From the NCBI GenBank assembly GCA_027487435.1, contig JAIYDP010000272.1, positions 1 to 64,000 on the forward strand: DNA of 64,000 nucleotides. The letters are read 5' to 3'. Positions 1 to 64,000 of the stretch are shown in pieces. Position numbers and translations under genes: made by a program. The notes below the pieces were generated by a model that had not been told where the DNA came from, did no database searches, and was given only the letters and a program-made list of their open reading frames with translations. How positions within the stretch are numbered: position 1 is the first letter of the stretch; each line of letters starts with the position of its first letter. Source of the stretch: Verrucomicrobiaceae bacterium. Lineage in GTDB: Bacteria; Verrucomicrobiota; Verrucomicrobiia; Verrucomicrobiales; Akkermansiaceae.

Positions 1-2021
1 CTCAAGGGCAATACTTTAGATCATTGCAGCGGATGCTATCAATCTTGAAGGACCCGAAACCATTTCCCCGACCTGCTTTCTCCACTTATCGAGGGGCTTA
101 CATGCCCAGTGTGGTTTTCTGACTTCTTGATGTTGACAGTGACTTTGACCTTGAGAAAAGATTGATTGGTCATGCCTGTTCTGTCGACTTCTCCTCATCG
201 AAGAAAGTATTTCCCTGACACTCTCATTCCGTGGGACAATGACTGGAGGCAGTCTGTCGATCGGAATGGCATTCCCTTGATGACGTTACCTTCATCCTGA
301 GCAACTAACGGCCGACAGAAAGATGATGAAAGGAGACCCACTGGATGGTGCGGATCCTCAAAGTTTGATCAAGTATTTATGGCATCTGTAATCCCATTTG
401 CTGAAAGCAAAGGCACCGGGGAAAGGCCCTCGCCTTCATGAAGCTCGCTCCAAGACCAATCAACACAGACGGAGATCCTCCAATCAAGGAGCTCGTGGAA
501 GGGAAATGGCTGTATGAGCGGACAGAGTCGAAGTCATACAAGATCAAGAAGGACAAGTTCGGCCGACCGATTCCACCGTACAAAGGTCTGTTTCACGGCT
601 TGTTCTGTCCTAAACCCAAGTAAGACTTCGTCCAGATTAACAAGAAAGAGCTCGCTGCGTTATGTAGCGAACGGTTGAAGACTCCAGGGGTATTTCAGTC
701 GCATGGTCTTGTCGTAAGTATCCTTGCTGACTTGGAAGGAGGACTTTCTCACTCGAGAAGTAGTCTTCACCACCACGACTTCCTGAAGACCGATCATCCT
801 GGAGGCTCTGATGAGAGATCCATCATGAAGCCTTCTCGGCTTGGAGAAATACTAAGGTGGCTGCACGAGTCAGCGACTGGAGCGGAACGAGACGAGTTCG
901 GGAGGATTCTGAGTGAGGTTCGAAATGCCATCGCAACGCATGCGCCAAGGTCGACCGAAATTGAGCGAATGAGCACTCCGAGCCTGCCTCAACGACCGCA
1001 GTCCACTGCACCTCTTCCGTCACGACCACCCACGTCGTTTGGGGGCGCAGGAGGATACGTTTTGTTTGATCAAAAGCAGTTCCTTCATGACTTCAATCGA
1101 ATCACCCGTCTTCGAAGGGTTCATCGAGGTAGGTTCAAGGCAGCAGATCCGGCTCTCACAGGTTTGTCCTCATGTGAACCTTTCTTTGTAATTTAAACAG
1201 GGCTCGTCAGCAGCGCTGTGTTCAACCGGATTGTGGAAGAAATAGGCATCAAAATGAACTCGGCGGTGGTATCGTTGGCCAAAAAAAGTTGCAACAAAGA
1301 CGGAAATTACAATTATGATAGGTTCCTGGCCATGCTGACTCAATATGAGTTGGAATGCTGTCGTCTTGGAATTAGCCGAGCTGTGCCTGATGATCTACAA
1401 GCTTCGAAGCATGCAGCAGGGCATTCTATCGGTTCTTCAAGTTCCGCCCTGGATTCAGTCATGGCACTCTTGCACGGCCACAAAACCGTCAGCAAGGCTT
1501 TCGCTTCAAAGATTTTGCGAGATCAAGCTTCTCCCTTTTCGATCATGAGTAGCTCTGACATCGAGTACCTTGTTTCCCTATGTCTGGACGACACTGGAAA
1601 GGTTTCCGTGGAAATGCTTTCAGACATACTTGCTTATGCCAATGTATCTGACACAGATCTTGCTGAGGAAGACAATGGAATCTCGCGGATTGGGTCCGAA
1701 AGTGGAATGAAAATGTCACGGCCTCGAACATCGTATTTTGCAGAGAGTCAGGACTCTTCTTTGCTACTAAGAACCAGAATCAGCAAATTGAAGTCTGAAA
1801 TCTTGTCTCAGAGCTCTCGCGATGTCGAAAAATCTCGGATTCTTGAAGCTATCCACAAGTGCGGAATCGAATTGTCTGACGACGTTGTCACCAAACTCAT
1901 ATCCGCCTTTTCGAACAAGAACAGCACCACGATCAATGCGACTGAGTTCCTTGCTTCCCTGGAATCGGTTCTTCATTCACAAGTGCGGGCAAGTCGAGCG
2001 CCAAGCCGGGGTGGATTGTAA
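1..2021 (+). CDS. EF-hand-like, probably flagellar/cytoskeletal protein, 5' end outside window
   Basis: I read this as one multi-exon gene entering from the left edge. Coding-looking pieces include KPFPRPAFSTYRGAYMP (near 60-115), a block around KWLYERTESKSYKIKKD (near 505-560) and a long C-terminal part from about 830 to 2021. The C-terminal part crosses a clear intron at 1162-1200 (GTTTGT...TTTAAACAG). After that intron an EF-hand-like stretch (KKSCNKDGNYNYDRFLAML) is visible; its calcium loop is degenerate. Other likely introns lie near 614-667 and 715-789. Proline-rich short motifs plus EF-hand-like pairs are typical of axoneme-associated proteins, but that role is inference. The exon chain upstream of 400 is not resolved, so several small genes remain possible. 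Stop is TAA at 2019-2021. Confidence 0.45.
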
Positions 2022-2073
2022 ACAAATGTTTTTAAATTCTACGAACTTTGGTAGTTATTCCTTCCCATTCAGC

Positions 2074-3741
2074 ATGATTTGGGTCGTCATTATCGTTGCT
2101 GCTGTCATCTCAGCTGCTCTTTTGAAACGAGCGATTGTCTCAGTTGTTCGAAGGGAAGGGAGCCCTGTCCTTCTGCGAGGCAGAATTCCTTTTGTTGGAG
2201 TTGCACTCGAGTTTGGAAAAGATGCTGTGTCTTTCTTGAAGAAACAAATGGGGATTCATGGTGATGTCTTCTCGCTCCTGGTTGCCGGTAGAAAAATGAC
2301 ATTTTTGTGCGACGTGAAGTATTACGGAATATTCTTCGAGAGCGACAAATCGACCATGAGCTTCGAAGAGGCAGTGCAAACGTTCACCGAGCGGTACTTT
2401 GTTCGGCGAATAAAAGAACTGAATGTAGCAGAGCATTTGGAACCAGTCGTGAAACGTTCATTCAGTACCATCAGAAACTGCTGGACACCTCGCGAATGGC
2501 AATGTCTCCGATGGCGATGAAATCTCACGTTGAATTGCTGCGAAGCCACTTTGAGGAGCTATTTGACACGTACGGAACGCTCAACGCGCTGAAAACTTAG
2601 AATCGAGGATCTTTCCGGCCACGACCTTCTCAACTTTTGCAAACGTGCCATCTTTTCCGCATCTGTGCCATCGATCTTCGGTCAGAAGTTCTTGGACAAT
2701 TGCCCGAGCTCATTCGACGCTTTCTTTGACATGGAGAGTCAGTTTGAGATGGCTGCAGCACCGATTCCACACATTTTTTTGACGAAGTTTGTGTCAGGAA
2801 AGAAGAGACTCCTTCACATGCTCGTGGGCGAAAATCTTCCAGACCCTGAAGGTCTTTGCTTCCCTCCTCGGCTTACGGACAGATGATTCGTTCTCTTCCG
2901 TCGCCAAGGCGTTGCTCACAGTCATCCCACCATCCGCTTCTCCGTCAACGTTCATGCTGACGATGCTGTGGGCCTCCCAAGCTAATTCCATTCTTGCGGC
3001 ATTTTGGGCTATACAGCATTTGTACAGTTGTCCGACGGAGCTGCGAAAAGCAAGAGAGGAGGTGAATGGTGTAATCGGTCAGCTGGATTACACGACAATC
3101 CAAAAGCTAAGTCACTTGCGCCGGTGCTTGAAAGAAACGCTCCGCCTGCATGCCCCTGGGATTGCATTGTCTCGTCTCCCCCTCAGACTCTCATGCAGCA
3201 GGCGGAAAACTCTAAAACCCGTCACTCTTGAAACTTCGGCAGGGCCTGTGACGATAGAAGCCGGGCAAGAAGTTTGCATTTGCCCGCTCTTGTACCTGAC
3301 TGGTCGGTTGTTTGATTTCTCAGAACACACACGGACGGGTCGTTGTTTCAAGATCCCCTCGTGTTCCGTCCAGATCGGTTCATCGCCGTTCAGCGCAGAC
3401 TCGTTTACTTGCTTACGTCAACAGGAGGAAAGCATGTCCCCAGACGAATCTCGCCAGACGCGCTTCAACTATGTTCCTTTTGGTGAGAATTGAGCTTGTT
3501 CTCTAAGAAGCGGTAGGAGCGGGTCTCTACAGATGCCCAGGAATGAATTTTGCCAACAATGAGCTGATCCTATTCCTCGCCATGTTCATCTCAAGGTTTG
3601 AAGTTGCCTTTGACAGGGTTGTCAAAGGCGATCCTATGTTGGTCGTCTCTGTTTTGATTCTGAATGTACAGACAACTCGTCGGCATTCAACATCCAGGGG
3701 AGCATTGTACTGTAAGAGTAACTAAAACACAAAAGCACTAG
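2074..3741 (+). CDS. Cytochrome P450, CYP7/CYP8-like
   Basis: A haem-thiolate monooxygenase, probably anchored in the ER by the N-terminal hydrophobic helix (MIWVVIIVAAVISAALL). The early segment GRIPFVGVALEFGKDAVSFL matches the CYP7/CYP8 style (G-x-P-y-l-G-x-A-l-x-F). The I-helix reads MLWASQANSILAAFW, which lacks the usual acid-alcohol pair and resembles the SQANT.PA.FW form of CYP7/8 enzymes. The K-helix is KETLRLHAPG (ExxR). The haem loop becomes canonical, FGAGLYRCPG, once a 34-nt intron at 3483-3516 is removed. Another short intron before QLVGIQHPGEH completes the C-terminus, ending at TAG 3741. Frame changes near 2475 and 2590-2880 imply further introns. CYP7/8 relatives act on sterols or prostanoids; the substrate here is unknown. 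Single-exon prediction would break this gene into five pieces. Confidence 0.75.
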
Positions 3742-3839
3742 TTCCTCTTTTTCGACGCTGCAATGGATTCAGAGTGAGAGAGAAAATTGGAGAGCGCGAT
3801 GCAGCAGAAGAATGGCATTGCAATCCATAGACTGCGTGG

Positions 3840-4302
3840 TCAGCACCAACAAGGGCAAAGAAACCCGTTCAAAATAATGAAGACGACAACGAACGTTGGA
3901 GTATCGTTATGCTTCGTGTTTGCCCATCCACTGGAACCTTCATTGACGAAGTATAAGACAGTCTTCATCATCGTTGCGGTTGCAGAGAAAAACAGAATTG
4001 TAGCCGCACGCTTCTTGTTTGAGGACAGCTGATAATGTCATAAAATCGCAGAGGGATCTTACAGTTGCTAGGCCAATGAATACGATGGCAGCCTCAACAA
4101 GATTGAGCCATGATTGTGCTCGGGTGAACGACCCATCATACAACTCCTTGCTGTACGCCTTGTCTACTGAAGCATAAATCTGGTACGCCTGAAAGTATGG
4201 GCTGTCCGCAAGCTTAAAGAGGACATAGGATGCATCGAAGATCACGATTACTGCAGACAGAAACAACCAGGCCTTCACAAAGAAAGGGATCTGTGTCGAC
4301 AT
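3840..4302 (-). CDS. EXPERA-domain multi-pass membrane protein (emopamil-binding/TMEM97-like)
   Basis: About 150 residues with four hydrophobic helices. Helix 1 reads AWLFLSAVIVIFDASYVLF, with the Asp that is typical of EXPERA domains. The second block has AQSWLNLVEAAIVFIGLA (conserved Glu). After a 34-nt intron (4029-4062, GTAAGATCC...ATTATCAG on the minus strand) the last block reads MMKTVLYFVNEGSSGW, matching the K-T-x-x-Y helix of the family. EXPERA proteins include sterol delta8-delta7 isomerase (EBP) and the sigma-2 receptor TMEM97, and sit in the ER membrane. Which subfamily this belongs to cannot be told by eye. The next gene to the right starts divergently at 4437. The P450 and this protein could both touch sterols, but that is only a suggestion. 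Confidence 0.6.
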
Positions 4303-4436
4303 TTAACAAAAATTGTGGATGAGAAAATAGAGCATGGCTTTTCTGCTCCAGATTTTTCGGAGATTTTTGGCTACAAACAGAGTACGAAGAGCTCCGCTGA
4401 CTTTGGTAATCCTCTTTTGCATACATTGACTTACTA

Positions 4437-4797
4437 ATGGCGGAGACAGAGGCTGCAAGTATTCGAATTCAAGAACTTATTTCGATGAAAGAATCTCCAT
4501 GTCTTGGGATCCGGGTTGGAGTGAGAAAGAGAGGATGCAATGGGCTCTCATATGTCATCAACTATGTTGATGACTCCAATAAAAATGCTCTGGATGAGAT
4601 TGTTGAAGAGAGAGGTTTACAGCGGGCGTGATGGTCTGAGTGCGCAGGAGTGAGGGTTTACATTGATCCCAAAGCGATCATGTTTCTAGTTGGCTCACAG
4701 ATGGACTACGTGGATGATATGCTGAAGTCTGAATTTACGTTTACAAATCCGAACGCAAAAGGCCAATGCGGATGTGGCGAGTCCTTCAATGTGTGAC
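4437..4797 (+). CDS. ISCA1: Iron-sulfur cluster assembly A-type carrier, ISCA1-like
   Basis: A small A-type Fe-S carrier, normally acting in the mitochondrial matrix to deliver [4Fe-4S] clusters. The three cluster-binding cysteines are present: one in KRGCNGLSY and two in GQCGCGESF at the C-terminus. The family block GVRVYIDPKAIMFLVGSQ is restored by removing a 33-nt intron at 4615-4647 (phase 1, GTTTACAG...GTGCGCAG). The typical FTFTNPNAKGQCGCGESF ending follows, with TGA at 4795-4797. No obvious long mitochondrial presequence precedes the domain; the reading starts at MAETEAASIRIQEL, so a targeting exon might be missing. Length, about 110 residues, fits the core family. Confidence 0.88.
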
Positions 4798-5038
4798 AGA
4801 TTAATTTTGTAATGTATATTTTGTAAACTACAGTAGCTGTATAGAATAACGTCAGTCGTGCTGAATGACGATGTTCCTCGTCCTTGGACTGCTCATCGCA
4901 GCCCCTGTAAATGACGACAGTGCCTTGTGGGTCAGAACAGCAAGGCCGCGTCTACTTGCGCTTCTCTGCGCATGAGAACATCCAGCTTGCGCAGGTTGCT
5001 GCGTGCGCAATGAAGCGAAGGGTCAAAATGCTGAAAAA

Positions 5039-6842
5039 TCAGACGCCTCGAGGCAGAGGAACCAGAGCCTTTTCGAACATTGCCATCGCTTCTTGCTGCT
5101 TGTCAATTGCAATGTATCTGAATAATAAGACTAAGATGCTGCTGCACTACAGAAGCCCGAGGTTGTTGAAAGCTGGTGCGTAGTCAGCCTTGATCTCGAG
5201 GCACTGCTGCAGTGCCGTGAGAGCTTTCGCGTGTTGCCCTTTCTGCCTGTACAAACATCCTAAGTTGTTGAGCAGCTGATAGGCGTCTGGAATGGCTGCA
5301 ATTCCATCGAGATACACCCTCTCTGCGGAGGGAGCGTCACGACTCAATTGAAGTGCAATCCCTTTGGTCTCAGGAAGGAGCTGTGAGAAATTACCGAGAT
5401 TCACATATGCGGCTGTCGCTGACTTGAACAAATTTAAAACTTGAGAAAAAGATGCAACAGCGGCAGTCATTGCTTGGGACTGGAGCTGCAAGAGACCCTG
5501 TTGGTTCCAAAACACGGGATTGGATTGCGCGTTGGGAGATAAAAAGGAAAGAATCCTCTCGCAGGTTGACCGCGTGGCCTCAATTTCAGATGGGCCGAGA
5601 GACTCGCTGTGGTCGAGGTACATCTGGTTTGATCAGAGCCTTCGACTACAAGTGTTAACCGCACACAGGCCGCAACCAGCTTGAACAGACGACGACGCAG
5701 CCTCCTTCATGATGTGCCCGAACAAATCTTCAGCTTTTTCGAATGTTACTTTCTTCGTCGCTGCGTCCTTTTCGCTTGCTACGGTGATTGATAGCATCGT
5801 AGCCATGTTGCATCGGAGAATCTTTTGATCAGGATCCAAAGCCAAAGAGTTCTTCAAAGCTACCCAAGCTTTCTGAACATTGCCAGCGCCCAAATACGCA
5901 ATGGAAAGGTTGTTCCAAACATGCGATTTGGTTGAGTCCGTGTCCACGACCCTCTCCAAGAGTTCAACTGCGTAGGAGAAGCTTCTGGGATTCAGCGGCT
6001 GCTGAACCACACTCACTGTTTCTGAATGACAAGGAGAACGGCGTAATTGTTGACGGCATCTACAATCCTGGAGTCCTTTGCAATCACAGCTTGGAAATAC
6101 TTTGTCGCGTCGGAAAACTTTGACGTCAATGGAGACAAATGCTTGAACAACGTTGTTGAGAAACATGTCACAGACGCCCAAGTTATTCACAGCGTCAAGG
6201 TACTCTGGGAAGTGTTGCACAACTGGCAGCAGAATCATCCGAGACCCTTCGAACTGCAACTTGTGAGAAAGCAAATGTGGAAGAGGACCTTTTTAATTGC
6301 GATATGCAAAATCGCCATGTTGTTCCAAACGTCAGGGCGGGTGTCATCAGCCTGCGCGTTCAGTGCAGTCTGTCAGCGACACCTTCGTAGCTTCAATGAA
6401 TTGCGACTGCATTTCTTTTGGCGTAAGGCTATCCGATTTCGAAAAGGAGGACATTGCGCTCTCATACATTTTGCACTACCACGTCAGGCCTTAACAGGAC
6501 AGATGAATACTTGCGTGACATGGTTCAGAGCCTTGGCGTCAAATTTCTTGCCATCGAAATCAACTCGCACCCTCCCACGAGCCTTTTCAAACTCTTCAAA
6601 TGCCTTCGAATTAAGAACGATTTCCGGCTGCAGACCATGGTAAAATTCCGTGCTCGAAAATGAGCCAACCCGGAGCAGAAGTGTGCCATTGAGGCCCCTA
6701 GATAGGCGCAAGCACCTTGCGTTGCTACATCGCGCCTTGAGGCGGCAAATATTGTTGACTTGATTTGCCGTGTCAGTGCGTCTGGGTCTGGCTGCGACGC
6801 TGGTGGAAAGTCAAGTAGTGAGGGCGAAGATGCAGGTGACAC
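5039..6842 (-). CDS. TPR-repeat protein
   Basis: A multi-exon gene full of tetratricopeptide-like helices. Clear units are HVWNNLSIAYLGAGNVQKAW, YQLLNNLGCLYRQKGQHAKA and AFNNLGLLYIAIDKQQEAMA. The last one spans a 33-nt intron near 5120-5152 whose removal joins FNNLGLL to YIAIDKQQ exactly in the TPR register. The stop is TGA at 5039-5041. Upstream coding includes FYHGLQPEIVLNSKAFEEF. The 5' end is unresolved: a candidate ATG at 6887-6889 would overlap the start codon of the divergent neighbour. No other domain is recognisable, so the partner complex is unknown; TPR proteins are general scaffolds. It shares a very small divergent promoter space with the BRCT gene. Confidence 0.6.
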
Positions 6843-6887
6843 CGCCTGAGTTGTGAAAAGGCTCTTTCTTTCATCACAACCTGGTCC

Positions 6888-9876
6888 ATGGAGGCCTGCG
6901 AAAACGCAGGAAAACTATTGGCATCCTCTTCCATAACAGCGAAATACCACAAAGTGAAGGGGATGTTTTCGTAAGCTGTGCGTCCGTTCTGGTGACCATG
7001 CAGAGGATGGAGCGTTAGGGTGCATGAGGAGTGCCGGATCTCTACCCTCTTGGATTCTATTCGCGCTGAAGGGGGGCGCGTTGATGACGTTGGCGATGCG
7101 GCGCTTGACGTGTGTTACTTTCCCAAAGGCAATCAAGTGGAAGTTACTCCTCTGTATATCCGAATGTGCATATGGCTGAATTCAAGAATTCCTGTCTCTG
7201 AAAGAGCGCTGTTCAGGCCAATTCCATCATCTGAAGGAGTACCTGGATTGGCTGGGAAGGTTTCTTCTCTCCATTTTCTCGCTGATTCTTAGCACATGAG
7301 CCTTGAAGGATTTCGTGGCTTCGAGTACAAGTATTACGCAGAAGCAATTCGCGTGGCAACCCTGCACAACCCATCCGAGATCGACGTTGCAGATTTTCGC
7401 CTTGTCCCGAGCAGGCCACCCCTTGATTTCCAAACGCCTCCTCCTTCAAGTGCTGCTCAAGTCGTCGATGAAAATTGGCTCGAAAATTGTTTGAGGGAGT
7501 GGAAATTTCAACCTTTTGTCGAAAGTTCGCAAGCCTTGACGCAAAATGACGACGAACGTGAGCTCGAAATCTTTCGAAGGAAAAAAACTCGTTTGTTGAG
7601 AAAACCCGAAGGTTTAGCAGTGCGCAAAGTGCGTGAGGTGTCGTCCGAGAGTGAATTGTCGGAGCAAAGTCAGAATGATGGTGACGCCATCCCGAAGGTG
7701 ATGTCGGTGTTCATGATGAGCGGCATTTCCAAGTTTGTGATGCGCTTTTCATGTTGAGACCCCAGGCCCTTGCAGTCGCAGTTTCAAAAAGAGCTCCTTT
7801 CCTTGGGGGCCTCCGTCGTCGAAGGGCACCGCTTCTCCCCTCATGCCGACCTCCTCATTGTCGGAGAGCATCGCCGGACGGAGAAGCTTTGCTGCGCTCT
7901 CGCCATGGGGATTTGGATTGTCCGTCCTGAATACGTCAGGGCTTGTGTGGCATCCGGTACGATTGTGTCCCCACAGCCTTTTGAGTGGTCCTCTATATCT
8001 GCCGCATCGCAACTCTCGGGTAGCCCGTGGGAGGTCCGGCCGGAAGAGTGGCGGCGGAAAGCCGGGCAGCGTCATTTTAAAGGGAAATGGTCTGTTGCGA
8101 TTGGGAGGACTGAGATTGCGAGCCTGATTGTATCGATATTGCAATCGGGGGGGGGGACGCTGATTGATGGGCACCATCGCCTTATTTGTGATGAGGGGGA
8201 CTTTGACGTGCTTTCTGTTGCGAAACGTTCCAACCTGAAGTTAGCTCTTCGCTATCAGTACGTCATCGATTATTTCAGTGCAAGTGGTTTCAGAGACAGC
8301 AAATATCCTCTCGCATATGTCCTTCATCGAGCCCATCAAACACTCCAGAAGAAGAGGGCGAGCGGGCGCCGAAAGGAGCAAACGGTGCCTGTGCAAATTC
8401 TTGAGGAGAGATCGAGCGCTGGTGCCTGTTTTTGTGGGGGGGTCTCATCGTCGGACATCGAAGGAGAGCTACAAGATACACCCTTGGGTCGGTTGCATGT
8501 CGAATGCGCCCGTTGGGCAAGCAGAGGCTTTCCAGATGCGCTGTTGTCACTTCCTGCAAATTTGATTGACTCACAAGGACGGGTGATTCGGTGCTGGCAC
8601 TTCGGAAACTTGTGAGAGGCGCTTTTTGCTTAATGACGGACAGAGATGCTTTGTTTGCAATGGATGGGGTGCGTCACTGGCGTGCGCTCGTTGTGGAAGG
8701 GGAAAGGCGCATCTCCGATGTGTTCTGTCTGTTGTTCAAGGCCACGACTGACCCTCCAGTTTTGCAGGGTGGCAAATGAGCTTGGCGACTTTTTCAGCCG
8801 CGTGTCCTGCTCACGGCGATGGAAACTCCGATCAAAGCTCAGTTTGTTGCGCTTTGTGTGGCCGATCGCAGTCGTGCCCTCTCGCGGGAGAGCTGTCTGT
8901 TGTGTTGGCGATGAAGTCGACGTACGCGCATCAATTCTGCGTGGAGTGGAGCCCAGAGACTTTCGTGGAGCACAACGGAACGCGGAAGTGACATCCGGTG
9001 GTCTTGGGCTGAAGTTTTAGTGTCTGGAAGAATGTTGACAAAGCGATTCGACGGGGGGAGAAGACGGTTAGAAGGGGGGGGGTACTGGTGACTGTTCAGA
9101 AGTGCGCTGGCTGCAGAAGCTGCGGTGCTACAGTGGGCTGCTTCTCGAAGCAATGCAAGAGGAGCTATCATTATCACTGTGCCCGCATGTAATTTTAATA
9201 CCTCGAGGGGAGTCACATCACAGGCTGGAGGGCACAGTCTTTTCGGACGAGTTCGAATTTTTTTGCCCCTCGCATGCGAAGGAGGGCGCTGCTCCTGGAT
9301 TTGTTGATTCCATGACTCAAATGGCTCGAACAGCTTACTGGCCTGACCGAGAGGTCGATGACGAAGAGGAGTGATCGTGGGGGGGCGTGTTTGACCTCAA
9401 AGAGAAAACAGCCTGTTGGATTTTCAATGGGTTGTTCCCAGCGTGTGCTTCAGACTGCGTGGTCGAATTTTTAGTTTAATGGACTACGTTCTCGTGCGTC
9501 CTCCTCCCTCTTATGACGTCCTGTTCGTCGCACAAATACAGCGCCTGTACGAAGGGGTGGGGGGGCCGAAAGCAAAGCTCCTGTGGCTCGAGAGGTCTCA
9601 AATTGTGAAAGTATGCGCGCTCTATTTCGCGGCTGATCTCGAAGGGAAAGGTTGAGCAACTGGAAACAAGCCCTTGCGAAGTGTTTTCAACGCAACTTTA
9701 TTCCTCTGAGGTGCTTGCAACCTTCCTGTCATTCTTGACTCATCTAGAGTGTTGGCTGCATTATAGAAAGGCATGACGTGTTACTCAGGATCCCAGATTT
9801 CTCTCAGGTTGGGACAACAACTTTATATTGTGTGCGCTCCGTCGAAGATGTAACGAATAATATATTGGAAAATTGA
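6888..9876 (+). CDS. Four-BRCT, double extended-PHD, BAH-domain nuclear protein
   Basis: A likely chromatin or DNA-damage reader. After an intron beginning GTAAGC in codon 28, BRCT1 covers about 6965-7255 (ending ...YIRMCIWLNSRI). BRCT2 follows (HMSLEGFRGFEYKY ... VVDENWLENCLREW, 7295-7495). BRCT3 is at about 7690-7970 (KELLSLGASVVEG ... MGIWIVRPEYVRAC) and BRCT4 at 8075-8280 (FKGKWSVAIGRTE). A first extended PHD has ACFCGG, RLHVECARW and then CFVCNGWGASLACARC (8420-8740). A second has CCALCGRS, YAHQFCVEWSPE, CRSCGATVGCFSKQC and YHYHCAR (8840-9190), closing with FCPSHA near 9270. A BAH domain follows (FSLMDYVLVRP, VAQIQRLYEG, CEVFSTQLYSSE, SVGCIIERHDV), assembled across a 32-nt intron near 9372 and a 34-nt intron at 9611-9644. 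Stop is TGA 9874-9876. Plant BRCA1/BARD1 combine ePHD and BRCT but in another order and with RING; no RING is visible here. Confidence 0.7.
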
Positions 9877-9881
9877 GCACC

Positions 9882-12612
9882 ATGGATGATGACAAACTGA
9901 TCAATCGCACATTGGCAGCAGCCGCGCCTTCTTCCTATGTGGACCTTTTGGTAGAATTTAAAGTACAGCAATGTTGCCTAGACGAATCACTGTTCAGGAC
10001 ATTTGTCAAAGCGGCATCGACAAACAGCGTCCTCTGAAGATTGTGACGAACTTAAGGGGGTTGAGCTTTTACAAGTGTGGCTTCTAGCTGGGGTATTAAT
10101 GCACCAGATCTGATCCGGCGCAATTCCTCGCCATACTGCATCTTTTTTCTCTGGATGACACGTTGTTGCTGATAAAACATGGTGTGACCCGTCAGGAAGA
10201 TCGTACGGTTAGCTCATTTCTTCGTCACCCGCATTGTTGACGTTGATCCGAATATGGCCGTCCAAGCCATAGCCGTTATGGAAAAGGAGACTCTATCAGA
10301 GCACTTTGGTTCTCGCTCCATTATGATCGAGTTGACTTTGCAGGCCGCCGGGTACTGGGATTGCGCACGTTTGCGAACCTCGCAGCAGATGCAGGATCAG
10401 TGTCTGAGATTATCGCCGTTTTAGCAAGAGAACTTGAGCGACTTCACGCAGAGGAAGGCGGCACGGCTGTTGTTGGCACGTTAACTCGGAAGGAAAAGGC
10501 CGCCGCAAGTCCATTTTCTCGAAGGCGATTGCGCCTGGGTTTTTCGTTTCCTTTTATCCTAACGTTAAGTGTCGACAAGGCGTTTCAGCTGTATGGGGTG
10601 TACAGGTGGCCGTTTCGTGGGAGTCGCTGAGTTTGTAGCGCTGCGCGAGTCCTGCCGTTTTTGTGCCGTGACGGCGGCCTTCCTTCCGACCTCGTCGTCA
10701 ATGTCTTATTTCCTGTTCGTGTCGGTTAATTCGAAAGGGCGTGCGGTGCACAGATCCGATTGCGCTGCGCCATTCGCTCGGCCTCATGCTCGACCTCGTC
10801 CAGAAAGATCCCGTACTTGTGGCGGAGCGGCTGGCTCCTTCCGTCGCAGAGACTGCCATGTCGAAGCTCCCGCTCACCGACACGCTCGCCGTTGTTTATC
10901 TCGTCAAGTCGCTAAGCACCAGCTGCGTGGTGACACGTGCAGGCTCTGCAGCGCAATCGTTTTCAAATATTCGAATCAAATAGGAGCTAGCCTAAAGGAA
11001 AGCTTCACGTCAGCCCTGACGAGACTTCTTGCGCATCCAACGGACAGAGTCTTTTTTGAGGCTGCGTCGTGTCTTGTGAATGGCAGTTGGCACAAGTTTG
11101 CGACGTCCTCGATGGTTGCTGTCGCTTTGTCTGTTCTGACGTTGCAGAACAGCAACTCAACGTGCCTTCAGTACGCGACCGAGAGGATGAAGAAGCTTGT
11201 CTCTGTCCCAAACAACAACGCCATGACACATGCCGTTCGGCTGGACGTTGTTTTGGTTGATGGCTTCAGGTCTTGAGACTTTTAAGGACATTGTTGAGGG
11301 CCTATGCGATCGCCAAGTCATCTGAGGGGTTTGTTGATGTCACAAGTGGCGCCAATCCGTTTGAACCGTTGCACACGGCCTTGCGCAGCCTTCGTGCAAG
11401 CAGGTCCTCATTTCTCGCCGCCATGGTCCATCGTTGATGTCCTGTCAGCTCATTGCTAGGCCATCAGATGCTTGATTTGGTATAATGACGCCAACGGCCT
11501 TGGCGACGTCTTTCCTGTCATCCTTGCACGGGGTCAGTCAGCTCATGCGGTAGGAAATTGAGAGCGAACTGCGCTTTGAGAGCTTGCCTGCGTCTTGCTG
11601 TGCCGCCATTTTTGCGGAGCTGAATGAGAAGCTTCCGGTTTGTGGGTTGGAGAAGGCACGTGACTCTCAGATTGTTTCATCCGTCGCAGCACCTGTGCTG
11701 TCACTCGCCAACCTGTGGACATCACAGCAGCGCGACAATGTCGACAGTTCCGTCTTCTTGTGCCTCATGCAGACACTCCGTCGCTGTGCCCCAAGCCTTC
11801 GCTCCAATTTGTTGCAAAGTCTTCTCAATATCGTCGACATAGCCCCATCAGCAATGACTCCTTCGCAAACGTCGCTCTTTCAAATGTTCCTTCATGTGAA
11901 CAGCGCCTTACCTGTTCAGGGCTATCATTTGGTTGCTCGGTCATCAGGGCATCCTCCTCTGCTTTGACGACTCTTCCCTCCAAAGAGATTTTCCTCCGGC
12001 CGCCTTTTCCTCCCCTCAGTCTCACCAACAAGGCCTCTCAATGGTCATTTTTACTCCTTCTCCTGCGGCTGCTTACGCTTCAGCGAGGGGAGAGCTGCAT
12101 TGAAGCTCTCATTACAATCTTGACGCACTTTGCAGCAAATGGCCGACAAGGAGTGCGCCCAGGTTGATGTGCGCAAACTAACGTCGAAGATCCGCCAAGT
12201 TGGGCTGGCCGCATTGGGAAAGATTGGATTGCAAATAGACGAGCCGTATCGCGTCGGCATTTATGAGTTCCTCCTATCCCAGCGGCTGGGTGCGACGCTG
12301 ATTTCAAGTTGAATCTGTAACCCGATAGCGGACGCATCACTCGGGAGCACCATCGGACCCTTTGTTGCGTTGTTGGACGAACTGTACGGGATTGTCGAGG
12401 ATAGGTTGAGGATTGTGAGCCACGTACGCCACGTCCAACAGTCGCCTGAGTCGGCAGGGTGGAGATGCGTCGGTGCTGTCGCAACGTGACAAGTCGTGGA
12501 GGGCAAAAGTTGCGACGCTGCTGTCGTCGTCCACGAGCCACGGCGAGGTGAAGCTGCTCTCAAGTGTGCTCTGAAGCGGCTCTCCTGTATTAGTATTTCG
12601 AATGAATGTGGA
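9882..12612 (+). CDS. HEAT/ARM-like protein resembling TSET subunit TASH3/TSAUCER
   Basis: A long alpha-helical protein built from many short exons, starting MDDDKLINRTLAAAA five bases after the upstream stop. From memory of plant TASH3 (the large TSAUCER subunit of the TSET/TPLATE endocytic complex), several blocks correspond in order: ALRHSLGLMLDLVQKDP (near 10760), HPTDRVFFEAASCL (near 11035), DEPYRVGIYEFLLSQ (near 12240) and IGPFVALLDELYGIVED (near 12355). Unassigned exons around 11300-11970 look helical and would be the central solenoid. The C-terminal SH3 of plant TASH3 is not seen; the reading ends near 12574 or 12612. The match rests on recall of short motifs, so identity is tentative; a generic HEAT-repeat protein is the alternative. 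Exon structure between 10030 and 10360 is poorly resolved. Confidence 0.45.
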
Positions 12613-12822
12613 GTAGTTCCTCTCTACCTGCTAGTTGCGCCATGGCATCCCAGCCGCACGTGCCGACGCGTCCCAAGCGATCTCGGCTGTGTGCGGCTCC
12701 TCAAAATGGGGCACGTCTGGTGCCACTCCGCGCCGTGACTCGTCGAGAGGGGGCAGGACGCTGCCCCTCGTTGGGAACACCCCAAATTTCTGGACCTCCC
12801 TCTCCAGCATTGATGTGTCTGT

Positions 12823-14295
12823 TCAATCAGAGCATGAACAAAAAAGGGAACCAAAGGAAGGGGCACGAACGGGCGCCAACATTCGCGGGGCGTAAGGCAC
12901 AAGCGCCGACAATCGAACGGACGGCTGTGAGAGCAAATCAGATTGCGATGCCGGGACTCCGTCGGAGGAGAATCCTGCGGCGGAGTTGCCAAATCCTGCA
13001 AGAGCATCTGAATCACGTCCATCAAAACGGTGAGCCCTCCATTCATCGCCTTCGCGAGATCTGGGCGATGGAGTGGTGAAATTATGTCGTGTGGGAAATT
13101 GGGATGCAGCCTGCGGCGAAAAAGTCATGTTGTGGCCTCTTGAATCAAGTTGCTCTGCACTGAGGGCCATTTCAGTGGCGTGCGGCCTCTCCAATGATGC
13201 AACGAAACTGTTGCGAAATGCAGGCCACTCAGTTTGCAATCGAGAGGGGGCGGAAGTACTCATTAGCTCGAAGCTTGACCCGTCGCGGTTGCGAAACCCT
13301 TGAAAGCTCGAAAATGGTTGGGTGTTGGAAAATTGGCCAAAATCGGGCAGCTGGACCGCCTGAGCTGCTGGTGAGAGCTCCATTGGGACTTGAGCTGAGA
13401 CGTTGTGAGGAGAAAATACATGGGCTTGTCTTCTTCCTTGGGAGTTGGGAAAGCCAGGGACTGCTGCGCGAAAACGGGGGCGCGGTTGAAGTCGATCAGA
13501 CCTCTCAGGGACATATGGAGGGGGGCCTTTGCTCTTCCTCACCGTCGGCATGCCCTCCGAGTTCGGCTCCTCTTCTGACTCTGAATCAGACGCCCTAAAA
13601 GTCTTTGCCTTGGAAGCACGACGCGGCTGCTGGCGAAACTTTGGAATTTCAAGAATCTGCGAGCTTGGCGCGCCTCGGCCGTCACGAGCCGTCGGCCTCG
13701 CATGCTTTTGAAAGGGCTGCGTCACGAAGTCTATGTCATGAGACAACAACGAATTGTTTCATCTACTTGATGGCTCGATGGAGGCCGTGTCGGATGGGAG
13801 TTCGCCTGAAGGAGGCAGCCCAGACTGGGATGACATAAACCCTGGTAGGCTCACGCGCCTGACGTCACTCGGAACAACCCCGGACATCAAGCTACCTCCA
13901 GACGTTTCTCCAATATGGCCTCTGTCAGAAGCATTCTGTGCCAATGATGGATGCGGTCCCTCTTCAGCGGTCAAAGAGTCGGACCTCAGCGCTTGACGAT
14001 CCGGTTGCGCATTGGGACTCCGATCAAGCTCTGTTGAGTTTTCTCCCCTCCAAGAGCTTGCAAACGAAGGTACCTCTGCAGGCCTGTACAAGCATTCACG
14101 GTCCTTCCTAAGGCACTGCACGCATGGGTTCACCCCGTCGCACCGAATTTTTAGTTTCCGGCAGGGTTCGCATGCACGAGCCACGCGAACGCGTTTGGGA
14201 GCCCCACTGTCTAGAGGTCTATCTTCGGATTCTCCATCTGCCGAAGCAACATCGTTTTCAAGTGCGGCCAGCCCCCGTTGAAGAGAGTCCGCCAT
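12823..14295 (-). CDS. Fungal-type Zn(II)2Cys6 transcription factor
   Basis: The N-terminal part carries a perfect binuclear zinc cluster: CEPCRKLKIRCDGVNPCVQC followed by six residues and a last Cys, i.e. C-x2-C-x6-C-x5-C-x2-C-x6-C, with the usual basic residues after the second Cys. A basic RVRVAR segment precedes it. I chose ATG at 14295 (MADSLQRGLAALEN). The rest, about 400 residues, is Ser/Pro/Gln-rich and looks disordered, as in activation domains; the fungal middle-homology domain was not recognised. A 36-nt intron at 13731-13766 joins the two exons (...ASIEPS | NFVTQPFQK...). Stop is at 12823. It is convergent with the TSET-like gene. Zn2Cys6 proteins bind CGG-type half sites in fungi; outside fungi they are rare. 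Confidence 0.8.
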
Positions 14296-14904
14296 GCTAG
14301 GGCCTCGAAAGGTCGCCGTTTTGTGGTGTAGGAGCACCCTCCCTCTGATAGGTCCCTCAACGTCAACTGCGGATTGCACGGGGGGAGTGGACTGTGCATG
14401 AATATTTATTATTTGAAAGAGGGTGCAAACCAATTTGTACTCAAACATGTGTAAAGGAATGCATTGCAAAATGAATAAAGTAGAATCGGGCACAAGAGAA
14501 CAGCAGCTCTCGGGAATACAATTGAAGGGGCCAGCGCACCACTTGTAAGGTGAAACTAATGCTTGAAAAAATGGCGCTCAATTTGAGCAAAGTTCGCCCT
14601 TCCGAAAAGAACATTCGGCCATTGCGAAATGCATCTTGACGTACGTTATTCATTTAGCGAAAGGTTTGATTTCAATTTGAGAGCCGTGTGAATCAATAAA
14701 GGGTCTACCCTCGGCAAGATGTACATGGGCTCAAGCAGCGCAGTCATTATGAAGCTTCTTGGGAAGCTTTCTGCAACAGTTCATCGCAAAAGCGTTTGAT
14801 TTCTTGGTTCTCATGTCCAAAATGGTACGACTTCTCTCTTTTTTTTTCTTCATTTTTTCCCCCCATTAAAAATGTGGATATTTGCTGTTATTTTTCAAAT
14901 TGGG
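14296..14904. other. Largest gene-poor gap, between Zn2Cys6 factor and polymerase
   Basis: About 600 bases between two divergent genes, therefore the likely promoter region of both. It contains a poly-T run near 14838-14848 and a C-rich patch near 14860. Minus-strand sequence near 14750-14830 reads YHFGHENQEIKRFCDELLQK, which looks slightly protein-like, but no start or upstream exon was found. No RNA gene or repeat recognised. Confidence 0.35.
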
Positions 14905-17900
14905 ATGGATGATGAAGAACTTGTTAACCAAACGCAGGGAGGTGTAGTGTGGAAGAATTCGAATGCTCCTATCTCAGATGACTTGATTAAGAAGATAGAA
15001 AGACAAATTGATCAGGTTCTACCAAAATGTTTGTTCTGACAGGTTCCAGGCCACGAATTCACGTTCGCCTTGCGATGTTACGACTCTCTCTCGTGCTGTC
15101 ACCATTCCTCAATTCTTGCCTTCTAAAAGAACCCCGTCTCTAAGACCATCTACAAGCCCTGAGAACCAGAAGCGAACAAAGTTTTTGGAAATTGTTGATT
15201 GTGTTCAAAACTTATTCAAGACTGATTCCACTGAACTTGCGTGTCCGAAACTCCTTGCTCAAACTGTTTCTTCTGCTCAAGATCCAGCTCCGGTGGCCTT
15301 GCAGCGGAAAAATTGCAACGGGTCTCGTATTTCTCCAAACTCTTTACGTGGTCGCCCCAGCGAATGCGTGTTTCAGCAGATCGACGTTGAAGTCGCAGAT
15401 GAAGGAAATCATCAAGCTTGTCGTTTCTATGGAGTCGATACGGCTGGTACAAGTGTTTGTTTGAGGCTTCGTGGCTTTCTCCCTTCGATATCATTTCGAG
15501 TTCCTCCTGGCTGGGATTCCATTCAAGTCCTTACTTTCATTGAAGCAGTTGATGCAGCTCTTCGGAAAGCGACGGGGAGTGGTGTGGTACATCACAGCAC
15601 TAGTCGCCGCCGAAATATACTTGGGGCCCATTGTGTTCCTGCCGAGCATGTCAAGCTCATGTTTTCTTCGACCATCGCGTACACCACCATGGTGTCTCAA
15701 GTGCAGCATGGGCCGAAGATCAAGTCTCTTCCAGAAGAATTCTCTCGCATTGAGTTCTTTGATGGTCTTCTCGATCCTGCCATGCAGATGTGTGTGGAGC
15801 GGGGGGTTGAAGGAGCGTCATGGATTTCAGTTCCTGTTGGAAGCTACTGTGATGTGCCTCTCAAGGATCGAATCAGTTCCTGCAGCCGAGAGGTGTCTGC
15901 GTCTGTTGATCATGTGCAGCAGCTTCCGGAAGACAATGCCCTCACTGACACTGTTGCGCCGATGCTGGTGACGATTCTTGCTGCAGTGTATTGCTCAACT
16001 CGGCAAGGAGATGTATTGGAGGTCTCAAGCCTACTTGCTATTACCACTGTGACATTTCGCGTTACAGAGGAAGCTCGGACAAGGACAAACGTATTCGTCA
16101 TCGGTGAGACGAAATGCCCTGATAATGTCAACATGGTGAGTTGCAGCTCAGAGAGAGACCTGGTTCGACGATGGAAAGACTTCTTCATCAAGCTAGATCC
16201 CGATGTTGTCGTTACGTTTGACTCCGAAACGCTTGGAGCGATCGCACAGCGTGTTGCAGTGACGACGGAGTCATCTGGGGATCCCTCCCTCGGTCGTATT
16301 TGTGGTCATCCATGTTCAACAAAGAAGAAATCAATCACTACAAGAGCGTTTGGCACGCAGACGTCGCTGCTTGTAAGCATGCCAGGTCGAGTCCACATCG
16401 TCCTGCAGCATCTCATCGCAAGGGAGCACAAGTTAACGTCGTACTCTCTTCAGCACGTCACAGCACAAGTTCTGGAAACACTCCGGCCGGTCCTGTCGAA
16501 TTCTGACGTCGCGCATTTATTGTCGTCACACGAAGGACGACCCGGTGCAGTCGACTACTTGATACGCGCGACCGCCGACATTTGCGCTATCGCTCAAAAG
16601 CTGGAAGTTCTTCCCCAACTTGTGGAGATGGCTCGAGTTACGGGCGCTCCTCTGTCTGCTCTTTTGAATCAAGGGCAGCAAGTGAAAGTACTCAGCCGCA
16701 TCGCCAGAGCGGCCCTGGCGAGAGGGTTCTCTCTTCCAATTCAAAGAAAGGCATTTGACGATGACGACAGCAGAAAGAGCGAGTACAGCGGCGGCGCAGT
16801 CATTGACGCATCCAAGGGCGCCTACTTTGACCCCACTGTTGTGCTTGACTTCGCCTCCCTCTATCCGTCAATAATGATCGCTCACAACATCAGCTACGAA
16901 ACCCTTGTTACCGGAGACGCTCCATCTGGAGTAGAATTGTTTGAAGTCGACATTTCAAGTACTGAAGCTCCATCAAAGGTGTCTTTCTTAAAGTCTGGCG
17001 AGACAGCTTTGCTCCCATCGATTTTGGAGGACCTCCTGGCAGCTCGTCGGCGAGCAAAAGAAAAAATGAAGAACAGTGCTGGATTTGAAAAAAGCCTCCT
17101 GAATAGCCGCCAATTGGCCCTGAAGGTGACCTGCAACTCCTTGTATGGCTTCTGCGGCGCTGCCAATGGGTACTTGCCCTGCATTCCTATTGCTGCAGCT
17201 GTCACGGCAATTGGTCGGTCAATGATCCTCCGCACCAAGGCTTTCATTGAAGCAGAGCTGCCCCCAACTCTCGCAGCGTTTGGTCCCCGCGTTGTGTACG
17301 GTGACACAGATTCTGTCATGATTACTCTGTCCAAAGCCAAGAGTCCGAACGTTCTGAATGGCACTGCCGTTTCAACGGCCCCATTTCAAATCCCAGACGG
17401 CATCAGCTGTGCAAGGGCATTCGGCGCGGAGGTTGCTGCTGCTGCCTCCAGATTGTTTGCTCCTCCCATCCAGCTTGAGTTCGAAAAGGTGTATTCGCCC
17501 TTCCTTCTATTCTGCAAGAAAAGGTACGCTGGGCTCCTCTACGCCCCGGCGGAAAATGTGCCCCCGCGCATTGACTCTCGAGGCTTGGAGAATATACGCC
17601 GAGAGAATTGCTTACTGGCGAGGAACTTGTACAACGAGTGCCTAGAGCGCATTCTTGTTCGCGGCAGCGTTGATATGGCTGTCGATGCCGTGCACAAGGC
17701 GGTCCGCACGCTCATGCAGAACGGAGTTCCGCCGTCAGACCTCATCATGTCCAAGAGCCTCGCCAAGTCTTACAAAGCCAAGACGCCACATGCTTCTCTC
17801 GCTGCAAGAATGATGAAAAGAGATTCCGCCACGGCTCCACAGCCGGGCGATCGCGTCCTTTTTGTTGTCAAGAGCGGCTGCGGTGGAAAGAATTTGAGCG

Positions 17901-18430
17901 ATGCGGTGGAAGACCCTCTGCAACTCAGCCGTGATGGCGGTGCTGCTGACGTTGATTGGTACGTGAAGCATCAGCTCAAGGGGCCTCTCATTAAGCTCTT
18001 TGAGCCCCTTCTTCCGAACGCTGACTCGGCTCTGTTCCCCGACTCTCTTTTCTCCAACAGGGCGAGGCAGCCGAGACCTCCTACGCGAACTGGCGCCCTC
18101 TACGCTTACCTCCGTGTGGAGAAAAAATGCATTGGATGCGGAGGCATCGCGCTGAAAAAGGGTCTCTGCGGCTCTTGTGATGCGGACCGAGACGATTGCT
18201 TCTTGTTGCAAGTTGGGATGATTCAAGAATCGCAAACGGAGCTTCGGAAATGTTGGGAGAGCTGCACCCAATGTTCGAACGGGATCGTATGCCAAGCGTT
18301 ACCCCACCTAACACGGCAGGAGGATGTGCATGTGCAGTGCCGCAACTTTGAGTGCTCAAACTATCATTCCAAAATCAAGGCGCAACGAGACTTGACTTTG
18401 CGCCAGGCCGACTACGCCGAGATGCTTTGA
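14905..18430 (+). CDS. DNA polymerase delta-like catalytic subunit with degenerate exonuclease
   Basis: A family B polymerase of about 1170 residues. Palm motifs are intact: DFASLYPSIMIAHN (motif A), QLALKVTCNSLYGF (motif B) and VYGDTDSVMI (motif C), as is KKRYAGLLY. It sides with Pol delta rather than Pol zeta by MARVTGAPLS, GQQVKVLSRIA and the CysA start CIGCGG. Two C-terminal cysteine clusters are present, CIGCGG...CGSC and CTQC...CRNFEC, for zinc and Fe-S binding. The exonuclease motifs are not intact: where Pol delta has FDIEC this protein has LAAVYC; the exo II region reads TFDSETLGAIA; the exo III region reads YLIRATADI. The start is inferred from a small first exon (MDDEELVNQTQGG) joined by a 34-nt intron around 15017-15050; the main exon could also begin later. 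Stop is TGA 18428-18430. It may be a paralogue beside a normal POLD1. Confidence 0.8.
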
Positions 18431-18579
18431 CGCTGTTCTGCCGATGGTCAATATGCCCCTCACGTCATGCTTTTGAATTATGAACCAAACTTTTAAGATC
18501 AAGTGGAAAACATTTTCGTCCCTGTGTCATTTCTAACGAGTAAACATTTGGGTGTTTAAGTTTGGTCGGGTCCGCTCCA

Positions 18580-20781
18580 ATGAGTCTCTGTGCCGAAAAT
18601 GAAACTTCTTTCGCAACGGAAAGCCTTACATCAACGCCAGCACTGACTGCCCCCTTCGGCAGCGTTGAAGGCATCCGACCTGCGCCATTGCACAGCGTCG
18701 ATCCAAATTTTTTGTCAGACCGCCTCAAGTCCTACATTGACGAGGCTCTTGCGCTGCGCCGCAGCGCCATCACATCAGATGAGCGGTTGGTTGCGGCAGA
18801 GAGAGCTCTCGCTGCAGTTTCAAACTCATTCTCGGCAGCGAAGACAACCAATTCCGTTTTGGTCCGAGAACTCGCACGATGTCGCGCCGCTTTGGACAAC
18901 GAGGCCAAACTCGGGCAGAGGACTCACGCCTGGACCTCTCGAGCTGTCGCACTCTGGTCGAGAAGAGACATCGACGCCACGCATTTGATCCTACGCAAAG
19001 CGTGGGCGTGCTGGCGATGTCATCAAGGCGCCATGCCGCGTCGCAGCCTTCTTGCTTTGATGCGGCTGGAATGTCTTGTCGCTTCCATCGCCTTGGATCG
19101 CAAGCGCACCGTCGGGCTCGTCAGCTCATTTTCCAAAAAGGCGCCCGCGATGCGGAGAGCGGCTGCCGTCGTCGGGCCGTCTTTTTTCGCCTGGGAAACA
19201 ACGTCGCGCACAGCGCAGGCTCTCCGAACGGACCGCGTCGTGTCCTTTTTGAAGCTCAAAGCAACGGCACTCACTCGTCGAGCTCTAGCGGCGCTCCGCA
19301 GCTTCGGCGTCCGCAAAGCGCGTGCCCACGCCTCAGACGCCGCTGCGCTTGCCTTCGCGCGGCGGCTGAGACTGCTGCGGTCCTTTTCTCATTGCATCTT
19401 CGTTTGGAGCGCTTTCGCGTCCAGCGCTCGGTACCGCCGGCTCTGCAAGCGAAGTTGCGGGGCTGTCGCACAGCTGCGAAGAAAACTCTTCGCGAGGACT
19501 TTGGTGGGACGCTGGAGGGGGCGCTGCCGCGGGAGGGACTCGTCGGACCACGTCATCTCACAACTCGCAAGGAAGTCGGTCCTCCAAGGTTGGCGGCTCT
19601 TTGCCCGATGTGCCGTGGCGGCTGAGGTTGAAAGTGACAGCTTGGCCGCTTGCGTGGAGAAAATGATGGCAGCGAAGAGGCACAAGAAGGTCCAGACGAA
19701 AGTGTTCGGCGCGTGGAGGACATTGGGGCCAACCATTGGCAACGCGAAAGCTTTCGCCACTGCCGACAAAGCCCTGAGTGCGCTGGCGCTTGTCAAGACG
19801 GCGCGAAAGGTGTGGCGCCGATGGCAGCTTCAAATTTCTGTCGCTCGCCACGACGCAGCGGTGGTTCAATGGGCTGAAAGAGGGCGATGGGAGAGGCTGC
19901 TGGCGCAAACGACGAGGGCCGTGCGGTGGTGGCGGACGGAGGCGATTTCCAAGAGGTGGAAGGTCCAGTTGCGGAGGCGGGCTCAGGTGAGAGCTCTCAA
20001 ACAGTGGACGGCACGTGTCCTCGCATCAAAGTCGCAACAGAGGAGCGCCAACCGAAAGGCCGTCCTCTCGAAGTTGATGTCTTGCTTTTTCAAATGGCGC
20101 TTCTTCACGCGCACCCGCAACGAGCTTTCGGCGCTTGTGCACCCAATCTTCGCCAAGTTTGTCTCCGCCGCACTCATCGCAGCGCAACCCCCCCCGCCTC
20201 AGTCCCTCACACCCCAAGCCCCGCCTGCTCTCAATTTCTGCAGAGCAGGTCGCCTCTACGCCAGCGCCATTCAGCTTGTGCACAAACGCAGCCAAAGAGC
20301 GTCACATGTCATGGCCGCCCGTTTGGCGTTCACCAAGTGGCACCTTGTGCGACACAGGAGCCACTCGGCTGAGTCGCTCGTGGCGAGGAGGTCCGCAAAG
20401 CTGGCTGCGTCTGCATTCTCGACTCTCCTTGAATTCTCTCAAGTCCAGCGGGCCCAGCGTCGAGTTTTGAGCCTTTTCGTCAGGACCCCTCGGAAGTGGA
20501 AGTTGCGCCAGCGTTTCTTCCACTGGCTGGGCCTTGCGCGACATCATTGGCGCCTCAAAAGGTCTTTAAGTGTCCGCACTTACTTGTCGCTTCAAAGGGT
20601 GAAGAAGGAGCACTTCGTGGCGTGGCGACGGCAGAAAGACATTCAGTTTTGGCGCGACGTCGAGACGCTCAAAAGCCTCCGCAGGCGCGACCTGTCGAAG
20701 CGACGGCAGCACTTCAAGTCTTGGGCCGCGTTCGTTGAGTCACGACGGGGCAACTCTGATCGGCGGCCTTGGCGCCCATAA
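18580..20781 (+). CDS. Sfi1-like centrin-binding repeat protein
   Basis: A 733-residue protein starting MSLCAENETS, extremely rich in Ala, Arg and Trp. It is made of helical repeats spaced by about 25-35 residues, each with an aromatic/tryptophan core such as RKAWACWRC, FGAWRTLG, VWRRWQLQ, VRWWRTEA, FFKWRFFT, FTKWHLVR and HFVAWRRQ. This is the pattern of Sfi1, a long alpha-helix that binds centrin at spindle poles, half bridges or basal bodies. A short coiled-coil-like N-terminus precedes the repeats. The reading ends at 20781 near RRPWRP; a further 3' exon is possible because Sfi1-like text appears weakly in 20800-20960 but I could not join it cleanly. Repeat proteins of this type diverge fast, so orthology is inferred from pattern only. 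Confidence 0.65.
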   Translation: MSLCAENETSFATESLTSTPALTAPFGSVEGIRPAPLHSVDPNFLSDRLKSYIDEALALRRSAITSDERLVAAERALAAVSNSFSAAKTTNSVLVRELARCRAALDNEAKLGQRTHAWTSRAVALWSRRDIDATHLILRKAWACWRCHQGAMPRRSLLALMRLECLVASIALDRKRTVGLVSSFSKKAPAMRRAAAVVGPSFFAWETTSRTAQALRTDRVVSFLKLKATALTRRALAALRSFGVRKARAHASDAAALAFARRLRLLRSFSHCIFVWSAFASSARYRRLCKRSCGAVAQLRRKLFARTLVGRWRGRCRGRDSSDHVISQLARKSVLQGWRLFARCAVAAEVESDSLAACVEKMMAAKRHKKVQTKVFGAWRTLGPTIGNAKAFATADKALSALALVKTARKVWRRWQLQISVARHDAAVVQWAERGRWERLLAQTTRAVRWWRTEAISKRWKVQLRRRAQVRALKQWTARVLASKSQQRSANRKAVLSKLMSCFFKWRFFTRTRNELSALVHPIFAKFVSAALIAAQPPPPQSLTPQAPPALNFCRAGRLYASAIQLVHKRSQRASHVMAARLAFTKWHLVRHRSHSAESLVARRSAKLAASAFSTLLEFSQVQRAQRRVLSLFVRTPRKWKLRQRFFHWLGLARHHWRLKRSLSVRTYLSLQRVKKEHFVAWRRQKDIQFWRDVETLKSLRRRDLSKRRQHFKSWAAFVESRRGNSDRRPWRP

Positions 20782-21164
20782 CTTAAAGACCTGTTCGTGT
20801 CGGTCGCACAAACGTCGACGCTCGAGGACACAATCGCCTCTCTTTTCGCCCCAAACGTTTGGAGATGTTATTCAAAGGGGGCCGCTCTTGCGCAACTTGA
20901 GGTTTTGGGCCGCCAACAACTTGGTGATGTGGCCACATCCTCCATCACGCTCAGAAGGGGTGCGGGGCGCTGTTTGAGATGCCAAAAGCTGAAAGAGCCG
21001 CCTTGGATCACTGGAGATTCCTTTTCTGCATGGGGCCCAGCCCCACTCCAACGCCAAGAGAGAGAAAGCTGTACAAAACTGAGGGTAGATTACATTACAT
21101 TACATCAACATCACTGGCCACATCCGTTCGGGTCCTGCAACCTAACTGAACAGGTCTCAAATCA
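20782..21164. other. Unassigned gap between Sfi1-like gene and receptor kinase
   Basis: About 380 bases without a secure gene. The first 180 bases may hold a last exon of the Sfi1-like gene (for example a stretch reading NVWRCYSKGAALAQLEV). Near 21085-21105 there is a short ATTAC-type tandem (acattacattacatc). The kinase gene ends at 21165 on the opposite strand, so this is a convergent 3'-3' region. No RNA gene was recognised. Confidence 0.3.
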
Positions 21165-24100
21165 TTATTGAGACGTTCGAGGCAGCAGGGGGATGCCAGC
21201 GTCACCCGCTTTGGGGTCCCCAAACATTGCCGCGAGGCCCTTTATCGAGCTTAAGATTCCACTCTTAGCATCCTGATGCATCTCCTTCATGCTGATGCTT
21301 GTCTGAAGCTGGAGCGTACCAGCGCCATCGCCCCCATGAGCAACAATTTGTGCTTCAATGCCTTCAAGAATCTCGTGGAACGACGGCCTCTCACTTGGGT
21401 CGCTTGCCCAGCACTTTGTCATCAAGTCCTTGTACCAAGGAGGTACGTCCGGTGGCACAACTGGTCTGCCCCCGCTAGTAACGTACTCAATGACCTTGAA
21501 CCGACCCTTTGGGATGTCTGTTGAGTCTTCGTATGGAGTCTTGCGAGTGAGGATCTCCCACATGATGATGCCAAAGCTGTACACGTCCGCTTGGCGTGTG
21601 TAGTGCCCCTCCGAGCTCAGCGCCTCGGGGGCGCACCAAAGTAAAGTCCCTGCGGTTTCAGATGCGAGCGCGCGTGCGGCGGGGGGGGACAGAGAGCTCA
21701 CCCATCATCGCCGTGAGGGTCGTCGACTCGCCACGGCTCTGCCCGAAGTCTGCGACTTTACAAAGCATGTCTTCTGCGACAAGGACGTTGAGGCTCTTCA
21801 AGTCCCTGTGCAGGAGCAGCATCTCATGCACGTGATGCATCCCTCGTGAGATATCCAGCGCAAATCGGAGGCGCATCAGCCACGGCAACGACGTCGAGTG
21901 GTCCTGCAGGATCGCAAATAGCGAACCCCTCGGCATGAACTCCATCACGACACACAGCGGCTTCTGCACGATTCCTGCGCGGTCAGAGGCGGTCGCTGCG
22001 CATCACCAATCAGCTGCACAATGTTGGGGTGGCGTAGGCCCTTGTGAACGCCAACCTCGCGGATGAATTCCGCAGCCTCGCGCTCTGTCAGGCCGTAGTA
22101 CTGCTTCACCGCGACCTTTGTCCGGCGCCATATGCACAACATCACGCGAGCAGACGCGCCAGAGGAAATGTCCCGCAAGACTTCGATATCTTCAAACTTG
22201 ATGAGCAATGACCGATCGATCAAATCGCCGACTGATGGGTCCCCACTGCTGCGGCCTAGGGACGCATAATTCTTGAGGATGTTTGAAATCAAATGCTCTC
22301 GCCGCCGGAGGTAAAGCCTTCGCGCCCACAAAAGAAGGAGGACGAGGGCGATAACGCCAATCAGGACGGCGCCAGTGATGATGCCTGCAAACGAAAATAC
22401 GACAACGGGTCCTATTTGTCCGGACAATGCGTCAACGCGGACAAGAAACACATGGGGGCCTGCTGACTGAGTGAAAAAAGAGCAAATGAGGGCTGTGGCG
22501 AGGGTCTCATTTGCTCCAGGGCAGGAAATTTGTAAATTCGGGGAAGATATGGAGAAGCCGCTGCCACGGATTGCAGTGGCTTGGCCCATGCTGTTCATGA
22601 ACTGCAGCGCAAAAGTCGTCAGCACGCCCGTGACGGGGATGAAGCCATCGATGAGGGAGATGCGGGTGAGGGTGAGGTCCAACTCAGAGAGGGCAAAGTC
22701 GATTGTCGCGGACACACAACAAGGGGACTGCGCGAGAAACTCGACGCCAACTTCGATTGGCTCCCCGTCCACAAGCGGAAAGTCCGTGTGGGAGAGAACG
22801 AACGAGACTGCCTCGCCGCGGTTTAAGACTGTCCGCCCTGTCCGCATTGTGCCGACAATTCCTTCGAACACAGCAGGGCCAGATATGGCGCTCAGATTCA
22901 GGGTGGCCGACATCGCAGAGGTGGGCCAGGGCTGGAGGCGAACGCGGGAGGATGACGGCCCACAGCTGCAGGCGGCGGCAAATAGTGAAGGAGGGGGTAG
23001 CGGGACAAGGAGAGTGGAAGAGCAGTTGGAGGACAGACTGACGGTCGTTGCAAGAGGGGGTAGGTTGATTTGTGAGGGGATGGGGCACGATATCAGCGCC
23101 GGAGTGCAAAAGGCTGATGTGTCGAACGATAGCGGCGCCATGGTGGAGAAATTGGCCATACCAAGGAAGAGACAGCCCAAGAAATATGCGGGTGATGGGG
23201 CGAAAATGAAAGTGGGCACATCAATGGTCACAGCGTGATTGGGCCCCTCAGTGTCGAATACACAGCCCTCAAAGAGGTTTGTGCGCGCACTTGTAACGAC
23301 TGCAGAGCCGCTGATTGCAGTCACGTTACGAAAGGAGACAGCGCGAAATCGAAGGGCGCTTGCTAATTGACAGAAAACAGCGCCTCCTGAGAGCGAATGG
23401 GAGTTCAAAAGCATTGAGTCAAACGCGCTGAAAGAGAGCGAAACGACGGTGACTGATCCTCCAGAGCCTCTGGGGGTAGAGTTGCTGTCGAGAGTACATC
23501 CACTTAAATCAAACGCTGCAGGGCCAGAGCCAATGGCTTGCGCGAAAATTGCTCCGCCAGTCCCTGAATCACCAACAACGGAGTTGCGGAAGAAGCTGCA
23601 TCCTCTTGCAGATGACGTCGCACCGTTGGGAACTGTGAGAGAAAGTGCACCGCCGTTAAAGGAAGCTGTATTTTCGGTGAAAGAGGAATCCTGTTCCCAT
23701 CAATAAACAAACAGATAAACAAACCAGAATTTTGAGCTCAAGAGTGCTTTCGATCGCTCCACCGGCCCCCTGTACTTCAAGAACACTATTTCTCAAAAAT
23801 CTTGAGGACGAGATCACAGATGTGCCACCTATGCCATCGAGGCTTTCCACGTACAATGCGCCACCTCCTGAAGCGGCTACGTTCCTCGAAAACGTGCAAT
23901 TGTGCACATGAAAAAATCTAATAAGAACAGCAAGAATAGCTCCACCCCTTCCTCCGTCAGTCGTGGATCGGTCTAGAGAGCTCAGTATTGCAGAGCAGTC
24001 CTCAACCACAACCCCAGTTACGTTGAGATACAAGGAAGAGAACGCAGCGATGGCCCCCCCCGACACTGCACTGCAATTCCTGAAAATAGAGTCCGACACT

Positions 24101-26134
24101 CTCACATCTCCACTTGCGCTATAGATGCATCCTCCGGATGAAGAGCAAGTGTTGTTTTCAAAATGGCAATTTTCAACGATGAGACTTCCGCCTGTTTTCG
24201 CCACGGCAGCCCCCTGAGTCGACGCAAAGTTGTTCGAAAAAGTGCCTGATTGAGTAAGCCAAACAAATACGAATAGACGCACATGAGCGCATCGCAATGG
24301 TGCTGCCAGACAAGGACAGAGTCCCGCCGAACGATTGCGGCGCAATGAGCGCTCGGTTCCAGCGGAACGCGGAGGCAGTGATCGAGACGTTGGCAGTGAG
24401 GGTCGTGAGGCAGCTTGAGGATAGGAGCGTTGCCGTGTTGTTCTCAAACGCGCAGGCAGTGATGTCGGAGACTCCGTTCTGAATAAAAAGCGCAGCCCCG
24501 ATGCTGTTGATGAACAATGTCCGCGAATAGGCTGTCGTTGAGATAAGCGCCGCAACTGCAGCGCCGTTGCCACCGCAAACGTTGCTGTCAAAAGTGCACT
24601 CGTCAATAATCACATGCGAGCTCTGGGTTACGATGGCGCCACCCCCCTGATTCGGATTGAGCGCAACATTCGACAAGAAGGACGAATTGCGAACACTCAG
24701 AAATGACTCAGCGAGGCCAAACCCGACAAAGATAGCGCCTCCGGTTGCAGCAGAGTTGTTATAGAAGAGGCAATCTGTTACGTTAACAGACCCACCCTTG
24801 AGGGTCAGCGCCGCCCCAACAAAAGCTCTATTCGACAAAAATCTGGACCCCTCGACTTGCACAATGCAACCCTCCCCCACAGAGATGGCTGAGTCGCTCC
24901 CCGAGGAGAAGCTGCAAGACGTGACGAGCGCTGCGCCACCCACGCAGTTGATGGCGTGGGAAGATGACGCGACGAAAGAGGAATTCGAGAGGAGGAGGGT
25001 TGCGCCAGCCAAGACGAAGCCGGAGGAGGACGCGGACCCCCTTGAGCTGGTGTTGTTTCGAAAAATGAGGTTTGCTGCCACCACTTGGCAATTTTGAAGG
25101 ATGATGGCGCCTACAAACGAGTCCCCAACAGCGCCGTTTAAAATTGTCAGTAAGCGCAAGGTCCATGACCCTTTAAATATAACAAATGCGCTGCCGCCCT
25201 TTTCCGCGAAGTTGTTGTAGAAAGTAGAATTAAAAACAAAACCCTGCCTCGACGCCAGCCCGAGCGCTCCTCCAGCACCAACGCCTGGGCCTCTTGCGAC
25301 GTTGTTGGTGAACGTGGACCCCAAGAGCAGAGCGACGCCGTCCTTATCGTCGTCCATAAACAGAGCCCCAGCGGTCGCGGCGTTGTTTGAAAAGGCGCAA
25401 TCCGAGACACGAGAAGATGAAGCTGCTCTGACGTAGACTGCCCCACCGTAAACAAGCGCAGAGTTGTCCAAGAAGGTCGAAGATGTGATGGATACGTCAT
25501 ATCCTGCGAGAAAAGCAGCCCCACCTCGATTTGAAGCTGAATTTGAAGAAAACGTGGAATTGGCGATGGCCATCGTTGCGAAGGAGTTGTTGAGAAACAA
25601 TGCGCCTCCATGGCCTGAAGTGGAGCACTTTGTGAAGACTGAGTTGGTGATGGAGATAGTCGAGGGTTGGGAAGAGTTCATGACGATTGCTGATGATGAA
25701 ATGTCATCAAAGTTGGCAAAGTCAATCGCCAGTGAGGACACTCTATGTATGTGGATAACGGGAGCAGAGGAGTTGAAAATGCTGACGCAATTGAGAGAAA
25801 TCGAAAGGTTTGGGGTATCTCCAGCATGGATCAGGCCGTTGAGGGCAAACAAAGAAGTGGGTGCCGCACAGTCTGAAGAAGACACCCAAACGCGTGTCAA
25901 TAAGGCCGAACGAATAGAAATCGGGGTGGAAACGTGCAAGAGATGAGACTGGGTCGTAACGTAGAGCTCATCGCACGCGTCCTGCGCAATGAACGCACGG
26001 GAGAGGCTCTGAAACGGAAATGAAGAATTTCCTGAGAAATCGTCGCTTCCTGCCGCTCCGTCGACAAAGAATGAACAGTTCAAGAGCGCGTCAGAGGCAG
26101 ACGCCAGCAGCAGGCAGGCAAAGAGGGACCTCAT
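21165..26134 (-). CDS. Receptor-like TKL protein kinase with Pmp-type beta-helix ectodomain
   Basis: A single-pass receptor kinase of about 1550 residues. The start at 26134 gives a signal peptide (MRSLFACLLLASASDA). The ectodomain is a long parallel beta-helix with repeated GGA-(I/L/V/A) and F-x-x-N units (GGALFLNN, GGAAFLAG, GGAVYV, GGAIFVG, GGAIVT, GGALYVE), as in chlamydial Pmp proteins and protist adhesins. A transmembrane helix (FAGIITGAVLIGVIALVLLL) lies near 22340-22400, followed by a basic stop-transfer. The kinase has VAVKQ (Lys), HRDLKSLNVLV (catalytic loop), ADFGQSR, TLLWCAPEA and DVYSFGIIMWEIL, typical of the TKL group and likely active. At least four introns were placed: near 24240-24280, a 34-nt one near 23695, a 32-nt one near 21985 and one of about 51 nt near 21655-21706. 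The ligand is unknown. Confidence 0.8.
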
Positions 26135-26234
26135 GTTGTCGCCAGTGTCCCCCTGACTTTGACGTTGACTAGCGGCGGGAAACGCGACACGACTGTACAT
26201 CAACTAAAAAATGCAGCACTACAGCGAAAGGGGA

Positions 26235-27900
26235 CTACTGCGTCCTCTTAATTATGTTCTTGGAAAGGAGCATGGAGAACCCAAAGGAAACGAGGAGGAA
26301 GACATTGCAGGCGACGAAGACGAAGTGGAAGTCAAATGGAAATGGCATGCCGCTGCTGACTGACCAAGAAAAGAGAGAGCCAGCGAGCGCTGGAGCAAAA
26401 GCAGAGAAGAGGGCTGCCATTGATTGTGAGACTCCATTTACGGTGCCGATGTGCGAGCGAGGCCCAGCGTTGTTTATCTGCAAACGTTAGCATGCGGTCA
26501 AGGAAGTAGCCCAAACCATCAACATGACCGATGTGAACGCTGTCGAGAAGCAGCATACTCGGAAAATGATCAGGAGCACGAGCAATATTGGCAGCAAAAT
26601 TTTGGATTGACCTGCATTTTTGGCGAACGAGTTCAAAAACGGCAATGCAATGGTGGCTGGGATGCTCATGAGCACAGCGAAGCGAAAGAGGATCAAAGCA
26701 CCAAAGCGCCTCTCGATTCGGTAGAAAACCAAAAGTTGCCAGAGGACGAGGGTGGTACCAGCTGCGATTGAAAAATATCCGATCTCCTGAGCCAAGTTAG
26801 ACAAAAAACAAGAGACCGAACTTGGGACGAAAACGAAAGCCCCCCCTCCTTCGAACTTAGGCTTGTCCACAACGGAAACGCTTCGTCGACCATGATGGCG
26901 GTCAGCCGAAGCAAGCAATACGCGAGAATGGAACAAATGACGTTCTTAGATTTGACAGCAGCCCAATTGCTCTCGGATGTTCTCTTTGATGGCCCCTCGT
27001 CATCAAACTGTTTGTACGTCGTCGACCTCCGAAGGCAGGACAACCATTTCCGCTTTGGCTTTTCCGTTGCAGTCGGCAGAAGCTCTACGCCATCAAACGA
27101 CTCCATCTCCTTCTTTTCGTCGGATTGCGGTGATGACACCTCTTCTTTTTCATCTTCGCCACCCTCAGGAATAACCGCCCCAGACTCTGACGACTCTTCC
27201 ATGACAACGACAGCCGAAATCTCTTCGTTTGAAGGAGCTTTTCGCTTCCGTCGAGTTGGAGGCTCTGGTAGATGCTTCAACCCGACCATAAAGCCAACCA
27301 AGGAAATGGACGCAATGATCAAACAGGGAAGGAGGTAGGGAAACTGACCGAAAAGGCCATTATGGGAGAAGAGGAAGGGGTACTTCGTTGCGGGCTCAGA
27401 CATGAGGCCACCAACCATTGGACCGATAATAACTCCAATGCCCCAACAGAGGGATATTACGCTCATACCTCGACCTTCGTTTGTCTCATCAGTGATATCT
27501 GCCATATAACATTTCGCAACGCCGATATTTCCTGCAAAGTAAGAGAGTAGTGGAGACGAATAAAACCATTCAAAAGACCACAGGAAGCTCGCACAATGAT
27601 CGAAAACGGAAGGCTCCTGCTGAGGCCAAAAAGAATGGTAGTGATGACATTTCCTGATACGCCTAATAAAAGAATCGGCCGTCTGCCATAAATGTCGGAA
27701 AATCGTCCCCAAAGAAAGCTGAGAAGTTAATGGAGATGTGTATAGATGACCTGCTCAAAAATTGTGCAAGCATGAAGCTGGACGCAATCGTTCCCGCATA
27801 ATAACCAATGCTCTTTTCGTCTTTGGCAACATTGAAAGACTTGACCAAGAAAGGAATGAAAGGGAACAAGAACGTAGCTGAGAGGCCTGTAGAAATCAGT
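26235..27900 (-). CDS. MFS transporter, ZIFL/DHA1-like
   Basis: A major facilitator with recognisable blocks. The first is FPFIPFLVKSFNVAKDE followed by GYYAGTIASSFMLAQFL. Next come GVAKCYMADITDETNEG and ISLCWGIGVIIGPMVGGLM, which resemble ZIFL (zinc-induced facilitator-like) and fungal TPO/DHA1 drug:H+ antiporters. A long acidic, Ser-rich cytosolic loop (about 100 residues, EEVSSPQSDEKKEMES) separates the two halves. The second half includes VDEAFPLWTSLS and ends SMLLSKNIIKRTQ. Several introns interrupt it (frame changes near 26485, 26800 and 27540-27700). The N-terminal first helix was not located; exon 1 lies between about 27870 and 28110. Substrate is unknown; a plasma or vacuolar membrane location is inferred. 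Confidence 0.7.
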
Positions 27901-28119
27901 CGTACAGCAGCGATAAGAATCGGGTGTTACTTTCAGTTAAAAGAACACAGCAAAGAACAAATATTTGCTTTTTTGGCAACGGTGTGGGCGTGACGGAAAC
28001 TTTTGTCACCTCCGAGCCAGACATCTGCAAAATAACAGATATGTAAATTAGAGAATTTTATTGTCAATTGTGTCGCTGTAAACGTGTTCCCCATTCGACC
28101 GATCGGGCGTGATGACAAG

Positions 28120-29696
28120 TCACAAATGACCCATGACAACGTGAAATGAGCGCAAATGGTCAACTTCTAAAATGGCTCGAATTGTTGAGAACACCAAATC
28201 AGGGCGCATGTCTGGCTGCAGAGCGAAGACGTCGCGGGGTGGACTCGACTTGTGGCAGAGAACAATCAGCAGCGCTTCCAACTCGTCAGCATTTCTCATG
28301 ACATATTTGCTGTTTCCGAAATCCATGGCGATTGAGCATCCTCCTCGAGTTGAAGGTGAGCAGCCACATGTTGTTACCTGAGGAACTCCACAAATCGAAG
28401 CTGCAGCTAAGGCGTGTGAATGTAAACTTGTCAGAGATTACCAAACGTGCTATGTCCGCTGAAACCTGTCGGATCGAACACAACTGACGATGACGCTAAC
28501 TGCGTACAGGTCAGTGTCTTTGAAAACGGAGTCCATGTGATTCTCGACAATGATCCAGGCAATACTGCGTCGAATGCTTTCCCTACATTTTCTGGCAGCA
28601 TAGGATGCATGGTCGGGAAGCTTTTGAAGGTCACGGCGCTACGATGGCAGCGAGCCAACAGAGCTGATAGTATGTTGAAGTCTTCGAGAGAAAATTTGAA
28701 AGGTTGATTGATGAATCCGACACGAAATTCAGAATCGTTGAGCCCCCCTTTATTGCCGCTACGAGAGGCATGAATCCATTCGACCAATGATACGATATTG
28801 TAGGGGAAAACTAAGCTTTTGGCAATGCCCGACTGCTGGCTTGCAAACTCTGGGGGCAGCGATATTTTGTCCGTCAGAAAATAGTCATGAATATGCATTG
28901 AAGATGGACCAAGGAAACCCATTCCACCAATCTGCAGATAGGACACGCGTTGTGACAGAAGCAACCGATGCTCGGTCAGAGTCAAGGAGTCAACGTCGAG
29001 CAAGACACTTAGTTGAAGTGAAGAAACGAGAGACGCTGAACGCGAAATACCTTGAGGGTCCAGAGTTAATTTCTGAGGACACAGCGAAGACAAAGACTCG
29101 TTCGAGCGGAATGACAAACAGATGAGGTTTACATGATTGCGAAGATTTCTGACCAAGAATTCTTGAATCTTGTAATGAGGATGACTAAACGGCATGGAAC
29201 TCAAAACGGCAACCGTGATAGAGCGGCCGTGGTCGGTCTGTCTCAACGGACGAAAGTCAGAATTCAACACTCGTGCAATTAGAATGGCTTGGGCATGCCA
29301 AGACAGCACTGAGAGTGCTGAAAATAAGTTAATGTCATCTACAGTATCAAGATCAGGGAATCCTTCTGAGGCACGTTTCTGCAATCGTCGACTCAAAGTT
29401 GAACTGAGGTTGACATCCCCAAACTGGCGAGAGAAATGAATGCTACAAAAGAGGCCAAAAAAAGAATCAGAAAGGACATGTTCGATGAGGCAGCATCGAT
29501 AGGCGAGGCGGAAATGCGCAACATGTGCGAAAAATCTGCAAGCATCTTTTCGGAATGATGAGTCCGTTCGTACCAAGCATTGGAGTCCCCGAAAGCGATC
29601 AGACAGATTAATCGTAGGATTTTCGATTGAGTTCGTGACATCGAGAACCCACCCATTGACGGATATTATTGCAAACAATAAAACAATCCAAGTCAT
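28120..29696 (-). CDS. OGT/SPINDLY-like (GT41) glycosyltransferase with signal peptide, no TPRs
   Basis: The reading resembles the C-terminal catalytic half of O-GlcNAc transferase. Corresponding blocks are PFSHPHYKIQEFL, LLDVDSLTLTEHRLL, SYLQIGGMGFLGPSSMHIHDY with DKISLPPEF, VGFINQPFKFSLEDF (its Lys falls where the OGT uridine-binding Lys lies) and GHSTFASICGVPQVT (OGT GHTT... block). The last match appears only after removing a roughly 43-nt intron near 28395-28440, which supports the call. The start at 29696 (MTWIVLLFAIISVNGW) looks like a signal peptide or anchor. No TPR repeats are encoded. An alternative N-terminal exon reading (around 29440-29600, SNAWYERTHHSEKML) is also plausible, so the first 100 residues are uncertain. 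GT41 enzymes normally work in cytosol or nucleus, so a secretory form would be unusual. Confidence 0.6.
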
Positions 29697-29749
29697 GCAT
29701 CCTCCACTCAAATTTCTTTGTAACAATAGTTTGTTAATCTCACTTGATT

Positions 29750-29762
29750 ACGTGTCCATGGC
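29750..29762 (+). promoter_or_regulatory. 13-nt start-codon element shared by two proteasome genes
   Basis: The bases ACGTGTCCATGGC surround the RPT4 start codon (ATG 29758-29760). The identical 13-mer surrounds the RPN9 start at 45456-45468. Other genes in the window whose starts I could place do not have it. It might be a promoter or translation-initiation element, or chance. Confidence 0.3.
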
Positions 29763-31211
29763 TTCGATTGATCCGAGGGAGAAGTCGCTGAGCGATTACA
29801 GAAGAAAGCTTTTGGAGCATAGAGAAGTTAGCTCACGTGTTGGAGCAGGTTCTTGTTCTGTTGTCGTATTTCTGAAACAGTAGCACGTGAGAAGGTGAAG
29901 ACGCTCAATTCTCAATACGACAAAACTGAAGACGACCTGAAAGCTTTGCAAAGCGTTGGCCAAATCATCGGCGAAGTTCTGCGCCAGTTGGATGAGGAAA
30001 AATGTCACATTATCTGTTGTTATTTCTCTTACTGTGTAGTTATCGTGAAGGCATCCAGTGGGCCTCGCTACGTTGTTGGCTGCAGGAGCAAAGTAGACAG
30101 GTCAAAGTTGACACCTGGAACTAGAGTTACTCTGGACATGACAACACTCACAATCATGCGAACGCTTCCTCGCGAAGTCGATCCCACTGTGTTCAATATG
30201 ACGAAGGAAAACCCAGGTAGCGTCGCATACTCTGATGTTGGCGGTCTCTCCAACGAAATTAGACAACTTCGAGAGGTTTTGATCCTTTTCCCCCCTTTGA
30301 TTAGACAGGTTGTCGAACTGCCCATCACGAATCCTGAGCTGTTTGCGAGAGTCGGTATCAAGCCTACGAAAGGTGTTTTGCTGTATGGACCACCAGGAAC
30401 AGGAAAAACATTGCTTGCAAGGGCCATTGCTTCGAATTTGGAGTCAAATTTTCTTAAAGTTGTTGCCTCTGCAATTGTTGACAAATACATTGGGGAGAGT
30501 GCCCGAGTGATTCGAGAAATGTTTAGTATTTCATTTCTTTTGCATTTCTCACTGCACAGCGTATGCAAAGGATCATGAGCCTTGTGTTATTTTTATTGAT
30601 GAGATTGATGCAATTGGCGGTCGCCGATTCTCTGAAGGAACTTCGGCTGATCGCGAGATTCAACGTACTCTCATGGAAGTAGATGATACATTTAGTAATC
30701 TGATTGAGTTAGTTGCTGAACCAGCTTGATGGCTTTGATGAATTGAAACGAGTTAAAGTCATCATGGCAACTAATAGACCCGATGTCTTGGATCCTGCCT
30801 TACTGAGACCTGGACGCCTTGACAGGAAGATCGAGATTGCTCTCCCGAATGAGCAGTCTCGATTAGAAATTCTTAAAATTCATTCGGCCCCTATCGCGAA
30901 ACATGGAGATATCGGTTTGTCGGGTTCCTGTGTGACGAAACGGCGCAGATTTTGATGCGATTGTGAAGTTGGCAGAAGGATTTAATGGGGCGGACATGCG
31001 CAACATCTGTACAGAAGCAGGTTATGACCCCTGCTGTCTCTCTTGACCTGATGAGGCATGTTTGCAATAAGAGCAGAGCGAGACTATGTCACCCAAGAAG
31101 ATTTCATGAAGGCAGTTCGGAAAGTAAGACAGCTTTGAATCGGTGTCTTGACAGCATCAGATGGCTGATCTCAAGAAGCTTGAAACAACAATTAACTATA
31201 ACCAAATCTGA
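29758..31211 (+). CDS. RPT4: 26S proteasome regulatory ATPase subunit RPT4 (PSMC6)
   Basis: An AAA+ ATPase of the 19S base ring that unfolds ubiquitylated substrates. It begins [21 protein letters not shown], then a coiled coil and an OB region ([15 protein letters not shown]). The AAA module has [30 protein letters not shown] (Walker A), [14 protein letters not shown] (Walker B) and [13 protein letters not shown] (arginine finger region). The pore-adjacent and C-terminal parts ([14 protein letters not shown]) are also present. At least six short introns are needed. The last, in AVRK | [10 protein letters not shown], gives the expected RPT4 tail ending TINYNQI with TGA at 31209-31211. The order of blocks and the PREK start favour RPT4 over the five sister subunits. 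The neighbour on the left starts only about 60 bp away on the other strand. Confidence 0.9.
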
Positions 31212-31260
31212 GCTGTATTGATACAATGTACATCTATGCCATCCATTGTTTTCCTCCACT

Positions 31261-31554
31261 TTATTCGAACGCGGGGATTTGAGAGAAACTGTATCCTTCT
31301 CGATTGTGATACGCACAGTACGCAATCCTGGTCATGTACGCTCCTGGTAGGAAAGTGATGGACCCAAGGACAATGAAGCTAATTGACATGGCTTGCCAGG
31401 AGGACTCTGGCCAGTAATACCGAGCGTCAATGACACCAGTGAGAACACAAGATCCAACAATGAGAAGTACTGAGCCGACTACAAAGAGCAAAAGAGCCAG
31501 TAAGATTGCCTTCACGGGCACGTTTTCAACTCTCAATCTTCTCCTCGTCCTCAT
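31261..31554 (-). CDS. TMEM230: TMEM230-like membrane protein
   Basis: A 97-residue protein with two transmembrane helices: VKAILLALLLFVVGSVLLIV and ISFIVLGSITFLPGAYMT. The ending TRIAYCAYHNREGYSFSQIPAF matches the TMEM230/DUF872 hallmark (LPG-x-Y-x-x-R-I-A-Y...GYS...IP). TMEM230 is a trafficking protein of endosomes and secretory vesicles. The start at 31554 (MRTRRRLRVENVP) is short compared with the human protein, which has about 40 residues before the first helix; an upstream exon is possible. It is convergent with RPT4, whose stop is 50 bp away. Confidence 0.82.
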   Translation of the reverse strand: MRTRRRLRVENVPVKAILLALLLFVVGSVLLIVGSCVLTGVIDARYYWPESSWQAMSISFIVLGSITFLPGAYMTRIAYCAYHNREGYSFSQIPAFE

Positions 31555-31640
31555 CGTAAATGTACAAATTAGCCCTTTCTGTCAGAAATTTTGTGGTTCC
31601 TAGCTTTCTACTGACGGTTCAGAACCCCCCCAGCATAACC

Positions 31641-32275
31641 ATGGCAAAGTTTCTCGCAGGGGTATGCTCATTTTGCAGGCCGAAGGTGCTGACAACCCCA
31701 TGCGCAACATCAAAATCGACAAGCTTGTCATCAACATCTCCGTTGGTGAGAGCGGCGATCGTCTGACTCGTGCGGCAAAAGTGCTTGAACAGCTGACTGG
31801 CCAGTCCCCTGTGTTCTCCAAGGGTTTGTGTTCGTTGTGGCGTGCTTACTCTGACAGCTCGCTTCACTGTTCGCAGCTTCGGCATTCGTAGGAATGAAAA
31901 GATTGCTTGCTACGTAACTGTCCGTGGGCAGAAGGCTGAGGAGATCTTGCACAAGGGTCTGCTTGTGAAGGAATTCGAGCTCCGCAAGAAGAATTTCTCT
32001 GACACTGGTTTCCTTTTGATTTATTCTCTTTTGACTTGCTGAAAGGTTGCTTCGGTTTCGGTATCCAGGAGCACATTGACCTGGGTATCAAATACGACCC
32101 CAGCACTGGTATCTACGGTATGGACTTCTTCGTTGTTCTCGCTCGCCCTGGTTTCCGAGTGTCCCGTCGCCGTCATGCCAAGTCTGTCATCGGCAACACT
32201 CATCGTCTTCTCAAGAGCGATGGCATCAAGTGGTTTGAGACCAAATACAACGAATACCTCGCCAAGGTGTTGTAA
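31641..32275 (+). CDS. RPL11: 60S ribosomal protein L11 (uL5)
   Basis: Near-complete uL5. The order is [93 protein letters not shown] and the C-terminal [10 protein letters not shown], with TAA at 32273-32275. Clean introns are at 31824-31857 (34 nt, phase 1) and near 32008-32045 (38 nt, phase 1), each restoring the highly conserved sequence. The start is odd: MAKFLAG at 31641 would need a 17-nt intron (GTATGCTCATTTTGCAG) to reach ADNPM, while an in-frame ATG at 31664 needs none. Codon choice is more biased than in neighbours, as expected for a highly expressed gene. It binds 5S rRNA in the central protuberance. Confidence 0.93.
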
Positions 32276-32340
32276 ATTTGGGACGTGGTGAGTGTGTTCG
32301 GCCATTAAAGAGAAGGGGTTCGATTGCTCAATTTACATAC

Positions 32341-33447
32341 CTACAGAGAATCGTGATGCTCTTCTGAATCCTTTACAAGGGATTTTGGACGATGCCTTTT
32401 TTTGAGGCATCGCACATACGAATCATGGATCGTCTGCCATGAGAAAAGTCGGAGGAACGTTTCGCGAAATGCAACTGTGAGAGATGACAAGATGATGAGG
32501 CCCGTGCCGACGAAACTGAGCAGCACTGGTTTTTCATGCAGCGCAACCATTGAAATCAAGAAAGCGACAACGACTTGGGTGTAGCCCATGGTCGCCGCTG
32601 TCGCTGCACGTTCCAGTTGAACTCCACGGTTCCAACACACTTGCCCAAAATAACCGATCGTGCCAATTGCAACGAAGTTGGCAATCTGCATTGGAGTCAT
32701 GGGCAAAAGTGGTGGATACGAAACGTGCCCAGTCTTGTTAAGAATGTAAAGGCCGAGGGTAGAGAGGGCGGAGAAGCACATGGAGAGGAACGTAAAATAA
32801 TTGACAAGGACATAGGCCTCGACTCGAGTGCCGATCTTTCTCGTCAGAATGCTGGCGACGGAGGAGAGGAGAGCGTTTCCAAGACCAGGCAGGACGCCGA
32901 CAATGCTGAGAGAATCGTTTGGATCAGAGGAAAGGTGAAGAAACGACGGACGCGCGATGAGGGCAACACCAACGAGACCGAGGAGGCACCCAAACACGTC
33001 AGGGCCTCGAAGTGGCTCCTTGAGAAATATTGCAGCGAAAATTGAAGTGAAGGAAGGAGAGACGAAAGAAATGACAACTGCGTCATGAAGGGGAAGTATT
33101 CCGACTGACACGAAGTACAAGCTCATTGCGAAAAACCCGCACGTGCCACGAAACATCAACAAGAGCCGCAGACCACGAGGACCAAATAAGCTGACTCGCT
33201 TCGTCAGGACATTATGGAGGAGGACAAATATCCAGGAGCCGAAACTCCTGATGAAAACCACTTGCATCAAGGGGAGATCGCTGACCAACTTTACGAAATA
33301 CGCCATGGTCGCAAAGCAAACGGAGCTGAAAGTGATCATGACGATGCCGCTGTCCACAACTCGGGACAACGTTGCTGAAAAGCACTTCGAGAGCTTCGGA
33401 TTACAACATTTCGAGTTCTCGGACGCAGCTTGAGAGGAGTCTCCCAT
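32341..33447 (-). CDS. EamA/DMT-superfamily transporter, SLC35G-like
   Basis: An uninterrupted 368-residue reading starting MGDSSQAASENSK with about ten hydrophobic helices arranged as two EamA repeats. The first repeat has GIVMITFSSVCFATMAYF and FRGTCGFFAMSLYFVSVGIL with DAVVISFVSPSFTSIFAA. The second has VGVLPGLGNALLSSVASILTR and WNRGVQLERAATAATMGYTQ followed by VVVAFLISMVALHEKP. The pattern F(R)G...A...LP..DA..I....P resembles SLC35G (AMAC/TMEM20) members. The C-terminal tail is basic and cytosolic. Unlike most neighbours it has no visible intron. The substrate is unknown. Confidence 0.75.
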   Translation of the reverse strand: MGDSSQAASENSKCCNPKLSKCFSATLSRVVDSGIVMITFSSVCFATMAYFVKLVSDLPLMQVVFIRSFGSWIFVLLHNVLTKRVSLFGPRGLRLLLMFRGTCGFFAMSLYFVSVGILPLHDAVVISFVSPSFTSIFAAIFLKEPLRGPDVFGCLLGLVGVALIARPSFLHLSSDPNDSLSIVGVLPGLGNALLSSVASILTRKIGTRVEAYVLVNYFTFLSMCFSALSTLGLYILNKTGHVSYPPLLPMTPMQIANFVAIGTIGYFGQVCWNRGVQLERAATAATMGYTQVVVAFLISMVALHEKPVLLSFVGTGLIILSSLTVAFRETFLRLFSWQTIHDSYVRCLKKRHRPKSLVKDSEEHHDSL

Positions 33448-33590
33448 TCATTATTGTCTCAACTTCCAACAGATTGTTAACTTTTCTGTTAACCTCGGAA
33501 AATCTCAGGGAGTGTCGAATATTTCTCGGTTGTGCTCTTGTGGTACTTATCGACAAGATTATGGGCAAGATTTTTGCATTCCTGGACATT

Positions 33591-36033
33591 TCAGCTAGCG
33601 GATGAACAAACAACTTGTTGAATTTCGACGATCATCCTCCTCTCCGTGCTGTGCAAAATGCGTTGGACGTCGTCTGGAGTCGACAGAGTTCCGTACGCTT
33701 GCGCACTGATTAGCTCCTGCACAGTTAGAGTTACATTGAAGCATGACCATCTTGGCTTGTCCCACTCTTTCTTGTGTCAACTTCTCAAGCCGATCAGACA
33801 TAAGGCTTGCAAATCGATGGATCTCTCCCACGAGGACAAGTCGTAGCTCCTCCTCAGGATCCTTCCCCAATTCTTTGTACCTCAGCAGCCGCGCTGCGTC
33901 GAGCACCCTGTTTCGAGTGCCGCTGTCGTACACTCCAAGCTGACACAACAAGGTGTTGTCGAGAAAAGAGAAGAGGTTGTAGTCGACATTAGGCAACATA
34001 AGGTTTCGAATCGCACCTGCATGGTGAGGGTACATTCGATGGAAATACCGAGAATGAGGTTTCTCTGGCCAGCCCACTTGATTCCAAGATTCTTCTCCAA
34101 GTCCTCATTTGATAGCGACGGCAGCACAAACCCAAGGATGTGATGCTCTCTGATCGCATCTGCGTACTCAGGGTATCCAAGCTCCGATATCCACAACGCT
34201 ACTTCCTCCTCCTCCCACTCAGGGGGCTCTGCAGAGTTACAAAGGCGGGGGCATCGCCAAAACCAAACACTTGCGTCTTGAATGGAGACCCGGTCAAATG
34301 CTTGCCGTTGAACATGATTGAGACGTCGTAGAGCCCCGCTCTGTCAGTCGTGAACCATGCTGTGTACGTCCCGTCTTTGTTGTCTTTGTATTCGACAACA
34401 AACGTCTCGGGTCCGACGGCGTTGCCGTGGAAATTAATTCCGCCGAACACGTGGTGATTTTTGAAAGAATCCACGGCGTGCACTTGAACTTTCATGGGCA
34501 GCCTGACGCCGCCGCGTTTGATAGCGCGCCCTTGGATGAAAGATAGCTTTGTCGAGATGTCTGCAGGGAAAATGAACACATCAAATGGGGAGCCGTCGAG
34601 AACGTTCGTCTCGTCGAGAAGAACAGAAAGAGGAATGTGAGCACTCAGTGTCTGTGCTGCGTAAGTGACTCTGTACCTTCCCTCGCCCATGTCGTCGACA
34701 ACGCAGTTGTCGAGGTTCGACCCATCAGTCCGAAACACTTGGACACTCCCGCCACTGCGAAGATTGCCGTACCGGTCCCGCCCCGTTACAATCGCTTCCG
34801 CGACTTTGCCAGCGCAAGTCCCCTTGAAGGCACCTCCTACCCAAGTAGTCTTCGTCCCATCCATTTTTGCAGCGACAATGTTGATTACAAACGGCGACCC
34901 GGCCACGGGGGCATTCTCCACCAGCACCTCCATCTTGTAAAGGCCTGCGCGGGAGCCATCGTACGTCACGGAGTACACGCCAATCTCCTCGTCAACCACC
35001 ACGTCGCCATTGATCACTGCAGCCTGCGACGGGTCTTCGTGAACAAGCTTCAAGGTCGCAGAAACCAATGTCCAGCCAGTTCGGTCGAAAATTTTTTGGC
35101 CAAAGCGCGTACGAAGCTGGACGATAAAGTTTGCCTGGTGCGAGGCCTCAACCTGCCGCTGGACGCCATCGCCCTCGGCTGTACACGACAGTGGGTGAAT
35201 TCTTGTTTTCACAAACGCCTGCTCAAACGAGACCTTCACGTCGCCATCGGCCAGATCCTTTGGTCGTCGGTGCTGCTTGTCCTCGAGGTTCGCATCTGCC
35301 ATCTCCGCCAGCAGAAGCTCAACTGTTTTCCTGTGGCCTCCTGCGGCAGCAAAATGCAAAGCTGCGCTGCGCTGCTGCTGGGGTAAGCTGCAAATGAGAG
35401 TCGCTCACTGGCCCTGCAGGTGCATCGATGTAGGCACCCTCGCGCAACAACAAGAGCACAACGTCCGTATGGCCGTTGGCTGCCGCAAGATGCAGCGACG
35501 TGATTTCATCCTAGGGAGATCAGCAAACTGAAATAATGTGACGAAGCCTCCATTGTGATGTGGACATCAGCTCCGAATTCGAGGAACAGCTTCAAGATCG
35601 CAATATGGCCGCGTTCTGCTGCGACGTGGACGACAGTTTTCTTCCGCTGTGGCGATCAGGTAAAGCTCCATGTGACGATAACTGAATCCGCAATCCGAAC
35701 GTCTGCTCCTCGTTCAAGAAGTCGGCGAGCTGAGTCCACATGGCCATTGAACACTGCTTTTCGTAGTGCAGACTCTCCATACTGGAATGTTAAGACAGGA
35801 GACTCTTCTAAACACCTTATCAACCGCATCAATCTTTGCACCACGCTCCAACAAGATGTCAATGATCTTAACGTGATTGTACTGAGCAGATTTATGCAGG
35901 GCAGTGCATCCTACCTGGACGTTAAATTTCCTTTGTCGCATAAAACCTCATCCACATCGTGGACACGGGTACCATTCGCTTTGAGAAGCATTCGAAGCTT
36001 GTCCAAGTCTCCATTTCTCGCAGCAGCATGCAT
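33591..36033 (-). CDS. Ankyrin-filamin-SAM scaffold protein
   Basis: A modular protein starting MHAAARNGDLDKLRMLLKAN. Ankyrin repeats come first: CTALHKSAQYNHVKIIDILL, ALRKAVFNGHVDSARRLL, TSLHLAAANGHTDVVLLL and HFAAAGGHRKTVELLL. Three filamin-type immunoglobulin repeats follow (34200-35100), each ending in the family signature: ENAPVAGSPFVINI, VLDGSPFDVFIF and KHLTGSPFKTQVF. Next comes a SAM domain (WISELGYPEYADAIREHH ... NLGIKWAGQRN) and a second SAM-like unit (SFLDNTLLCQLGVYDSGTRN). The C-terminus is helical, ending QQVVCSSAS with TGA at 33591-33593. Introns of 31-32 nt were placed at both ends: DVDE | VGCTALH and GQAKM | ELISAQA. Filamin repeats bind partners and SAM domains oligomerise, so a submembrane or signalling scaffold is likely. 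Confidence 0.75.
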
Positions 36034-36432
36034 TTGTTAGTCTGATTCCAAAGCAATAAAATTAAACTAAAATTAGAATTTAGAGTCGTAACAAAAAAAA
36101 TTGTAGCTGAGAAATGCAACAAGAAACTCCTTAACACTACGATTTTTCTTTTCATCGCTTTTTGGCAACGATTTAGGGTTGCTGCATTTTTTCGAAAAGA
36201 TCTGGTTAACAATAATAAATTAGAGCAGAGTCATCTTAAACTTGATGGGCAGTTGATGTCAAGAACAGGGGCCCGCGAATCATTCGTACTTCCTCTATGC
36301 CAGCGCTCTGACGTGATAGCTGTTGGAGGCAATCCATGGAATAGAGAATCAAATCGACTCTCTTGTTCGCCAGGTCAGCAGGGGCGCAACAAGTTCTCAC
36401 GAGGTCAGCGCAAGCCCATTGAGGCGGCATGC

Positions 36433-39400
36433 ATGGCCCAGCGGGCGATGGAGCTGAGGGTCGGACTACTTGGGGATCCAGAGGAAGTGTCCTCAACCCT
36501 GAGCAGGTGTTTAATTCGCTTCAGATCGAAGCGTCAGTCGTCGATCTCGTCGCTGGCCTTCTCGAGATTTCTTCGAAGTCGCTCTCCCAAGGCCAACTCG
36601 AGGCTTCCGTCGACGTTCTTGAGCGCGCCTGCCAGACCGCTTCCAAAGTCGCTGACCAAGTGTGGGGTGCCCGGCTGACGGCTATCGCGCACAGCCACCT
36701 CGGCTGCGCGCTTCGCAGGTACTCTATTTCTCTCATCACATCAAGTGGCCTCTCGTTTCTTGATGACTCCTCCAGAGGTCGCTGCTTCCAGGAGGCCGAA
36801 GCCGCTTTCCGAGCAGCTCTCAAAGCCTCTCAGCTCGTCTGCACTCAAAAGAATATTTTCACTCGTGCAGGACCCGAGCCCCCTTGTCGCCGCGACGGTG
36901 TCCCTCAACTTGGCAACCCTCAGACTTTCAACCGAATCGTCGCACCTTTCGTTCTGTCGCTGACCCCGCAGTTTCACTGACGCAGCGCTCCTTTGCTTCG
37001 CCGCGCAGTCGCGCATCAACGGCCTTGCGCGGGATGCCCTGGATGAGCTCGTCCATCCCTTCGCTTCAGCGCCGTCCTTTGCCAAGTTCGTCATGTCTCG
37101 CCCTCAAATAGCCGCGATGAGCCATTTGTTTGCGTCGGTTGCACACGAGCGGCTGGGGGCATGGGAGAAGTGTCGCGACGAGATAGCGAGCGCAATGATT
37201 GAGGCGAATTCGCTGCCCTCGCTGGACGCGGTCGTGGCGGCTGTGCGCGCGCGTGCTGCGGAGTTCGCTGAGGTGATGGCCAATCCTGCGCGCCTTACGC
37301 TTGCAGAAGCACCGATCTGGTGCGCTGAGTTCAAAAGCCCCGCCCCCCCCTCACAGAAGCGAAAAGGACTTGCAGAAGCTGGCCGCAAGAATGGGGGGTG
37401 ACGCTGCGGGCGCTGCGTCGGCGGCGGTGCGGCTCAAACGGGATCTCGCCCCCGTCGTATTTGACGCCGATGTGAAGCCAGTGGCGGCGCCCAACGTGAA
37501 GCTCCGCCTCGTCGCGGTTTCAGATGAAAAGAAGGGGGGGGATACCTTGAAGAAGAGGGTCCACTTCGCGGATGTGCCGTCGGTGAGAAGCGTCTCCCCG
37601 CGGCCGCAGAAGGGGGGGGATGAGGGGCGGCCGCTGAGCGAAGAGGATTCTGAAGCGAAGCCGTGCTATCGTCCTCTCCTCCCCATCGACGATCTTTTTG
37701 ATGAGTGCATCGAAGGGCCGAAGACCCTATCATCGAAACTCACGTCAGAAGCCATCGAGCACCGGTTGCGCAGCGCCGCCGAATCCTTTCCAAAGCCCTC
37801 CGATGCTGCACATGCGGCGCCCACGCTTTTGTCCTCTGGCTCTGGGCCTGTCGCCGTGGCGCCGACCTCAAGCGACGTCATCAAAGGCCAAGCCACAGCC
37901 AATCGGTTTATGCCCCGACTCTTGGCTGCAATTGATGTCCCTTGTGAGGACTCACAACCTGCACGTGCCAGCCCGTCAGTGCCCTCCCAATTGCTCGGGC
38001 AGCCTTTATTTGAGGTGCCCGAGCGTGACCAGCCGCATCCCCCCGCTGCCGGGTCGGGCGCTGCGCTTCCTTCGGCTGCCGGTGTCATGCGCGGGAGGAT
38101 CAGAAGGGCGCTGAGCCGCGGCTTGTCGAAAGGTGCTCCCTCTCAGAAGGCTGCAGCGGGGGGGGCTGAGGGTGTGGCGATTGAACGGACCCCCTCGCAT
38201 GAGGGGCAGCCCCTGGCGCTGCCACAAACTCGCAGCAATGCGGCGCCTTTGGCGCCGTCCGAGCAGCCCATTGACGCCACAGACGGTGGACCCGCTGATC
38301 CGCAAGATACCAACCCATCAAACCCATCTCAAGCTGCAAAAGCCGCAAGCGTCAAGCAGCCGCGTGTCACCGCCGCGAAGACGCCCGGCGAAGCCACGTC
38401 CAAAATCCCACCCCCCCGACCGGCGACGCCCGAGCGCCGGTCCCCGTCTCTTTCCTTTTTTGAAAGTTGGGCGGGGGGGGGCCCTTTGACCCGACCGGAG
38501 CGGCTGTCTGAAGCCGAGGCCCATCCGCTGGAGGGGTCTCTCCTGTCCGCCATCGCCAAAATGAAGGCCCCTTCGCCCGGCGCTGAACGCGACCGAGTTT
38601 CTCACCCCCCCCCCTCTGCGGCTGTGATGCGGCGGTCTTTCACCTCTCCCTTCGGATTGGAATCTTCACCCGCATCTCTTCAGCTCAAATGGCCCGTAAC
38701 CGACGCCGCAATTGAAGAAATCGTCTCGCGGGGAGGATCGCATGCGGCTGCGCTGGACGCCCTCAGCGCCATCTCGTCGGCGCATCTCAGCCATCGCCTC
38801 CCCACCGTCCAAGTTGATGAGGGCGACGAGAAGTCCCCTCGAAGAGCCGTTCTGATGTCGGAGATGCTTCGCACGCGGTCATTTGACGAAGAGGCGCTGC
38901 GAATGAGGCTTCGCGATGAAGCCATCAAAGTCAAGCGGACCGTCGAGGTCAACCACCCCTCCCCCCCTCCCCCCCTCTCGATATCCCCCCCCCTCTGATA
39001 GCTCAGGAGCGCCGTCGCCAAATGCTCGCCGTCGCGACCCTCTCCCCCCATTTTGAAACCGCCATCGTGTGGGCGCACTTGCGCGACTTTCTCTCCGCCT
39101 ACGTTGCCGACGTAAAAGCAGCTTTTATCCGCCGCATCCAGCGCGCCGTGCGGCTGGCTCTTGACCGCCTCAGCTTCAAAACGCGCCGATTTATTATCAT
39201 GCGTGCAGCGCTTTTAATTCAACGCATTTACCGCCACATCCGCAGCGCCCGTGCCGCGCGGAGGATCACTCGCGCAGCGAAGGGGCGCTCCGCCCGCCGC
39301 CAATTTTTGCGCGGCGCTGTGCGGACAGTTGAGGCGGCAGAGCGCGTGCTGTCATCGCGCGTCATCGCGCGGGTGCTTGGGCGCGGTCTGATTGACGTTT

Positions 39401-40455
39401 TGGCGTCGCGCTATTTTTGTCAACAGAGTAAGGCCGTGCGGATCGCCATGAGGGCGATAAAGCGACACGAAGCGAAGCGAGACTTCTTTGCGGCTATTGA
39501 CGGCGCTCGCATGGCCGTGGCGACGCGCATCGCAGCGATCGCAGCGACGGAGCGGGACGAACTTGTGGCGCGGATTCAATGCACCTACAGGCGCAAGAAG
39601 GCACGCAGGAGGTTGTTCTCTGCGCGCCGCTACGCGCCAGGGATGAAAATCTGTTACTTTTTGATGATGCTTGTGGTCGCGCGGAAGGGGAGGGACCTTC
39701 TCGTGGCGTTGGCGGCGCAACGCAGGCAGGACTCATCGCAGGCTGTCGCCTGCGCTTGGAAGGGGCACATCGCGCGGCAGGTGGTTGGGCGAATGATGGC
39801 GTTGAAAAAGCGGCGGGACGGCGCTTCAGATTTGGGGCGTGCGATGCTGTGCCACTTGGCGCGGAGGCGAAACAAGCGGCTGCAGGTGGTTGGCTCTTGG
39901 AAGGCACGGACAAACGCGATGAGGGGAGTGCAGGCTGCGGTGCGGCGGAGGCAGCTGCAGGGGCTCTACTCGGCGCTGCTGATGCGGCGGATCCTTCGCG
40001 AGAGGAAGCGTGCGGCGATGGCAGTCAAAATCCAGTGTGCGTTCCGCGCTTACTCTGCGTTTAACAAGATCTACAATAAGCTTTGGGAGGCGAATGAAGC
40101 CATTGCTGCAAGGATGGTTCAGGGCTTGATGAGGTCTTACAAAGCAAAGGCTCTGCTGTTCATTCGAAGGGTAAAGCAGCGCATGCGGGCTGCTCAGTGT
40201 TTGGGTTTCCACTTTGCCTGGTCGTCTGAGTCAAGAGCAGCTATTCTGCAGAAGGTCAAGGAAGTGAAAGCTGCGAGCATGGCTGTCCTGTCGCGTTCTT
40301 GGCGAGTGGCTTTGGCGAGGAGAAAATTTCGAGAAATTCAACAATGCAGAAGGGAGCGAGAGGCTGCTCATGTGCTGCGCCGTTGTGGGCGCGTGTTCTT
40401 GAGCAAGTTACGATATTTTCAAATGTATGTTCGACGAGCACAGATCCAACAGTAA
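36433..40455 (+). CDS. Helical/TPR-like, disordered and IQ-motif protein
   Basis: One gene assembled from three parts. The N-terminal part (MAQRAMELRVGLLGDPEE, then LLEISSKSLSQGQLEASVDV and RCFQEAEAAFRAALKASQ) looks like TPR helices. A 34-nt intron at 37273-37306 leads into about 560 Ala/Pro/Ser-rich, probably disordered residues. A pyrimidine-rich 59-nt intron at 38948-39006 leads into a 480-residue Arg/Ala-rich helical part with repeated IQ-like units, such as ALLIQRIYRHIRSARAAR, RIQCTYRRKKARRR and VKIQCAFRAYSAFNKI, expected to bind calmodulin or centrin. Stop is TAA near 40455. Both introns are phase 0 and explain the frame changes. The start could be at 36256 instead. A centrosomal, basal-body or axonemal role is inferred. 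Confidence 0.6.
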
Positions 40456-40496
40456 ATCTGAATGGCTTAAATTTCTGATTGAATTAGTCTTTAAAC

Positions 40497-41312
40497 ATGG
40501 CTCGGTCGTACGTCTCTCTCGTCACCACGAAGGAATACATCCCTGGGGTCGTTGCCTTGAGAAATTCCCTCATGTCCGTTTCTTCGACATATCCTCTTCA
40601 AGTCATGGTCCCTGACGAACTTTTAGCCTCTGTTTTAGCGGAACTGCAGCTTCCTGCTCTCCTTGTTGAAGAAATCACAAACCCATATCGCGACACTGCT
40701 TCGTGCTATCGCACCGTTTTCACAAAACTGCGAGCTTGGGGCCTCACTCAGTTTGAACGAATTGTATTCCTCGACGCTGACGTGCTTGTGGTGCAAAATA
40801 TTGACCATCTCTTCGATATACGCGGGTTTGCTGCCGCTCCAGACGCAAAAGCTCCAGACGTTTTTAATGCAGGCGTCATGGTCATTGAGCCTAACAATGA
40901 AGTTCTGCTCAGTATGGAATCCAAATTTGCGTCTCTCCCTTCTTATGATGGCGGCGATCAAGGCTTCTTAAATTCTTTCTTTCGAGATTGGTTCGAGAGT
41001 TCACATCACAATCGTCTTCGCTTTGGATACAACTACGCTCTGGAAAGTGCCCGAATGGAGCCCAGCTACTTGGACTCTCTCAAGTCTTCGAAATCGCTAT
41101 TTGTCATTCATTTCTGGGGCAGGATGAAGCCCTGGAAGCTCGGCGATGCTTTTGATGCTCGTCGAGATGAAGGTCTGGACGCATTAGCTGTGAAAGCAGA
41201 GCAGATGTGCAGGGTGAGAAAGCAGAAGAAGCTTTCGGAGATCGTTGGTGATGCTGCAGTGGCGTTGATACGGTTGTGGTGGTGCCACTACGTCCCCACG
41301 GAGTGCAAATGA
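40497..41312 (+). CDS. Glycogenin-like glycosyltransferase family 8 protein
   Basis: A 271-residue single-exon enzyme of the GT8 fold. The N-terminus YVSLVTTKEYIPGVVALRNS is the nucleotide-sugar binding start of glycogenin-like proteins. The metal-binding DxD lies in RIVFLDADVLVVQNID. Further conserved blocks are FNAGVMVIEPN, GGDQGFLNSFF and HFWGRMKPWK (the H-x-x-G-x-x-K-P-W motif). No signal peptide or transmembrane helix is visible, so a cytosolic location fits glycogenin, although inositol-phosphate or plant GUX/GolS-type members are alternatives. The self-glucosylated Tyr cannot be assigned by eye. It starts 41 bases after the stop of the previous gene on the same strand. Confidence 0.8.
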   Translation: MARSYVSLVTTKEYIPGVVALRNSLMSVSSTYPLQVMVPDELLASVLAELQLPALLVEEITNPYRDTASCYRTVFTKLRAWGLTQFERIVFLDADVLVVQNIDHLFDIRGFAAAPDAKAPDVFNAGVMVIEPNNEVLLSMESKFASLPSYDGGDQGFLNSFFRDWFESSHHNRLRFGYNYALESARMEPSYLDSLKSSKSLFVIHFWGRMKPWKLGDAFDARRDEGLDALAVKAEQMCRVRKQKKLSEIVGDAAVALIRLWWCHYVPTECK

Positions 41313-41331
41313 TTCGTTTACATACACCACG

Positions 41332-42915
41332 TCATTGTGGGACAACTCGCAGCAGCCGCTTGATCAACAACTCTACCTTCTGCTCGACGCGCTCATCGGG
41401 GTTTTTGAACCGCGCAAACGCGCATCGGCACAGTGCCTCCTCCAGCTCGACAAACGAGATCTGATGGCATTAGCATGAAAGCGCACGATGTGACGCAGAT
41501 TGTGTCGTTGTATTCGGTAAATGAATTGGTTGGCGGTTGAAACGTAATCGCTTGCGAAAATGACGCCCGCACCGACTCTGGCGTCAAATCCTCGTCGATT
41601 TGCTCAGATTTCTGCAGCGTCACGGCCCCCTTCCGATCCTCCCACCTTAAGCATCTCGAATACCTCCTTGACTGTCACAGTCGCGCTCTTCCCCGCAGCA
41701 GCAGGCTTGAGGCACCTCCTGTAGTACTTTCGCAGGTTCGTCCGCAAGTTTTTTAGCGACTGCCTCAGGCTGGGGCTGAAGATGAGGTGCCGCAAGCCGT
41801 TTTCGACGTCGTGAGCGGCTCGCCCAAACACGTTCCTTGACAACAAATGGTTGACCTGATTGTCAGTGCAACAGAGCCGCGCCCTTACGCGATCGCAGTG
41901 GGCAAAGAGGCCTGGAAACGCAATGGTGCCAAGGGCAATGAGGGTCTCAAAGAACTGCGAGAGGGAGATGCGCACGTCCGCAAAGTCGCAGTCCTCGACG
42001 TCTGGGCCGTTTTCGATGTCACAAGTGAGGTGATTCATCCGAAATATCTTGTCTCATTGGTCAGCAGTTGAAGGAACGTATTCCTGACTCATGTGGACTT
42101 CAGAAGAGGACAAGTGAAACGCCCGCACAAAAGCAGCCAAGTTCGCGCCGCCCATGTCTCGCACATGCGGCTCTTCGCCGAGCGATCTTGCAAACGACAA
42201 AAAGAGCTCCGTCAGTCGTGCTGCGACGTCATTGTGAGAGCCATTCGACGGACCGAAATTGGTTCGGAAGTAGGACTTGAGCGCACCGACGCAAAACTTG
42301 TCAGCGCTTGGAGCGAAGCGAGAGAGAGAAACTTGCTTCCATACGTCTTCCGCGTCAAATCGAGCTCTGTTCATTGCATACCGTGAAAGTCAAAGTCTTG
42401 GTACGTTGTGGCGTCATAGCCCTCTCTTGTGCTAAACGTGATCCCTGCAGAATGAGGCTGCGAGGAGGATAACCGACCATGAGCGCTGCCCTCGACGCTT
42501 CGAAGGCCGGAGACTTTGGACTTGCTTGGGGGAACCACAGATTCTTTTCGTCAGAAGGAATTTGTGGCAATAGACCGTCTAGAGCTGAGCTCGCGATGGA
42601 GGCAATGGGGGGAATCGGAGACTCTTTGAGATCCACGATGACAACGTCTCCGTCTTTTAATACAGAGGAAATAATCAAATCTGGGTTCAGAATTTCGCCC
42701 ACTGTAGACTTGATTACCCCAAATGTGTACTCCTACAAGATCAGCACGAAGAGAGCGCTGCACACTTTTGGGATGTGTGGTCCTTTTTCAACTCTCCATG
42801 GACCTTCGCAGCCGAATCGCTGACAGCAAACGCGGGCCATCCAGCCGATCGATTGTCCGCCACTTCCGCAAAGAAGTTCAAACTCGGCATCATCATGGCG
42901 AACCAGAACTTTCAT
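41332..42915 (-). CDS. Ubiquitin-like-start protein with flagellar-type helical C-terminus
   Basis: The N-terminus MKVLVRHDDAEFELLCGSG, with KDGDVVIVDLKESP, resembles a degenerate ubiquitin-like fold. The middle is poorly characterised (VSLSRFAPSADKFCVGALKS). The C-terminal half has two related segments with an acidic or aromatic helix followed by an F-x-E-x-L pattern: VRISLSQFFETLIALGTIAF and ISFVELEEALCRCAFARF, ending KVELLIKRLLRVVPQ with TGA at 41332-41334. That pattern occurs in EF-hand/flagellar-associated proteins of algae and protists, known to me only as unnamed families. Several introns are needed; the one before ISFVELEEAL ends ...GCCATCAG. It is divergent from NSUN6, whose ATG is 56 bases away. 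Function unknown. Confidence 0.5.
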
Positions 42916-42970
42916 TCAGCTTGGCCGTTTTCTCCCACAATCCCTTTACAATACTCTTTAAAAGGCCCGC

Positions 42971-44608
42971 ATGTCTCTGTTCTCGCCGTGCTTGCGCCGA
43001 GCGCTTGAGACTGCATATGGCCCGTTGTTCGCGAATCTAGAAGAAGCCATTGTGAAGCCTCCCTCGTCCACTTCTCTGCGGGTAAACATCCTTCGAGCGG
43101 ATCCATCTGAGGTGGCTTCGAAACTAGTTTGCTATCTGTCGACGTCAGCAGTGCGATTAAGCGGGTATAGTCTCATGCCATGAGGATCAGTACGAGGTAT
43201 CTATCAGCAGGCTACTACCCTACGTGATAACAATTAAGTCCACAGCTCGCTGTGCAGTGCCAGTGGAGCATCCAGGTCAAGTTCAGACTGCTTGTTGCTT
43301 ATTTTCCAGAGATAGTGGTCTCTCGAAAATGTGCAGAATCTCTTTTACGCGGTGCAGACGTGTTTGTTCCCGGTGTCATTGGATGTTCTCCAAAAGGCTT
43401 GTTGACGTATGCTCATCTGATCAAGCCAGTGGTGGCCGGAGATGAGGTGTCTGTACTTGTCGACATTCATGATAGAATCCTGAGGGCAGCTGCAACTCAG
43501 TGCATTCGAACTGGTGCTCTCAAACCAAGCCAGCTCAAGGGCCGGGCAAAGGACTCCCAAGGCCAGGTTGACAGCGTTGGACGACTCTTTGGGCCATTGC
43601 TGACAAATGGGCTCCCAAGTGGCGTCATTTGCATTGGAAGAGCTGTAATGTCATTGGTATGGCCGTGACCCGAAGCGTCTCACGCCGAAGAGTCGCTCCG
43701 ATGTGTTCAAAAAGAACAACGGAGTCGCAGCTGTGATGACGCGTCGCGTTTTCGCTGCACCGCCCTTGAATGGCGTTATGAGCGAGTTAATTTTCCTTCA
43801 GAACCTTCCCTCGACGTTAGCTGGACATTCATTGGAAGTCGTGCAGGCGAGAGGGTTGATTGATTCTTCAGCCGCGGGGCGGGGAGACAATTTTGGACAT
43901 GTGCGCATCGCCTGGAGGAAAGACGTCGCACATCGCGATGATGATGGGGGACGTCGGTCGGCTCGTTGCGCTCGATCGGTCTGTTAAGAAAGTGGAGCAA
44001 TTGCAACGGGTAGTTGGGGAGTTTGGATTGACTTGCGTCGAGTGCTTGAAGGCGGACTCGACGAGGCTTGTAGCAGAACATCGGGTTTGCAGTCTGTGGG
44101 CCCACTGACTGCTCAGATTGGCAAGGCTGCTAATGGACCGACGTTTCCAGCGAACTCTTTTGATCGAATCATGTTGGATGCCCCTTGTTCAGCCTTGGGG
44201 CTCCGCCCCCGGCTTCGCTGCGATCTGACTCACGAATTTGTTCTACGACAGTCCAACTATCAAAAACGATTGATTATTAACGCTGCCGCCCTGTTGAAGA
44301 AAGGTGGCCGCTTGGTTTATTCGACTTGCTCTGTGTCGCCAGAAGAAAATGAGAAGAACGTTGCTTTCGCCCTCGAGCGTCTCCCGCTCGTCCTCTGCCG
44401 GCCGCCAGTACAATGTACCCGAGGAGGGCTCAAAAGCCAAGGACTGAGCGACGACCATTGCGAACTTGTGGAACGGTTTGAGCCATTTGATGAGCTGGAC
44501 TCTATCGGATTCTTCTACGCTGTGTTTGAGAAGATCTCCGACGGTTTTGAAAGAGTATTTGTCGACGATGACATCGACGACAAGGACGACAGTGAATCAG
44601 AAATGTGA
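42971..44608 (+). CDS. NSUN6: RNA m5C methyltransferase with PUA domain, NSUN6-like
   Basis: A NOL1/NOP2/sun-family enzyme. A PUA domain is inserted in the N-terminal half (VSRKCAESLLRGADVFVPGV ... GDEVSVLVDIH ... AATQCIRTG), the arrangement of NSUN6. The methyltransferase core has NLPSTLAGH, LDMCASPGGKTSHIA (SAM binding), VALDRSVKKVEQL, IMLDAPCSALG and LVYSTCSVSPEENE. The two catalytic cysteines are those in DAPCS and STCS. The C-terminus DSIGFFYAVFEKI matches the family, then an acidic tail. Several introns are present (near 43085-43280, 43650-43740, 43830-43890 and 44060-44150). NSUN6 methylates C72 of tRNA-Cys and tRNA-Thr and some mRNAs. Its stop is only four bases from the stop of the convergent next gene. 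Confidence 0.82.
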
Positions 44609-44612
44609 ATAT

Positions 44613-45299
44613 TTATACAGAATTTATTGCCTCATCTATGACCGTATTGATGTGCTCGGCTTCTACAAAGACGCCACAACGAGAAAGTTCTTTCCGGACC
44701 TCATTGTCCGAGTCTTGAGCGTCCGGAACGACACCTTCGAGGATGCCATGGAGGCCCCCATTGATCGACACTACAGCGCCGCCGCACATGCCTTGAACAA
44801 GGGGCTTCGCTGGCCGAATGAACACTTGCGACGAAGACTTTCCAATCAAAACCGAGTCGACACACTCCGGCGATTGAATATCATCGCTGGAACCGGCGCT
44901 AGAGGCCATAGAGCATCCAATAACTTGGAGTTGGTCGCCTACTTGACCAGACACGAACGAGGATACGTCAAAAATAGGGATTGAAGATTGTCTGGCAACA
45001 AACTCAACAATCTCGTCGTCGTTTTTTGGGATGATACATATCAAATCTCTAGAGCTATGACGCACAAAGAAAGGCGACAATTGTAAACTCTCTACCAAGC
45101 TGCCTGTTTCAGATCGGATCTCATACCTGAAAGTGACGTGCTCTTCTTTCACAAAATCTAACCAATCACACTGAGGGCCTGGGTAGAGCTTTCTAAACAC
45201 GAAGGGGTGGGCAACATGCGCAGAAGCCAGAACAAACTTTTGAGGCCCCTTTGCAGCTATCGTTGCAGACGCTCTTGACAACAGCTCTGGTTCTCGCAT
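44613..45299 (-). CDS. Chymotrypsin-fold protease-like protein with Cys in the nucleophile position
   Basis: A 228-residue reading with the order of a trypsin-like domain. The His block is VLASAHVAHPF (compare TAAHC), the Asp block SSRDLICII (compare D-I/L-A-L) and the nucleophile block VQGMCGGAVVSINGG (compare GDSGGP). The Ser position is occupied by Cys, giving G-M-C-G-G as in viral 3C-type proteases. A following LHGILEGVV strand fits the fold. The start at 45299 (MREPELLSRASAT) has no signal peptide; an upstream exon is possible. The gene ends at 44613, four bases from the NSUN6 stop. It might be an inactive relative or a genuine cysteine protease; homology was judged from motif order only. 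Confidence 0.5.
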   Translation of the reverse strand: MREPELLSRASATIAAKGPQKFVLASAHVAHPFVFRKLYPGPQCDWLDFVKEEHVTFRYEIRSETGSLVESLQLSPFFVRHSSRDLICIIPKNDDEIVEFVARQSSIPIFDVSSFVSGQVGDQLQVIGCSMASSAGSSDDIQSPECVDSVLIGKSSSQVFIRPAKPLVQGMCGGAVVSINGGLHGILEGVVPDAQDSDNEVRKELSRCGVFVEAEHINTVIDEAINSV

Positions 45300-45455
45300 T
45301 CCCTTCTCCCGTCATTGTCAACATTGCTGCCAGAGCAGACCTGAGAAGGTATCTGGAACCACGATGACAGGCATCCTGAGCCCCTAAAAGCCCGAGAGAA
45401 CGCAGACATGAAATGGTCTAAAATACCTTATATTTTATTTTTACACTTTGTGTTG

Positions 45456-45468
45456 ACGTGTCCATGGC
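45456..45468 (+). promoter_or_regulatory. Second copy of the 13-nt start-codon element
   Basis: ACGTGTCCATGGC, identical to the sequence around the RPT4 start at 29750-29762. Here it surrounds the RPN9 ATG at 45464. A T-rich stretch lies just upstream in both genes. See the corresponding finding. Confidence 0.3.
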
Positions 45469-46778
45469 AGCTGTTCTTCAGTCTGTTGCTGCAAAGTTTC
45501 CAGCTTTGATTCATTTATGCGACAGCCTGCTGCAGTCTCTAAACATGAAGTAGGGATTTCCTGCAGTTTCTAACATTTTTAACGTTTGAAGGCACTGGCA
45601 TGAGATGACTCCTCAACTTGAGTTGTTATTTGGAAATGAAGATATCCTTCGCTCAGCAGATGCGATTGAGATTTACTTCTCATTGTTGAAGCCCATCCAA
45701 CACAACTTCAACTTCCTTAAATTGGTTCAGATCATCAACGATGTTTCGAAATCGTTTCATGGCAAATCTGTTGTTGTAATATTTTTGACGGCTTAGACGT
45801 GGATTCCAAAGTCGAATTCTTGCAAAGCAACGCAGAATTCGTAAAGAATGACAAAGATGCCCGAACTTTGCTCGACCTGTTTACTGCCAGTGCGTTTTTC
45901 GAAGCGGCGCGCACATCCGATGGCAGGCTCATCCTTGATCGATATGATTCTGTTGTTCCAGTTTCTTCAGCAGAGTATGACACTGTTGTCAATTCGGCCT
46001 ACTATCTTGCTGTGACGATGATGAACCGGCAATTGGGCAATCTGGCGGAGTTTTACAAGAACAGCCTGCTGTTTTTGGCTTATACTCCCATCGAGCAATT
46101 GGATGAGGCCTCAAGGCAGCGTATCGGCTCCGAGGTTGCCCTTGCTGCTCTCTGCGCTGAGAAGGTCTATCAGTTCAACGAATTGGTGTGATTTTCGTAC
46201 TTATTTCTCATGAAGTAGCTGCAGCACCCTATTTTGAAAAGCCTACAGAATGGGTCTTGGAGTTGGCTCTTTTCGTTCGTGGAGACCTTTAACAAAGGAG
46301 ATGTTGCTGAGTTCAATCGGCAACTCGCTCTCTTTGTCACAGAGATTTCATCAACAGTTTGCATCTTTTTGTGGGGTTAACGTCGTAGCCAGTGCTGGCA
46401 CAAAATCTTCAACGCCTTCGCGAAAAGATTCGGATTTTTGCCCTGTTGGAGCTGATTCGAGAAAACTTGGCGACGTCTCGTGTGTTCGAGTACGGAAAGA
46501 TTGCAGAGGCAACGAACTTGCCATCGTCTGAAGTCCTCTTTTGGTCGTTTTTTCTTATTTCTGAGGTCGAGTTTCTCCTGATGAAGTCTCTTTCTCTAGA
46601 CGTTGTCAGGGGAAAGATTGACTCGATCGATGAAGTATTTTTGGTCGAGTGGGTGCGTCCGCGTGCGCTAGATAGAGAAGACCTATCTCGCGTTCGAGGC
46701 AGAATTGACACATGGATACAGAAAGTCCACTCGACTGCAACTTTCTTGCACAATGAAACTCCTGAGTTGGTTGCATAG
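45464..46778 (+). CDS. RPN9: 26S proteasome lid subunit RPN9 (PSMD13)
   Basis: A PCI-domain subunit of the proteasome lid. It starts MAAVLQSVAAKFPALIHLCD. A 43-nt intron gives LNMK | HWHEMTPQLELLF. Conserved helical blocks follow: FVKNDKDARTLLDL, EYDTVVNSAYYLAVTMMNRQ and NLAEFYKNSLLFLAYTPIEQ. The PCI/winged-helix end has LREKIRIFALLELI, FEYGKIAEATNLP and VEFLLMKSLSLDVVRGKID. It closes with WVRPRALDREDLSRVRGRID and a short tail (TAG near 46778). About five introns interrupt it. The order and the WVRPRAL block are characteristic of PSMD13 rather than other PCI subunits. Confidence 0.88.
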
Positions 46779-46888
46779 CCTTGTAGAATATCAGTGTACA
46801 CCTAATCCACTTTCTCTCAATTCATGAAAGTTTTTACAAGCTCGCCTAAAGAGGCAAGGGGTCAAGATACAAGAGTAAAAAAAAGACA

Positions 46889-47207
46889 TCACTTGGCGCA
46901 TGAGTTAAACTCAGTTTGCTCAGCTCTGCACTGGCTGAATTGAAAACGATTGGATTCCAGGCACTGTACATACTTCTGAAAACTTGCTGCGCACTTTGTT
47001 TTCATCTCAGCTATTCTGCATAGTCACAACCAGTGCAGCGAAAACGTACGATTGATTGTAGCAGTCCGTCACAGCCTGGGCTTGTGGAATGCAAGCCTCA
47101 GGATTAGAATTGCTCTTCTTGCAGGTGTAGTATGCCGTGTTATGCGAACGACATTTGGCTTCGGCGCAGTGAGCAGCGGCCAACAACTCCGTCGATGCTG
47201 CGGACAT
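46889..47207 (-). CDS. NDUFA8: Complex I subunit NDUFA8-like, two twin CX9C motifs
   Basis: A small mitochondrial intermembrane-space protein. It starts MSAASTELLAAAHCAEAKC, matching the NDUFA8 ELLAAAH block. Four exact C-x9-C units make two CHCH hairpins: AKC...YYTC, ACIPQAQAVTDC, KCAASFQKYVQC and QCRAEQTEFNSC. The second hairpin is reached by removing a 34-nt intron (GTACGTTTTCGC...ACTATGCAG on the minus strand). Stop is TGA at 46889-46891. Import through the Mia40 relay is expected from this cysteine pattern. NDUFA8 helps assemble the membrane arm of complex I, so the organism probably has a classical respiratory chain. It is shorter than the human protein at both ends. Confidence 0.78.
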
Positions 47208-47262
47208 GGCACTGTTTTACAGTTAACAGATTTTTATTTTACAGATTCCATAATTTTCGACG

Positions 47263-47741
47263 ATGCTCAGAGCAAAGGTGCTTCCTGACATTTTGTCTCA
47301 AGCAACAACTGGAGGCATCAAATGCGCTATGTAACCGAGCGAAAGCTACTTTCTGACGCTATTGAGGCTGTCAAATCACGATGGTGGACTCCTTGCCTTT
47401 TCTGGGGAGAAGGGAGCGGAGAAGATGAATGCAGCCATTTTGTCCAATATCTGGGCATCCTACGAGAAGAGTGGAAAGTTTTCAACATCATCTGAATGTA
47501 TTGAAGAGGTTCTGATTGACTGCGAGGTACACTCTCCACCTTACGAATGACACGTTCCAGGAAGGACGTGCGTTGGTCACAAAGATCGCATCATTGGTAC
47601 TATGCCTGGTTGCGAATCAGGACGTTGAGTTTGGCGTCCTTAAAGCTAAAGTTGGCTTCCATGCCCTACGAATCTCACTTTTTTTAGAGCCACGCGCTGA
47701 AGCAGTATCTACAAGCCCCCCTTGAATCGCTGCATCACTGA
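47263..47741 (+). CDS. LAMTOR2: Ragulator subunit LAMTOR2 (p14, roadblock fold)
   Basis: The start MLRAKVLPDILSQATTGGIK is almost identical to animal LAMTOR2. After a roughly 35-nt intron come HDGGLLAFSGEKGAEKMNAA and SNIWASYEKSG. Another intron leads to EGRALVTKIASLVLCLVA and FGVLKAK. A last intron of about 38 nt gives SHALKQYLQAPLESLHH and TGA at 47739-47741. The roadblock/LC7 protein pairs with LAMTOR3 to tether Rag GTPases and MAPK scaffolds to lysosomes. Its presence indicates Rag/mTORC1 lysosomal signalling. Because all three introns restore family sequence, the exon structure is secure. Confidence 0.9.
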
Positions 47742-47829
47742 TATGCAAGACATGCGGAGGTTTGCTTCGTGACTTTTTGTGTACTCTGGTTGTGGGATTA
47801 TTTGCAATAGATTAATTGAACCTCATTCC

Positions 47830-48200
47830 ATCTCGGGCGTCAACTTGAGTTCGGAAAGCACGATGAAGCTGACTTGAGAGTCGACCACGCCGCTGATAAT
47901 CGCAACAAATGCCATCGAAATATCGAAAAGTATGTGTGACTATCGACACGTGGGTCCTTCTTGCACAGAACATACGCAATTACAATGAACCAAGCTGTCC
48001 ATCGCAGGAGATGAGGTCAGCACCACGGCAACAAGTGCTAAATCCTTCAATGACGTAGCCGCAATCGACTGAAGTCGTCTAGTGGTGCCGAAAATCGTTG
48101 GAGCCCGGCATGCTCGCACGGCCTGCTCGCGACCATTGGATTTTGACTGTTCGTTGACCACGAGAGAAGATCTCTTGTTTCTCGTCCGGGTGCATTGATG
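47830..48200 (-). CDS. Possible small membrane protein
   Basis: Between the LAMTOR2 stop and the exportin start there is minus-strand sequence that looks coding in pieces: MHPDEKQEIFS, then AWFIVIAYVLCKKDPRVDSH (a likely membrane helix) and AFVAIISGVVDSQVSFIVLS (another). I could not join the pieces with confidence, and no family is recognised. It would be divergent from exportin-T and convergent with LAMTOR2. It may instead be non-coding. Confidence 0.25.
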
Positions 48201-48205
48201 GAGAA

Positions 48206-51200
48206 ATGAGCCTCGATGAAATAGAGAGAGCTATTGTGTGTGGTTTAAGTCCATCTATTGATGCAGCTACAAAGGAAGCTGCCATGGCATTTTGCACGGT
48301 AGTCAGGACTTCCGAACAGGCTCTGTCGATTTCTAGCCAGCTTCTGTTGAGATCAGCAACAGCAGAGGTTCGATTTTGGAGTTTGCAGGTCATGCACGAG
48401 TTTCTCGATTCCAAGTGGGCACAACATGACCTGTGTTTCTCACTGTTGGAGATTTTCGACGATATCCGAATCCGATTTTGCAGGTATCCGCCAAATGCTC
48501 TTCTCATGGGTCTTGTCAACGTCAGAGCAGCCTCCGTGTAGTCATCGCACCCTCTTTCCTTACCGCCGTAGACGTCCTTAACAAACTGGCTTCCGTTGTT
48601 GTCGTGTTACTTCGGAAATCCTTCCCGGACCGCTGGCCTTCTGCTTTCAGCGATTTACTTCTACTAGCGCCCATGAGTTCATTGTGTCTGGACTTTTTTC
48701 TTCGTATTCTTTCTGCTTTGGATGATGAAGTGATCAGCTTGGAATTCCAGCGGTCTCCAGAAGAGATTGCTCTTGCAAGCAAGATCGTAGCCTCTTCTGT
48801 GAGTCTTCTTAGTCAACAGAAAGATGGAATGCGCCTCTCTGCCGTCGCCGAGATAATTAACTTGTGCCATAAAGTCCTCACGTCTATGGCCGTGTCCGTC
48901 CCTGTTTTCAAACTCTGCCTTCAGGTCGTCGCGAAATACACTCGTTTCTGTGCTGTTGCTCTTCTTACGCCATTAGCGTGGATAGACATTAACTTTGTTG
49001 CGAACGAGAGGTTTCTTGGTGTGTTTGCCGCTGGCCTGAGAAGGGCCGATCTCTCCGACGCCTGCTGCGAGTGCTTGATTCAGATCATTTCAAAGAAAAT
49101 GGACGCGTCGTTAAAGCTTGACCTCGTTGAGCGCATCTGCACAGAGCCGCTGATTCAATCAGTCGTTTCAGTGACTGTTTTCATATTTCTTATGCTGAAT
49201 CTATCAGAGCTCATACGAAAACGATTTTAAGCCAGCATCCTTCATCTCGGCTCTGTGTTTGGAATTGTTGCTGTGCTGGGACAAGGTTTGCTGTAGCGCT
49301 GACTCAACTTACTCGAGCAGCTTCAGGATGCAAGATACTCCAGTTAGACTAAGAGTGTGGAGGTTCTGACTGTTGCAGCAGTTGTCAAGAAAATGATTGC
49401 TGGATTGATGCCGATGGTGTTGCGATACGTGTCGAGCGAGGATGAAGATATTTCAGACAGTGCCATTGACTTCACGAATCAATATATCAACAAGGTGACG
49501 ATGACTGTGATGTTTTCTAATTTAAAGCTCAAACGAATTAAGGACATTGATTCGACTGAACGCGATCAGCTTGCCCATATACTCCATGCCCTGCGAGTCA
49601 AGCTGAGTCGGGACAGCAGCATTGAAAAGAAATCCATTGGTGTTATCTTCAAGAACGTCGCTCGGCTGGAGCCGTCCATGACAAAGGCTTTCACTCATCA
49701 GTACCTCCATGAAGCGTTTTCCTCGCCGTCGTCCACAGCGGCTGTTGATGGCGCCGTTTTTCTTTTGTTTGAGCTTGGGGAGGCTCTTCAAGGTTCTCAT
49801 GACGACGATCTCCGATCTGATCAATCAGAGGAGTCAATGCGACCAGCCGACAGCGACATGTCTCGCATGGTTGGGCTTGTTATTTTGAATAGCCCAAGCT
49901 GCTTTTCAACAGAATCTTCTGCCCTGCTCTTCTTTGAGCTCGTCGTCCGTTTTCATCGTCTGCTTCAAAGCCAAACTCAGCTCCTCCCCTCCGTGTTAGG
50001 GACTTTCCTGGATCAGAGGTGTCCCTTGTTGTCGCTCCCTTACGGAACAGGGGGGCCAGGAGCTCGTTGCCGACTGTTCGCGCACGGTCGACGTATCTGT
50101 TTCTGCGCCTCGTGAAGCAGCTTCGAGCACAAATTGCTGTCCATGCAGAGCAAGTTGGCCAGGCGGTGCACGAGTTGATGAATTTTGCCTCCCTCGCTCA
50201 CGAGGATCGTCTGAATTTGTTTGAGACAGCTGCGCTGCTCGCAACTTATGAGCAGCTTGCCGTTGACATGCAGCGAAGTTTGCTGCAGGTTGGCCGAAGC
50301 AGTCATGCAGCTGACGGCGCAGGCGCTGTTGAATCCGCTTGTGCAGCAAATTGATGCTCTATCGTCAAATTCTCAAGATGAAAGAGTTCAGGTTGTGATT
50401 GGAATGTACATTGAGTGCGTTGCTGCGGTCAGCAAGGGAGTCACCAAGAGCTCAGCATCTTTAGCGCCGCTGTTTGTTGAGTCTGTTAATGTAATCCTAC
50501 GAGTTGCATTCGCTCTGAGCCCTCCCGTTCATGGAAAGGTCTCCTCCCCATTCTTTCCTGTCCTCTCATTATGTGAGGTGCTGTTTTTCCTCCACAGAAT
50601 GGTCGAATGCCTTGGCAACGACCTCTTCGTGATGCTTCCTCCCATCGTCGGGCACATCGTCTCCACGTCCGACGTGCGGAACGTCGTCGAAGCGTTTGTT
50701 TTGTTAAATCAGACCGTGAATCGAGGGAAAGTAATCTTTTCTTTGATGATCCTTATTGCACAGGCTGCTGCTGCGTCGCACACGAATGAATTGTTCTCCC
50801 TCCTCTATCGAGTTGTGGTCGATAGGTCCCAAATTCTTGCGGACGGCTCGACGCTACTCGACACGAGGTCTGAAGAAGTTCGCGAGCGTGTGGAAGTTGT
50901 CAAGGCCTATTTGCTGTTTCTTCAGACGACGTCCTGCCCTGAGGTTGCGTCTGTGTTCATTTCGCCACGTAGTTTCTCTTTTGCAGCCGTGACAGCGCAG
51001 AAAATGCGGGCATTCTCGGAGACGTTCTTGGGATATGCGTTTGTGTTTGTCAGCGCGTTCCGGACCCCCAGTCCCATCGCTCTTGTATTCAGTTCATCTC
51101 CAAGCTGCTAGCAGCCCTCCCGTCAGACGTGTTGTCTGCGCAACAAGTCGCTCAGCAGCTCAGCCGGGTGGTTGTGAGCTCCTCCATCGCCCTCGTCTCC

Positions 51201-51463
51201 AACCCCGCTGTGAAGGCATCAGACGCTGTCACACAAATTGTTTGCCGGTCAATGACGTCACACCCCTCACTGCGCAGCTTCTCTCAGACTTGGCGCAACT
51301 GCAGAAGGCCTTGCAGACGACATACGGGGGCGCCTTTGTCAGCCACTTTGTTGACGTTGCGTCGTCGATGAATCCGCATGTGGGACATGCGCTTCAAGCT
51401 ATTTTGGATCAAGGCAATGTCATGGAGCTGAAGAATCTTTGGGTTGCGCAATGTTCTCGGTGA
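48206..51463 (+). CDS. XPOT: Exportin-T (tRNA exportin, XPOT/LOS1)
   Basis: A large karyopherin-beta of about 1000 residues. It starts MSLDEIERAIVCGLSPSID with the importin-N-like region, then FWSLQVMHEFLDSKW and KSFPDRWPSAFSDLLLLAP (the XPO1/XPOT domain with P-D-R-W-P). The block LDFFLRILSALDDEVISLEF and the segment LAWIDINFVANERFLGVF followed by CCECLIQIISKKMDASLKL are characteristic of exportin-T. HEAT-like helices continue to the C-terminus, ending NLWVAQCSR with TGA at 51461-51463. At least six introns are present. Exportin-T carries mature tRNAs out of the nucleus with RanGTP. Confidence 0.75.
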
Positions 51464-51620
51464 TCCTCCTTGTTGTAGTTTTGTTGTAGTGTGTACAATC
51501 TGCAGATACGTTACAAGCTGTCTACCTCGACATCCAAGGCATTGGACCTTACTAGCACTGACAAAAGAGAAGCCTCTAGATGCATTTGCGCATCACAGCA
51601 GCCCCAAGCGACTCAAAACC

Positions 51621-52222
51621 TCAACCCGGCGAGTGTCCTGCCCCTGTCGAACGCTGGCAAGGCGTCGCTCCATGGCGACCACTTCTTCCTCCAATTTGAG
51701 AGTCTCTGCTTGCCTCCTGACTCGTTAGACTCGCCTGAAAAAGAGAAAACGTTCGCAGCCTCGAGCTTGTTTTGGCTTCAGAGTTCGCTGAAGGGAAAAA
51801 GATGGAGGGGTCTCCACTGAAAACGCGAAATTCGAGAGGCTTGATGAACTGGACTGCAATTTTGGCTTCATTGTAGCGCAATGTGAGCCCCCCGCCCTCG
51901 ACTTTTGCGATTGCAAATGGAGGCTTCTTCATTTTTGACCCACTGGGCATTGGTCCCATTTTCACAATTTGCTCGACAGTTTCGCAAACCTTACAGTGAG
52001 CATCATCCTGTGGGTCCTTACATAATACCCGCCTCCATGGTTAGCTGCGATTTTTTGGGAAAGCATCTGGCCAACTCGATATTCGGTTTTTCCGTCGTAA
52101 ATGCTGAAGTATCGACCCCCTCGAACGGCAACTAACTTGTAATACACTCGCGTCGCAGTGTCATAGCTGCCTGGGACACCAGAGGGGCGCCACGCGAAGG
52201 GCTCGTAATCCTCAGGCTCCAT
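51621..52222 (-). CDS. Conserved protein with YYKLV...SIYDGKTEY module, function unknown
   Basis: A protein of about 190 residues in two exons. It starts MEPEDYEPFAWRPSGVPGSY and continues RVYYKLVAVRGGRYFSIYDG, KTEYRVGQMLSQ and NHGGGYYV. A 32-nt intron (GTAAGGACC...CACTGTAAG on the minus strand) joins GGGYYV to CETVEQIVKMGP. The rest has KKPPFAIAKVEG and FRVFSGDPSIFFP, then a Ser/Arg-rich tail ending at 51621. I have seen the YYK-V...YLSIYDG.TEY style in uncharacterised eukaryotic proteins but cannot attach a function. It is divergent from DDX51, with 34 bases between start codons. Confidence 0.55.
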
Positions 52223-52256
52223 CAACCGTTAACAAATAATATTTAGAGTATAGGAG

Positions 52257-54375
52257 ATGGGGAAGAAGAGGACCCACGACGAGGCATCTGCGCAAGCAGA
52301 CGGCGAAGATGGAGGTTCTGCGATCCAGGCACCCTCGCCATGTATTTCAAGCAGTCCAGAGCCTGAAGAGGTGGAGGAGCCAGCTGCTGCAGGCGTTTCA
52401 GCCGAGGCAGTTCATTTTTCTAGCAAAAGCGATGTCATTCCTGCGTGGATGCGGAAACCTGTCCGCATTGAAGAGTCATTAACTCTGCCTGTCTCTTCAT
52501 TGTTTTCATCTCTCCGATGTAGTCTCATGTGTGAAGTTCCCTTCATGAGGGCATCCGAGAGCACCTCCTTGAAGCTGGCTTCGACAACTTCTTCGCAGTG
52601 CAGGCGGCTATATTTTCACACACCATGTAGGCAATGGCGCTCTCTTTCGCTAACAACGCAGACCTGCAACTGGAGACACGTTTCCGAAAGTCTTCGACGA
52701 CGTGTGCGTGCGCTCTCCGACCGGCAGTGGCAAGACCCTCGCTTATCTCATCCCGATCATTAACGAGTTCAGAAGCGCCCCCCCTGTACTTACTCCACAG
52801 GCTGGTTCGCTCGCAAATGCACCTGTTGCGCGCTCTTGTCGTCCTCCCGTCTCGAGACTTGGCTGTTCAAGTTTGTGGTGCCCCACCGCCCTGACCTGTC
52901 AGGTATTCAAGATATGCTCTGCAATATGCAAGCGCTGCAATCTCCGCACTGCCATTGCAGTTGGCTCCGCTGGCTCTGCAACTTTCGACTACCGCACGGG
53001 CCAGAAGTCAAGGGTTGATTTTGAAGGCGACTCCATCGACGGGTGCGACATTCTGGTCGCAACCCCGGGGCGATTGATGGATCTCATGTTTGCGAACTCT
53101 CATGGCTACTCACTTGCCCTAGTTACGCTGGGAAAGCAGTCAACCTGTCTTACCTGTGACACCCCTGCGCATGCGCTCCTCTCACCCCTCAGCCGCTTTC
53201 TCGTTTTGGACGAAGCTGATCGCCTCCTCTCGCAGTCCTACCAGTCGTTTCTTGAGTACGTCGTTGAGCCGCACAAAGAAGCAACCCTCTCTCATGGCTT
53301 TGATTTTCTCGTCGCCGATGTGTGCAGGTCACTTTCAAAAGATTTTCTTTGTCAACGTCGTCAGGGTCCGCAAGTTCCTTTTTTCCGCCACTCTGACTAA
53401 GGACGTGAAGAAGTTGCATCCCGTGAAGTTGTTCAACCCGTTCGGGCCGTCGAAGCGCTTTAACTTTGAAGGAAATTCTTCGTGTATGAAGGCGATGAGC
53501 GGTTCAAGACACCGTCCAACTTGTTTTTGCCAAGCCGCTTGCAAGCATGACTCTGCAGGCAAGAGCAAATGGTCGTTTGCGATGCTGGCGAGAAGCCGGT
53601 CATGGCGGCATACCTGCACGAGCATTGTAAGCTCCCACTCTTGTTGAAACTAGTGACGGCATAAGTCGGCTACCCCCGCACCATTTGCTTCACGTCCTCC
53701 GTTGAGACAAGCCATCGGTCGAGCGCCGCGTTGCTCGCTCTCACCCCGCAGCCTCTTTCGGCTGCTGGAGCTCATGCATATTCCAAAGGTCGCGCAGTTC
53801 TCGTCGTACCTCCCTCAATCTGAGCGGCATTCGATCGTAAGCCCGTATCCATATTTTGATTTCCAACTTGTAAGGTCCAGCGCTTTCGCTCAGGGGACAT
53901 AACCCTCATCGTGTCTTCTGATGCCATGGCGCGAGGAATGGACTTCACGGACGTGGATGTAGTCATGAATTACGATGCGCCGTTCAAGGTCTCCACGTAC
54001 ATCCATCGCGCAGGACGAACAGCTCGCGCAGGACGGTCGGGGAAAACGGTCACGTTGGTGCTGGGGGACGAAGTGAAGCGTTTCAAGGCGATGCTCCGCA
54101 AGGCGGACAACAGCTTCGTGTCGCCAATCCTTGTGAGCCGGGCGAAGATGGAGGGCCTGACGGAGCGGTTTAAAGTCTGTGTTCGCTTGGCTGGACTCTC
54201 ATTGGCGCAGGCGTGTCTGAAGGAATTGAAGGTGGTGTTGAACAAGGAGAAGTGGCGGCAGATTGACCCGCTGAGGGCTCTGCCAGTGAAGTCGGCAGTG
54301 CAGGAGTCTGCGTTTGCGATGATGCGGAGACGGGTTGAAGATAACTTTTTTGGAGCAAGTGTCGATACGAAATAG
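52257..54375 (+). CDS. DDX51: DEAD-box RNA helicase DDX51/Dbp6
   Basis: A nucleolar helicase for 60S subunit assembly. An acidic, disordered N-terminus (MGKKRTHDEASAQ) precedes HFSSKSDVIPAWMRKPVRI. Helicase motifs in order are a Q-like block (FDNFFAVQAAIF), SPTGSGKTLAYLIP (I), LVATPGRLMDLM, FLVLDEADRLL (II), FLFSATLTKDVKKL (III), SSDAMARGMDFTDVDVV (V) and IHRAGRTARAGRSG (VI). The long spacing between motif I and the DEAD box, the pairing of VLDEADRL with YQSFLEYVV, and MNYDAPFKVSTYIHR fit DDX51/Dbp6. Many short introns interrupt it, and the region 53500-53900 (between SAT and motif V) is the least certain. The gene ends at 54375, 20 bases before the stop of the convergent next gene. Confidence 0.8.
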
Positions 54376-54395
54376 TGTACATAGTGTTGACATAT

Positions 54396-54793
54396 TCATC
54401 TCTTCAGTTTTCCGGACTTGGCGATTGATGACTTGCGTTCAATTTTCTTGATGAGCTCCGTGATCTCGTCGTATTGGACGCTTTGTTGAACTCGTTTTAA
54501 AACAACAGCAAGCTCCGAAGCCTGCCGCTAATCAGAGGGCACATGAGAGAAAACTTCGAAAGTCTCTCGATTAATTTCGTTCTTTGTCACTAGGTCAAGA
54601 ATTTTCCTTAGGGAGACTCCAGTTTCCATAAGGTTCTTTGAGGTGAGGTTTTTGCATTTCGACTCACTTTTTTGTCTCTTTCCGCCGCTTCTTCAAGCTC
54701 TTTTGCGAAATTCGCTGCTTTCTCCAGGCCTGATGTGTCAATGACACGACAATAGGAACCACTAAGCTGCTTTTCCGTGGACGCGTTTTCCAT
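54396..54793 (-). CDS. Small helical protein, unrecognised
   Basis: About 105 residues in three exons: MENASTEKQLSGSYCRVID with LEKAANFAKELEEAAERDKK; after an intron of about 32 nt, NLMETGVSLRKILDLVTKNE and INRETFE; after a 33-nt intron (GTTTTCTCTC...GCGGCAG), ASELAVVLKRVQQSVQYDE and ELIKKIERKSSIAKSGKLKR, stop TGA 54396-54398. All junctions are phase 0, and the two introns fit the window's usual size, which supports a real gene. It is mostly alpha-helical and charged, with no membrane segment. The basic tail might bind nucleic acid. No family recognised; a small subunit of a complex is a guess. Confidence 0.5.
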
Positions 54794-54882
54794 TGATAGC
54801 AGACCTGTAAAAAGCAGACTCTAATTCCAATTGGTTCCCTAAAAAATATTGTTTAAACAGCAGAGAGAGCGAATCACAAATA

Positions 54883-55390
54883 ATGAAAAATCATCTTGCT
54901 GCGCTGGGACTTGAGGAGTCGGATGCTGCCACGCTAACGTTGGAGAAGCTCAAGTTATGCATCAAATCCTGTCGTTTACGCGTGCAGAAAAGCTTATTTG
55001 TTGCAAGCGCATTCTTGTCACCCGGACAAGTTTTCAAACGCCAGCATTCTGCAGAAAAGGCAGGTACTCATGTCTCCCATCGCTATGCAGAAGTAACTAA
55101 AACTGCGTAAGGCACATGAGAAATTTCAGCAATTGCAAGAATCCTTCGAAATCATCGAACATCGATTATCGAGGACTTCAAGATCAGATCCGCTGCAAGT
55201 GCGTAATGTGAATCTGGGACTGAGGAAAACTGCTCTTTTTATTTCACTGAGCTTGGTTGGAGGCATATTTTGTTTCTTCGCCGCATGGTCATTTGGAAGA
55301 CAGCCCCTTTATCGATTTGTTAGCGAAGAGGACGTGCAGGCGAAGAAGCTTGTCGTACAGCGCCGTGGGTCGTCTGAAGATGGCCTCTAA
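54883..55390 (+). CDS. Small single-pass membrane protein, unrecognised
   Basis: The N-terminal exon reads MKNHLAALGLEESDAATLTL and ends near a Lys/Arg-rich segment. After one or more introns around 55020-55115, a coiled coil (AHEKFQQLQESFEIIEHRL) precedes a transmembrane helix (KTALFISLSLVGGIFCFFAA) and a short tail ending RRGSSEDGL at 55390. The exon joins are not secure. Layout (helical, coiled coil, single C-terminal membrane helix) is compatible with a tail-anchored or small type I protein. No homologue recognised. Confidence 0.45.
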
Positions 55391-55635
55391 ATGGAATCGA
55401 TTATGAAGCTCTTGTACTCTACTCATACTTGTACAGCCATCACGCACTCGATTTTAGGACGCGGATAGAGTTAAAAATGTTTCTGCGGTCAGACGGGTCC
55501 TCCACGCCGAGCCAAAGCTTCAGTTCGTCGTTTCGTAACGTCAGGAGGGTTGGACCGTCCACGTCGCCGTTGACAAATTTCTGCGCGTACTTGTCAAAGC
55601 CTGGGGGCCCTCAGCCAAAAAGCGCGATCTAGGGC

Positions 55636-57960
55636 TCACCAATCAGTTTCAGCCACGTCGAAACAGCCGTCGTCGACCAGCTCATGGGGCCGCGCTCTGA
55701 GAGGGTAAGTGGCGTCCTTCGCTAGCAGACCACGCCGCTCCAACAGCGACGCAACTGGGGCTTTGGCGGTGATAAGGGCCTCACTATCATGCCCCTCCTC
55801 CTTGACCCTCTGACGGCTGTGGTGGTTCGGCTGCAAATTCTCGCCTTCGCCGCGAGTCCCTGGGCTGCGTAATGCCGCAACCGCTGGGGTGCTCATCGTC
55901 GGCTCTACAAGGGGCGATGATGCAATGGCTGAGAGCAATAAAGTGCCCCCAGAATCCTCGCGGCCAACACTCTTGCGATAGGCGCTCAAGTAACCCCCCT
56001 CTGTCGCAACGATGGTTTCGTCATGGCGGAATGAACGATTCCGAGCGCCTGCCAGTTCGTCGTAAGTATCATCGCGCGGGGTCGACGCCCGGCGAGAGCG
56101 GGCGAGTGATGAGTAGCCGCCGGAAGCGCGCTCAATGCGGCCGCTGGCACTACGAGGACGAATGGGGGTCACAGCCTGAGGAGTCAACCGAAGCTGCAGA
56201 CGCTCCCCCTTACGCGACTTGAGCCGATGGAAGAATGGGCCCGACGTATCTTCGCGATTGATCTGCTCCGCTCGGAGACGTACGGCTTGAACGTGCACTG
56301 CAGCGATGAGCAGAGAGGGCGACGCTGCACCTCTTGGACCTCCTCTTCGATTCGCTTCTCTCGCTCAACCTGCAGCCAACTGTCCTTCCGCCGCTGCAGG
56401 TCCTTCTCGCGTGAAACCAGAGATGTTCTGAACGACATCAGCAATGGCGGCAGCAGCAGAGAACCCATGGCGCCTCGCCAAATGCATTGGCGACACCGAC
56501 GGCATCGGCTTGAACGGGAACTCGTGCTCCTTGTAACGTTCCCGCAGCTCGTCCCTCTTCCGCTCATACACCGCCTTCTGCAGGCATCAGATTTAGCTCG
56601 TGGAAACGCGAACATATTGCAAAAGTCTCTCATAGCGGTTGCTGCCCCGGAAATGGCGATTCCGTTCCGCGTCGATCTTTTGGGACCGCGCGCTGATGGC
56701 TGGCCTGCCGCAGATTAGCAAAAAGGCTTTCGGTTTAAGGGTTTCCCACCGAAACGAAAAGCTCGGCTCTAAGGACGACATTCCCACAGGTCCGCCCTCT
56801 TCCGTCGCCGCGTCAGGGACGACGGACGCGTCGCTCAGAGAGGGGGTGACAGAGGGAGCGGTCAGCCGCACGCCTGACGGCGTCCGCCTGCCTCTCCTTT
56901 CCTTTAAGTGGTCAGATGTCAAATTTGAAGCCACGCACAAGGTCTTCGACAATGCGGCGGCTCTCCATTGAAATCGAGCGCGCCGCATGCTCCGCAACCT
57001 CTCGGCGGCGCTCCTCTTTGTCCATGGCAAGAAGAATCTTCTTCCGTTTCATTTCTTCTGCGAGGCCAAACAACGCATCCCCGATCGGACCCTCCCGCGT
57101 CTGTTTCAGAGTCAGCGACGGTGCCTCGAGATTTCGAAAACAGATGATGTGTACAACGCCCAACTGACCATCTCCGTAGAGACCGCGTTGATGGTCGGGA
57201 CGAACAGCGGCTGCCCGGTCTCGGAGTCTCTGGTCGCATAAGAGGGAGGGTCCTGCGCGATGGCACCTCAACGGCAATTCTTCGCGCGAGCGCTCCGAAT
57301 TTAGTTTTGCCAGTGCCAGCTCGTAGAGGCCTTCGCCTCCACTTCGCCGCCGCTGAGGGATTGGACTTTGGGGCCTTGCGACGAGGGTTGGCTTTCCAAA
57401 TGCTAAAAATTAGCGACGCTTCAAGTGAGGACGTCAAACCCTGCGACATTTCATCCTCCTGTTCCTGCTGCTGACGCACGCGACGCAGGCTGTAGACCTG
57501 CCCGTTTGCAAGCAGCCGATCCTCCACCGCCATCGCCCGACGCGTACTACTGCTCCTCCTGATGGCGCATCAGACGGCAGCGCCACCCCTACCTCTTGTT
57601 GATGGACGGCGCACGACACTCCCCAACTTCGTCGATAATTCGCTGCTCTTGCTGCAGCTGGATCCGTTCCTTGCGTGCTTTGTCCTTCGGTCATTAAGAA
57701 CGGTGGCGTTGGCGCACCCATTGCAAAATCTTTGCGATCGACCTGTCCAATTTCTTCGACGACGCGCAAATCGAAGGTTGCTTCGTCACTTCTGCGTCTC
57801 TGCTCAATCAAACGCCGTTTCATTTGATATTGATGAACCTCTCGGCACTTGTCAGGATGTGCTGCATGACGCGGCGGCTTATGATACGTTTCGAATACGA
57901 AAGGAGACGCTCCTCTGCTTTCGTTCGAGCAAACGCGACGGCACCGCCATGAGGGGTTGT
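55636..57960 (-). CDS. Arg-rich coiled-coil, probably cytoskeletal protein
   Basis: A gene of many small exons with low sequence complexity. Coding-looking segments, 5' to 3', are AFARTKAEERLLSYSKRIIS, YQMKRRLIEQRRRSDEATFD, KARKERIQLQQEQRIIDEVG, RVRQQQEQEDEMSQGLTSS, VYERKRDELRERYKEHEFPF with KPMPSVSPMHLA, FKPYVSERSRSIAKI and a disordered Ser/Arg-rich tail ending at 55636. The alternation of KER-type coiled coil with short F-K-P-x-P motifs recalls microtubule or centrosomal proteins (for example the FAM161 style), but I cannot make that identification. Exon joins are mostly unresolved, so the gene may be two genes. It lies head to tail with the p25-alpha-like gene. Confidence 0.4.
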
Positions 57961-58082
57961 GCCACCGCTGGCCGCTGAGAGCTTCCAGCCGCTCTCGACG
58001 ATGGCTGACGGGGGCGCAAGAAGGAGCGAGAGGGGTCGAAATGAAGGATGTGCAACCTCAACAATAGCAACTCCCTTGAGGG

Positions 58083-59101
58083 TCAGCGCAGGGGACGTTG
58101 GCGCACGTTTGAGTAGTGCATGTGCTGGAGCAACAGTGCGACACAGTCCTGGCCAAACGACACCGAGGCCACGCTCTCAAGGCATCGAAAAAACGCCGCA
58201 ATGGCGTCCTCTGCAGAGGCACAATCGTGCAAGAACTCGTTGTAAAGCTTTGTGGCGTCAGAGACAGACTCATCATCCAACCGTCGCTGCTTTCGAAATA
58301 TTGAGAAGGTCCGGAACGACGTCAAAGTCTTCGAGGAACTTGACGAATGTGTCTCTCGACAAGTAAGGGCGATCCCGCACATCGTGGCTGGCCCTCTGCT
58401 TCGCAGCGTCTTCTGACAGGCCGTGATAGTGTGAGAGAATCTGTTTGATAAGGACCCTAAGAGCTGCGGCAAAAACTTTTTCAACAGACGGCTTGCATGA
58501 GAAGTAGGGAGACTCGACTTGCTGTAGCGCAGCAGGCTTTTTCGTCGCCGTCAAGTCTTGGGGCTTTTGATCGGATGAAGCAGATGAAGGCCCGTTACTT
58601 GAAGGGCGCGAGGATTTTGGCGGAGGGGACTGTCGGACGCGCTTGGGGGAATTGCTAGAGGTGAGGCAAGGAAGGCCAGGAAACTGCGGGATGAGCGACG
58701 CAGATTCTCAAGATTTTACAAATTGGGACGTCATGCATGAAAGGGATTCTTCTTTTGACGCCTTGGGACCGATCAGACGGCGGCCCAAAAAAATCAATGC
58801 CGTCTTGAAATCCTGCAGAGACATCACAGCCTCTGTCTCTCGTAAAAGGCTAAGAAATGCCATGGAACGCAATGCGATAAATTGAAAAAAGGCATTGGAG
58901 TGCGCGGATATCATTCAACTTCCTGCGGGCGAACTGGAGGGCCGTTTCGACGTCGAATTGCCGCAGAGACCCCGACGAAACAAACTTCGCATCCCGGCAG
59001 AACTTGTAGAACTTCACAGGACCCATTGTCGTCGTGTTGAGAGGATCCCCGTACGAGCAATAGTATTCAAAAACCTTGCGAACGTCCGAGCTCTCGTTCA
59101 T
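58083..59101 (-). CDS. p25-alpha (TPPP)-like protein with second EF-hand-like half
   Basis: The start MNESSDVRKVFEYYCSYGD with VKFYKFCRDAKFVSSGSL, then (after an intron of about 62 nt) EAVMSLQDFKTALIFLGRRL, follows the p25-alpha pattern: F-x-x-y/f-x-x-G-D, K-f-x-K-x-C-x-D, and x-F-x-x-A-L. A Ser/Pro linker (SNSPKRVRQSPPPKSSR) leads to a second helical half: PSVEKVFAAALRVLIKQIL, YLSRDTFVKFLEDFDVVPDL and, after a 34-nt intron (GTTGGATGATG...GCCACAAAG), LYNEFLHDCASAEDAIAAFF. Stop is TGA at 58083. TPPP proteins bundle microtubules and are common in flagellates. The second half resembles EF-hand pairs without visible calcium loops. Subfamily unknown. Confidence 0.55.
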
Positions 59102-59416
59102 ACCCGGTAAACGTCACTCGTGATTGATGGCTGCACTAACAAAAGGCCAGTTTTGTTATCTTTTTGTAGACTGTACTGAGTGAGAATTATTCCTTTGTGG
59201 AACCGTTTAAACAAATTTGCACAGAGATTGCGTTCCAGCTACACTCAGGAGTGATAGTCTACAGTTTTGCAAAGCATCGATCAAATCGTTGACTTGACTG
59301 TGACTTGACGTCGATTGACGGAAGGGCAACGAACCGTTGCTGCGAAGAAATATGGCATCGGGAAGGTGGCCTGAGAAGTATCAGTCCCCTCCCATGTTAC
59401 TCGTGCATTCATTTTG
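59102..59416. promoter_or_regulatory. Divergent intergenic region, nothing specific seen
   Basis: About 315 bases between the start codons of the p25-alpha-like gene (minus) and the EF-hand gene (plus). It is the likely shared promoter of two putative flagellar genes. No repeat, RNA gene or recognised motif was found. Several tgac-type short repeats near 59290-59320 are too short to interpret. Confidence 0.3.
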
Positions 59417-61553
59417 ATGAAAGCCTCACTCTCTGTCAATGAGATTGCTGACGTCGCAGCTTTAAGTCCCCGAGCCCTGTCGTGCATTGGTCACACAGCG
59501 CGGATTTCACTGGGAAACCGAATTTCTCCCCTACTGGATTCTATTATGGTCCCAGAACTGACGTCCCATGGTCCTGGCACATCATGTGGAAAAAGCGCGT
59601 CGAGAAGGAGCGGGAAAACAATCCCGAGTGGAAAAAGTCGAAGCCGGAAGTGCAAGCGCCGACGGAGGTCCAAAAAGAGTTGATAAGAGTCTCTGAGAAA
59701 GCCCTTCAACTGAAGCCGAAGACTATGTCTGAAGCGTTGCGGGACAAGTCGTTTGGTCGCATTCTGGAGATTGAAAGAGAAGAACACAAGAAAATGCAGG
59801 CTTTGATTGCGACGGTGAACACGAAGATAAACGGACTTGAAAACGCGCTGTCTTCGACAAAAGTCTTGAAGAAATTAAAGACAACGACTCCGTCAGTGCG
59901 GCCTACGCCTGCAGAACAGAAGAGGAGCAAGTCATCCATGGACACCGTCATGGGAAGCTCGGGTATGCAGCCACCCCAGCCGAGGGCGCTGTCGTCGCTT
60001 GAAATGTCCGTGCCCTTTTCTCCAGCAGCCAGTGCGACCAGGGCGCTGTCTAGATCCTTTGACTCCACTGCGCCTCTTCCCCAGATCAGCACTCCCCCAC
60101 GGAGGGACACTTCAGATGCGATCAGCGTGCTGTCTGGTAAAAGGAGCATACTCAACGTCGACGAATTTGCAAAGGGCGTATCCATCAAACAGAACTTCGC
60201 TCTGCCGAGGAGAAAAGCGCTCGAACTCCTCAAGGAGAAGCTCCAAGGGCGTCTCAGCTCGGGCCCAAACGAGCTTCGCAGAGCTTTCAAGGTCTTTGAT
60301 AAAGGAGGTCACGGGTACATCACATGGGAGAATTTTTGCCGAGTCCTTGAGAATTTTGGGATGGGAGACGTCATGCGAAAGGAGGTTGGGTGGGATGGTG
60401 ACGACTCTGACGGTTGCAGGATGCGCTATGGTTTTTCAACCGATTGGACAAGGATGGAAATCACCAAATTGACTACAATGAGTTTGTCTCGAAGCCGCTT
60501 GATGAGATCTTCGACTTTGACAAGATGTCGGACATTGATGCGAAGGAGTTGAAGCCAGCTTCAAGGAACTCTGTCCTCCGACGGGCGGCGGCAACCAAAG
60601 CTGCTGCTGCTGGGCGAAACATCATCATGGACCCTCCAGAGACTCCGGAGCTCAAAGGGAGGCGGCACAACCCTGCGGTTGACGACATCACCGTACCTCA
60701 CGTTTCTATGGTCACCTGATCCACAAGATGGAAAATCAATTCTTGGACGGGGGTGATCGAACCTCGCTGAGCAAAGAGGACGCCATCGCAATGATTAGAG
60801 AGAAAGTTAAGACGAAGCTTAAAGGTGGCCCTGGAGAACTCAACCGAGCGTTCCGCAAGTTTGATTTCAACAGCAGTGGAACCATCACTTGGAACGAGTT
60901 TGTATCAGTTCTGGGCGACTTTGGTATCAAGCACCTCATCACGAAGGAGGTTGAATTTGAATTCGACTGTAAGCTAATTTGTGAAGGTTGCCAAGAGCGT
61001 TTTCAAGTCGTGGGATAAGAACGGAAACAACGAGGTTGAGTATGACGAGTTCCTTGCTGCTGTGTTCGGCGATGGTTACAACAATGCAGTTCTTGAAATG
61101 CCGTCCATGAGCAAGAAGGGTTCTTGCCTTTGCGTTTCACATGGAGGCTCACTTCGCAGTTGTCACGCACAAGTACAAGTTCGACCCCATGTCTGAAGAG
61201 ACGGCAGAGCAGAGGCAGGCCCGCCTTCTGAAGCTGCTAAGGACCAAAATCAATGAGAGGCTTGAAGGCGGCCCTCAAGCTCTGAACAGAGTGTTCTTGA
61301 AATTCGACTCGTGGGGCTCTTCAATACGGATCTGATATTCCAGCGACCGCTCGGGTACCATTACTTGGCTTGAGTTCATCACCGCTCTCAACAGCTTTGG
61401 TCTTGCGAGTATGGTGTCGAAAGATGTGAGCGCTCTGGTTGTGTTAGTCGTTAACGTGGTGAGGATGCCAGGGCCATTTTCCAGCTGTGGGATGGCAATG
61501 GGGACTCTGTTGTGAGCTACCAAGAGTTTCTTGGGTTTCTGAAAGGGGACTAG
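59417..61553 (+). CDS. Multi-EF-hand protein with three duplicated EF pairs
   Basis: Starts MKASLS, then a 32-nt intron and SPSPVVHWSHSADFTGK with NFSPTGFYYGPRTDVPWSW. A coiled coil and a Ser/Pro-rich linker follow. The C-terminal half is three copies of one module: a helix ending L-x-(G/S)-G-P-x-x-L-x-R (GRLSSGPNELRRAF, LKGGPGELNRAF, LEGGPQALNRVF), a degenerate EF loop (FDKGGHGYITWENF, FDFNSSGTITWNEF, SGTITWLEF), then a second EF hand with a good calcium loop (NRLDKDGNHQIDYNEF, WDKNGNNEVEYDEF, WDGNGDSVVSYQEF). At least five introns fall between the modules. Stop is TAG at 61551-61553. This is a calcium-sensor protein, and the long structured N-terminus suggests an axonemal location. The same 'GGP' modules occur in flagellate EF-hand proteins. 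Confidence 0.75.
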
Positions 61554-61599
61554 GTGAAATAATAATGTATTGAGTGAAATTTCTTACACTGCACGCTCA

Positions 61600-62346
61600 T
61601 TACAAATCCTTGAGACTTTGTTCGTAGACTTTGTTCATCAAGATATCGTAACCCTCAGTATTGCAATGGATGCAGTCTGCAAAGTACTTCGCAGGCGAAG
61701 GAAATAAAACGTCCGGGTAAGGTGGGGGCACACCAGACTTCGCTTGGCTCTGAAGCGTCCCCCAGAGCGAAACGTAGCTTACGTTGGGCATCGAGTTGGC
61801 GATTGCATTCTGTACGTCCCCAATCCGAAGAAATATTCGGTTAATTTCGTCCTGTCCAAGTCCATGGAATATCGTGATTGCAGTCGCAATGCAGTCCTTG
61901 CTCTGGACGAAGTTGACTAAGTCATAGCCTGACATGACCACCTTGATATCAGGTCTGACTGAATGAAGGGATGAAATGATTACGCGCACATTCTTATCAA
62001 TGCGATCCCACATCCCTTCGGTCTGATTCTTTATGTAGTTTTGCATCACATCATTTCCCGAGATAGACAACCATACAATCTTCGTCTCGTCAGACACTAC
62101 TGATGGGAGATATGATGAATTCGTTGCCCACTGCTCAGCTGTTGACCCTGGAACTCCTTTGTTGGCAACCCGAATGTCAAAGCGAAGCCGCTTTGAAAAC
62201 TGTCGTTGAATGGCTGGAGCAGCAAGGTAAGCCCAGCTGTCCCCAAACGCTACGACTTCATATGCAGTCCGGTCTTCGTGCTCCGCAGGAAATGCTGGCA
62301 ATCCCACTGCCGCTGTGAACAAGGCAAACATCAAAATGCCATTCAT
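61600..62346 (-). CDS. Secreted SGNH/GDSL hydrolase
   Basis: A 248-residue single-exon protein with a signal peptide (MNGILMFALFTAAVGLPAFP). SGNH blocks are present in order: VVAFGDSWAY (block I, nucleophile Ser), VANKGVPGSTAEQW (block II Gly), WLSISGNDVMQ (block III, G-N-D) and DCIHCNTEGYDIL (block V, catalytic Asp and His three residues apart). Candidate N-glycosylation sites include ATNSSY and IKNQTE. This fold covers lipases, acyl-esterases and carbohydrate esterases acting outside the cell or in the endomembrane system; the substrate is not predictable. The sequence has no intron. Its start is 110 bases from the stop of the next minus-strand gene. Confidence 0.8.
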   Translation of the reverse strand: MNGILMFALFTAAVGLPAFPAEHEDRTAYEVVAFGDSWAYLAAPAIQRQFSKRLRFDIRVANKGVPGSTAEQWATNSSYLPSVVSDETKIVWLSISGNDVMQNYIKNQTEGMWDRIDKNVRVIISSLHSVRPDIKVVMSGYDLVNFVQSKDCIATAITIFHGLGQDEINRIFLRIGDVQNAIANSMPNVSYVSLWGTLQSQAKSGVPPPYPDVLFPSPAKYFADCIHCNTEGYDILMNKVYEQSLKDL

Positions 62347-62456
62347 GATGGATAAACGATTACTCGCTTTTAACCATTAAAATACAAATCAAGATTCGAA
62401 AACCCAAGCGATTCCAAACCAATTATCCGTGACATAAATTTCTGATCAGACGTTTG

Positions 62457-62933
62457 TCATCCAGTCGTCCACTAAAGGATTTCAACAAAACAGGACAAGA
62501 CATACTCTTAGCGGCGGTCCTCCCGTTGCGTTTGCTCCACTGGAGGCTACCGGCTGCTTGGCAACATTCGATGTTGCAGACAGCGCTGGCGCTTTTGCAA
62601 GCCTCGACTCAGCAGCAGCTGCTAGAAGATCTCTTTTTTTTTTCCGATCTTCTTCAAACTCTGGCCAACTTGAAATAGATCCGTCATGGTACGCACATTT
62701 CTCATCATCCCTGCGCTATCGGAATACGGAATTGTATCAAGCAACCAAACTCCCCCCTTCGCGAAGGCATCGCAACCTGGAGCACGACAAGGCAAAGTCC
62801 GTTTATCACAATTTCGGCACTTGAAGATGCTTCTCCTGTTGAGAGCTGTATTCACTGTCACTATTGCATGCATAGCAATGCATTTGCACCATGAGCAACG
62901 ACCATGCTTGTCCTCAGCGTCGTCCCTGTCCAT
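62457..62933 (-). CDS. Small Cys/His zinc-binding protein, function unknown
   Basis: About 140 residues, starting MDRDDAEDKHGRCSWCKCIA. Cys/His pairs are regularly placed: CSWC...H, then RRSIFKCRNCDKRTLPC, then APGCDAFAKGG, and after a 35-nt intron (GTTTGGTTGC...ATTCCGATAG on the minus strand) RRDDEKCAYHDG. The pattern C-x2-C...H...C-x2-C-x4-T-x-x-C...C-x-x-F-A is one I associate with an unnamed eukaryotic family. The rest is KKKRDLLAAAAESR and an Ala/Ser-rich tail; a possible last intron (GTATGTCTTG...CCTTTAG) leads to WTTG and TGA at 62457-62459. It is divergent from the LRR gene, 60 bases away. Confidence 0.5.
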
Positions 62934-62993
62934 TCCATAACAGCTCAGAAGTCTATCTATTTAAATTAGTCAATTGTACCGAAAGAAACGTTG

Positions 62994-64000
62994 ATGTCGG
63001 CCAACTTTGAAACTCTGTACAACAAGCGGTCAAAGAAGCCACGTCAAGATGTCGTTGCTTGGTTTCAAGAGAAGAATGATAGGTCTCTGCGGCTGTTCTG
63101 AAATTGACGCTCGAAGCTCTTACGATGGGGTGTGCCACTTTGCGGGCAATTCGCATGAAAATTTCAATAACAGGTGGACCGATGATGACATCGAGGACTT
63201 CAGCAATTCAGTTCTGGAGTCTGGGGAATCTATTATGTCGCTCGATCTCTCGTACAATCAGATAACGACGAAGGGCTGTTCTGCGATCTCAAATCTCATA
63301 ACCGTACGAAGCGTCTGCGATTCCTCACTCATCAGATGTGTGCAACACTTCGCTCGATTGATATCTCATACAATGACATTGGGCCCGAGGGGGCAGTCAC
63401 GCTGGCAGATGCACTCGGCTCTAGCCCATCTGTTCAGTGGATCAACATCTCGGGCAATCAAATAGGCGACAAAGGGGGCCTTAGTTTCGCGAAAGCAATC
63501 ACTGTGCCTGTGCGACCTCATCTTCTGACCCCTCAGCAAAACCTGCGAATTCGACAGCTTAACGTTTCGCATTGCCAAGTTGGGATTGCAGCATACAGCG
63601 CCATTTGCATTGCAGTTTCATCCCATCCTGCCATGGAGTATCTTTTTCTTGACAACCCGGCCCTGCCTGGCAATGCGCAGGTGGAGGCACAGCCTCTCTT
63701 TCTGATAGAAGCAGAGCCATGCTGCTGCTGCGATTGCCAACATGCTGAAGAAGAATCGATCTTTGGTCCATTTGTCCATCAAAAAGACAGGACTTCGAGA
63801 CGACTCGTTCCATGAAATCGCTTTCGTGTTGGCCAGGAATAATCAGAGTTTGGCGTCGATTGACTTCTCTTCGTCTGTCTGCTCTATCTGCTGATTGACT
63901 TCAACAGAAACGCGCTGACCGAGATGTGTGGCGAAGACGTGATGGAGCTTGTGAAGCGCAACACTTCTCTTTTTAGCGTCCGCCTCAGCCATAACCGAAT
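62994..64000 (+). CDS. Ribonuclease-inhibitor-type leucine-rich-repeat protein, 3' end outside window
   Basis: Starts MSANFETLYNKRSKKPRQDV. A 34-nt intron (GTCTCTGCGG...GCTCGAAG) leads to YDGVCHFAGNSHENFNNRW. Leucine-rich repeats of the RI/NLRC type follow: IMSLDLSYNQITTKGCSAIS, LRSIDISYNDIGPEGAVTLA, VQWINISGNQIGDKGGLSFA and RQLNVSHCQVG with YLFLDNPALPG. At least two further introns (near 63302-63333 and 63515-63540) separate repeats, one exon per repeat or so. The reading continues to the window edge (TSLFSVRLSHNR). No other domain is visible. RI-type LRR proteins are common as axonemal or signalling scaffolds in protists; the role here is unknown. Confidence 0.7.

Follow-up and report, generated by a model that had tools for sequence, protein, structure and literature searches.

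A delta-type DNA polymerase gene with a predicted dead exonuclease on a eukaryotic contig in a bacterial genome bin

Does this locus encode a Pol delta that copies DNA without proofreading and, if so, is the gene a second copy or the only one its organism carries? Pol delta is described as essential for replication (PMC2669801), and Rev3 is reported to bear an inactive exonuclease domain (PMC6895278). No natural Pol delta paralogue with a dead exonuclease was recognised among the titles and abstract openings of the open-licence PMC papers retrieved. If true, a naturally occurring enzyme of the delta type whose exonuclease domain has drifted would exemplify the conversion of a replicative polymerase into an unedited one, and such an enzyme would let both the cost of proofreading and the bypass capacity of a delta active site be tested. 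We refer to the whole stretch of 64,000 nucleotides analysed here as the window.

The contig and the gene model

The window lies in a 115.8-kb contig (C286 of the bin) and is a eukaryotic contig, from a microbial eukaryote, that was binned by accident with a bacterial genome. The bin measures 9.39 Mb as compared with 2.9-4.4 Mb for nine genomes of the same genus, so about 5 Mb or more of it looks foreign. Eukaryotic genes within the window include RPT4 (proteasome ATPase; 29760-31200, + strand), which is interrupted by four or more GT-AG introns, each 32-36 nt long, along with an exportin, filamin repeats, a Zn2Cys6 domain and a tyrosine-kinase-like kinase. A pattern search of the bin for eukaryotic 18S found none. 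The contamination listed for the bin is only 0.61, an estimate that thus fails to register this foreign material.

The polymerase frame at 15008-18430 (+) runs for 1,140 codons without a stop, with a chance of about 4e-22 for a stop-free stretch of that length given the base composition of the frame, and is predicted to encode a full-length family B DNA polymerase of the delta type (Pfam DNA_pol_B, 353 bits; DNA_pol_B_exo1, 56.5 bits). The main exon was placed at 15050-18430 (+) from this mechanical ORF, the Pfam matches and the match to POLD1. A putative first exon (MDDEELVNQ...IERQIDQ; 14905-15015, +) opens with an ATG that is preceded in frame by a stop at 14797, and ends at a GT donor; removal of a putative 34-nt GT-AG intron (15016-15049, +) joins it in frame, for a predicted spliced product of 1,163 aa. 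Both the exon and the intron likely belong to the polymerase gene, and the intron fits the size class of four RPT4 introns on the same contig (32-36 nt).

Several other frames were observed around the gene. An ORF with a BRCT domain (7770-8615, +; best Pfam match Rtt107 BRCT) lies about 6 kb upstream, and an ORF with a fungal-type Zn2Cys6 DNA-binding domain (13759-14493, -) adjoins the gene. An intronless, Trp/Arg-rich frame of 739 aa at 18562-20781 (+) has zero Pfam matches and resembles SFI1-type repeats by eye. The tyrosine-kinase-like kinase is present in pieces at 21165-23414 (-), with 23656-26203 (-) beside them, and long frames near these pieces resemble repetitive beta-helix ectodomains, again by eye.

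Exonuclease and polymerase domains

An N-terminal domain (FQQIDVE...; 15371-15937, +) was aligned with human and yeast Pol delta, to which its residues 139-310 are 21-22% identical, and is followed directly by the exonuclease domain at 15938-16597 (+), whose catalytic residues are lost in the alignments and whose predicted fold has several low-confidence loops. The interval 15958-16590 given in the initial annotation covers the exonuclease domain, while the gene itself is larger (the 15008-18430 frame).

We read the exonuclease register from two alignments, one by phmmer and one by MAFFT with 19 other rows, and these agree with each other. At the exo I position (15980-15994, +), AAVYC replaces FDIEC in both alignments. 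The human residues FDIEC correspond to A325-A326-V327-Y328-C329, placing Ala326 at the Asp and Tyr328 at the Glu; the earlier reading of Asp and Glu as Ala and Val was therefore right about the loss and the Ala, while its Val occupies the adjacent Ile position. The exo II position (16196-16246, +; both alignments) reads DPDVVVTFDSETLGAIA and has lost the N-x3-F-D loop, with human GYNIQNFDL replaced by TFDSETLG through a two-residue deletion that makes the segment two residues shorter; Asp405 falls where the motif has Asn, and the catalytic Asp is absent. At exo III (16556-16570, +), both alignments pair human YCLKD with Y517-L-I-R-A521, so that YLIRA replaces Y-x3-D. The changes at exo II and exo III had both been proposed in this form and were borne out in each alignment.

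A pattern scan of residues 311-530 found no intact motif elsewhere in the exonuclease domain: N-x3-F/Y-D and Y-x3-D were both absent, and the sole D-x-E was D405-S-E407 in the exo II loop, outside the exo I strand. Fourteen of the 17 other aligned rows that show exo I carry D-x-E there, the remainder being two Bathyarchaeota polymerases and the yeast Pol3 chain 7kc0 (SIS), which we take to be an engineered proofreading mutant of the normal enzyme. The exo I, II and III catalytic residues are a defining feature of POLD1, and their absence indicates that the window protein is not a standard POLD1; an exonuclease domain that appears inactive by sequence is a feature it has in common with REV3.

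All three polymerase motifs named in the initial annotation were located intact in the frame, namely motif A (DFASLYPSI; 16847-16873, +), motif B (NSLYGF; 17135-17152, +) and motif C (YGDTDS; 17297-17314, +), and a delta-type KKRYAGL motif is found at 17516-17536 (+). An insertion of about 20 residues in the palm, 3' of motif C (17330-17404, +), is evident from the alignments, is partly low-confidence in the structural model and is not found in human or yeast Pol delta. Compared with human delta, the fingers loop lacks one residue, and the lengthening seen in Pol zeta is absent. As judged from these motifs, all metal ligands of the exonuclease are lost and the polymerase motifs are kept, so DNA is probably copied without proofreading.

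Eight C-terminal cysteines, as in POLD1, are present in two modules. CysA (CIGC...LCGSC; 18128-18178, +) gave a Pfam zf-C4pol match at E 1.8e-4 and 22.2 bits, below the 28.9-bit cut-off, and CysB (CTQC...CRNFEC; 18263-18355, +) has four cysteines and a long loop, with 21 residues between the cysteine pairs as compared with 18 in Rev3 and 9 in human delta. The C-terminal 106 residues alone had no PDB match up to E = 10, so this region is not decisive between delta and zeta.

The exonuclease domain of the window protein has diverged more than its polymerase domain. Identity to human POLD1 was 47 of 217 residues (21.7%) in the exonuclease domain and 187 of 430 (43.5%) in the polymerase domain; between human and yeast Pol delta the values were 132 of 222 (59.5%) and 251 of 432 (58.1%), respectively. 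Ratios of exonuclease to polymerase-domain identity were computed on 13 of the 20 aligned rows, omitting L016, L020, L085, L135 and L143 as well as Rev3 and L073, in which the exonuclease domain is wholly or partly absent. The ratio was 0.50-0.66 for the window protein against relatives classed as exo-intact (10 pairs) and 0.65-1.17 in 45 pairs among those ten relatives themselves, a set that includes yeast 7kc0 (exo I SIS), and the two ranges touch (0.66 vs 0.65). The two Bathyarchaeota polymerases with lost exo motifs had ratios of 0.59-0.99 (20 pairs), mostly with no drop, and the drop therefore belongs to the window protein and is not an obligatory mark of exonuclease loss.

The lost exonuclease residues and the palm insertion could also be expected of a non-functional relic or an assembly artefact, as could a third-position GC of 0.547, slightly lower than the 0.573-0.677 of four neighbouring frames. 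Against this stand the length of the open frame, with its very low chance expectation, and the retention of every polymerase motif, and we rejected a relic as the main reading on these grounds, giving it hardly any weight. A frameshift was likewise rejected as the main reading, since the frame is open throughout.

Relationship to Pol delta, Pol zeta and viral polymerases

The best match in a PDB sequence search was human POLD1 at 427 bits, and four different chains of Pol delta led the list at 393-427 bits, with yeast Pol zeta at 158 bits. Polymerase-domain identity was 43.5% to human delta, 40.7% to yeast delta and 28.2% to yeast Rev3, the last being near the 31.7% measured between human delta and yeast Rev3. 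Searched alone, the exonuclease domain matched Pol delta at 4e-12 to 4e-10 and archaeal-type polymerases weakly; Pol delta chains were the sole matches below E = 1e-9, and zero Pol zeta were observed among the 37 matching sequences up to E = 10. The N-terminal domain leads directly into the exonuclease domain in the alignments, as in POLD1, and no large insertion of the Rev3 type lies between them. In Rev3 and its orthologues, a large insertion is reported to separate these two domains (PMC6895278).

An AlphaFold model was built from a 19-row alignment (mean pLDDT 73.6, pTM 0.74; last 120 residues and several exonuclease loops below pLDDT 50). The five best Foldseek matches to this model were all Pol delta (E 1e-68 to 2e-63), while the first Pol zeta was at rank 44 among the 50 matches listed (E 1.3e-46), the ranks above it in these 50 including herpesvirus, archaeal and Pol alpha chains. 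The sequence scores, the search with the exonuclease domain alone, the domain order and the predicted fold together make a delta-type polymerase with a predicted dead exonuclease and intact polymerase motifs a well supported reading. The active, non-proofreading Pol delta-type enzyme proposed at first is upheld in its delta type, its lost exonuclease residues and its intact motifs, by sequence and predicted fold.

The trees were less clear on this placement. A clade of the window protein with delta was present in the best 20-row tree (support 64/25), consistent with the delta type, and absent from the best 16-row tree (the same rows minus L075, L085, L135 and L143), with a p-AU of 0.41 when enforced. 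The two Pol deltas were the nearest tree rows to the window protein by path. Joining the window protein to yeast Rev3, the single zeta row, was not rejected at p-AU 0.081 (20 rows) and 0.065 (16 rows). A divergent REV3, in which exonuclease loss is normal, would also be consistent with the inactive exonuclease and the long CysB loop (21 residues vs 18 in Rev3). However, delta scores far exceed zeta scores in the full-length search, in the exonuclease domain alone and in the identities, motif B and KKRYAGL are of the delta type, and the large insertion described for Rev3 (PMC6895278) is missing. REV3 was rejected as the main reading for these reasons, and we consider it improbable.

The trees also bear on whether the gene was captured from, or is part of, a giant virus whose polymerase resembles delta. 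A polymerase from a viral contig, L073, is close to the window protein in the tree, the two grouping together with delta at a support of 80/75, and a clade of the window protein with L073 alone was not rejected (p-AU 0.475). Nevertheless, L073 is less similar to the window protein than Pol delta is (35.1% polymerase-domain identity) and retains both exo II and exo III, while the contig does not reach its exo I. L073 also showed no cysteine tail beyond the polymerase portion. The window gene, moreover, has both cysteine modules and sits amid intron-bearing eukaryotic genes. With neither a viral context nor a viral nearest relative found, a giant-virus origin was rejected as the main reading and appears very improbable.

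Relatives of the putative paralogue itself were not found among the rows read in our scans. A close-relative scan of viral contigs returned 4 stretches and a further scan with poor patterns 198, with 0 confirmed in either, and a third scan returned 340 relatives, of which 80 were retained. Six of these 80 (L073-L078) were read, and the six placed in the tree (L073, L075, L076, L085, L135, L143) were picked by eye. A scan of genome contigs matched 47 loci; no eukaryotic Pol delta was recognised in the 15 of these that were aligned or in L025 and L043 (tblastn). L025, whose exo I is intact, appears viral; L043, seemingly intron-split, fits an intein-bearing archaeal polymerase. Ninety-two of 387 sampled genomes of the bin's phylum had a match, the window's own included, and the other matches listed score at most 46.4 bits and appear bacterial. 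Among 57 relatives, a match was observed in the window's own genome only.

Second copy or only copy

All eukaryotes are stated to have four B-family paralogues (PMC2669801). The bin holds one eukaryotic PolB gene, that of the window, with no POLA1, POLE or REV3 found in it. The number of other eukaryotic genes suggests that the bin covers perhaps a third of the eukaryote's genome: proteasome matches were found on 5 bin contigs, one of which could be bacterial, where 14 core subunits are expected; two MCM genes were clear, accounting for half of the 12 matching rows (the remaining 6 being weak), where six to nine are expected; and one polymerase B-subunit gene, POLA2-like, was found where three are expected. 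The same-genome search for an exo-intact POLD1 called for at the outset found none in the bin, but a bin this partial would be expected to lack a normal POLD1 roughly two-thirds of the time, and not finding one therefore says little.

Branch lengths in the polymerase domain were also compared. In the 20-row tree the window branch measured 1.15 from the common fork, with the human and yeast delta branches at 0.71 and 0.72 (a stem of 0.31 plus 0.40 and 0.41), and in the 16-row tree 1.05 against 0.70 for delta, making it about 1.5-1.6 times as long as those of human and yeast delta. A piece of MCM7 from the bin (129 residues) was identical to yeast at 98 positions and to human at 96, with 103 between human and yeast. 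The source eukaryote therefore does not look generally fast-evolving, as judged from near-normal MCM7 within a set of few, short genes taken to derive from one and the same eukaryote; RPT4 (121 of 150) and PSMB2 (86 of 177) from the bin were compared by identity to spinach, with no human-yeast baseline for either. The longer branch combined with near-normal MCM7 leans weakly to a second copy, and the 43.5% identity to human delta, well below the 58.1% between human and yeast, leans to a paralogue. Our reading accordingly leans, on indirect grounds, towards a paralogue that may have been freed from the constraints on the replicative enzyme.

The gene could instead be the organism's only Pol delta, with the lagging strand copied without delta proofreading and a raised mutation rate either borne or compensated. 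The bin yielded no other family B polymerase, this one is full length and has the C-terminal cysteines of delta, and a rodent malaria parasite with a proofreading-deficient Pol delta is reported to have been maintained for more than 24 weeks (PMC5109483). On the other hand, the bin is partial, with POLA1, POLE and REV3 equally not found and only one B-subunit and two clear MCM genes, and the gene has a longer branch than human and yeast delta, in contrast to the nearly normal MCM7. We regard an only copy as possible but doubtful, and slightly more doubtful the form in which a eukaryotic lineage's only Pol delta lost proofreading, leaving the nuclear lagging strand to be made with no delta exonuclease and fidelity to Pol epsilon, mismatch repair and the selection of bases. 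Should no second copy exist, whether a natural eukaryote can dispense with delta proofreading becomes a directly testable question.

With modest confidence, we favour a non-proofreading delta-type polymerase, most likely one that serves a microbial eukaryote as a second, specialised catalytic subunit of Pol delta. Such a second subunit may work like Pol zeta, yet would be of delta descent. The delta active site would extend primers with mismatch removal impossible, and, with no idling between extension and excision, the enzyme would be committed to extension, so that synthesis would continue past lesions, mismatches or gaps. Proofreading-deficient human Pol delta is reported to bypass abasic sites far more efficiently and to continue better over UV lesions (PMC5009730). 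For an archaeal enzyme, lesion bypass is described as requiring a longer fingers loop besides exonuclease loss (PMC4150786), and bypass ability is uncertain here because the fingers loop is not lengthened. Accessory subunits of delta may be borrowed through the CysB module, as Pol zeta does; in Pol epsilon the cysteine tail is reported to bind the B-subunit (PMC2669801). A separate normal POLD1 would handle bulk replication and might correct some errors in trans. In yeast, errors of proofreading-defective Pol delta are reported to be correctable in trans by Pol delta (PMC4351087), and an unedited second copy would thus be tolerable.

Among known systems, Pol delta (POLD1/Pol3) is the best match of the window protein in sequence and structure, and the two have in common an N-terminal domain before the exonuclease, the polymerase motifs, KKRYAGL, and CysA and CysB. 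Unlike Pol delta, the window protein has lost the exonuclease residues, has a shortened exo II loop, a palm insertion and a longer CysB loop, and lies on a longer branch. It resembles Pol zeta (REV3) in having an inactive exonuclease domain, as predicted, beside a B-family polymerase and a long CysB loop, but differs from it in the 28% polymerase-domain identity, the absence of the large insertion and the delta-type motifs. The Bathyarchaeota PolB proteins L023 and L045 are likewise without the exo I, II and III residues in the MAFFT alignment, but they are archaeal and their exonuclease identity is mostly not lowered. Engineered proofreading-deficient Pol delta is, like the window protein, a delta enzyme with exonuclease activity lost (predicted in our case), but it is a laboratory allele of the replicative enzyme, whereas the window holds a natural gene with a drifted exonuclease domain.
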